A model generated the notes under the pieces. It worked only from the letters and a program-made list of their open reading frames with translations. It ran no database searches and had not been told where the DNA came from. DNA of 37,208 bases. Source: Planctomycetota bacterium. GTDB lineage: Bacteria; Planctomycetota; Phycisphaerae; UBA1845. Shown piece by piece: positions 1-37,208 of the stretch; positions within the stretch are counted from its first letter, which is position 1; the number at the start of each line of letters is the position of its first letter. The position numbers were made by a program, and so were the translations under genes. Location of the stretch: positions 1 through 37,208 of the forward strand of contig JAADIU010000184.1 in assembly GCA_013151185.1 (NCBI GenBank). The letters run 5' to 3'.

Positions 1-1537
1 CGTTGCGATCGATGGTAGGTTGGTCGATGGCATGGTCTGTTCCGCCGGAGTGACGAATGACCTCGTATATCGGGTCCCACACTCTGCCGATGGTGTAGCG
101 CTCGCTGATTCTCATCACCAAATCGTAGTCCTCGCCATAGTTCCTACACTGCGGATCGTCATTGACGCCAAACCCACCCACGTCCGCAATCACGCTGATA
201 AGTGCAGAGCGGGGCGCACCCGCCCCACCGATGCGTAACAAATTGTTCCTACCATTGTCAGCCGTCCACTCTTCATGCGTCACTACGGGCACGCGTTTGT
301 CGCGCGTAATCGCCCCGGTATCCTCGTCCAGAACCCAAACTTCGTACGAACCGATTACCATACCCACCGTGGGATCAGATTCATAGACCTTCAAAAGTTT
401 TTCAACAGCGTCCGGTTTGAGGCGGTCATCCGAGTCCAACTGCACATAGTACCTACCCTTCGCCGCAGCGATACCCGAGTTCAGACAGAGTCCTAGGTTG
501 TTCACATCGACGATGATGAGACGGACGTCTGGCGCGCTCGCAATATACCGCTCGCCCCCCTCCATGTACTGACGCACAGCCTCACATGTCGGATCTTCGG
601 CGCCTCCATTGACCACGACAATAACCTCGACACCATCAACGGTCTGCTGGCGTACGCTCTCAATTGCTCGGCCAATAAACTCAGGCCGCCGATTTACTGG
701 TATGACGACGCTCGCGATGATCTCTTCAAGCGTACTTTCCCTAGCGGGATCTTCGACGACATCACATACATGTTCTCCTGGGGTAAGGTACGCCCCCGTT
801 CGTTGCAGATGTTTCGTGAGGGCATCTTCCATTTCCTCTTGCGTACTCTTATCCTGCAGAAGATAGTCGAACACGTCGTGCGCCTTACCGGGCGACCGGA
901 CGCAATATAGCGAACCCGCGTAGCGATTGGCCACATGTGCTGCTTTGTGGTTTTCGGTCATCTTGAGGCGTAGGTCGTAAGTGTCTGCTGCTTTGTACCG
1001 CTCGCAGAAACCCCCGACCTCGCGAAGCAGCACAGTAGGAAACATGAGGGCAGAGCCAAAGTCGGCAGTATCCACCAACCTACCCTCGTGCCAATCGAGA
1101 AGATGGTTTTCAGCTCGCGTACCGTCGGTAGCGATAAGCTCATAGTCAGCGTAGACGAATCCCGTATCGCTACATCGCAGCGCCGCCATGAGCATCGTTC
1201 GCACTGCAGATCGCTTCAGGATGACCTGATGCACAGCGTTAAAGACGGCAACAAAATATTCACCCGTTGCCGCACTGATTGCTGCGTTATACATCTGTGC
1301 TCGATTTGCAAATTCTCCGGGTACAACACGGATGCGTTCTGCGTCCACGCCATCAAGCGCAACATCCTCGGCAGCACCCCCAATCCCTCGCCCATCGATC
1401 ACGAGGACTTCGACCATCCCATGATCCTGATCGGTAGCCGAACGGAGCATGGCCAGGAATTCGGCGTCCGAATAGGGAAGCTCGTTCGTCAGCACGAGCG
1501 TAATAGAGACGCGATGCTTATCCAAATCAAGAATCAT
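1..1537 (-). CDS. Glycosyltransferase with two tandem GT2 (GT-A) domains; 3' end truncated by the window edge
   Basis: Stop-free minus frame absent from the ORF track because its stop lies off the window. Reads MILDLDKHRVSITLVLTNELPYSDAEFLAML... then a second domain IIASVVIPVNRRPEFIGRAIESVRQQTVDGVEVIVVVNGG...GRYYVQLDSDDRLKPDAVEKLL. Start codon inferred. Confidence 0.82.
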   Translation of the reverse strand, partial: MILDLDKHRVSITLVLTNELPYSDAEFLAMLRSATDQDHGMVEVLVIDGRGIGGAAEDVALDGVDAERIRVVPGEFANRAQMYNAAISAATGEYFVAVFNAVHQVILKRSAVRTMLMAALRCSDTGFVYADYELIATDGTRAENHLLDWHEGRLVDTADFGSALMFPTVLLREVGGFCERYKAADTYDLRLKMTENHKAAHVANRYAGSLYCVRSPGKAHDVFDYLLQDKSTQEEMEDALTKHLQRTGAYLTPGEHVCDVVEDPARESTLEEIIASVVIPVNRRPEFIGRAIESVRQQTVDGVEVIVVVNGGAEDPTCEAVRQYMEGGERYIASAPDVRLIIVDVNNLGLCLNSGIAAAKGRYYVQLDSDDRLKPDAVEKLLKVYESDPTVGMVIGSYEVWVLDEDTGAITRDKRVPVVTHEEWTADNGRNNLLRIGGAGAPRSALISVIADVGGFGVNDDPQCRNYGEDYDLVMRISERYTIGRVWDPIYEVIRHSGGTDHAIDQPTIDRN

Positions 1538-1591
1538 AGCCAGATCGTAGCAAACTCCGTCCACGTCCACCAGACACAAGACGCAGCGCGA

Positions 1592-3409
1592 TCACAACCG
1601 ACCATCTGCCGCAGCACCTCGACCGGCGAGCAGGTAACCCCACACGAATGCAACGGCGCTTCCAACCGGCGCATTCCAAGGCCACGCCAGATTGATGAAA
1701 GACATCTCTCCATTTGCATTCGTTTCGGTTCCGAAATACCCGCGATAGCAGATGCCAACCATCAACGCCAGACCAACCATCAGCGTGAGCGTTTGTAGCC
1801 AAGGCGGCAGGACGAACCGCTCCCTCGCCTCTGTTGGGTGACTGCGTTTGCGAAGCAGGATGAACCAGGCGATGAGCATGGCGCATGCCGCCGAAATGCA
1901 GACGATCTTCGCCCACGGTTGATGCCAACTGAGTGCGAACACGGTGAACAGACTAAGCACCGACGACCATGCAAAACCCCGGCCATCGATTTTGAGAGGA
2001 AGGAACGCGAGGGCGAATCCGGCAAAGAGTCCACCGCTAACATATGTCGCAAGCGCAAGGGCTAGGTTCAGGATTCCATCATAATACTGACGCACATAAC
2101 TCACGACGAAAGCCATGAGGCATAGCAATACCGCAGAACCTAGAACAAACATTCGCGAAACCCGCACAGTTCGTGCGTCCTCGCCAGCTTCGTTGATCTC
2201 GTAATCGGCCTCCCGGTCCCTCTGCGCTTCAATCTTGCGTCGTCGCATCGGTAGGTAGAACGCGGACATGAGTGTTTGACTGAGGGCGGCCATGATGGAA
2301 TCTAGGCTGCTAATCGCTGCCGCCAGAATACCAGCGATAATGAGCCCCTTCATTCCAATCGGCAGAGTATGAATAATGAAAATGGGGAATATGTTATCCG
2401 AGTTCTCCTGATACAACGCCAAGGCGTTTCCTTGCAGTGGGTTGGCTTGGTAGTAGGCGTAGAGACCTGCTCCTACCATCAGAACCGCCAGCGTAACCAG
2501 TTGGCTTAGCGAGCTACCAATGATCGCCCACCTCGCCGCTCGCTCGTCCTTACAACAAAACATGCGTTGTGCAATCAGTTGATCCGTGCCATACGCGCCC
2601 AGCCCCCCCCAAGTGGCAGCGAAGACAGCCGCCCAGATCGTGTACGGCTCGGTGAACGTCGAACGTAGATCCCAGAACTGAAACTTGCCGGCTTCGGTAC
2701 CCACTTGAATGAGTTCGCCCCACCCACCATCGAGCTTGTAGCAAATCGTAACGAAAGCGCAGATCGCTCCGATGACGAACACGAGGAACAGCATCACGTC
2801 GGTCCAAATGACGGTGGAGATCCCACCCATCAAGGTCCACAGAACAGCCACCGTACCGATGACGCATACCGCCCAGGCAAACGGTGTTACTCCTGTGGCA
2901 CCGGCAAGCCACTCTAGCTCACTATGCAACACAACCTGAAGAATTAACGCTGTCAGATAGACCCTCGCAGATTGGGCAAGGATACCGCCAACGCTGAATA
3001 GCACCGTACTAGCGGATCGAGCGACGCTCCCAAGTTTGTTGCCCATGTAGTCGTACGGGCTGTATATTTCGCGGCGGTAGTAGGCAGGGACAAGAACGAA
3101 CCCGACGATCAGGCGAGAGAAAAACGCACCGAAGACGCCAAGCTGTAGGTAAGTAAAATTACCGCCCGCCCCGAACACCATCGCGGGCACGCCGATGAAT
3201 GTCACCGCGCTGATTTCGGTAGCAATGATGGAACCACTGACGGCATACCACGGTAGCTTGCGCCCACCCAGGAAGAAGTCACGCATGGTAGCTTGCTTGC
3301 CCGCCATCGCGTGGCCGATGTAGGTGGTCAAGGCGAAGTATGCAACAACGACGCCCCAATCCCACAGCGTAAAGCTACCACCCGAAGCTGCCACCAGTCC
3401 GTCGGTCAA
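1592..3409 (-). CDS. Sodium:solute symporter (SSS family)
   Basis: 605 aa, many TM segments; DFFLGGRKLPWYAVSGSIIATEISAVTFIGVPAMVF and downstream SSS-like motifs. Overlaps murQ stop by 4 nt. Confidence 0.93.
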   Translation of the reverse strand: MTDGLVAASGGSFTLWDWGVVVAYFALTTYIGHAMAGKQATMRDFFLGGRKLPWYAVSGSIIATEISAVTFIGVPAMVFGAGGNFTYLQLGVFGAFFSRLIVGFVLVPAYYRREIYSPYDYMGNKLGSVARSASTVLFSVGGILAQSARVYLTALILQVVLHSELEWLAGATGVTPFAWAVCVIGTVAVLWTLMGGISTVIWTDVMLFLVFVIGAICAFVTICYKLDGGWGELIQVGTEAGKFQFWDLRSTFTEPYTIWAAVFAATWGGLGAYGTDQLIAQRMFCCKDERAARWAIIGSSLSQLVTLAVLMVGAGLYAYYQANPLQGNALALYQENSDNIFPIFIIHTLPIGMKGLIIAGILAAAISSLDSIMAALSQTLMSAFYLPMRRRKIEAQRDREADYEINEAGEDARTVRVSRMFVLGSAVLLCLMAFVVSYVRQYYDGILNLALALATYVSGGLFAGFALAFLPLKIDGRGFAWSSVLSLFTVFALSWHQPWAKIVCISAACAMLIAWFILLRKRSHPTEARERFVLPPWLQTLTLMVGLALMVGICYRGYFGTETNANGEMSFINLAWPWNAPVGSAVAFVWGYLLAGRGAAADGRL

Positions 3410-4356
3410 TTGTCATTATCCAGGATAGCCGCCAGTTGACCATCGTGTTGCTCGAGAAGCCGCTGCGCACCCGGTCGATCCGTCTGCCTCGCCTGCATGA
3501 CCAGCGCGCATTTGACGTGCCCCTCAGCACGTTCCAAGAGAGCAAGAGCGGCATCGCGATCCAAACTTGTGACGGCTTGGATCTGGCGAATGCCGCGATC
3601 AACAAGCTTCGTATTGGCTTTGGTATTTACGTCGACCATCAGGTTGCCGTATACTTTACCGATTCGGATCATGCTGATGGTAGTGACCATATTCAATACC
3701 ATTTTGGTAGCAGTACCGGCTTTTAGACGGGTGCTTCCCGCGATGACCTCTGGACCCACCAGAACACGGATCGACACGTCGGCTGTGTCTGGCACATGTT
3801 CACCAGTGACGCACGCAAAGAAAATCGTTTTCGCCCCCAACGCCCTCGCCCGAATCAGCGCACCATGAACGTAGGGAGTTGTGCCCCCGGTACTGATGCC
3901 AAAGACCACATCACGCGGACCGACCTGCCTGTCGTCGATGGCCGCCGCCCCATCTTCCGGCGAATCCTCCGCACCTTCGACGGCTTGAGTCAATGCTGCG
4001 CTTCCACCGGCAATGATACCTTGAACCATGTTCGGGTCAGAAAGAAATGTCGGCGGACATTCTGAGGCGTCGAGCACGCCAAGTCTGCCACTCGTGCCCG
4101 CCCCGACATAAATGAGTCGGCCTGCGTTGTTGAACGCCTCGACCACAAGTTCGATCGCATCACAAATTTCCGAACGGACAGCTGCAACGGCACGCGCAAC
4201 CGAAGCGTCTTCGGCATTGATCACATCGAACGCATCAACAACGCTCATGCGGTCGATGGACCGCGACGCTTCATTGCATAGTTCGGTCAGAAGTTTCCCA
4301 CGATCTTTCAAATCCAATTCCCCTAACTGCCCGTTGACAAGGCCTTTGACAGGCAT
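3406..4356 (-). CDS. murQ: N-acetylmuramic acid 6-phosphate etherase
   Basis: 316 aa; GRLIYVGAGTSGRLGVLDASECPPTF, FGISTGGTTPYVHGAL, TRLKAGTATKMVLNMVTT, YGNLMVDVNTKANTKL. Confidence 0.95.
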   Translation of the reverse strand: MPVKGLVNGQLGELDLKDRGKLLTELCNEASRSIDRMSVVDAFDVINAEDASVARAVAAVRSEICDAIELVVEAFNNAGRLIYVGAGTSGRLGVLDASECPPTFLSDPNMVQGIIAGGSAALTQAVEGAEDSPEDGAAAIDDRQVGPRDVVFGISTGGTTPYVHGALIRARALGAKTIFFACVTGEHVPDTADVSIRVLVGPEVIAGSTRLKAGTATKMVLNMVTTISMIRIGKVYGNLMVDVNTKANTKLVDRGIRQIQAVTSLDRDAALALLERAEGHVKCALVMQARQTDRPGAQRLLEQHDGQLAAILDNDN

Positions 4357-4405
4357 GGTATCTTACGGGTTTTGTTGATGGATATCATGGAGGAATATTG
4401 ATGGC

Positions 4406-4997
4406 ATGCGGGGGCGTTACAGGCGGGAGCAGCAGGATTTCGGCGTGTTGACGTGTGAATTGCCGAAGTCGCCTGGGCATCCGTTCTACTCGAAGCTCAA
4501 TCAGCTCTTCGATCGGGCGTGTACTTTGGGATACTCTTTATCGGATACATGGAACGTCTTTCATCGCAGCGTGCCATCGCATGGCGCTGCAGTGACAGCC
4601 GTTCACTCCAATCGTTCCTCGGTTACGCGATCACTGCCACGACGCCGGATCATTCATCGCTCACTGTGATTCGCCAACGGCTTCCTCTCGACATACACGA
4701 AGCGGTATTCACCTTCGTTCTATCGATCGCCAAAATAGAGAAGCTACTACAGGGAAAGTCGGCGGCTATCTACTCCACATTAATCGAGACGGACGCGGCG
4801 ATGAAGTCGATCGTGCGGCGCGATACGGAAGTTCGTAGTGTTCACTCCTTATGTGTCCGAGTAGTAGCTTCGCCCATGTATGCAAGACAGGCGGTGCGCG
4901 ACGTAGCCGGTTTCGGGGTCTGTACGATGTGACGGAACGATACCTAAGATATGTTGTCGGCAAGAACCTAGGGATATGCCTCCGGCAAGAAGCTTAG
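4406..4997 (+). pseudogene. Internally deleted IS1182-like transposase relic in three frames
   Basis: Frame a (from 4406): ELPKSPGHPFYSKLNQLFDRA. Frame b (4519-~4834): VYFGILFIGYMERLSSQRAIAWRCSDSRSLQSFLGYAITATTPDHSSLTVIRQRLPLDIHEAVF...AAMKSIVRRDTE. Frame c (~4866-4997): SFAHVCKTGGARRSRFRGLYDVTERYLRYVVGKNLGICLRQEA*. Together they follow the N- to C-terminal order of IS1182-like transposases with blocks missing. Confidence 0.75.
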
Positions 4998-5326
4998 GTA
5001 TGTCGCGCTTAGAACGTCGGAGTCATCATGCGCGTTTTGTTTGATATAGGTAAACCAAGAACGCTGCACACGGGTGGCGGGGGAGACCCTTCGGCCCATT
5101 GGACTGGAATCGCGGCTGTATTCGGCATGTTACGCCCAATGGGCAACCGATGGACACATCGAATCAGATGGGCCATAATTGCGGGCTAAAAAATCGGCGA
5201 TCGCCACAGCACTACGATTCCGCGTCACATTCTTGCCGTCGTCCCGAAAACTGGATTCTTCAGCGGGCTACTCAACACTGCAGGTGATCCGACAACCAAA
5301 ACGACCTGTCCGACGCGACGCCCGCG

Positions 5327-5347
5327 GTAGGGTGGGCCATGCCCACC
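5327..5347. repeat. REP-like palindromic intergenic element
   Basis: gtagggtgggccatgcccacc contains the perfect hairpin GTGGGC-CAT-GCCCAC in non-coding DNA; resembles a palindrome I recall as common in planctomycete genomes (not searched). Confidence 0.4.
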
Positions 5348-5447
5348 TCTGGGCGAACCCATTTTTGACTGTCGACAATCGACGCGGTTAGACGATCCTC
5401 ATTGCGGAAGCGCCTACGCGATGACTGAGTTTGGGTGGAGTTGAGGC

Positions 5448-6197
5448 ATGCTATACGCTGCTGCGATATTCTGGCTGGTTGTCATCTTGCTCAGCGCCTC
5501 AGGTGTGTACGTCCTTTGGGTGGGTATGGTGCCATCGCGCATCGTCAACATCGTTCTCCTCCCGGGCACGCTCGCTGCCCAACTGGGCCACGTCCTCGGC
5601 CTGTTTGTCACTGGAGGAACCGTCGAGGGGACGTCGCTGATCTCTGACGATGGGTCGGCTGAGCCAAAACAGACGGTAAGTCCAAAATCCAGAATCCCAT
5701 TCGTGGGCCCGCTGATCGTCGGCGTCCTTCCGTTGGTCGTATGCTCAGCCGGGATCTTTCTGTCGGTTCGGTTGCTTGGCGGTCCAACGGTGGACGATTT
5801 GATTTCGGGCGATGTCGTTCGCGCGCTGCCACTGGGCGTTGCCGCGTTTTGGGATTTGCTCCGCAATCAAATTGACTTGATGGAGCAGATGCTCGCCGTC
5901 GCCTCGCGTGTGGGGCAAGCCGATTGGCGCGCTTGGCTGTTCATTTATCTAGCGATTTGCCTCACCGTGCGGATGGCCCCCCTACCGGGAAATCTTCGAG
6001 GCGCACTAATAGCCATTACCGCGCTGGGCGTCGTCACATTTCTCACGGGATTGGTGTTCGAGCCAACGCGTTCCTTCGTCGAACGTGGCTGGGGTTTGTT
6101 GAGTTTGACGGCAACAACCTTGCTTCTTCTACTGCTGTTGAGCGCATTGATCCGTGGCGGGGTTACTCTGATGCAGGTGTTGATTCGCCGGATTTAG
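5448..6197 (+). CDS. Hypothetical integral membrane protein
   Basis: 249 aa, several hydrophobic segments (MLYAAAIFWLVVILLSASGVYVLWVG; VTFLTGLVF; LLLLLLLSALIRGGVTLM); no family recognised. Confidence 0.72.
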   Translation: MLYAAAIFWLVVILLSASGVYVLWVGMVPSRIVNIVLLPGTLAAQLGHVLGLFVTGGTVEGTSLISDDGSAEPKQTVSPKSRIPFVGPLIVGVLPLVVCSAGIFLSVRLLGGPTVDDLISGDVVRALPLGVAAFWDLLRNQIDLMEQMLAVASRVGQADWRAWLFIYLAICLTVRMAPLPGNLRGALIAITALGVVTFLTGLVFEPTRSFVERGWGLLSLTATTLLLLLLLSALIRGGVTLMQVLIRRI

Positions 6198-6214
6198 TGC
6201 ACCGTGCGTCTCAA

Positions 6215-6655
6215 TGAACGATCACTCGGCCATGTTCAGCCATGAGCCGTGCTTGGGCATATGTACCACCGTATACACCACTTCGATCTTTTCGATCAGG
6301 CGTCGCGACTCGGCTGGCGTGAACGCCTCATACAAACACGACAGCCGGTGCGTATTCAGATTGTCCATCACCAGCGTGATCCGCTTGGCTTGCGGATAAT
6401 ACACGTCCACAAGTTCCTTCATCTGCTCCGTAAAGTCCAACTTGGTCAGACGCGCGGTCACGTTTACACGCCGCCAACCGCCCAGCGGCTCAACCATCAT
6501 GAACAGGTTGGCTGTTCCGTTGCGAACGTAGTTGTAGTCATGGCATTCGGTCCGAATGCCGCTGTCGGGATTTGTTTGCAAACCTCCCCGACCCGTTGCT
6601 TGCTCCTTTCGTCGAAGCACACCACCGGACGATTGGGATCAATCGAGTTCTTCAG
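6215..6655 (-). pseudogene. IS630-family transposase fragment, truncated at both ends and frameshifted
   Basis: Frame 1: SIDPNRPVVCFDERSKQRVGEVCKQIP; frame 2: DYNYVRNGTANLFMMVEPLGGWRRVNVT...ITLVMDNLNTHRLSCLYEAFTPAESRRLIEKIEVVYTVVHMPKHGSWLNMAE*, stopping inside the conserved HGSWLNMAE region. Confidence 0.82.
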
Positions 6656-6992
6656 AACCGGAACCTGCATTTGATGGGCCGACACCGGCTGCGGTGTTGA
6701 TGTGCTCGGCGCGGTTGGCCACCTTGCGGTATCCAAGATAGTGGACCAACTCGAAAATCTCGGAGATGGTCGGATAGGGTCGTTCGTTGATCCGCTTGTA
6801 GTCGTCAACGACCATGACGAATTCGAGCAGATCGTCTGACAGCTCCCCTTCTTCCGCAGCCCGGCGAACTTCGCCGCGACGGCGGCCGGGACCGCGACGT
6901 CGATCGAGACCGGCTCGCCGATCGACCGACTTGCTTCGTCGATCCGATTTCTCACCGCTCCTGCGATCGTTGCCTTCGGTGTACTGGGTCAT
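6639..6992 (-). CDS. Small Arg-rich hypothetical protein
   Basis: MTQYTEGNDRRSGEKSDRRSKSVDRRAGLDRRRGPGRRRGEVRRAAEEGELSDDLLEFVMVVDDYKRINERPYPTISEIFELVHYLGYRKVA...; ORF extends to 7031 but ATG at 6992 preferred. 3' end abuts the IS630 relic. Confidence 0.55.
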   Translation of the reverse strand: MTQYTEGNDRRSGEKSDRRSKSVDRRAGLDRRRGPGRRRGEVRRAAEEGELSDDLLEFVMVVDDYKRINERPYPTISEIFELVHYLGYRKVANRAEHINTAAGVGPSNAGSGSEELD

Positions 6993-7091
6993 GGCGTTCG
7001 TTCCTTCCAGCAATCCGACCCCGCTTGCCACCTGTCCGGCCCCGCTCGGTTGCGTTGGGCGACATCGGGCGGGCCTCAGACGAGCCCGGGA

Positions 7092-7532
7092 TCAATCCAT
7101 TTCCCCATCATCGAGGCCGTCGTCGGTATCATACTCATCGTCAAGATCATCGAGGTCGGTGAGATCATCATCATCGTCGCCGGTGAGTTCTTCCTCATCG
7201 AGGTCATCGTCGACCGGTACATCGCCCTCATCCAGATCAGAATCGAACACGTCTTCGTCGTCAACTTCGACCTGGTCCTCATCGCTGGCGACGATTTCGG
7301 ACGCTGCCGTGTGCATCTGGTCGGGCACCAACACACCGATCCCGCGCGGCAAGATTGTATACGCAGCCTCTCCGCTCAGATCGTGGTCCAACATCGCCGG
7401 GATATTATTCTGCTCCAGCAATTGCTTAATGCGCCGCGCCTGCTTCAACTCCGATGCAAAAATCACCGGCACAAATTCTGGATGGGTCGTCTCAACACCA
7501 ACCTGTTCCGATCCTATCGACTCGTGTAGCAT
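7092..7532 (-). CDS. DUF2007-like protein with a strongly acidic C-terminal tail
   Basis: FVPVIFASELKQARRIKQLLEQNNIPAMLDHDLSGEAAYTILPRGIGVLVPDQMHTAASEIV followed by ~65 residues dominated by D/E. ATG at 7532 preferred over ORF start 7604. Confidence 0.7.
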   Translation of the reverse strand: MLHESIGSEQVGVETTHPEFVPVIFASELKQARRIKQLLEQNNIPAMLDHDLSGEAAYTILPRGIGVLVPDQMHTAASEIVASDEDQVEVDDEDVFDSDLDEGDVPVDDDLDEEELTGDDDDDLTDLDDLDDEYDTDDGLDDGEMD

Positions 7533-7629
7533 GTGACAGTTCGTCCCCCTGTTTGAAATCGTCGTACCCTTTGGACAAACACCCGCATACGCAAAGACCT
7601 GCATCTACCAACACCCACATCGCACACCT

Positions 7630-7718
7630 CATCGGCCAGTGGGTGGCCCATCCCTTCCAGGGGTGGGGGAACAGATTGCGGCACTGTTCAGTCAGCGGCA
7701 CTGTTGAATCATTTGGAG
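7630..7718 (+). repeat. Intergenic hairpin plus GCGGCACTGTTC element, copy A, with 17-bp tail duplicated
   Basis: catcgg...CCATCCC-ttcca-GGGGTGG...gattGCGGCACTGTTCAGTCA|GCGGCACTGTTGAATCAtttgg; same layout as copy B at 9695-9761 on the minus strand. Confidence 0.5.
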
Positions 7719-7751
7719 GCCAGATTAACACCCGCGGCGATCAATGGCTTC

Positions 7752-8534
7752 CTAACCATCGCCTCCCACCAGCGCACAAAGTCTTGCGGCTTCCTGACGG
7801 TTCAATCGCGCCGTATCCTCCAACACCACGTCGAGCCGCTTCCCGTCCGCGGATCGGGCCACGGGTTCGAGCAAGACAACATCGGCTAAACGCTGCGACC
7901 GCAAGTCGAATCGCTCGGTCACGATCGAAAGGCACGTTGCGAAATCAACACCCTCCATCGCCACCGACAAGCGATTCATCGAGGCCACACACCCGTTTGA
8001 ATATACAAACGTAACTTCAAACGCAAGTCCAAGCTGACGGATCGCCTCCTCGGCCAAAGCGTCCACCAATTCGATGTCGCCGCTGGGCAGTTCCGCCTCC
8101 GGAAATGCAACGTTTTCCTGTCGATCAGCCACCCGAGCCGCCGCCAGAACCAAGGCCGCCGAATCCTGCTTTTGCAGCCAGATCGTCGTACCGTCGAGGT
8201 CCCAACCCACCAATCCAAACGCCCTTTCCGCCAGGAGTCTCGCCGTGTTAACATCGAGAGTCGTGGAAGTGCAGTACAACCGCGTCGCCGATCCTATCCG
8301 CTCGCGATCGACCTGCGATCCCATGACGAACGGTTGACCGAGCCGCCAGCGATCGATCCGCGATCTCAAGACGAACGGCTGACCGGTGGCCTGCGAAATG
8401 CGGGTCACCAATGCCGTACCGCTCAGCCCCTCTGCGGGCCAGGCAAGCTCCTGCACGGGCGTCGCGGATTCTGGTGCCTCTGCAAGAAGACTGGCCAGAA
8501 GAATCGACAGTGCTATGTGGATACACGAAGGCAT
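7752..8534 (-). CDS. Hypothetical secreted protein, possibly with STN/secretin-like N-terminal domains
   Basis: ORF to 8720; ATG at 8534 gives a signal-peptide-like start MPSCIHIALSILLASLLAEAPESATP. STN-like reading is weak inference from LDVNTARLLAERAFGLVGWDLDGTTIWLQKQ. Confidence 0.6.
   Translation of the reverse strand: MPSCIHIALSILLASLLAEAPESATPVQELAWPAEGLSGTALVTRISQATGQPFVLRSRIDRWRLGQPFVMGSQVDRERIGSATRLYCTSTTLDVNTARLLAERAFGLVGWDLDGTTIWLQKQDSAALVLAAARVADRQENVAFPEAELPSGDIELVDALAEEAIRQLGLAFEVTFVYSNGCVASMNRLSVAMEGVDFATCLSIVTERFDLRSQRLADVVLLEPVARSADGKRLDVVLEDTARLNRQEAARLCALVGGDG
8295..8384. repeat. 45-bp in-frame tandem duplication
   Basis: Encodes GQPFVLRSRIDRWRL|GQPFVMGSQVDRERI (minus strand). 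Confidence 0.85.
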
Positions 8535-8751
8535 AATCAAAATCCCGTTGACGAGAGGCGGTAATTTTGTCCTACCTGAAGCCTCCCTGTCAAACACGTA
8601 CCGAGTGAACGGATGGCCGGTGTCGCCGAGGACTTCATGCGCCCACTTGAAAGAATAGCCAACAGCCACCTTCGCGGATACGATCATGGCTTGGAGCAAT
8701 CGAGAACCGCCCCACCGCAACCGTTAATTCGGCAGACAACGAGCATCGAAA

Positions 8752-9396
8752 ATGGCCAACATACCCCCACCCCCTGATCCAATCGACGATGCGGAAAAAT
8801 TCTCCGACCCGCTGAGTCCGACTTCGCCCACACCGGTGCCTGCCAGCGATCCACCTGTGCTTGCGATCGGTGGTGGAGACGGTGCTTCGGCTGACCCTGC
8901 GAATGAGAAATCGGTTTGGCAAGGGCGGACCGACTGGCGCCATTACATCGGAATCTGTTTGGTCTCGGGGTCAGCGATCATATTGGCGTGGACGATTATC
9001 ATCTACGCAGCATCGAAGACTTCGCTGTCCGGCTGGTGGGCGCTGATCATTGGCGTGCTGTTGACTGGCCTGGTCGTGGTGATCGTTGGCGGATGGATTC
9101 TGCTTCAAATCCTGCGAACGCGCTACCGTCTGACGGACCAGCGATTGTTCGTCGAACGTGGCATTTTTTCGCAGACAATCGACCAAAGCGAATTGATCCG
9201 CGTCGACGATGTGCGACTGCGAAAAAAATTCACCGATCGCATCTTCGGCTTGGGTTCAATCGAACTGCTGACCACCGACACCTCCGACCGCGGCTTGATC
9301 ATCGAAGGCGTCGCCAACCCGGAAAAAATCGCAGAACACATCCGCACCCGAATGCGCGAACTAAGAAGCCGCTCCCTCTTCATCGAAAACCTGTAG
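8752..9396 (+). CDS. PH domain-containing membrane protein (bPH2/DUF304, YdbS-like)
   Basis: Two TM segments then TRYRLTDQRLFVERGIFSQTIDQSELIRVDDVRLRKKFTDRIFGLGSIELLTTDTSDRGLIIEGVANPEKIAEHIR. Confidence 0.85.
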   Translation: MANIPPPPDPIDDAEKFSDPLSPTSPTPVPASDPPVLAIGGGDGASADPANEKSVWQGRTDWRHYIGICLVSGSAIILAWTIIIYAASKTSLSGWWALIIGVLLTGLVVVIVGGWILLQILRTRYRLTDQRLFVERGIFSQTIDQSELIRVDDVRLRKKFTDRIFGLGSIELLTTDTSDRGLIIEGVANPEKIAEHIRTRMRELRSRSLFIENL

Positions 9397-9456
9397 CGCT
9401 CGATTTCAGCAATGAATCGCGGCGACTCTCAACTCGGCTCGCCGGGTAAAAAGAAA

Positions 9457-9487
9457 ACACCGGGCTGTCCGCTGGGACAGACCCGGT
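9457..9487 (-). terminator. Intrinsic terminator, probably of the EF-G transcript
   Basis: Minus strand: CACCGGG-t-CTGTCC-cagc-GGACAG-CCCGGTG followed by TTTTCTTTTT. Confidence 0.75.
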
Positions 9488-9694
9488 GCCTTCCGGAGGG
9501 GAAAAGCTTTATGGCGAATCGCCGATGGCGAAGGTCCGCATAACTTGTCTCTCAGAACTTTGTAGGTCGCCGAAACCCCGAAGGCAAATCGCGTTTCCTT
9601 TTATTTTACAGAAAGTTACATCGCGAGCCTGCCCCAGCGATGGGGCCTGAAGTTTCACTTTACCTGTCCCTGCGGGGGTGCAATTCCTAAGCCG

Positions 9695-9761
9695 GTTCCG
9701 CCAATGATCGAACAGTGCCGCGATCCAATACCCACCCGTGAAACGGGCGGGGCACCCGATG
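9695..9761 (-). repeat. Intergenic hairpin plus GCGGCACTGTTC element, copy B
   Basis: Minus strand: catcgggtgccCCGCCCGT-ttc-ACGGGTGGgtattggatcGCGGCACTGTTCGATCATTGGCGGaaccgg. Confidence 0.5.
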
Positions 9762-9786
9762 CTGTTCGTTCTTTGCATGAACCCGC

Positions 9787-11814
9787 TTAGCTCTTCGCGT
9801 CTTCATCCTTTTTGTTCTGGGCGATGATCTGTTGCAGGATGTTTGGCGGTACCGATTCGTAGTGCGAGAACTCCAGCGTGTAGCTCCCCTGCCCACCGGT
9901 GATGCTCGACAGTCTTGAGTTGTAATCGGACAACTCGCCCAGAGGAACCTGAGCCGTCAACACCGACAGACCACCCGGCAAGCCTTCCTGGCCTTGGGGA
10001 CGGCCTCTGCGTGATGCGAGGTCGCCTTGGATATCACCGACGTTGTCCCTCGGGACCGTGACTTCGATTTCCACGATGGGTTCGAGCAAGGTGGGTTTGG
10101 ATTTCATGAACCCTTCCCGAAACGCACCGCGACCCGCAATCTGAAAAGCGATGTCCTTGCTATCGACCGGGTGGGTTTTGCCGTCGACCAATTCGACCGT
10201 GACATCGACGATGGGGTAGCCCGCCAGCACACCTTCGTTCATCTGAGCGCGAATGCCTTTGTCGACGCTGACGCGGAACGGCTGATCGATCGCCCCACCG
10301 AAAATCTTGTCGACGAATTGGTAACCCTCACCGCGTTCGCTTGGCAACACGTTGATGAAGACGCGGCCAAACTGACCTGCGCCACCGGACTGCTTCTTGT
10401 GCGTATACTCGATGTTGTCCGCGCGTCCAAGAATCGTTTCGCGATATGGGACTTTTGGCGACCTGGTGACGACCTCCAACTTGTAGTGATGCTCCATCCG
10501 TTTGAGTACCGTGCGAATGTGCAGGTCACCGATGCCGTGGATGACAAGTTCATGCGTGGTGGGGTCGCGCTCGATGTCGAGGCAGTAGTCCTCTTCGCTG
10601 AACTTCTTGAGGGCTGCGGTAATTTTGTCTTCATCACCGTGGGTTTTCGATTCGATGGCCTTGGCAAACATCGGTTTGGGTCGCTTGGGCATTTCGATAA
10701 TGCCGCCCTGATCCGTGAAGATCACGTCACCAATGTGCAGGTCCAACTTGGCGACGGCAATAATATCGCCCGCCGATGCGGCATCGATATCCGCGTGGTC
10801 CCCGCCCTGGAATCGGCTGATGTGCCCAAGGCGCATGCCCTTGCGCTCGTGAACCGTTTTGACGGAACCGTCGCTGCCCAGCGTCCCCGTGTGTACGCGA
10901 ATGAACGAATATTTGATGTGGCTCTTCGGGTCGCCCATCACCTTGACGACCTGACCGACAAATGGACCGTCGGCTTTGGGTTCGATCTCGATTTTTTCGT
11001 CGTCGCGAACGAGCGTGCGCTTTTTGCCTTCGAGCGGTGACGGCGCGAATTTGACCAACGTAGCCAGCAACTCATCGACGCCTACATCACCGGTCGCATT
11101 TGCAAAAAGGATCGGTACGATTTCGCCCGAAACACAAGCCTTGCAAGCAGCGGCCAAGACTTCCTCGTCCGACGCTTCGCCACCGAGGTATTTTTCCATC
11201 AGTGCGTCATCAGCGCCGACGATTGCTTCCAACACCGCCTCGTGTACCGCGCTCACATCGCCAAAATCAGAATCGCCCGACTTGTTTGCCAGACAATCGA
11301 TCACACCCGTCCCGCCGCCCGTGGGCAAATTGATCGGAACGCACGCGCCACCGAAGAACTCCTGCACCGACCCGACCAACTCTTCAAGGTTGACGTTGTC
11401 GGAATCGATCTTGTTGATGACGATCATGCGGGCAAGGCCGTAATTCTTCGCCCGGTCTCGCATCTTTCGTGTGTTCACCTCGATACCGGAAGCGGCTGAA
11501 ATAACCACGATGGCTGTCTCTGCACCCGCGAGAACTGCGACCGCCTGCCCGCAGTAGTCGGTGGCACCGGGCGTATCGAGAAGGTTGACGTGCTTGCCCT
11601 CATGCGCGATGTGGCAGAACGAAGCATCGATCGAGTGGGCTGCGTCCTTTTCATCGTCGGCGAAATCCAGAATGGAGGTCTTGTCGGGCACGCTGCCAAG
11701 GCGATTGGTCACGCCCGTTTTAAAGAGTAAAGCCTCTGCAAGAGAGGTTTTTCCTGCCCCTGAGTGACCCACAAGAACGACGTTGCGAATGTCTGCGATT
11801 GGAAACGTGGCCAT
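9787..11814 (-). CDS. fusA: Elongation factor G (EF-G-like/EF-G2-type paralogue)
   Basis: ATG at 11814 gives 675 aa: MATFPIADIRNVVLVGHSGAGKTSLAEALLF, LLDTPGATDYCGQ, VINKIDSD, KVPYRETI, GGQGSYTLEFSHYESVPPNILQQII. P-loop GHSGAGKT rather than the canonical AHIDAGKT. Confidence 0.93.
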   Translation of the reverse strand: MATFPIADIRNVVLVGHSGAGKTSLAEALLFKTGVTNRLGSVPDKTSILDFADDEKDAAHSIDASFCHIAHEGKHVNLLDTPGATDYCGQAVAVLAGAETAIVVISAASGIEVNTRKMRDRAKNYGLARMIVINKIDSDNVNLEELVGSVQEFFGGACVPINLPTGGGTGVIDCLANKSGDSDFGDVSAVHEAVLEAIVGADDALMEKYLGGEASDEEVLAAACKACVSGEIVPILFANATGDVGVDELLATLVKFAPSPLEGKKRTLVRDDEKIEIEPKADGPFVGQVVKVMGDPKSHIKYSFIRVHTGTLGSDGSVKTVHERKGMRLGHISRFQGGDHADIDAASAGDIIAVAKLDLHIGDVIFTDQGGIIEMPKRPKPMFAKAIESKTHGDEDKITAALKKFSEEDYCLDIERDPTTHELVIHGIGDLHIRTVLKRMEHHYKLEVVTRSPKVPYRETILGRADNIEYTHKKQSGGAGQFGRVFINVLPSERGEGYQFVDKIFGGAIDQPFRVSVDKGIRAQMNEGVLAGYPIVDVTVELVDGKTHPVDSKDIAFQIAGRGAFREGFMKSKPTLLEPIVEIEVTVPRDNVGDIQGDLASRRGRPQGQEGLPGGLSVLTAQVPLGELSDYNSRLSSITGGQGSYTLEFSHYESVPPNILQQIIAQNKKDEDAKS

Positions 11815-12092
11815 CCATCGACTCCTCGAAGAAAGGTCAGACTGTTTTTGTTTATGGCGAAGACCCTCAGTGTAGCGGAGAACGCATGGCGCTGGCAACA
11901 CGGGCGGGGCGAGCATCTGCCCCGCGATGAAAATCCTCTCTGGCCAGAGCAAAACGTCCGCAAGCAATGCCGACATATTCAACTTAGGTTGGTTGGGTTT
12001 TCGCGATCGGGCGAACAGGCGCGGGTTGCGGTAACCCACGCGCAACACAACCGACTCACATTGACGGCTCGGGCCTCGATCGCCATGATCAG

Positions 12093-12740
12093 ATGGCTGT
12101 TGTTGAGGTGGCTGCGGTGTTGGGTTTGGGCAATAGGAACAAACGGTTGAAATCGGATTTCATGCAATCTTCGTGTCGGGCCCGACCGTTGCGATTTGGC
12201 AGCCTCGTCCTGGAGACGGCAGCGGTGCTGGCGCTCGGAGCGACAATCGCCCTGGCCTTCAACTTCATGAAAGACAAGGACAACCGATTCAAAGTTTTTC
12301 ACAATTATTTGAATCTTCCCGCACCGACCGATTCGGATGAGAACGAACGGTTTCAGTTTATCGACCACGATCAAACGATCGAAGCGTTCCAAAGCGAGGC
12401 GTTCGAGAACGGAACGTATATCTTCATCGATGCGCGAAATGACGAAGCGTACGCCGAAAAGCACATCCCCGGTGCGTACCAACTCGATCATTACTACGCA
12501 GACCGCTACATCGAATCGCTGCTTCCCATCTGCCGCGATGCGGATCAAATCATTGTCTACTGCAATGGCGGTAAGTGCGACGACAGCAAACTTGCAACGC
12601 TCGACCTGATTGACAACGGCGTCGCTGAACACAAATTGTTCGTTTACAAGGGCGGGGTTGTCGCATGGAATGAGGATGGCTTACCCTTTGAACGCGGCGA
12701 ACGAGGCAGTGGCGACATCGTCTATGATGACCCAGAGTGA
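12093..12740 (+). CDS. Membrane-anchored rhodanese-domain protein
   Basis: N-terminal TM (LVLETAAVLALGATIALAFNF), then IFIDARNDEAYAEKHIPGAYQLD...IIVYCNGGKCDDS...VYKGGVVAWNEDGLP. Start could instead be 12162. Confidence 0.85.
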   Translation: MAVVEVAAVLGLGNRNKRLKSDFMQSSCRARPLRFGSLVLETAAVLALGATIALAFNFMKDKDNRFKVFHNYLNLPAPTDSDENERFQFIDHDQTIEAFQSEAFENGTYIFIDARNDEAYAEKHIPGAYQLDHYYADRYIESLLPICRDADQIIVYCNGGKCDDSKLATLDLIDNGVAEHKLFVYKGGVVAWNEDGLPFERGERGSGDIVYDDPE

Positions 12741-13311
12741 CCCCACAAAACATGGCTGGTTGAAGTTCCTCGATCACACCGGGTATCCATTGTTGATCGC
12801 GCGCGCGGTGTTGGGTGGTGTGTTCATCTCGATGGGCATCAGCAAGGTCGGCGCTCCCGTTGACTTCCTGAAACTGCTGAACCAATACGACATGTTTCCC
12901 AGTGGTGCGTTCGCCGTGCAAAATTTTATAGCTCTGACTTTGCCATGGATTGAAGTGCTTTGTGGTGTGCTTCTGTTGTTGGGATTGTTGATCCGCGGCG
13001 CGTCGTTGACCCTTCTATTGATGCTGACGGTGTTCACCATCGTGATCGCAATTCGGGCGATCGGGATCTACAGCGAAGGCGACTTCAAATCCTTCTGCGA
13101 CGTGGCTTTCGACTGCGGATGCGGCGGTGGACCGCAGGGAATGTGCAAAAAACTACCGGAAAATTTGGCCCTCTGGGTTCTCTGCTGGGTCCCTTTGCTC
13201 TCTGCAAGCCGACGTTTTTGCCTGGCCGGCGTCCTTGGAAAAAGCGCAATCGCGGACGATCCCGATTGCAAAACGAGCGAAGCCCAAAGCCCGCCTTCCA
13301 CCTCGAACTGA
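12724..13311 (+). CDS. MauE/DoxX-like membrane protein with conserved cysteines
   Basis: ATG at 12724 overlaps the rhodanese stop. LIARAVLGGVFISMGISKVGAPVDFLKLLNQYDMFP...LPWIEVLCGVLLLLGLL...FCDVAFDCGCGGGPQGMCKKLPENL. Confidence 0.82.
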   Translation: MMTQSDPTKHGWLKFLDHTGYPLLIARAVLGGVFISMGISKVGAPVDFLKLLNQYDMFPSGAFAVQNFIALTLPWIEVLCGVLLLLGLLIRGASLTLLLMLTVFTIVIAIRAIGIYSEGDFKSFCDVAFDCGCGGGPQGMCKKLPENLALWVLCWVPLLSASRRFCLAGVLGKSAIADDPDCKTSEAQSPPSTSN

Positions 13312-13651
13312 CTCGTCTTTCCTTCCTCTGTCAGTCGCGCAACAACGACTCCGACACACTGACACGCGCGTCAGACACCCTGTGCAAACCCACCGCAAAC
13401 GGGCCATTTTAGTCCTTATTTACGCTGAAAATGCGATATCCGCCCTTGCTCCCAAGTCGCCGCGAAGATGAGTCGAAACCAGAATTTAACAGCGCGCGGT
13501 TCGATTGACGCAATGCACTTCGCATGATCGGAACATGGCGAACAAGCCGAATCGCCATCGGAAATGGGTGGGGTTCGACAGCTCTGTCATGTGTGCCCAA
13601 TCGACAAACGACGAATGGCGCAACCCCCTCGCCCAAGGTGGTCCTCATTCC

Positions 13652-13675
13652 ACCCTATTTTTTTAGGGTTTTTTG
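13652..13675 (+). terminator. Weak candidate intrinsic terminator
   Basis: ACCCTA-ttttt-TAGGGT followed by a T-run; short 6-bp stem. Confidence 0.3.
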
Positions 13676-13834
13676 ATTAAGAATTGCTTGCCATTACTGC
13701 CGATTTCCTCCAATGTATCGCGCGACAGGCATTGCGATTGTGAAAATCTTGCCCGAAACGTAGGGCAGAATTGGTTTTGAAACATGCTGGGCAAGAGCCC
13801 GGCGCAACAGAAACGAAACGAAAGGACTCAATTG

Positions 13835-14170
13835 ATGGCAAAGAAGAAAGTGGCAAAGAAATTGAACATTAAAGCCCGCACCAAAAGTGAAATCTATCGT
13901 GAGCTCTCAGAGCGTACTGAACTTTCACGCAAGCAGGTCGTCGCGGTGTTTGAAGAAATGTCGTCCATGATCAAGAAGGACCTGGGCAAGCGCGGTCCCG
14001 GCGTATTCACGGTGCCCGGATTGATGAAGGTCAAAGTCGTACGCAAGCCCGCCACGAAGGCGCGCAAAGGCATCAATCCGTTTACGCAGGAAGAAATGAT
14101 GTTCAAAGCCAAACCGGCTCGCAACGTCGTGAAGGCCACACCGCTCAAAGCGATGAAAGACATGGTCTAA
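13835..14170 (+). CDS. HU/IHF-family DNA-binding protein
   Basis: ATG at 13835: MAKKKVAKKLNIKARTKSEIYRELSERTELSRKQVVAVFEEMSSMIKKDLGKRGPGVFTVPGLMKVKVVRKPATKARKGINPFTQEEMMFKAKPARNVVK. Confidence 0.85.
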   Translation: MAKKKVAKKLNIKARTKSEIYRELSERTELSRKQVVAVFEEMSSMIKKDLGKRGPGVFTVPGLMKVKVVRKPATKARKGINPFTQEEMMFKAKPARNVVKATPLKAMKDMV

Positions 14171-14226
14171 GCACTCGCGGTCCAGGCATCTGCGTTTGTT
14201 GATGCAAATATTTTGGAACGTTGATT

Positions 14227-14264
14227 GAATCGGAGCGCGTTGCGAAAGCAGCGTGCTCCGATTC
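14227..14264. terminator. 17-bp stem hairpin with GAAA tetraloop between HU-like gene and glmM
   Basis: gaatcggagcgcgttgc-GAAA-gcagcgtgctccgattc; fully paired stem with two G-U wobbles; no clear T-run, so role as bidirectional terminator is tentative. Confidence 0.55.
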
Positions 14265-14300
14265 TCTTGCGCATATTCTGCTTGCGCATGTCCCGAATGG

Positions 14301-15659
14301 TTACGGAGTGCGATCAACAATCGCTTGCACGCGGTTGACAAGTTCCTCGGCAGTCTTGCGATCTGCGGCTTCTCCGATGACGCGCATGATGGGTTCCGTG
14401 TTGCTGCCGCGAACATGCACCCAACCTTCGGGCCAATCGATCCGCACACCATCGATCGTGCTCGGATTGTGCGATCGGTACGCGTCTTCCACAGCGCCGA
14501 GGACGCGGGCGATTCTGTCTTTCGCGCACGCCATTTTTGTTTTGAGCACTTCATATTTTGGAAGGTCCGCAACGACGCCTGACAACGATTGATCGGATGC
14601 GGCTAACATGTCGAGCACAAGCGCCATTCCCCCAATGCTGTCGCGAACGTAAACGATCCGCGGATCAATGATGCCTCCGTTTCCCTCTCCGCCGATTACA
14701 CATCCGGTTTCCTTCATTTTTTCGACGACGTTGGCTTCCCCCACAGCGCTGCGGTGAACGACGCAGGTATCACCGTAGCGGGCCGCGAGGTCGTCGATCA
14801 TTCGGGAGGTCGAAAGATTTGCACACACGGGACCGGGGGTCGTTTCAAAGATGCGCTTTGCGCCCAAGACGAGCGTGAACTCCTCACCGATAAACGCACC
14901 CTTTTCGTCAACCACTGCCAACCGATCCGCGTCCGGGTCCTGGGCAAAACCGATGTCCGCACCCATCGCCTTCGTTTGCTCGCATAAATCCGTCAGGTTT
15001 TCTGCGATGGGTTCAGGCGTGTGGGCAAACAGCCCCGTCGCTTCCGGATTGAGGTAGGTGACGTCGCAGCCCAGTTCGTCCAGAAGCAGCTTGCCCGCTG
15101 GTTGGCCCGCTCCGTTGACGCTATCCAACACCACCTTGAATCGCCGCGAACGAATCGCCCGAACATCGACAATATTCAGAACTTTTTGCACATGAACTTC
15201 GTTGGCTGAGCGATCTTCGGTCAACAATCCAACGTGCAAGTAGTCCGCCAGATCGAATTCGCCGGACTTTAGAATGTCGATCAACTGCTGGGCGACCGAA
15301 ACAGGTGGCGCGTGCCCGTCCCCCGTCAAAAACTTGATTCCGTTCCACTCCGAAGGATTGTGGCTAGCGGTCAGAATGATACCGCCAGCGGCTTGGTGTT
15401 CGCGAACCATGATCGCGGTTGTGGGTGTCGGGGCGATGCCGATGTCGATGACGTTGGAACCGCCCGCGAGCAAGCCCGCGGCTACTGCGCTTCGCACCAT
15501 GTCACCACTGGGTCGAGAGTCTCGCCCGAGAACGACCGCACCTCCGCCTACATATTTCGCCATCGCGCAGCCGGCAGAGGCGGCGAGTTGAGGCGTCAGT
15601 GTGTCACCGACGATGCCGCGTATTCCGGAGACACCCATCATCAAAGCCATAAAGCACAC
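14301..15659 (-). CDS. glmM: Phosphoglucosamine mutase / phosphohexomutase
   Basis: GVSGIRGIVGDTLTP, VVLGRDSRPSGD, IILTASHNPSEWNGIKFL, AQDPDADRLAVVDEKG, GGEGNGGIIDPRI, RGSNTEPIMRVIGEA. Confidence 0.9.
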   Translation of the reverse strand: MCFMALMMGVSGIRGIVGDTLTPQLAASAGCAMAKYVGGGAVVLGRDSRPSGDMVRSAVAAGLLAGGSNVIDIGIAPTPTTAIMVREHQAAGGIILTASHNPSEWNGIKFLTGDGHAPPVSVAQQLIDILKSGEFDLADYLHVGLLTEDRSANEVHVQKVLNIVDVRAIRSRRFKVVLDSVNGAGQPAGKLLLDELGCDVTYLNPEATGLFAHTPEPIAENLTDLCEQTKAMGADIGFAQDPDADRLAVVDEKGAFIGEEFTLVLGAKRIFETTPGPVCANLSTSRMIDDLAARYGDTCVVHRSAVGEANVVEKMKETGCVIGGEGNGGIIDPRIVYVRDSIGGMALVLDMLAASDQSLSGVVADLPKYEVLKTKMACAKDRIARVLGAVEDAYRSHNPSTIDGVRIDWPEGWVHVRGSNTEPIMRVIGEAADRKTAEELVNRVQAIVDRTP

Positions 15660-15791
15660 CGTTCATTTCAAAGGCGAATCTCGCCGCAACCTCGCAAACA
15701 CTTCGTCAGGAATTATGTGGCATTCAACAGGAATTTTCCAGTTGCTCAAACGACCGGATGCACGCGCACCAGATGCGCGATGGCGATCAAC

Positions 15792-15834
15792 AAAAAGAGC
15801 CCGCGGCAAGATGGTCGCCCATCGCCGCGGGCTC
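15792..15834 (-). terminator. Intrinsic terminator downstream of dnaA
   Basis: Minus strand: GAGCCCGCGGC-gatgggcgaccatctt-GCCGCGGGCTC followed by TTTTTG; perfect 11-bp stem. Confidence 0.85.
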
Positions 15835-15937
15835 GAGGAAGCGATCGCTCCAATTCCGCCCGGCATTCCGTGCCGCAGCGCGACTGGGGCGCGCCTACAT
15901 GTTTCTATGACGACTGCCCTATCGCGAGGCAGATCTG

Positions 15938-17383
15938 CTACGCCTGCTGTACCTGCCCACCATGCTTCGGACCGAGGCCCAACTGATCCTCCAATTGAGT
16001 GATGATGTTGGCGAGGTTGCCTTCTTTTTCACCCGCAGGTGTGGCCCACTTTGCAATTTGTCCGTCGCTGAGGATCTTCTTGATCCTCCTGCACGCGAGG
16101 ATCACCGTGGAGTGGTTTTTGTTGCCCATGAACCGACCGATTTCAGGAAAGCTCATTGCGGTGTGCGTTCGGGCCAGATACATCGCGACACCGCGAGCCA
16201 GCGCAATGGTTCGGGTCTTGCGGGTGGTGTGCAGGTCGTCTGGCGACAGGCCGAAGAAAATCGAAACTGCGCTTTCAATGTCGGTCAGTTTGATGATCGG
16301 CACGGTGTGCTCGATCAAGTCGCCCAGCGCTCGATGGGCAAGCGGCAACGTAAGGGGCACACCGGACAGGCGAGCCAGCGCAACCAATTTCAACAGCGCG
16401 CCTTCAAGTTCACGAACATTCGCTTGAAAATTCGCTGCGATGTATTCGATGATTTCCGGGCGAACCTCGAAGTTGAGCTTCGCCGCGCGTTTTTGCAGCA
16501 CACCCACGCGAGTATGATGATCGGGCGAATCGATCTTGACGACCATCCCTGCGATGAAGCGGCTGACGAGGTGCTCGGATAGGTGCCCGATGAGTTTGGG
16601 ATGGGCGTCGGAGGCCATCACAATCTGCTTGCCCGACGCATCGATCGCGTTGAACGTGTGGAGAAATTCTTCCTGGGTTGCCCGCTTGTTTGCGAAGAAG
16701 TGAACGTCGTCGATGACGAGCACATCAAGCCGACGAAACCGCTGGTGGAACGCGTCGCGCTCACCGTTCTTGATCGCATAGATAAATTGATTCGTGAACT
16801 CTTCGCCGGTGACGTACTTCCAGCGAAGCTCGGGGCGCTTCGAAGTCAGCTCATTGCAAATGGCTTGCAGCAGGTGGGTCTTACCAATACCGCTACCGCC
16901 ATGCAGGAAGAGCGGATTGTACTGGGTGCATGGTGATTCCGAGACCACCCGAGCACAACTGTGGGCCAAACGGTTGGATTCGCCCATGATAAACGTGTCG
17001 AAGGTTCCGGGAAGCCTCGGCGCGTCGGGTGTTGTACCGCGACGCTTCCTCTTGCGGGCAAGTCGCTCAGGATTGTCTGCCGCAAACTGAGACTGCGAGT
17101 CCGGCTGTTTGCGTCGCAGGTCTTTCGCAATGGCCGGATCGATTGAGAACACAATTTCCAGCGGTTTGCTCGTCACCTCTTCTGCGGCTTCCTGAAGGGC
17201 TGCGATGAAGTGACGCTCGATCCACTCACCGACGAACACGTTGGGCACTTCCACACGAACGTGCTCATCGGCGATTGTGAACCGCGTCGCGTTCTTGAAC
17301 CACAACTTGTAATCTTGCGCCCCGATGCGTGAGGCGATGGCATTTTCAAATTGACAGACCGATTCCGCAAGCGGTGAGAGCAT
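15938..17383 (-). CDS. dnaA: Chromosomal replication initiator protein DnaA
   Basis: ATG at 17383. NPLFLHGGSGIGKTHLLQAI, VLVIDDVHFFANKRATQEEFLHTFN, NVRELEGALLKLVAL, C-terminal GRFMGNKNHSTVILACRRIKK. Confidence 0.95.
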   Translation of the reverse strand: MLSPLAESVCQFENAIASRIGAQDYKLWFKNATRFTIADEHVRVEVPNVFVGEWIERHFIAALQEAAEEVTSKPLEIVFSIDPAIAKDLRRKQPDSQSQFAADNPERLARKRKRRGTTPDAPRLPGTFDTFIMGESNRLAHSCARVVSESPCTQYNPLFLHGGSGIGKTHLLQAICNELTSKRPELRWKYVTGEEFTNQFIYAIKNGERDAFHQRFRRLDVLVIDDVHFFANKRATQEEFLHTFNAIDASGKQIVMASDAHPKLIGHLSEHLVSRFIAGMVVKIDSPDHHTRVGVLQKRAAKLNFEVRPEIIEYIAANFQANVRELEGALLKLVALARLSGVPLTLPLAHRALGDLIEHTVPIIKLTDIESAVSIFFGLSPDDLHTTRKTRTIALARGVAMYLARTHTAMSFPEIGRFMGNKNHSTVILACRRIKKILSDGQIAKWATPAGEKEGNLANIITQLEDQLGLGPKHGGQVQQA

Positions 17384-17737
17384 ATCGTTAGACCTCCAGC
17401 GCCAGGCAAGGGCATTGCCGTATAGACGACATTGGTGAATTTCAAAATCTATTGAAACGACAAACGAAAGGAGACAAAAAACGATCGGTGCGGTAGCTGT
17501 GACAGCTGCCCAGTTCGATCGAAGATTGGTTTCCAAGTGAGGGGGAATGTAACACAGGTCCTAAGATTTGGTCAACAGGTTTTTGGCAACCATCTGTCTC
17601 GAAGACCGACCGCTGCGCCTGAACAACAAAACTGATAAGTGGTTAGCGTTTTGAATTTTTTTGAAAAAGTTTAGTTGTTCACAAGCGGACGATCCCGCTG
17701 TTGAAAACCCGTGGAAATATGCGCGATCGCCGACCGC
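17384..17737. other. Candidate oriC (dnaA upstream intergenic region)
   Basis: 354 bp non-coding, contains AT-rich ttttgaatttttttgaaaaagtttag beside TTGTTCACA (17675-17683, one mismatch to TTATNCACA) and TTGTTCAGG on the minus strand (17618-17626). Confidence 0.45.
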
Positions 17738-18679
17738 TCACAACACGCGAATCCAGGCCCGTCGGCGCGTCTCTTCGATAAAACCGCCTTGTGCGTAGAG
17801 TTTTCGCGCCGGTTCGTTGGTGCTATCTACGGCAAGAGTGACGTTCGACAGCCCGAGGCTGCGGGCTCGCTCCTTCGCAAGATTCAACAGCGATTCTCCC
17901 AATCCCTTGCGACGTCCGCGAGGAAGCACGCCCATGTAAACGATTTCCAGTGAACGACTTCCGACAACACACGAGGTGAGCAAGACCGCTGCGGGACGTT
18001 CGCGATCCATCACGACGAAGAACCCTTCCGGGTCAAACACACCCGACGCCTTATGCCCCGCAAACGCATCGCCAGCAGAGCGCATGGGCGTCAGCGCGGG
18101 ACAATCCTGGCTGTCTTCGTACGTTGCTTCCAGACCTTGGATGAACATAGGTTCCAAATCCTCCCGGTAGGTTTCAACCTTCAATCCATCAGGCAGCAGA
18201 CTCTTGCGAATGCCCGGCTTCTCAAGTGATCGCGTCAAATAGATAAGCTCGGCAAGATACTGAAACCCAAGATCGTTGAGCATCCGAGCCCGCCGCGACT
18301 CACCCGGGCGCAGTAAGGTTTGCAAAATGTTGAGCTTACGATCGGCACCGCGCCGAATAGCCGCTTCGAGAATGGCTTCGGTTGAAGAGTCACTCACATC
18401 GTCTGGGGGTAAATGCACCAAGGCGCTGCCGCCCGGTGATTCGACGTAGAGGGCGGCGGTCTGCATCTGGTTTTGAGCATCGAACATCACAAACACGGCC
18501 GCGGCGATGCCGTTTTCATTGGCGAGCAAGTCGAGGTTCCGGCGTTGTGCCTCGACGATGCTGTTGCCCGCCGCCTCGCCGGTCAGGGCAAGGGAGAAAG
18601 CGGCTGGGTAGGCGGGGTTTTCTGGGCTGATGGCTGAAACCGTATGCCCGCCCGTGGATTGTTCGTGATTCTGGGGCAC
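17738..18679 (-). CDS. GNAT-family N-acetyltransferase (MshD-like layout)
   Basis: 313 aa; C-terminal EIVYMGVLPRGRRKGLGESLLNLAKERARSLGLSNVTLAVDSTNEPARKLYAQGGFIEETRRRAW. Confidence 0.88.
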   Translation of the reverse strand: MPQNHEQSTGGHTVSAISPENPAYPAAFSLALTGEAAGNSIVEAQRRNLDLLANENGIAAAVFVMFDAQNQMQTAALYVESPGGSALVHLPPDDVSDSSTEAILEAAIRRGADRKLNILQTLLRPGESRRARMLNDLGFQYLAELIYLTRSLEKPGIRKSLLPDGLKVETYREDLEPMFIQGLEATYEDSQDCPALTPMRSAGDAFAGHKASGVFDPEGFFVVMDRERPAAVLLTSCVVGSRSLEIVYMGVLPRGRRKGLGESLLNLAKERARSLGLSNVTLAVDSTNEPARKLYAQGGFIEETRRRAWIRVL

Positions 18680-18690
18680 TTGAAATCCAG

Positions 18691-18722
18691 CCTATCGCAG
18701 AAACGCCCTATCGTAGAAACGC
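18691..18722. repeat. 16-bp tandem duplication spanning a stop codon
   Basis: cctatcgcagaaacgc|cctatcgtagaaacgc; minus-strand TAG of the 18708-19214 gene lies in the second copy. Confidence 0.85.
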
Positions 18723-19214
18723 ACCGTGTGGAATGCGGCTTGTGAACCCGTCAATGGGCAATTCACAGCGCCCGACGACGACGGCATGGTATGGGCTAGC
18801 CGCGCGCGGATGACGTTGCGCATCCGGGTCCGGGTAGTGTTCCGAGACCTCCACCCGAAGATGCTCGCCGTCCCGCCAAACCCTGTCGATGTGAATGGAG
18901 CATTGTTCGCTCGATGCAGGCCCCATCGCTGCGAGCAGCACCATCTGACTTGAGAAATCTACGTCGAGATCGATCAAGGGGAACTGCGACAAGGTCGGAA
19001 AGTCGTAAATGACGATCCGCAGTGGTTTGGCAATCGTGGAACTATTGTTGGACTTTTGGCTATATACGGTGAATTCCGCGTCTTGCCCCATCCGCTCGAA
19101 CGCCGGCTGAGGGCGCTGTGATTCGGATTGCAGAGAGCATCCAATCAATGATACCAAACAAACCAGATGCAGAAGATTGCGTCGATGGGTGCGATGGGCG
19201 GGTACGCCGCGCAT
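18708..19214 (-). CDS. Putative lipoprotein (PrcB-like C-terminal region, tentative)
   Basis: Lipobox-like LVCLVSLIGCS; FSSQMVLLAAMGPASSEQCSIHIDRVWRDGEHLRVEVSEHYPDPDAQRHPRAASPYHAVVVGRCELP. Confidence 0.65.
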   Translation of the reverse strand: MRGVPAHRTHRRNLLHLVCLVSLIGCSLQSESQRPQPAFERMGQDAEFTVYSQKSNNSSTIAKPLRIVIYDFPTLSQFPLIDLDVDFSSQMVLLAAMGPASSEQCSIHIDRVWRDGEHLRVEVSEHYPDPDAQRHPRAASPYHAVVVGRCELPIDGFTSRIPHGAFLR

Positions 19215-19303
19215 TGTATTCTCCGGCGCAAACCGTCAAAATGCGGTTGCGGCAAGCGAGGCTGCATTTATAATCGCTTGGTTGGCAAGATGATAGGGTT
19301 TTT

Positions 19304-19331
19304 CGGGAACCTGTTGGCGGGAACCTGTTGG
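19304..19331. repeat. 14-bp exact tandem duplication
   Basis: cgggaacctgttgg|cgggaacctgttgg. Confidence 0.9.
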
Positions 19332-19386
19332 ATTGGGCGATACGAACCGGATCAAGGCAGACGGCTTGCGGAGCGATCTCTCTTAC

Positions 19387-19881
19387 ATGAGGCTCTTTTG
19401 CATGGGGCTCCTTTGTGTGGGGTTGCTTTGCATTGGGGTTACGGGCGGCTGCGCGGGGCGCGTTGAGGTTTTGACCCGGCAGCTCGAATCGGTTGATCCG
19501 GCAGAGCGCATTCGCGCGGTCCACGCTGTGGGGACGCAGCGCCTTGATGCGTTGCTTCCCGCGCTGGTCGATCGCTTGGATGATGTCGATGTAGCCGTCC
19601 GAATGTATGCGATTGTGGCCTTGGAAAAAATGACCGGAACACGATTGGGCTACAACTACGCCGGTGAAAGCAGACTGCGTCGGGCATCCGTTACCAAATG
19701 GCGGCGCTTTGTTGAAGATCGCGTTGTTGAAGATCGAGCTGCTAAAAATCGAATAATTGCGGACCCTGCTCTTGATGGCCGAGGCATTACAGCCAAGGCG
19801 TTGGTCGCGGGCGACGGCGCAACCGACGTTGAGAACGCAAACGTCAAAGCCGACAACAAAGAACCCAAACCCGACCGCTAA
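19387..19881 (+). CDS. HEAT-repeat-like putative lipoprotein
   Basis: MRLFCMGLLCVGLLCIGVTGGCAGRVEVLTRQLESVDPAERIRAVHAVGTQRLDALLPALVDRLDDVDVAVRMYAIVALEKMTG. ORF starts at 19333; ATG at 19387 gives the lipoprotein-like signal. Confidence 0.68.
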   Translation: MRLFCMGLLCVGLLCIGVTGGCAGRVEVLTRQLESVDPAERIRAVHAVGTQRLDALLPALVDRLDDVDVAVRMYAIVALEKMTGTRLGYNYAGESRLRRASVTKWRRFVEDRVVEDRAAKNRIIADPALDGRGITAKALVAGDGATDVENANVKADNKEPKPDR

Positions 19882-19941
19882 ACTCGGGCGATACGGAAGA
19901 CTGAATCCCATTCACGGAGTCCGCTTTGAGGCGGGTTGGCC

Positions 19942-20283
19942 ATGGACAATGGTGTGATCAAAGCGTTGAACAAAGGTGACGGCCACGTTGTCTTTTGCCT
20001 CGCGGGCGAACTGACGATCCACAACGCGCCGGGCTTCCACAAATCCGTGCTTGACATGATGACAGAGGCGAATGGAGACTGGGTTTTTGACCTTCAGGAA
20101 GTCAGCTACATCGACTCAGCCGGTGTCGGCACGCTGGTCGATGTCTTTCGCCGCACGAAGAAAAGCGGTGTCCGCATGTCGCTGGTCGGTATGAATCGCC
20201 AAGTCCGCAGCGTTTTTGAAATCACAAAGCTGGACAAATTCTTTCGCATTTTTGAGTCCGTTCAAGAGGCGCTCGACTCGTGA
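19942..20283 (+). CDS. STAS-domain protein (anti-sigma antagonist / MlaB-like)
   Basis: VFCLAGELTIHNAPGFHKSVLDMM...WVFDLQEVSYIDSAGVGTLVDVFRRTKKSGVRMSLVGMNRQVRSVFEITKLDKFFRIF; 4-nt overlap with the downstream permease. Confidence 0.9.
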   Translation: MDNGVIKALNKGDGHVVFCLAGELTIHNAPGFHKSVLDMMTEANGDWVFDLQEVSYIDSAGVGTLVDVFRRTKKSGVRMSLVGMNRQVRSVFEITKLDKFFRIFESVQEALDS

Positions 20284-21149
20284 CCGGTTCTTCGTCGGCT
20301 TCTTCTCCGAAGTTCAAACCGTCGAGAATTCGCCGGTCCATCGAAAGCATCGGTACCCTGGGCGACCAGAGTTTGCGCTCTGTCGGCGGATTTGTGGGCA
20401 GCCTTGGGGCGATGGCATACCTCTTGGTCGACAGCATCCGCTGGGCGTTCAAAGGTATCTTTAGCCGCAAACTGAAATTCGGCTGGCCTGCACTGTTTGA
20501 GCAGATGGTGCGGGTGGGCGTCAAGAGCATTGCCATCGTCGTGCTTGTCCAGGCGTTCATCGGATCGATCCTTGCACTGCAACTCGCCCCAACGCTAGCA
20601 AGCTATGGCCAACTCGAAAAAATCGCCGACGTGGTTGCGATTGCGATCGTGCGCGAGTTGGGACCGCTGATCACAGCGATCGTCCTGAGCGGATATGCCG
20701 GCGCATCCATCGCGGCTGAAATCGGTTCGATGGTTGAAGCTGAAGAAATCAAAGCCCTTCGCGCGCACGCGTTGAATCCGATTCGTTTTCTGATCGTCCC
20801 ACGCTTCATCGCCACGACCGTGATGATTGTCGGGTTGGCGGTGATCGCCGACACCGTGGGGATTGCCGGCGGGATGTTCACCTCGTGGGCGGCACTGGGG
20901 ATTTCGCCCGAGGCGTATTTGGATTCAACCCGAGCCGCCATTGGGGTCAGAGATTTCTTGACCGGTTTGAGCAAGGCTTGCATCTTCGGCATGTTGATTT
21001 CGATGATCGCTTGTTACGAAGGCCTGTCGGTATCGGGCGGAGCGGTGGGCGTCGGTAAAGCGACGACCGCAACCGTCGTGAAATCGATCGTCGCGGTGAT
21101 CGGCATGGACGCTGTGTTTACAACGATTTTCTACGTTTTTGGACTGTAG
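20280..21149 (+). CDS. mlaE: MlaE-family ABC transporter permease
   Basis: GVKSIAIVVLVQAFIGSILALQLAPTLASYG...VVAIAIVRELGPLITAIVLSGYAGASIAAEIGSMVEAEEIKALRAHALNPIRFLIVPRFIA. GTG start. Confidence 0.93.
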   Translation: MTGSSSASSPKFKPSRIRRSIESIGTLGDQSLRSVGGFVGSLGAMAYLLVDSIRWAFKGIFSRKLKFGWPALFEQMVRVGVKSIAIVVLVQAFIGSILALQLAPTLASYGQLEKIADVVAIAIVRELGPLITAIVLSGYAGASIAAEIGSMVEAEEIKALRAHALNPIRFLIVPRFIATTVMIVGLAVIADTVGIAGGMFTSWAALGISPEAYLDSTRAAIGVRDFLTGLSKACIFGMLISMIACYEGLSVSGGAVGVGKATTATVVKSIVAVIGMDAVFTTIFYVFGL

Positions 21150-21159
21150 GGTTTCTGGA

Positions 21160-22053
21160 ATGAACGACGCGGGCGCAGGTCGGGATGTTGTGATCTCTCT
21201 GCGGAACGTGCGCAAATCGTTTGAGGACCATGAGGGCAACGACCACATCGTTCTGGATTCGGTGACGTTCGACATCTATCGCGGCGAAACGCTCGTGGTC
21301 ATGGGCGGTAGCGGATGCGGTAAAAGTACGCTTCTCAACTGCCTGATCGGCGAATACGAAACAAGTGCGGGTGCCATTTTATTTCGGACGCGGGACATGG
21401 ATGCGCTCGCCGACATCGCCGAACTGAGCGAAGATGCGTTCAATTCCATTCGCAAGCGCTTTGGCATCCTGTTTCAAAGCGGGGCGCTGTTTAATTCGCT
21501 CACACTCGCCGAAAACGTCGCCCTGCCTCTGGAAGAACACTCCTACGTCGACCCTTCCATTATCGATATTGTGGTGACGCTAAAACTTCAGCAGGTTAAG
21601 ATGCTCGCCCACCGCGACAAAATGCCTTCACAATTGTCGGGCGGACAAAAAAAACGCGCGGGTTTGGCGCGGGCGACGGCGCTCGATCCGGAGATTCTCT
21701 TTTATGACGAACCGTCTGCCGGTCTCGACCCTGTCACGTCAACCGCGATTGATGAACTCATGATGGATCTGTCGCAAAAACTCCGCGTCACGAGCGTGGT
21801 GGTCACACATGAGATGGACTCGGCTTTTCGAATTGCGGATCGAATGGTCATGCTGGACAAGGGGCGGGTGTTAAAGATCGCCCGTCGCGGAGAATTTGAA
21901 TTGTTACGCGATGCGGACCCGGCTGGGCTCGTCGATTCGGATGATCGTTTGATGAACCAGTTCCTCAACGGGCACGGGGAAGGACCACTGACCGATGCGG
22001 AAGGCCTGAGTGAATTTGAGAAAATGATCAACACGACATCAAGTGGGTACTGA
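21160..22053 (+). CDS. mlaF: MlaF-like ABC transporter ATP-binding protein
   Basis: VVMGGSGCGKSTLLNCL (Walker A), QLSGGQKKRAGLARATALDPEILFYDEPSAGLDPVTS. Confidence 0.93.
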   Translation: MNDAGAGRDVVISLRNVRKSFEDHEGNDHIVLDSVTFDIYRGETLVVMGGSGCGKSTLLNCLIGEYETSAGAILFRTRDMDALADIAELSEDAFNSIRKRFGILFQSGALFNSLTLAENVALPLEEHSYVDPSIIDIVVTLKLQQVKMLAHRDKMPSQLSGGQKKRAGLARATALDPEILFYDEPSAGLDPVTSTAIDELMMDLSQKLRVTSVVVTHEMDSAFRIADRMVMLDKGRVLKIARRGEFELLRDADPAGLVDSDDRLMNQFLNGHGEGPLTDAEGLSEFEKMINTTSSGY

Positions 22054-22071
22054 ATGAGCGGGTACTGAATC
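22042..22071. repeat. 15-bp tandem duplication spanning the mlaF stop codon
   Basis: agtgggtactgaatg|agcgggtactgaatc; TAC TGA present in both copies, same frame. Confidence 0.9.
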
Positions 22072-22111
22072 ACCAAAGCTTCTTTAATCTCAGAGTAACA
22101 GGTCGAAAAAT

Positions 22112-23374
22112 ATGGCGAGAAAAAGAAACACGTTTGCACTGGGCCTCGCGCTTCTGGTGATGTTCTCCGTGTTCGTGGGGTTCCTTTTGTTCATCGGGGC
22201 AAAGGGTGTGTTTCCCCCGAAGACGCACGAGTTTGTCGCACGATTTGGACTGGGCGCCGCGATGCCCGAAATCGTCCCCGGATCGCGGGTCAATTGTTTT
22301 GGGCAGGCGGTTGGCAAGGTGATCGAAACAAAGTTTGTCGAAGCGCCTGACCCGACCGGCAGATCGTCGGAAGACCTCCCGTATCTCGAAGTGCGAGCCA
22401 CGGCGCTGACCGTGCTAAACCTCCGCTCCGACTGCAAGATCGTTTCCACCGGACCGCCGCTCGGTGGCAAGGGCATCATCGAAATCGTGGCTTGCGGTAT
22501 CAGCGACCAACCCTTGACCGACAAGACGGTGCTGTACGGCTCTGTGACCGGGTTTCAGGAAGTGCTGGCAACCGTCACGCGCGAGTTGGACGAGAAGAAC
22601 TCGAAGGGCCTGCTGCGAATGCTCAAGCGGGAGTTTGATGCGGGCGATAAGAATTCGTTGCTGGCTCGCGTTCGCGCATCTTCGATGGATATCAACCGGA
22701 TCACCAAAAACCTGGCGCTGGAGATGTCGCGCGACAAAGAGGGACACCTGCTCGCCAAACTCCATGAAAGCATGGACAAGGTGAACCTCGGCCTTGCGGA
22801 GTTGGTCGCCCTTCTGGAAGAAACCCGCCCACCGCTGGGCCGAACCATCGCCTCGGCTGAGAGCGCCATGTCGAGGATCGATCGCGAAGTGGTGACACGC
22901 CTCTCCGAAGAATTCGACCCTGAGCACAAAGGCGGCTTACTTGCCCATGTGCATACTGCGTTTGAAAAGCTGAATGCCTCGCTCGATGATCTCAACGTCA
23001 TTACCACCAGCGGGAAAGGGGTGGTCGTGCTGAACAGTGCCCGCATCGATGAACTCGTTCAAAACGCATCCGAGGCGGGGATGCTGCTTCGCGGGGGCAT
23101 CAAGGATTTGACATTGCATCCGTGGAAACTGCTCTCCAAGCCCACGCCATCGGAAATGCGGGAGCTGAATACTTTCAACGTAGCCCGCGAATTTGCCGAG
23201 GCTTCGGCGCATCTCGACGATTCGACGTCGCGGTTGAAAGCGATGATCGATATGCACGGATCTTCGATTGACACCAACGATGTCCAGCTTCAAAACATCC
23301 AAGCCGACCTGGCTGACAGCGTCGCAAAGTATCGTGAAGCAGAGCAGGCGCTCTGGAAGCTACTCAACAAATAA
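22112..23374 (+). CDS. MlaD/MCE-domain protein with long helical C-terminal region
   Basis: N-terminal TM then FVARFGLGAAMPEIVPGSRVNCFGQAVGKVIETKFVE...CKIVSTGPPLGGKGIIEI; then ~270 aa of likely helical sequence. Confidence 0.88.
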   Translation: MARKRNTFALGLALLVMFSVFVGFLLFIGAKGVFPPKTHEFVARFGLGAAMPEIVPGSRVNCFGQAVGKVIETKFVEAPDPTGRSSEDLPYLEVRATALTVLNLRSDCKIVSTGPPLGGKGIIEIVACGISDQPLTDKTVLYGSVTGFQEVLATVTRELDEKNSKGLLRMLKREFDAGDKNSLLARVRASSMDINRITKNLALEMSRDKEGHLLAKLHESMDKVNLGLAELVALLEETRPPLGRTIASAESAMSRIDREVVTRLSEEFDPEHKGGLLAHVHTAFEKLNASLDDLNVITTSGKGVVVLNSARIDELVQNASEAGMLLRGGIKDLTLHPWKLLSKPTPSEMRELNTFNVAREFAEASAHLDDSTSRLKAMIDMHGSSIDTNDVQLQNIQADLADSVAKYREAEQALWKLLNK

Positions 23375-23428
23375 CCTACGAATCGGCGGGCACATCGCAC
23401 GCTGCGCCGAGAAACCTTATGGAATCGC

Positions 23429-24574
23429 ATGGCCAAGAAAAAAACAGAGTTTGACGTAATCGTCGCGGGCGCGGGACCAGCCGGTGCCACGGTGGCTGCA
23501 ATATTGGCCAAAGAAGGTTGCTCCGTTGCGCTGCTTGATCGTGAGACGTTTCCGCGTCCCAAGTCCTGCGTGGGATGGGTCAATCCGCGTACCGAAGATC
23601 TGTTGAAAGGTCTCGGGGTCGCGACCAAAAAATTGCTCGCTCGCCCCATCGGTGATGTGATTTTTCACAATGCCAATCTCTCGCAGTATTCGGTGCCAAA
23701 GATGACCGCCTGCCCTGGATATTTTGTCGATCGTGGCGCGTTCGACGAACAACTTGTTCGGGCGGCTAAGAAGGCGGGGGCGCATCTCCTCGAAGAACAC
23801 GACGTATCAGACCTGAATCCTTTGGAGTCCGGTGTCGAGGTGGTTACGTCGAACGGAGAGAGGCTGACGTGCAAGCTGCTGGTGTTGGCTGTTGGCGCTA
23901 CGACGAAGCTGCGGGCGCGCGTCGGGCTGAAGCGATCGGAATCGCGCGGTGTGCGCTGGACCGCGATGGTTGAACAGGTCATCGACACAAAACCCAAAGG
24001 CGCAAGACCCAAAGGCGCTGCGGCGATATCGAGGATGGATATCATTCTTGGTGTGACGCCGGAAAACGGTCTCGCGGTTCTCGCGCGGCAGCCGGATCGC
24101 ATCGCGCTGTTTGTCAATTCGCCGGGGGAGCGGAACTTCATTCGTGATCGATTGGTGGAACTAGCAGCCGCTCTGCGGGCCAGGGAATTTGTTCCCGAGG
24201 GGTTTGCCGTTGACCCGAGTTCGATTGTGTGCGCAGAGTCGTGTCACGACCCAGCGCTTGAGTTGGACTCGCACGTTGGAAAGAACACGCTCACCATCGG
24301 TGATGCGGGCGGATTTGTCGCAGCGGTCAGCCAGGAGGGAATTTATCCTTCGATGTGGTCGGCGCAAATCGCGGCAGACGTGATCCGGGACGCACTGGCA
24401 GGCGATCAATCCCAAGACGCACTAATGACCTTCGACACCCGTTGGCGATTGGCGATGGGCGACTACCTGCGGCCACCCAATACGGATCTGCAATTGCTGG
24501 CTCCGCTGATTTTTTCAAATCAACCGATGACAGACCGAATGGCCAAAGCATTTTTCTTTGGTGAAAACATCTAG
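23429..24574 (+). CDS. Geranylgeranyl reductase-family FAD-dependent oxidoreductase
   Basis: FDVIVAGAGPAGATVAAILAKEGCSVALLDRETFPRPKSCVGWV; GKNTLTIGDAGGFVAAVSQEGIYPSMWSAQIAADVI. Confidence 0.88.
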   Translation: MAKKKTEFDVIVAGAGPAGATVAAILAKEGCSVALLDRETFPRPKSCVGWVNPRTEDLLKGLGVATKKLLARPIGDVIFHNANLSQYSVPKMTACPGYFVDRGAFDEQLVRAAKKAGAHLLEEHDVSDLNPLESGVEVVTSNGERLTCKLLVLAVGATTKLRARVGLKRSESRGVRWTAMVEQVIDTKPKGARPKGAAAISRMDIILGVTPENGLAVLARQPDRIALFVNSPGERNFIRDRLVELAAALRAREFVPEGFAVDPSSIVCAESCHDPALELDSHVGKNTLTIGDAGGFVAAVSQEGIYPSMWSAQIAADVIRDALAGDQSQDALMTFDTRWRLAMGDYLRPPNTDLQLLAPLIFSNQPMTDRMAKAFFFGENI

Positions 24575-24602
24575 GAAGCAATCGCTCGCAGACCGCAAAG
24601 AA

Positions 24603-25085
24603 CTACAACCGGTGAAATGTCACCTCGTCGCGCGCCAAGTCGACCGTCGCGACGGTGTATTCCCGGGCCCGCTGAAGCGCACCGGGATTCACGATCCGAC
24701 ATCGCCCAACGCGTTCATCCCGAGCGATGTGGGTGTGTCCGTGAAAGATGTAGTCAACGGTCGGATTGTTGACCGCCGTGCGAAATGACGGTTCGTGTCC
24801 ATGAAAGACCTGGATCGATTTGCTACCAAGTTCAAGGCGCAGCGGAATCGACTTCGGTGCGTTCAAGCCGACCGTCGCAAGGTACGCCAGCGTCGCTTGA
24901 TCGGGGACGTCGGTGTTGCCCCAAACGAAACGGATATCGCGACCCACCCATTCGTCGAATACCGGAATGCCGCCAACGTCACCACAGTGAATGAGCGCGG
25001 ATGCTTCGTTGCGATCAAAAATCTCCAGCGCAAGTTTCACGCGCTCGACCGATCCGTGGCTGTCGGACATGACGCCGATTTTCAT
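24603..25085 (-). CDS. YfcE/MJ0936-type metallophosphoesterase
   Basis: MKIGVMSDSHGSVERV, IHCGDVG, VWGNTD, FHGHEPS, FHGHTHIARDERVGRCRIVNPGAL. Confidence 0.92.
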   Translation of the reverse strand: MKIGVMSDSHGSVERVKLALEIFDRNEASALIHCGDVGGIPVFDEWVGRDIRFVWGNTDVPDQATLAYLATVGLNAPKSIPLRLELGSKSIQVFHGHEPSFRTAVNNPTVDYIFHGHTHIARDERVGRCRIVNPGALQRAREYTVATVDLARDEVTFHRL

Positions 25086-25720
25086 GGCGCGTCAGTCTCC
25101 GTGCGAATCGACGCGACGACACGGTTCCACACGGCTTGCTCCCGACCGGTCATTCGCCCACCGCCCACAAGGTCGATTGCGTAGGCTGTCGTTTCGGCAC
25201 CCTGCCGATCGACCGCAGCGAGGACCCTGACGTACAAACCAAGCCGATCGCGCAACACATCCACCGGACGATCCACCTTTGCAAAGCTGGCTGGCCAATC
25301 GCCAAAATTCGCCGTGCCAAATTGAACACGACCAAGAATCGAGATGTCGAGGAGGGCGGAATATTGGGCCAGAACATCCCTGCCAACGTCTTCCGCTGTT
25401 TGCATATTTGTGATTTGCATCCTGCGAAATCGCACAGGAGACACATGGCCGGATTCCGAATCATCGTTCGGACTAAAAACGAAGACCTCCGCACCGCGCA
25501 GATCCTCAACCCGGACACCGTCACCCCAGCCGGCAGGCACTCGAAACGAGATACGCCAACCGGGTAGGCGAATTTCCTCGCCCATTGGCATCTGGGTGCG
25601 TTGCGAAATGAAGTAGCCAGCCAGCGCAGAGACGGCTAGGAACGAGCCCATGCCGAAGAGTGCGCCTCTGCGTTTCAGGGTTGAGTGTCGAATGGCAAGA
25701 TCCGCGTGCATCGTTCGCAT
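25082..25720 (-). CDS. Hypothetical protein, N-terminal TM anchor
   Basis: LFGMGSFLAVSALAGYFISQRTQ then soluble region; 4-nt overlap with the downstream phosphoesterase start. Confidence 0.72.
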   Translation of the reverse strand: MRTMHADLAIRHSTLKRRGALFGMGSFLAVSALAGYFISQRTQMPMGEEIRLPGWRISFRVPAGWGDGVRVEDLRGAEVFVFSPNDDSESGHVSPVRFRRMQITNMQTAEDVGRDVLAQYSALLDISILGRVQFGTANFGDWPASFAKVDRPVDVLRDRLGLYVRVLAAVDRQGAETTAYAIDLVGGGRMTGREQAVWNRVVASIRTETDAP

Positions 25721-25892
25721 CCTACGGTTTGAAATCGTGAATCACAACGGTTGACCGATCCCACGCAGACGCCTACATTCAACGCGCGAGCGGGCTTGTT
25801 GGCGCGTGAGCAAATTCGTTTGGCATGTGTGGTGGCTGGGCTGCGTCGGCTTGGGAACCCAACACATGCGAAACCGGCAGGCGTAGACGCCT

Positions 25893-26768
25893 ATGGACGA
25901 GTTCAAACGCTTTTTCTTGCGTGGATTGGCGGCGGTCCTGCCGACCCTGCTGACGATTGCCATCTTCCTGTGGGCGTATCGGCTCGTGGACACCTACCTG
26001 GGACAGCACATCACGCGCGGAATGCTCGGGGTCATGTCTCTCGTGGGGGAACCCTCTGCTGTGAACGCCGAGGAGGACGCGCTGGAATACGGTTCACCGA
26101 TCGACCGATGGATCGAAACGGGCCCTTTGGCTGGCCTGCGTGAGACGGCTGAGTATAACATCATTTCCAGCAATGCTTTAGACAGCCAAGACCCGGTGAT
26201 CGCCCAGCGTGCCGAGCACGCACGCCTCAATGCCTTGTGGAGTATCGCATTTAAGAAGTACAAACTGGGCTTGGTCGGTTTTTTGATTGCGATCATTGTC
26301 GTATACTTCGTCGGGCTTTTCCTGGCGAGCCTCATTGGCCGCACGACGCTCAGGCTTGTCGAGCGCACGGTGAGCCGGATGCCACTGGTGGGTGCGATTT
26401 ATCCAAATATCAAGCAGGTCACTGATTTCTTATTCAGCGAGAAGAAGCTGGAATTTTCGGGTGTGGTGGCGGTTCCCTACCCGCGACAGGGAATCTGGTC
26501 GGTCGGGCTGCTGACGGGTCGCCCCATGAAGGCGATTGCGGCTGCGGCCAAAGATGAATTGGTCACGGTGTTTATTCCGAGTTCGCCCGCACCGGTGACA
26601 GGGTATACGATTACAGTGCCGCGGAGCGATCTTTTGGAACTCGACATCTCCATCGATGAGGCGTTGCGGTTCATCATCAGTGCGGGAGTGGTCAAACCCG
26701 ATACGCAGCTTTTGTTGGATCCCGTCGAAGAAGGTCAAAACGAAATCGCGAAGAGCGAGAGCCAATAA
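25893..26768 (+). CDS. DUF502-family membrane protein
   Basis: MDEFKRFFLRGLAAVLPTLLTIAIFLWAYRLVDTYLG...RMPLVGAIYPNIKQVTDFLFSEKKLEFSGVVAVPYPRQGIWSVGLLTG. Confidence 0.9.
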   Translation: MDEFKRFFLRGLAAVLPTLLTIAIFLWAYRLVDTYLGQHITRGMLGVMSLVGEPSAVNAEEDALEYGSPIDRWIETGPLAGLRETAEYNIISSNALDSQDPVIAQRAEHARLNALWSIAFKKYKLGLVGFLIAIIVVYFVGLFLASLIGRTTLRLVERTVSRMPLVGAIYPNIKQVTDFLFSEKKLEFSGVVAVPYPRQGIWSVGLLTGRPMKAIAAAAKDELVTVFIPSSPAPVTGYTITVPRSDLLELDISIDEALRFIISAGVVKPDTQLLLDPVEEGQNEIAKSESQ

Positions 26769-26783
26769 ACAGGAGACCGTGCA

Positions 26784-27125
26784 GTGGAATCAGTTGAAAT
26801 CTCGGTAACGGGCCGACACGTTGAGGTGTCAAACAGGGTCCGAACCTACGCGGAAGAAAAGGCACAAAAACTCCCACGGTTTTTTGACCGTGTTCAATCT
26901 ATTGATATCGTGGTCGACAAAGAAAAAGAGCTTTCGTCGGTCGAAATGATTGTGCGTGCGGCGGGTGCTCAAACGTTCGTCGCCAAGGAGGTCGGACCGG
27001 ACGCGCATTCATGCATCGATTTGTTGGTCGATAAGCTCGAAAGACAGTTGACCAAACACAAGGAAAAACTCCGCAGTCACAGGCATCCGGGACATTCCGC
27101 CGAACCCTTGCCGGAAAGCGAGTAG
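26784..27125 (+). CDS. hpf: Short-form ribosome hibernation-promoting factor
   Basis: MESVEISVTGRHVEVSNRVRTYAEEKAQKLPRFFDRVQSIDIVVDKEKELSSVEMIVRAAG...DAHSCIDLLVDKLERQLTKHKEKLRSH; GTG start. Confidence 0.92.
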   Translation: MESVEISVTGRHVEVSNRVRTYAEEKAQKLPRFFDRVQSIDIVVDKEKELSSVEMIVRAAGAQTFVAKEVGPDAHSCIDLLVDKLERQLTKHKEKLRSHRHPGHSAEPLPESE

Positions 27126-27138
27126 GTTCGTAAAGATC

Positions 27139-27288
27139 GTGGTTTGGTCGGCGATTTATTGCTGGGACCAGAGTGTTGGTTTGAGACCAAGCGATGCCAA
27201 AAGAGAAGCGCTTATGAGAAATATCCAGATTTTGGAGCATGTTGGTTCTTTGGAGCCGCGACACTTCAAAGATGAGAGGATCGCATGA
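27139..27288 (+). CDS. Candidate 49-aa small ORF (GTG start) ending in a 4-nt ATGA overlap with ptsN
   Basis: MVWSAIYCWDQSVGLRPSDAKREALMRNIQILEHVGSLEPRHFKDERIA*; below the ORF-track length. Internal ATG at 27214 gives 24 aa. Codon choice (AGA, AT-ending) is atypical for the window. Confidence 0.25.
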   Translation: MVWSAIYCWDQSVGLRPSDAKREALMRNIQILEHVGSLEPRHFKDERIA

Positions 27289-27761
27289 AACTCGATGATT
27301 TTTTTGAAATTGACGCCTGCATTCCTGAGTTGCAGTCGACCGATCGCAATGGCGTGATTCGCGAACTGATTGGCGCACTGGCGAAAACAGGCGCCATCGA
27401 TGAATCGGACACGGAAGCGGCTGCCAAGGCTTGCATTGCGCGAGAGAACAACGGTAGCACCGGTTTCGGTAAAGGTGTGGCTGTGCCTCACGTCAGCAAG
27501 AATCAGGTGGTCAAACGAATGGCCGCGGCTGTCGGTCGTTCGACGGCGGGGATCGATTTTGCGGCATTGGATCGGGCCCCGGTTTACATCGTGGTCATGG
27601 TGCTGAGTCCACCAGACGACCCGGATGTTCATCTTGCGGCGATGGAGCGAATTTTTCGCCACCTTCAGCGAGACAACTTCCGCCGATTCTTGCGACAGGC
27701 AGAGACGAAAGACGCCATCCGCGATTTGATTCTGGAGGCGGACGAATATCAGGAAGGTTAG
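27285..27761 (+). CDS. ptsN: PTS EIIA domain protein (PtsN/EIIA-Ntr-like)
   Basis: LQSTDRNGVIRELIGALAKTG...RENNGSTGFGKGVAVPHVSKNQV (active His)...LSPPDDPDVHLAAMERIFRHL. Confidence 0.9.
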   Translation: MKLDDFFEIDACIPELQSTDRNGVIRELIGALAKTGAIDESDTEAAAKACIARENNGSTGFGKGVAVPHVSKNQVVKRMAAAVGRSTAGIDFAALDRAPVYIVVMVLSPPDDPDVHLAAMERIFRHLQRDNFRRFLRQAETKDAIRDLILEADEYQEG

Positions 27762-27796
27762 ATCGCGGTTTGTTGTGACGAAGGCGTTGGCACGAT

Positions 27797-28120
27797 GTGG
27801 GCGAAACGACGGCGCCAAGTGGAAGGCAAATCGCGGTGGCTGCGATCAATGGACAAGTAACCATCGAAATCGTCAATCCGCAGGGGTTGCACGCTCGCCC
27901 GGTGATGAAATTTGTCGATCTCGCCGCCACCTTTCAATCCGGCATCACGGTCGACAAGGGCGACGGAACCGAACAGGTCGATGGCAAGAGCCCGATGCAC
28001 ATGATGCTCCTTGCCGCCCCCAAAGGCACATCGCTGCGAATCATGGCCACCGGTGACGACTCCGAACTCGCCCTCAAGGCTCTCAGTGAACTGATTCAAA
28101 ACGGATTCGGTGAAATGTGA
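27797..28120 (+). CDS. ptsH: Phosphocarrier protein HPr
   Basis: VTIEIVNPQGLHARPVMKFVDLAATFQSGITVDKGDGTEQVDGKSPMHMMLLAAPKGTSLRIMATGDDSELALKAL; start uncertain (GTG at 27836 also possible). Confidence 0.92.
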   Translation: MGETTAPSGRQIAVAAINGQVTIEIVNPQGLHARPVMKFVDLAATFQSGITVDKGDGTEQVDGKSPMHMMLLAAPKGTSLRIMATGDDSELALKALSELIQNGFGEM

Positions 28121-28242
28121 CGCGCTCGCGGGCGGCGTGTCCTGGGTACGAATCGACCAGCCTTTTGCCTGAATGACTCATTTCAGTTCCAATGCGATGC
28201 GTTGCGTTTTGGGCCCCCCAGAAAATGCAGGCATAGACCACC

Positions 28243-29985
28243 ATGGAGATTCTTCGAGGCATCGCGGTAGCGCCCGGCATTGCAATCGCTGAGGCGGTTG
28301 TTCTGGATGCCGAGGACTATCGCATTCCCGAGCGAACGGTTGCCGCAGAGAACCTCGAACGCCAGCGTGAAATCCTTCAGCACGCCTTCACCGCCTCGAC
28401 CGACGAACTCACGCGCCAACGCAGCCAATGGTCAAACGAGCTGGGTCAGGAAGCGGCAGACATCTTCAATTGGCATCGCGGTGTCCTGCAAACGCCACAG
28501 CTTCGTGAGCAAATCGGTCAACTCATCGACGAGAGCCACTTTTCCGCAGCCTACGCCACAAGTTTGGTCATGCGCAAGTTTCAGCGGCGATTCCAAAGAA
28601 TGCGTGATCCGCTTCTTGCGGAACGGGTCCGGGATGTTCGCGACATCGAACGGCGCCTGCTGCGGCATATCCTTGGTGAGACGAGGGAGGATCTTGCGCA
28701 CCTGACGAGCCCCGCCGTGCTGGTGACGCACGATTTAACGCCTTCAATTGCTGCAACGCTCTCATCCACAGAGGTTGTGGGTGTGGCGATGGATGTTGGT
28801 GGCGCGGCATCGCACACATCGATTTTGCTTCGGGCGATGGGACTGCCATCCGTGGTCGGTGTCGCGGACTTGTCATCGCATGTCAGCGGTGGCGATTTGA
28901 TCATCGTGGACGGAGTCAACGATCTTGTGATCGTCGCCCCGGACGAGCCAACGCTCAAGCAGTACCGCGATCAGCAGCAGCGCTACGTCAAAATCCGTGA
29001 AGAACTTGGCGACCTGCGCGACTTGCCTGCAAAAACACTCGACGGCGAGACGTTTCAATTGCTCGCCAATGTGGAGTTCCCGTCCGAAGTCGCCTCCTGT
29101 ATCGACGAAGGAAGCGACGGCATTGGTCTATACCGCACCGAGTTTCTGTATTTGCAGGGAAGCACCGACCCAACGGAAGAAGAGCAATTCGAGGCGTACC
29201 GCGAAGTCATCGGCGGGATGAGTGGCAAACCGGTGACGATCCGTACGTTCGACCTCGGTGCAGACAAGTACACGCAGGGCAAGTCGGCAGAGCGGGAGCC
29301 CAACCCGATGCTGGGGTTGCGTTCGATTCGGTACAGTTTGCAGCAACTGGATATGTTCAAGATCCAGTTGCGGGCGGTCTTGCGGGCAGCCACCGAGGGC
29401 GAGGTCCGGTTGATGTTTCCGCTGATCATCAGCCTGATGGAATTTCGTCAGGCAAAAATGGTGCTCCATGACGCGATGGAAGACCTCGAAGACGAGGGAA
29501 TTCCGTTCAACCGGGATATCGAAATCGGGATCATGGTCGAGACCCCTGCCGCGGCGATCCAATGTCGCGATTTTGTCCGCGAAGTCGGCTTTGTCAGCAT
29601 TGGCACGAACGATTTGGTACAGTACATCCTAGCCGTGGATCGCGGGAACGAGAAGGTCTCCCAGTATTACTCCTCAGCCCATCCCGCCGTGCTGCGGACA
29701 CTGCACGATGTCATTAGAACTTGCCGACGGGCGGGTGTTTCGTGTAGCCTGTGTGGTGAGATGGCCGGTCAGCCGTTATATACTATGCTGCTGGCGGGTC
29801 TGGGGCTCAGGCAGTTCTCGATGGGCCCGCACGACATCCCCGAGGTGAAAAAACTTCTGCGGATGTGTAAGATCAAACAAATGGAGCGCGTTGCGAGGCG
29901 GGCACTTTCTTTTGAAACGGAACGGCAGGTGGTCAACTACCTGCGAGCCCAGACGCGAAAGCTCCTACCGGACGATCCCATTTAG
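28243..29985 (+). CDS. ptsI: PTS enzyme I (phosphoenolpyruvate-protein phosphotransferase)
   Basis: 580 aa; GGAASHTSILLRAMGLPSVVGV, GIGLYRTEFLYL, RTFDLGADKY, EIGIMVETPAAAI, FVSIGTNDLVQYILAVDRGNEKV, SLCGEMAGQPL. Confidence 0.96.
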   Translation: MEILRGIAVAPGIAIAEAVVLDAEDYRIPERTVAAENLERQREILQHAFTASTDELTRQRSQWSNELGQEAADIFNWHRGVLQTPQLREQIGQLIDESHFSAAYATSLVMRKFQRRFQRMRDPLLAERVRDVRDIERRLLRHILGETREDLAHLTSPAVLVTHDLTPSIAATLSSTEVVGVAMDVGGAASHTSILLRAMGLPSVVGVADLSSHVSGGDLIIVDGVNDLVIVAPDEPTLKQYRDQQQRYVKIREELGDLRDLPAKTLDGETFQLLANVEFPSEVASCIDEGSDGIGLYRTEFLYLQGSTDPTEEEQFEAYREVIGGMSGKPVTIRTFDLGADKYTQGKSAEREPNPMLGLRSIRYSLQQLDMFKIQLRAVLRAATEGEVRLMFPLIISLMEFRQAKMVLHDAMEDLEDEGIPFNRDIEIGIMVETPAAAIQCRDFVREVGFVSIGTNDLVQYILAVDRGNEKVSQYYSSAHPAVLRTLHDVIRTCRRAGVSCSLCGEMAGQPLYTMLLAGLGLRQFSMGPHDIPEVKKLLRMCKIKQMERVARRALSFETERQVVNYLRAQTRKLLPDDPI

Positions 29986-30020
29986 GCGCGGCCCATTTAG
30001 GCGCGGCCCATTTAGGCGCG
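29977..30020. repeat. 15-bp triplication spanning the ptsI stop codon, ending in palindrome ttaggcgcgcctaa
   Basis: cccatttaggcgcgg|cccatttaggcgcgg|cccatttaggcgcg(c); three in-frame TAG codons. Confidence 0.95.
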
Positions 30021-30147
30021 CCTAACCAAGCGCAGCATAGTCGCAAGCGCGACGGGGATAGTTTGGTCAACGATAATTGTAAAGGCGGTCTGAGCGCGTG
30101 CTTGGGACCGACAGAAAGAAATTCAGTTGTAGGCTGTGTGGGATTGA

Positions 30148-30855
30148 TTGTTGGCAGGAGAAACCCAAGGCGCGACCCGCTTTCGATATTTGATTGACTT
30201 CTCTGTGGATGGCGACATCCGGTATCTGGCCCACAACGACATGGTGCGCATGTTTGGAAAGGCATGTGCCCGGGCGGAACTACCGGTGAGCTTCACGCAG
30301 GGTTTCAATCCACGCGCCCGTTTGACTTTGCCCTTCCCAAGACCGGTTGGCCAACGCTCTGATGCGGAACGTTTGCAGCTCGATTTGACCCGCCAGCTGG
30401 ATGCTGACGAATTGGTCGCCGGGCTCAACAAGCAGATGCCGGATGGCATAAGAACGTTTGCTGCAAGTCCAATCGATCTCTCGCACACATGCCGGCCTTG
30501 CCGCGTGACGTACCGGGTTGACATACCCGGGTTGGACACGTTGTTTTCCGACGGTCCACCACTCGTGCAACGCATCGAATCATTTCTGTCGTCTCCCGAG
30601 TTTGAAATTTCGCGCGTGCGTCATCGTGACAGTCGCGTCACGGTGGTGGACATCAGGCCCTTTGTCGACACGCTGACCGCTGACAAATGCAGCGTCAGCA
30701 TGTCGATCTTGGTCACTCAATCTGATGGAGGCTTAGCCACACCCCGAGAGGTGTGTCGGGCCCTGGGCATGGATGCCGACGAGATCAACTACCGGGTCCG
30801 TCGCGTGAATATTCAATGGCAAACAAAACCGAAAAAACAGAAGGCGTCACCGTAG
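30148..30855 (+). CDS. TIGR03936/DUF2344 family protein
   Basis: RFRYLIDFSVDGDIRYLAHNDMVRMFGKACARAELPVSFTQGFNPRARLTLPFPRPVGQRSDAE; neighbour of an RNase E/G gene as commonly seen. Confidence 0.85.
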   Translation: MLAGETQGATRFRYLIDFSVDGDIRYLAHNDMVRMFGKACARAELPVSFTQGFNPRARLTLPFPRPVGQRSDAERLQLDLTRQLDADELVAGLNKQMPDGIRTFAASPIDLSHTCRPCRVTYRVDIPGLDTLFSDGPPLVQRIESFLSSPEFEISRVRHRDSRVTVVDIRPFVDTLTADKCSVSMSILVTQSDGGLATPREVCRALGMDADEINYRVRRVNIQWQTKPKKQKASP

Positions 30856-33689
30856 CGGTCAAAACGAAGACCTCCACCGCAAGGGGAACGGCCACCAAAC
30901 GAAAAAAGAAGAAGGTCGCCTCTCCCCGCGCCAAGATCGCTACCGAGAAGAGCGCTGCCGGGAAGATCGCTTCCGAGGATACCAAGAAAATTTCCCGGAA
31001 GCGCACCGCAAGCCGACGAAAGAAACCGACGGCTACGAAAGACGCGGCGACCTCAAAAGACGCTGCTCCTTCAAAGGACGTCGTTCCTGCGAAGGATGCA
31101 GTTTCTTCGCCCCCTGCTTCCTCTGAAGTGGGCAAGGTCTCCAGCGCTCCCAAGAACGACAAACCGAAAGAACCGAGCACGGCGCGTCCCACTTTGAAAG
31201 TGGCTCCTGCGTCCGATTCGCCGGGGGCCGCCACGACAAAGAAGACATTCCAACGATCCCGATCGCGTAAGAAATCGGCGGCTGGCATGTCGCATTCGGA
31301 CGGTGGTGAAACGGTCCGGGCTGACGCTGCTTCGCCCGAAAGCAAACCGCGTCGCTCACGCACAGCCTCCGCACGCGGTGGCAGCAACCGTGGCAAGTCC
31401 GCCGAGGGTTCGGGGGACGGGCAGGAGACGAGTCACGCTAAGAAAGCGGAACCGTTTGGCGCGGGAATAATCTCCAAAGCAAGCACAGCCACCCCGACCG
31501 GCGACTCTGGCACCCCAACGAGCGACTCCGGCGAAGTGCCTTCAACCCAGGCGACCAAGAAAACGGCAGCGCAGTCTTCTCGACGCCGAGGGCGCAGGGG
31601 CGCGGGCACCTCGAATCGAAAGAAAGTTTCGCGATCCGAGCAAGCATCCGAATCCGCACGAGAACCGTCGGCATCATCGACGCCCGAGAAGACGGAGGCT
31701 CCTGCCGTTGAAGCCCGTGCCGCCGAGGCCCTGCCCCTTGCCGCGCAGCCTGCGGTAAACGTCGGTGAGGAAGAGTCCGCCGCACCCGTTGTTCTGAAGA
31801 AGCGCCCCGTCCGTCGTGCGAGGCGCTCGAGATCGCGTGGGAAGGCCGGGGATAAGATCGCGGAGCCCAACGACACTGCAACCGCCAATGAAGAAGTAGC
31901 CGGCGAAAAAGAAAGTGAATCGACCAGTAAGGTCTCTCAAGAAGATGACGGCTCTACAGAAACATCCGACCGGAGCGAAACAGAGACCACGTCTCGCAGT
32001 GCGTCAACCGGTGGTCGCAGACGCCGTCGAGGAAAATCAACCGCGAGAAAGAGCACGGTTGAACAACCCGTTGCGGAAGCCGCCCCCTCGGAAGAATCTT
32101 CTCAGACTCAAGACATGGTCGTCATCGACGATGAGAGCGACACCGACACCGTCACCGCGGCTGGGCGGGAGATGATCATCAATTCAACCGCCGGTGCGGA
32201 GTGTCGAATTGCGATCCTGCACGAGGGACGGCTTGAGGAAATCTACATCGAGCGTCAAAGCTCCGCGTCGCACGTTGGCAATATTTACAAGGGACGCATC
32301 ACGAACGTCGAGCCAAGCATCCAAGCCGCTTTCGTCGATTTTGGCTTGGCTAAGAACGGGTTTCTGCATATCTCGGATGTCCTCCCAAAATATTTCAGCA
32401 ACCGCAAGGACGCGACCGAAAACGTTGGCAAGAAGGTACCTCGACGCGATCGCCCCCCGATTCAAAAATGCTTTCGGCGGGGAGATCAGGTCATCGTTCA
32501 GGTTGCGAAGGAAGGCGTGGGTACGAAGGGCCCCACACTCACAACGTACCTTTCGATTCCGGGACGATTTGTGGTGATGATGCCTGGGATGAGCAAGCTG
32601 GGCGTGTCGCGGCGGATCGAAGACGATGCCGACCGCAAAGCGATGCGCGATTTGCTCGGGCAACTGACCCTGCCCGATGGAATGGGATTCATCCTTCGGA
32701 CGGCTGGCCTTAATCGCAATAAGCGAGACCTGCAAAGCGACTTGAACTATCTGAACCGCCTTTGGAAGACGGTTCAGAAACGCATCGATACGCAAAAAGC
32801 CCCGTGCGAGTTGTACCAGGAATCAGACCTGGTCATCCGCACCATTCGCGACGTGTACTCCAGCGATTTCAAACGCATCGTCGTTGACGACCTCGACGTT
32901 GCCGCCAAAGCGAAGGACTTTCTGCGCATCGCCATGCCGCGCACACAGGGAGACGTTGTCGCGTTTCAACGAAACGAACCCATTTTCCACCATTACGGGA
33001 TCGAGCAGGAACTTCAAAGGATCTACTCCCGTCACGTCCCGTTGCAATCGGGCGGGTCCATCGTGATCGATTCAACAGAAGCCATGGTGGCCATCGATGT
33101 GAACAGTGGAAAATTCCGCGACCTCAACGACGCAGAAGAAACGGCGTACCGAATCAATCTGGAAGCCGCATCCGAAATCGCCCGGCAGCTGCGCCTTCGC
33201 GACCTGGGCGGGTTGGTGGTGTGCGACTTCATCGACATGCGCCTTGATCGACACAAGCGTGCGGTGGAGAAAGCCCTTCGCGACGCACTGAAATCACACA
33301 AGGAGCGCGCCCGTATTCTGCGGATGAGCAAATTCGGACTGATCGAGATGACCCGGCAGCGACAAGGACCGTCGATCAAGAGAAGCGTCTTCGTGGACTG
33401 CAAGCACTGCGATGGAAGTGGATTGGTGAAGACAGCCGAGTCGATGTCGCTGGAGGTCCTGCGCGTTCTGCAACTGCTCACCCACCGCAAGGATGTGTCT
33501 CAAGTCACCGTCGAAGTCGCACCGGATGTGTCTGCGTTGGTGCTCAATGAGCAACGGGCGCTGCTGCATCGCCTCGAAACAAAGACGCAAAAGTCGATCG
33601 CGATCGTACCAATGCCCAGCTACACCAACGACGAAGTCTCATACAAGTGCGTCGACACTCGGGGGATGCCGCTTCGGATCGAAGTGTGA
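30816..33689 (+). CDS. rne: Ribonuclease E/G with long low-complexity N-terminal extension
   Basis: ATG at 30816. Catalytic part: REMIINSTAGAECRIAILHEGRLEEIYIERQSSASHVGNIYKGRITNVEPSIQAAFVDFGLAKNGFLH, GGSIVIDSTEAMVAIDVNSGKF, LGGLVVCDFIDM, CKHCDGSG zinc-link. Confidence 0.95.
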   Translation: MANKTEKTEGVTVAVKTKTSTARGTATKRKKKKVASPRAKIATEKSAAGKIASEDTKKISRKRTASRRKKPTATKDAATSKDAAPSKDVVPAKDAVSSPPASSEVGKVSSAPKNDKPKEPSTARPTLKVAPASDSPGAATTKKTFQRSRSRKKSAAGMSHSDGGETVRADAASPESKPRRSRTASARGGSNRGKSAEGSGDGQETSHAKKAEPFGAGIISKASTATPTGDSGTPTSDSGEVPSTQATKKTAAQSSRRRGRRGAGTSNRKKVSRSEQASESAREPSASSTPEKTEAPAVEARAAEALPLAAQPAVNVGEEESAAPVVLKKRPVRRARRSRSRGKAGDKIAEPNDTATANEEVAGEKESESTSKVSQEDDGSTETSDRSETETTSRSASTGGRRRRRGKSTARKSTVEQPVAEAAPSEESSQTQDMVVIDDESDTDTVTAAGREMIINSTAGAECRIAILHEGRLEEIYIERQSSASHVGNIYKGRITNVEPSIQAAFVDFGLAKNGFLHISDVLPKYFSNRKDATENVGKKVPRRDRPPIQKCFRRGDQVIVQVAKEGVGTKGPTLTTYLSIPGRFVVMMPGMSKLGVSRRIEDDADRKAMRDLLGQLTLPDGMGFILRTAGLNRNKRDLQSDLNYLNRLWKTVQKRIDTQKAPCELYQESDLVIRTIRDVYSSDFKRIVVDDLDVAAKAKDFLRIAMPRTQGDVVAFQRNEPIFHHYGIEQELQRIYSRHVPLQSGGSIVIDSTEAMVAIDVNSGKFRDLNDAEETAYRINLEAASEIARQLRLRDLGGLVVCDFIDMRLDRHKRAVEKALRDALKSHKERARILRMSKFGLIEMTRQRQGPSIKRSVFVDCKHCDGSGLVKTAESMSLEVLRVLQLLTHRKDVSQVTVEVAPDVSALVLNEQRALLHRLETKTQKSIAIVPMPSYTNDEVSYKCVDTRGMPLRIEV

Positions 33690-33728
33690 CGCGCGCGAAT
33701 CGATCACAAACGCGCCGAGTCGGAAGTG

Positions 33729-34550
33729 CTATGCTTCGTCCTCTGCCGGAGGGACCTCCGCTGGTGGGCCCTCCGTTAGTGCGTATTGCTGGCTGGGTGG
33801 CGGGTCAGCCGGATGGGCGAACAGGTCTGCATGAACCGGACCCGCGACGATTTCTCGCACCCTGTCGCGAAGAGCGGGTACATCCTCACGTCTGACCTGA
33901 TCCATCTCGATGGCCTCATGAACATGGACCGTGATGCGTGACGGGCGAAGCATCCAATCACCCTTGCGCTTCATTTGAAATGACCCGACGAGGCTGACCG
34001 GAACGATCGGGTGTTTGAATTTTTGCGCCATCACGAAAATACCGTCGCTGAATTCTCCGACCTTTCCTGTAAGCGTTCGGGTTCCCTCCGGCAAAACCAT
34101 CAGGTTGATTCCTCGGTTAAGGGTTTCCTTGGTCAATCTAAAAACCTTGCGTACGTTGGCGGTGCTCTTTTCTTCAGCCACCGGAACGTTGCCGTAGATT
34201 TTCATAAACCAGCCGTACATCGGAATCTTGAAGTGCGTCTCCAACTCCATCCCGCACGAGAAACTGTTTGTCGCTGCGTAAATGACAAACGGATCGAAGA
34301 TGTTGACATGGTTGCTCACAAAAATGTATGTACGCGTCCTGTCAAAATCGGGCGGATACACGACGCGGTAGTGTACGCCCAAGGCGTGGATCAACACGCG
34401 CGAGAAAAACCGCACGCACTTGTCGGTACGCGGTGCCCCGACGATGAGCGCAAGGACAATCAAGAAACCGATGCTGCAAAAGAAAACCGGTGTCGCAATC
34501 ATCCACAGGACGACGCTGCGCAGGGTTAGATACATCTCTTTCATACGCAC
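33729..34550 (-). CDS. 1-acyl-sn-glycerol-3-phosphate acyltransferase (PlsC family)
   Basis: TYIFVSNHVNIFDPFVIYAATN (NHxxxxD), VPVAEEKSTANVRKVFRL, NLMVLPEGTRTLTG, HPIVPVSLVGS. Confidence 0.93.
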   Translation of the reverse strand: MRMKEMYLTLRSVVLWMIATPVFFCSIGFLIVLALIVGAPRTDKCVRFFSRVLIHALGVHYRVVYPPDFDRTRTYIFVSNHVNIFDPFVIYAATNSFSCGMELETHFKIPMYGWFMKIYGNVPVAEEKSTANVRKVFRLTKETLNRGINLMVLPEGTRTLTGKVGEFSDGIFVMAQKFKHPIVPVSLVGSFQMKRKGDWMLRPSRITVHVHEAIEMDQVRREDVPALRDRVREIVAGPVHADLFAHPADPPPSQQYALTEGPPAEVPPAEDEA

Positions 34551-35455
34551 ACTTCCAATGCACCCGGAAGAACATCAAGCGACTCGCAGCGGATGGCGAA
34601 GACCTCGCCATCGACCATCACGTTGATGGGTTCATCCAGGCTAAAGTCTATTCGATTGGCGCGGCGGGTCTCCGCCAGCGGATGCTTCACATGCGATCCA
34701 TCATAAATCCGACTCAATTGTCGCAGGGCTCCGAGCCGTCCGATGGGGCCCCAACGAATAAATTCGATCTGCCCGTCCGCCGAATCCGCCTGCGGTGCAA
34801 TCATCATCTTACCCCCGGTGTAGCGGCTATTGTTGAATGAGAGGAACAGGCATCTGCGTTCATCCAAAGTCGCTTTCTGATTTGATTCCGGGTCCACTTG
34901 CAGTGGGTAGCTGCGTCTGCGATGTCGAACCAAACACGTCATCACACCAAGGAGATAGCCCAGTGGGCCAAGGCGTTTGAATCGTCGATTCGTCACGACT
35001 GCCGCCTCGGCAGCAAACCCGATGCTGAGCAGGTTTATATAGTACAGCGTCCCGCCGGCGTGGCGCATCCGCATCACATCGCAGGGTCGAACGCGATCGG
35101 CAAGCAGTGATTCCGTTGCGTATGCACTGCCTTTGTCGGTGAAATCCCGCAGGAATGAGTTGCCCGTCCCCAACGGTAGAAACGCCAGCCTCGGTCGTCC
35201 GTGTTCCAATGCTTCCGGGAACAGTCCGTTGACGATTTCGTATGACGTACCATCTCCACCGACCGCGATGAAGTTTCGCATTCCATCGGCGTACGCGGTT
35301 CGTGCCAACTCGGTCGCGTGACCGGGTGCCTTTGATTCGACCACGTCAATCTCTAGGCCGTTCTCGCGCAGATTTCGCAATGCCGCGTCAGCCTGTCGGC
35401 CACAACGCCCTCCGCCCGCGGCGCGGTTCACGATTGCCAGAAACTTGGCGCTCAC
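34541..35455 (-). CDS. YegS/BmrU-type lipid (diacylglycerol) kinase
   Basis: [65 protein letters not shown]. Confidence 0.92.
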
Positions 35456-37164
35456 GACGCGATCTCCGCCGTCGGACCGTTTGTGCTCTCTGTGATTGCG
35501 GCAGCTAGGACATTCCGCTTAATTTTCATGGATGCGGTGCGCGCAAAATCTTCGGGCCATATCAAATAGTCCGCCACACGTTTGTAATCTGGAAGCGCAC
35601 GATTCACCCCTCGAAGCCGCCTCAAAAGATCGTCGTCAAACATTTGCTCGGAGTCGAGACGGAGAACGATCACCAGCGATTCGCGGTGCGCCTTCGCGTT
35701 TGGCCAAAGAAATGCAAATGCGAACACGCAGTATTCCTTTACACCGATCGAACTGAAAGCGTTCTCGATGTCCTCCGGATAAACGTTCTTCCCGCCGGCG
35801 GTCACGATCATATTCTTTCGACGGCCAAGGAGCTGAAGGTGGCCGAACTGATCGATTCGCCCCAGGTCGCCCGTGCAAAGCCAACCGTCCACGATTGCTT
35901 CCTGCGTTTGTTTCGGATCATCAAGGTATCTTGACATTAACGTCTTGCTGCGTACGAGGAGTTCGCCGACGCCGCTATTATCCGGCTGCCTGATTTTTAG
36001 TTCGACACCAGGAAGAGGCGTTCCCACCGTGTCGGCTCGAAAGGGTGTCAGGTCGTTCAGCGTGATCGCGGTGCCGGCTTCGGTCAAGCCGTAGCCGTTT
36101 GCGACGGGTATGCCCAGGTCGTAGAAGAACTGCAGGACGTCGGGCTCGGTGAACGCCCCACCGACAAAGAGCGCTTTGAGGCGGCCACCGAATCGGTCGT
36201 GGACTTTGCGAAGCAACCGACGACTCAACTCGACATTCGGACCGCGTCGGGTAAGCAGGCGATTGAGAGAAATCGCAGCACGCAGCATCCACGACTTGGG
36301 CGGTGACAGTTCGTCGAACTTTGTTTGCAAGCCTGCCCGAAGATTCTTGAGTACCATCGGTACGAGAGCCATATAGGTGATTTCGTACTTGGCAAAGGCG
36401 GCCATGATGAATTCGGGGCGCAGGCTTCGCAAATGCACAACCGCTGCCCCACATACAAACGGTCCGACAAACCCGACCATGAAGTCGATCGCGTGGTTCG
36501 TTGGCAGGATGCTCAGGTATCGGTCGCCCGCATCAAAGTTGTAAACTTGCAGCAACGCCTTGCACTGTTCGAGATAGTTGCCGTGGGTCAGCACGCAGCC
36601 CTTGGGGCTTCCACCGGTGCCGGACGAATAAACGATGCACGCATCATCTTCGCGCGATCTGGGCACGATCCCGCTGGCCATCCGGCCTTCGCAATCTTCC
36701 CATCGCGTCGCGCCGAACAGGTCTGCCTTTGCAGGGGCTTCGGTAACAAGAATCGTTTGCACAGCCAGCGAGTCAAACTCCGCCGACGAAGCGATCGAAC
36801 GCCACAAGTGATACTCAATAAGCAAGCCGCGCGATCGGGAGTGGTTCAACAGAAAAATGTGTTCGTCACCGGTCAGTTTGTAGTCGAGAGGAACCAGCAC
36901 CCCCCCACCGAAAAAAACCGCACCTGCACTGATCAACCACTTTGACTGGTTGGTCATGATGATAGCCGCCCGATCACCACCAGCGAACCCAACCGCCTGC
37001 AATCCGCCGGCGAGTTTTTCAACCTGCGCGGCATACTCGCGATATGAAATACGGGCGTTTTCGCGATCGCGGTTGGCTTCGATCAGGCAAATCTGATCGG
37101 GATAGGCGTCTGTCGCAGCGCGAAGCGCATCTGCCAGAGATTGGCATTGATCAAGGTTGATCAT
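35452..37164 (-). CDS. AMP-binding acyl-CoA synthetase / fatty acid ligase
   Basis: [80 protein letters not shown]. Confidence 0.94.
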
Positions 37165-37208
37165 TGGAAGAAGGTCATTAGAGGCGCTGACAGATGCGGT
37201 CGGTGAGC

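Follow-up and report, generated by a model that had tools for sequence, protein, structure and literature searches.

Short tandem duplications with a preferred unit length in a Phycisphaerae genome

Tandem duplications in the window

We analyzed a 37,208-nucleotide stretch of DNA (the window), which is one contig (C13) of a Phycisphaerae MAG, a 3.71 Mb draft in 357 contigs that is 90% complete. The gene content is mostly ordinary housekeeping (DnaA, EF-G, MlaE and its ATPase, PtsI, RNase E/G and others), and the nearest matches of the PtsI-like protein are Phycisphaerae metagenome bins. The original prediction listed eleven places in this DNA with tandem repeats, most with units near 15 bp. 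We re-read all eleven and scored each by lag (match +1, mismatch -2), with 60 dinucleotide shuffles of the window as the reference for chance; eight of them, at 18691, 19304, 19387, 19708, 22042, 23992, 29977 and 8295, were clearly beyond chance. The extents of three were corrected: the array at 19387 spans 19378-19430 (3.5 copies), that at 19708 spans 19705-19752, and that at 23992 spans 23988-24018 (15/16 matches). TRF reported most of the listed sites, plus an array at 30933-30977.

The noncoding duplication at 19304-19331 consists of two exact copies (14/14) of the 14-bp unit CGGGAACCTGTTGG with no microhomology, and a 16-bp unit, CCTATCGCAGAAACGC, occurs twice at 18691-18722 (15/16). A small lipoprotein-like gene (19333-19881) carries 15-bp duplications in both its signal peptide and its middle part; on the plus strand, the lipoprotein-like signal peptide (LSYMRLFCMGLLCVGLLC) contains 3.5 diverged copies of a 15-bp unit at 19378-19430, and an in-frame 15-bp unit (RFVEDRVVEDRAAKNR) is present in 3.2 diverged copies at 19705-19752. 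Also on the plus strand, the FAD-monooxygenase-like gene at 23429-24574 contains an in-frame 15-bp duplication (KPKGA RPKGA) at 23988-24018. In the RNase E/G gene, the N-terminal region is of low complexity and harbors 2.9 copies of an in-frame 15-bp unit at 30933-30975 (plus strand); three diverged copies of an in-frame 18-bp unit lie in the same region at 31041-31094 (plus strand; lag score 11, 0.02 expected). That site and the 17-bp duplication at 7678-7711 (two copies, 15/17; lag score 11, 0.03 expected by chance) are probably not due to chance. The three strongly diverged 15-bp copies at 33740-33784 are weak when taken alone (lag score 9, 0.2 expected per shuffled window), and the 45-bp duplication at 8295-8384 (two copies, 36/45) is not a chance match and lies outside the size class.

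Of the several repeats proposed to copy stop codons, two do so. At 22042-22071 a 15-bp duplication (AGTGGGTACTGAATG/AGCGGGTACTGAATC, 13/15) has doubled the TGA that ends the ABC ATPase gene (21139-22053), and at 29977-30020 the 2.9 exact copies (29/29) of the 15-bp unit CCCATTTAGGCGCGG repeat the TAG stop found at the 3' terminus of the PtsI-like gene (28243-29985). The first stop is still used at both sites, and the extra copies are all downstream of that stop. At its right-hand end, the 29977 array joins with the bases that follow to form a perfect 14-bp palindrome, TTAGGCGCGCCTAA, at 30012-30025.

Unit length across the genome and its relatives

We sampled the window and 53 further stretches, 687 kb in total or about one fifth of the 3.71 Mb genome, with genes called by a simple codon-usage caller and with codon- or dinucleotide-preserving shuffles as the genome-level reference. 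The sample contained 74 tandem duplications over threshold, compared to 0-2 in the shuffles, and 63 of the 74 had units of 13-19 bp, with a mode of 15-16 bp when mismatches were allowed. Exact duplications of at least 11 bp had units of 13 bp (two), 14 bp (four), 15 bp (five), 16 bp (one), 17 bp (one) and 19 bp (one); no other exact unit between 11 and 60 bp was found in the 687 kb, and the shuffles gave about 0. The TRF check that had been suggested yielded 149 arrays in the 687 kb, window included, with period 15 in 47, period 16 in 22, period 18 in 16 and period 14 in 11. With the window left out, 56 duplications of 13-19 bp were recovered in 650 kb (86 per Mb); the preference for units near 15 bp extends beyond the window, which represents its genome fairly as regards tandem duplications. 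As predicted, the repeats occur in unrelated coding and noncoding sequence, with no sequence common to the units.

In noncoding DNA, the density of near-exact duplications per Mb per bp of unit length rose from 7 at 10-12 bp to 25 at 13-14 bp and 79 at 15-16 bp, then fell to 25 at 17-18 bp, 12 at 19-21 bp and 0 at 22-30 bp. Because the score threshold detects short units less well, we added a test that counts exact 8-base matches at each lag from 9 to 60 and is equally sensitive at all lags. With the window excluded, lags 14-18 in noncoding DNA held 72 repeats where 16 were expected (p about 1e-24), and lags 9-13 held 23 where 16 were expected, from a baseline of 3.2 per lag, with little signal above lag 21. 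Plain nucleotide autocorrelation was dropped, as it was dominated by a 3-periodicity that probably reflects missed coding sequence. The prediction hinged on an excess at 14-16 bp over shuffled controls, and we found a strong excess at 14-18 bp, also relative to other bacteria. We are highly confident that the length-biased duplication process is real.

We compared the source genome with four genomes of the same genus (G001-G004), with other genera and families, and with a convenience sample of controls made up of a Bacillota-dominated mix, some Omnitrophota and E. coli (250 kb). Duplications of 13-19 bp numbered 92 per Mb in the source genome, 58 in G002 and 25 in G003; five other genera of the family gave 19 per Mb when pooled, and four other families of the order gave a pooled 40 per Mb that comes mostly from G038, a Ku carrier. 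The Bacillota-dominated controls had 12 per Mb, and E. coli had 0 in 250 kb. By the 8-mer test, the excess at 14-18 bp was significant in the genus (49 vs 15 expected), in other genera (33 vs 12) and in other families (34 vs 11), marginal in E. coli (9 vs 4, p=0.03), and absent from the Bacillota-dominated set (37 vs 35). The proposed lineage specificity must be relaxed: the excess is strongest in the source genome, and a weaker one, with somewhat different modes, is also found in the genus, the other genera and the other families, so that the duplication habit is best called a Phycisphaerae trait, strongest in the source genome. Units of 13-16 and 17-21 bp were split 49/18 in the source genome and 16/21 in its same-genus relatives (p=0.003), the relatives leaning towards the longer class.

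Two further observations concern genomes outside the genus. In the Ku-positive G038 (L229-L233), from another family of the order, the rate of tandem duplications was high (17 in 100 kb) and their lengths varied more widely (10-39 bp), so that it might serve as a Ku-dependent contrast. In pooled outgroup noncoding DNA (L020-L081, L244-L248), 8-mer matches peaked at lag 21 (32, compared to about 9 at neighbouring lags), which could reflect a spacing of some two helical turns, or coding repeats that went unrecognized.

Derived copies, junctions and selection

The derived state of the copies rests on window sites that can be aligned, the genus being too diverged for nucleotide alignment at most noncoding sites elsewhere. 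At 19304, the second copy is derived: exactly 14 bp are missing from three same-genus genomes in an otherwise well aligned stretch. The duplications at 22042 and 23988 also look derived from the sequence comparison, the same-genus relatives carrying one copy of the stop-codon-containing sequence at 22042, and the five-residue second copy at 23988 being missing from the orthologous proteins of G001 and G002. The signal-peptide region with the 19378-19430 array exceeds its counterpart in relatives by about 45 bp, and the 30933 array is not present in the G001 and G002 orthologues. At 29977, G003 carries a diverged duplication at a spacing of about 17 bp and two other same-genus genomes have a single copy, which suggests an older case in which the three perfect 15-bp copies of the source genome reflect later turnover. 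This array, partly common to G003, is not a peptide repeat. Ancient conserved peptide repeats would have copies common to orthologues; those at 23988 and 30933 are missing in relatives, and the derived insertions at 19304, 22042 and 23988 likewise run counter to such an origin. Together, the derived copies and the lineage-biased length excess point to an ongoing mutational process, neither chance nor ancient peptide repeats.

An array made by slippage between pre-existing short repeats runs past two units by as many bases as the homology is long. Among exact two-copy arrays of the source genome, 8 of 12 had zero extra matching bases (about 56% are expected to do so if homology is irrelevant), and the 47 recent arrays of the genus had an extra-length mode of 0, with 3-bp extras somewhat above expectation. 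Extras of 1-3 bp were commoner in the G002 and G003 samples than in the source genome. The flanks matched the unit at 31% compared to a background of 25%, leaving room for imperfect-homology slippage, which may be a minor component. We found no junction motif (no position survived correction for 40 tests), no dyad symmetry at junctions (dyad complementarity 0.228), and no hairpin or structure enrichment or G+C bias at the duplications. The lack of required microhomology, motif, dyad symmetry or hairpin argues against classical slippage, and in place of its broad, decaying unit-length spectrum we observed the peak at 14-18 bp. Spaced direct repeats of 13-17 bp were mostly coding repeats; none encloses a REP palindrome, and otherwise there was no excess flanking inserted DNA.

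Selection has filtered the duplications in coding DNA. In the 687 kb, 24 of 25 fully coding units were multiples of 3 and kept the reading frame, a pattern that an assembly artefact would not yield; the duplications are real mutations. More than half are noncoding, and the rate peaks at the lowest constraint. The copies diverge mainly by transitions. Copy number reaches 2.7 or more in 20 of 63 arrays, growth of the kind seen in slippage-type arrays. The process is best read as continuing and mostly neutral, placing copies of arbitrary 14-18 bp stretches right beside the originals. The coding repeats with a 153-bp period in one large gene (L156, 13027-13900) are unrelated to the short duplications.

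Possible origins of the duplications

We propose, with a probability of roughly 0.4, that the 14-18 bp copies originate from opposed nicks, fill-in and a homology-free join. Two nicks on opposite strands, about 1.5 helical turns apart, would allow the nicked ends to open; filling in both 3' ends would leave each end bearing the identical 14-18 bp, and joining without homology by a Ku-independent route would give a perfect tandem copy. Slippage could later expand arrays to three or more copies. The narrow length might be set by a two-handed nicking complex, or by duplex stability if nicks close together come apart and are resected, and those farther apart stay paired and are sealed. The fixed length and homology-free junctions resemble those of eukaryotic duplications made by filling in and joining staggered breaks, but searches of the source genome and the four same-genus genomes found no Ku, ATP-dependent ligase or PrimPol, making a Ku-independent join our best guess and leaving the joining step with no named enzyme in this genus. 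A broader version, in which a Ku-independent Phycisphaerae process with a ruler of about 1.5 turns makes perfect 14-18 bp copies genome-wide, the ruler length differing between species, is put forward still more tentatively.

The main rival is replication misalignment with a built-in ruler, whereby the nascent strand slips back about 1.5 turns, a distance fixed by the footprint of a polymerase or clamp, and 14-18 bases are copied again, with little or imperfect homology tolerated. The frequency of arrays with at least 2.7 copies, as slippage expansion gives, the weak similarity of flanks to unit, and the end-joining genes not found in five genomes of the genus are all in its favor; a paired primer end would be needed, yet most exact junctions have zero microhomology, and neither hairpin nor structure enrichment was found. 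We consider it possible, if somewhat unlikely, as compared to nicking and fill-in. Stability of two-copy repeats generally falls with longer homology, so an apparent peak could arise if births occurred at all lengths, long ones being lost by recombination and short ones escaping detection. Such a retention bias is improbable given the equal-sensitivity 8-mer test, with its slight rise at lags 9-13 and large one at 14-18, and given controls of Bacillota-dominated composition that lack the peak.

The fixed length and missing microhomology would also suit footprints of target-site duplication, left by a transposase or Cas1-like integrase making 14-16 bp staggered cuts with the element absent or excised. 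We regard this as quite unlikely, as neither a target motif nor dyad symmetry was found, 13-17 bp direct repeats show no excess around inserted DNA outside coding repeats, REP palindromes are not associated, and neither Cas1 nor reverse transcriptase was found in the 90%-complete source genome. Selection for peptide or regulatory repeats could be read into coding cases in repetitive low-complexity regions such as the RNase E/G N-terminus, and is very unlikely for a set that is more than half noncoding and unrelated in content, has its highest rate at the lowest constraint, and has copies that drift apart, mostly by transitions. Chance, detection bias or assembly artefact deserves mention in that the window was picked for its repetitive look and the genome is a draft MAG; it hardly merits belief when the result replicates without the window, shuffles yield 0-2, the same excess appears in independently assembled relatives, and in-frame filtering and diverged copies cannot arise from assembly joins.

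Small tandem duplications in mammals come from fill-in of staggered breaks and end joining, and depend on Ku80/NHEJ (PMC8355091, PMC5730883); comparable small-duplication work in rice is cited in PMC7971508. The cases described here resemble such eukaryotic duplications in being perfect in-place copies of unrelated sequence that need no microhomology, and in being frequent small insertions. Perfect tandem insertions relative to an ancestral single copy, as expected of NHEJ-type events, were found at 19304 (three same-genus genomes) and 23988. They differ from the mammalian process in that Ku, and hence Ku-dependent joining, was not found in the five genomes of the genus, nor were LigD-type ligase or PrimPol, and in a length confined to about 14-18 bp. 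Arrays reach three or more copies and homogenise, as in replication slippage or minisatellite expansion; slippage, however, needs pre-existing short repeats, which most recent two-copy cases here do not have, and the duplications have a preferred length. A staggered cut sets the fixed length of transposon and casposon target-site duplications, but here no element lies between the copies. Haloquadratum walsbyi has direct repeats of 10-19 bp at inter-strain indels through repeat-mediated deletion (PMC3119063); the repeats are similarly short, although there DNA is deleted between repeats and here repeats are born. In the literature searched, which was covered in part, we found no description of a fixed-length duplication process in bacteria.

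A tandem repeat must first be born before it can slip, and little is known about how bacteria come by that first copy. A bacterial lineage that generates short duplications of nearly constant length in large numbers, with no required microhomology and apparently free of Ku, offers a natural system for studying the mechanism. Small insertions in such genomes do not follow a decaying-length background, which affects indel models, the way signal peptides and low-complexity regions of proteins grow, and intergenic evolution.

The source genome has two Y1 transposase (RAYT-like) matches (G000:C73:6653-6988 and C321:6171-6434); Y1 transposase was rejected as candidate machinery because it occurs in nearly all genomes tested and so explains nothing. 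REP palindromes lay within 150 bp of 2 of 38 duplications, compared to a background of 4.1%. The REP-like palindrome GTAGGGTCCGCTGTGCGGACC often occurs as two inverted copies spaced by about 48 bp (REPIN-like), as at L112 11798, L118 8739, L121 4485, L123 6732 and other places. It occurs 0 times in 380 kb of G002, twice in 400 kb of G003 and 47 times in the 687 kb of the source genome.
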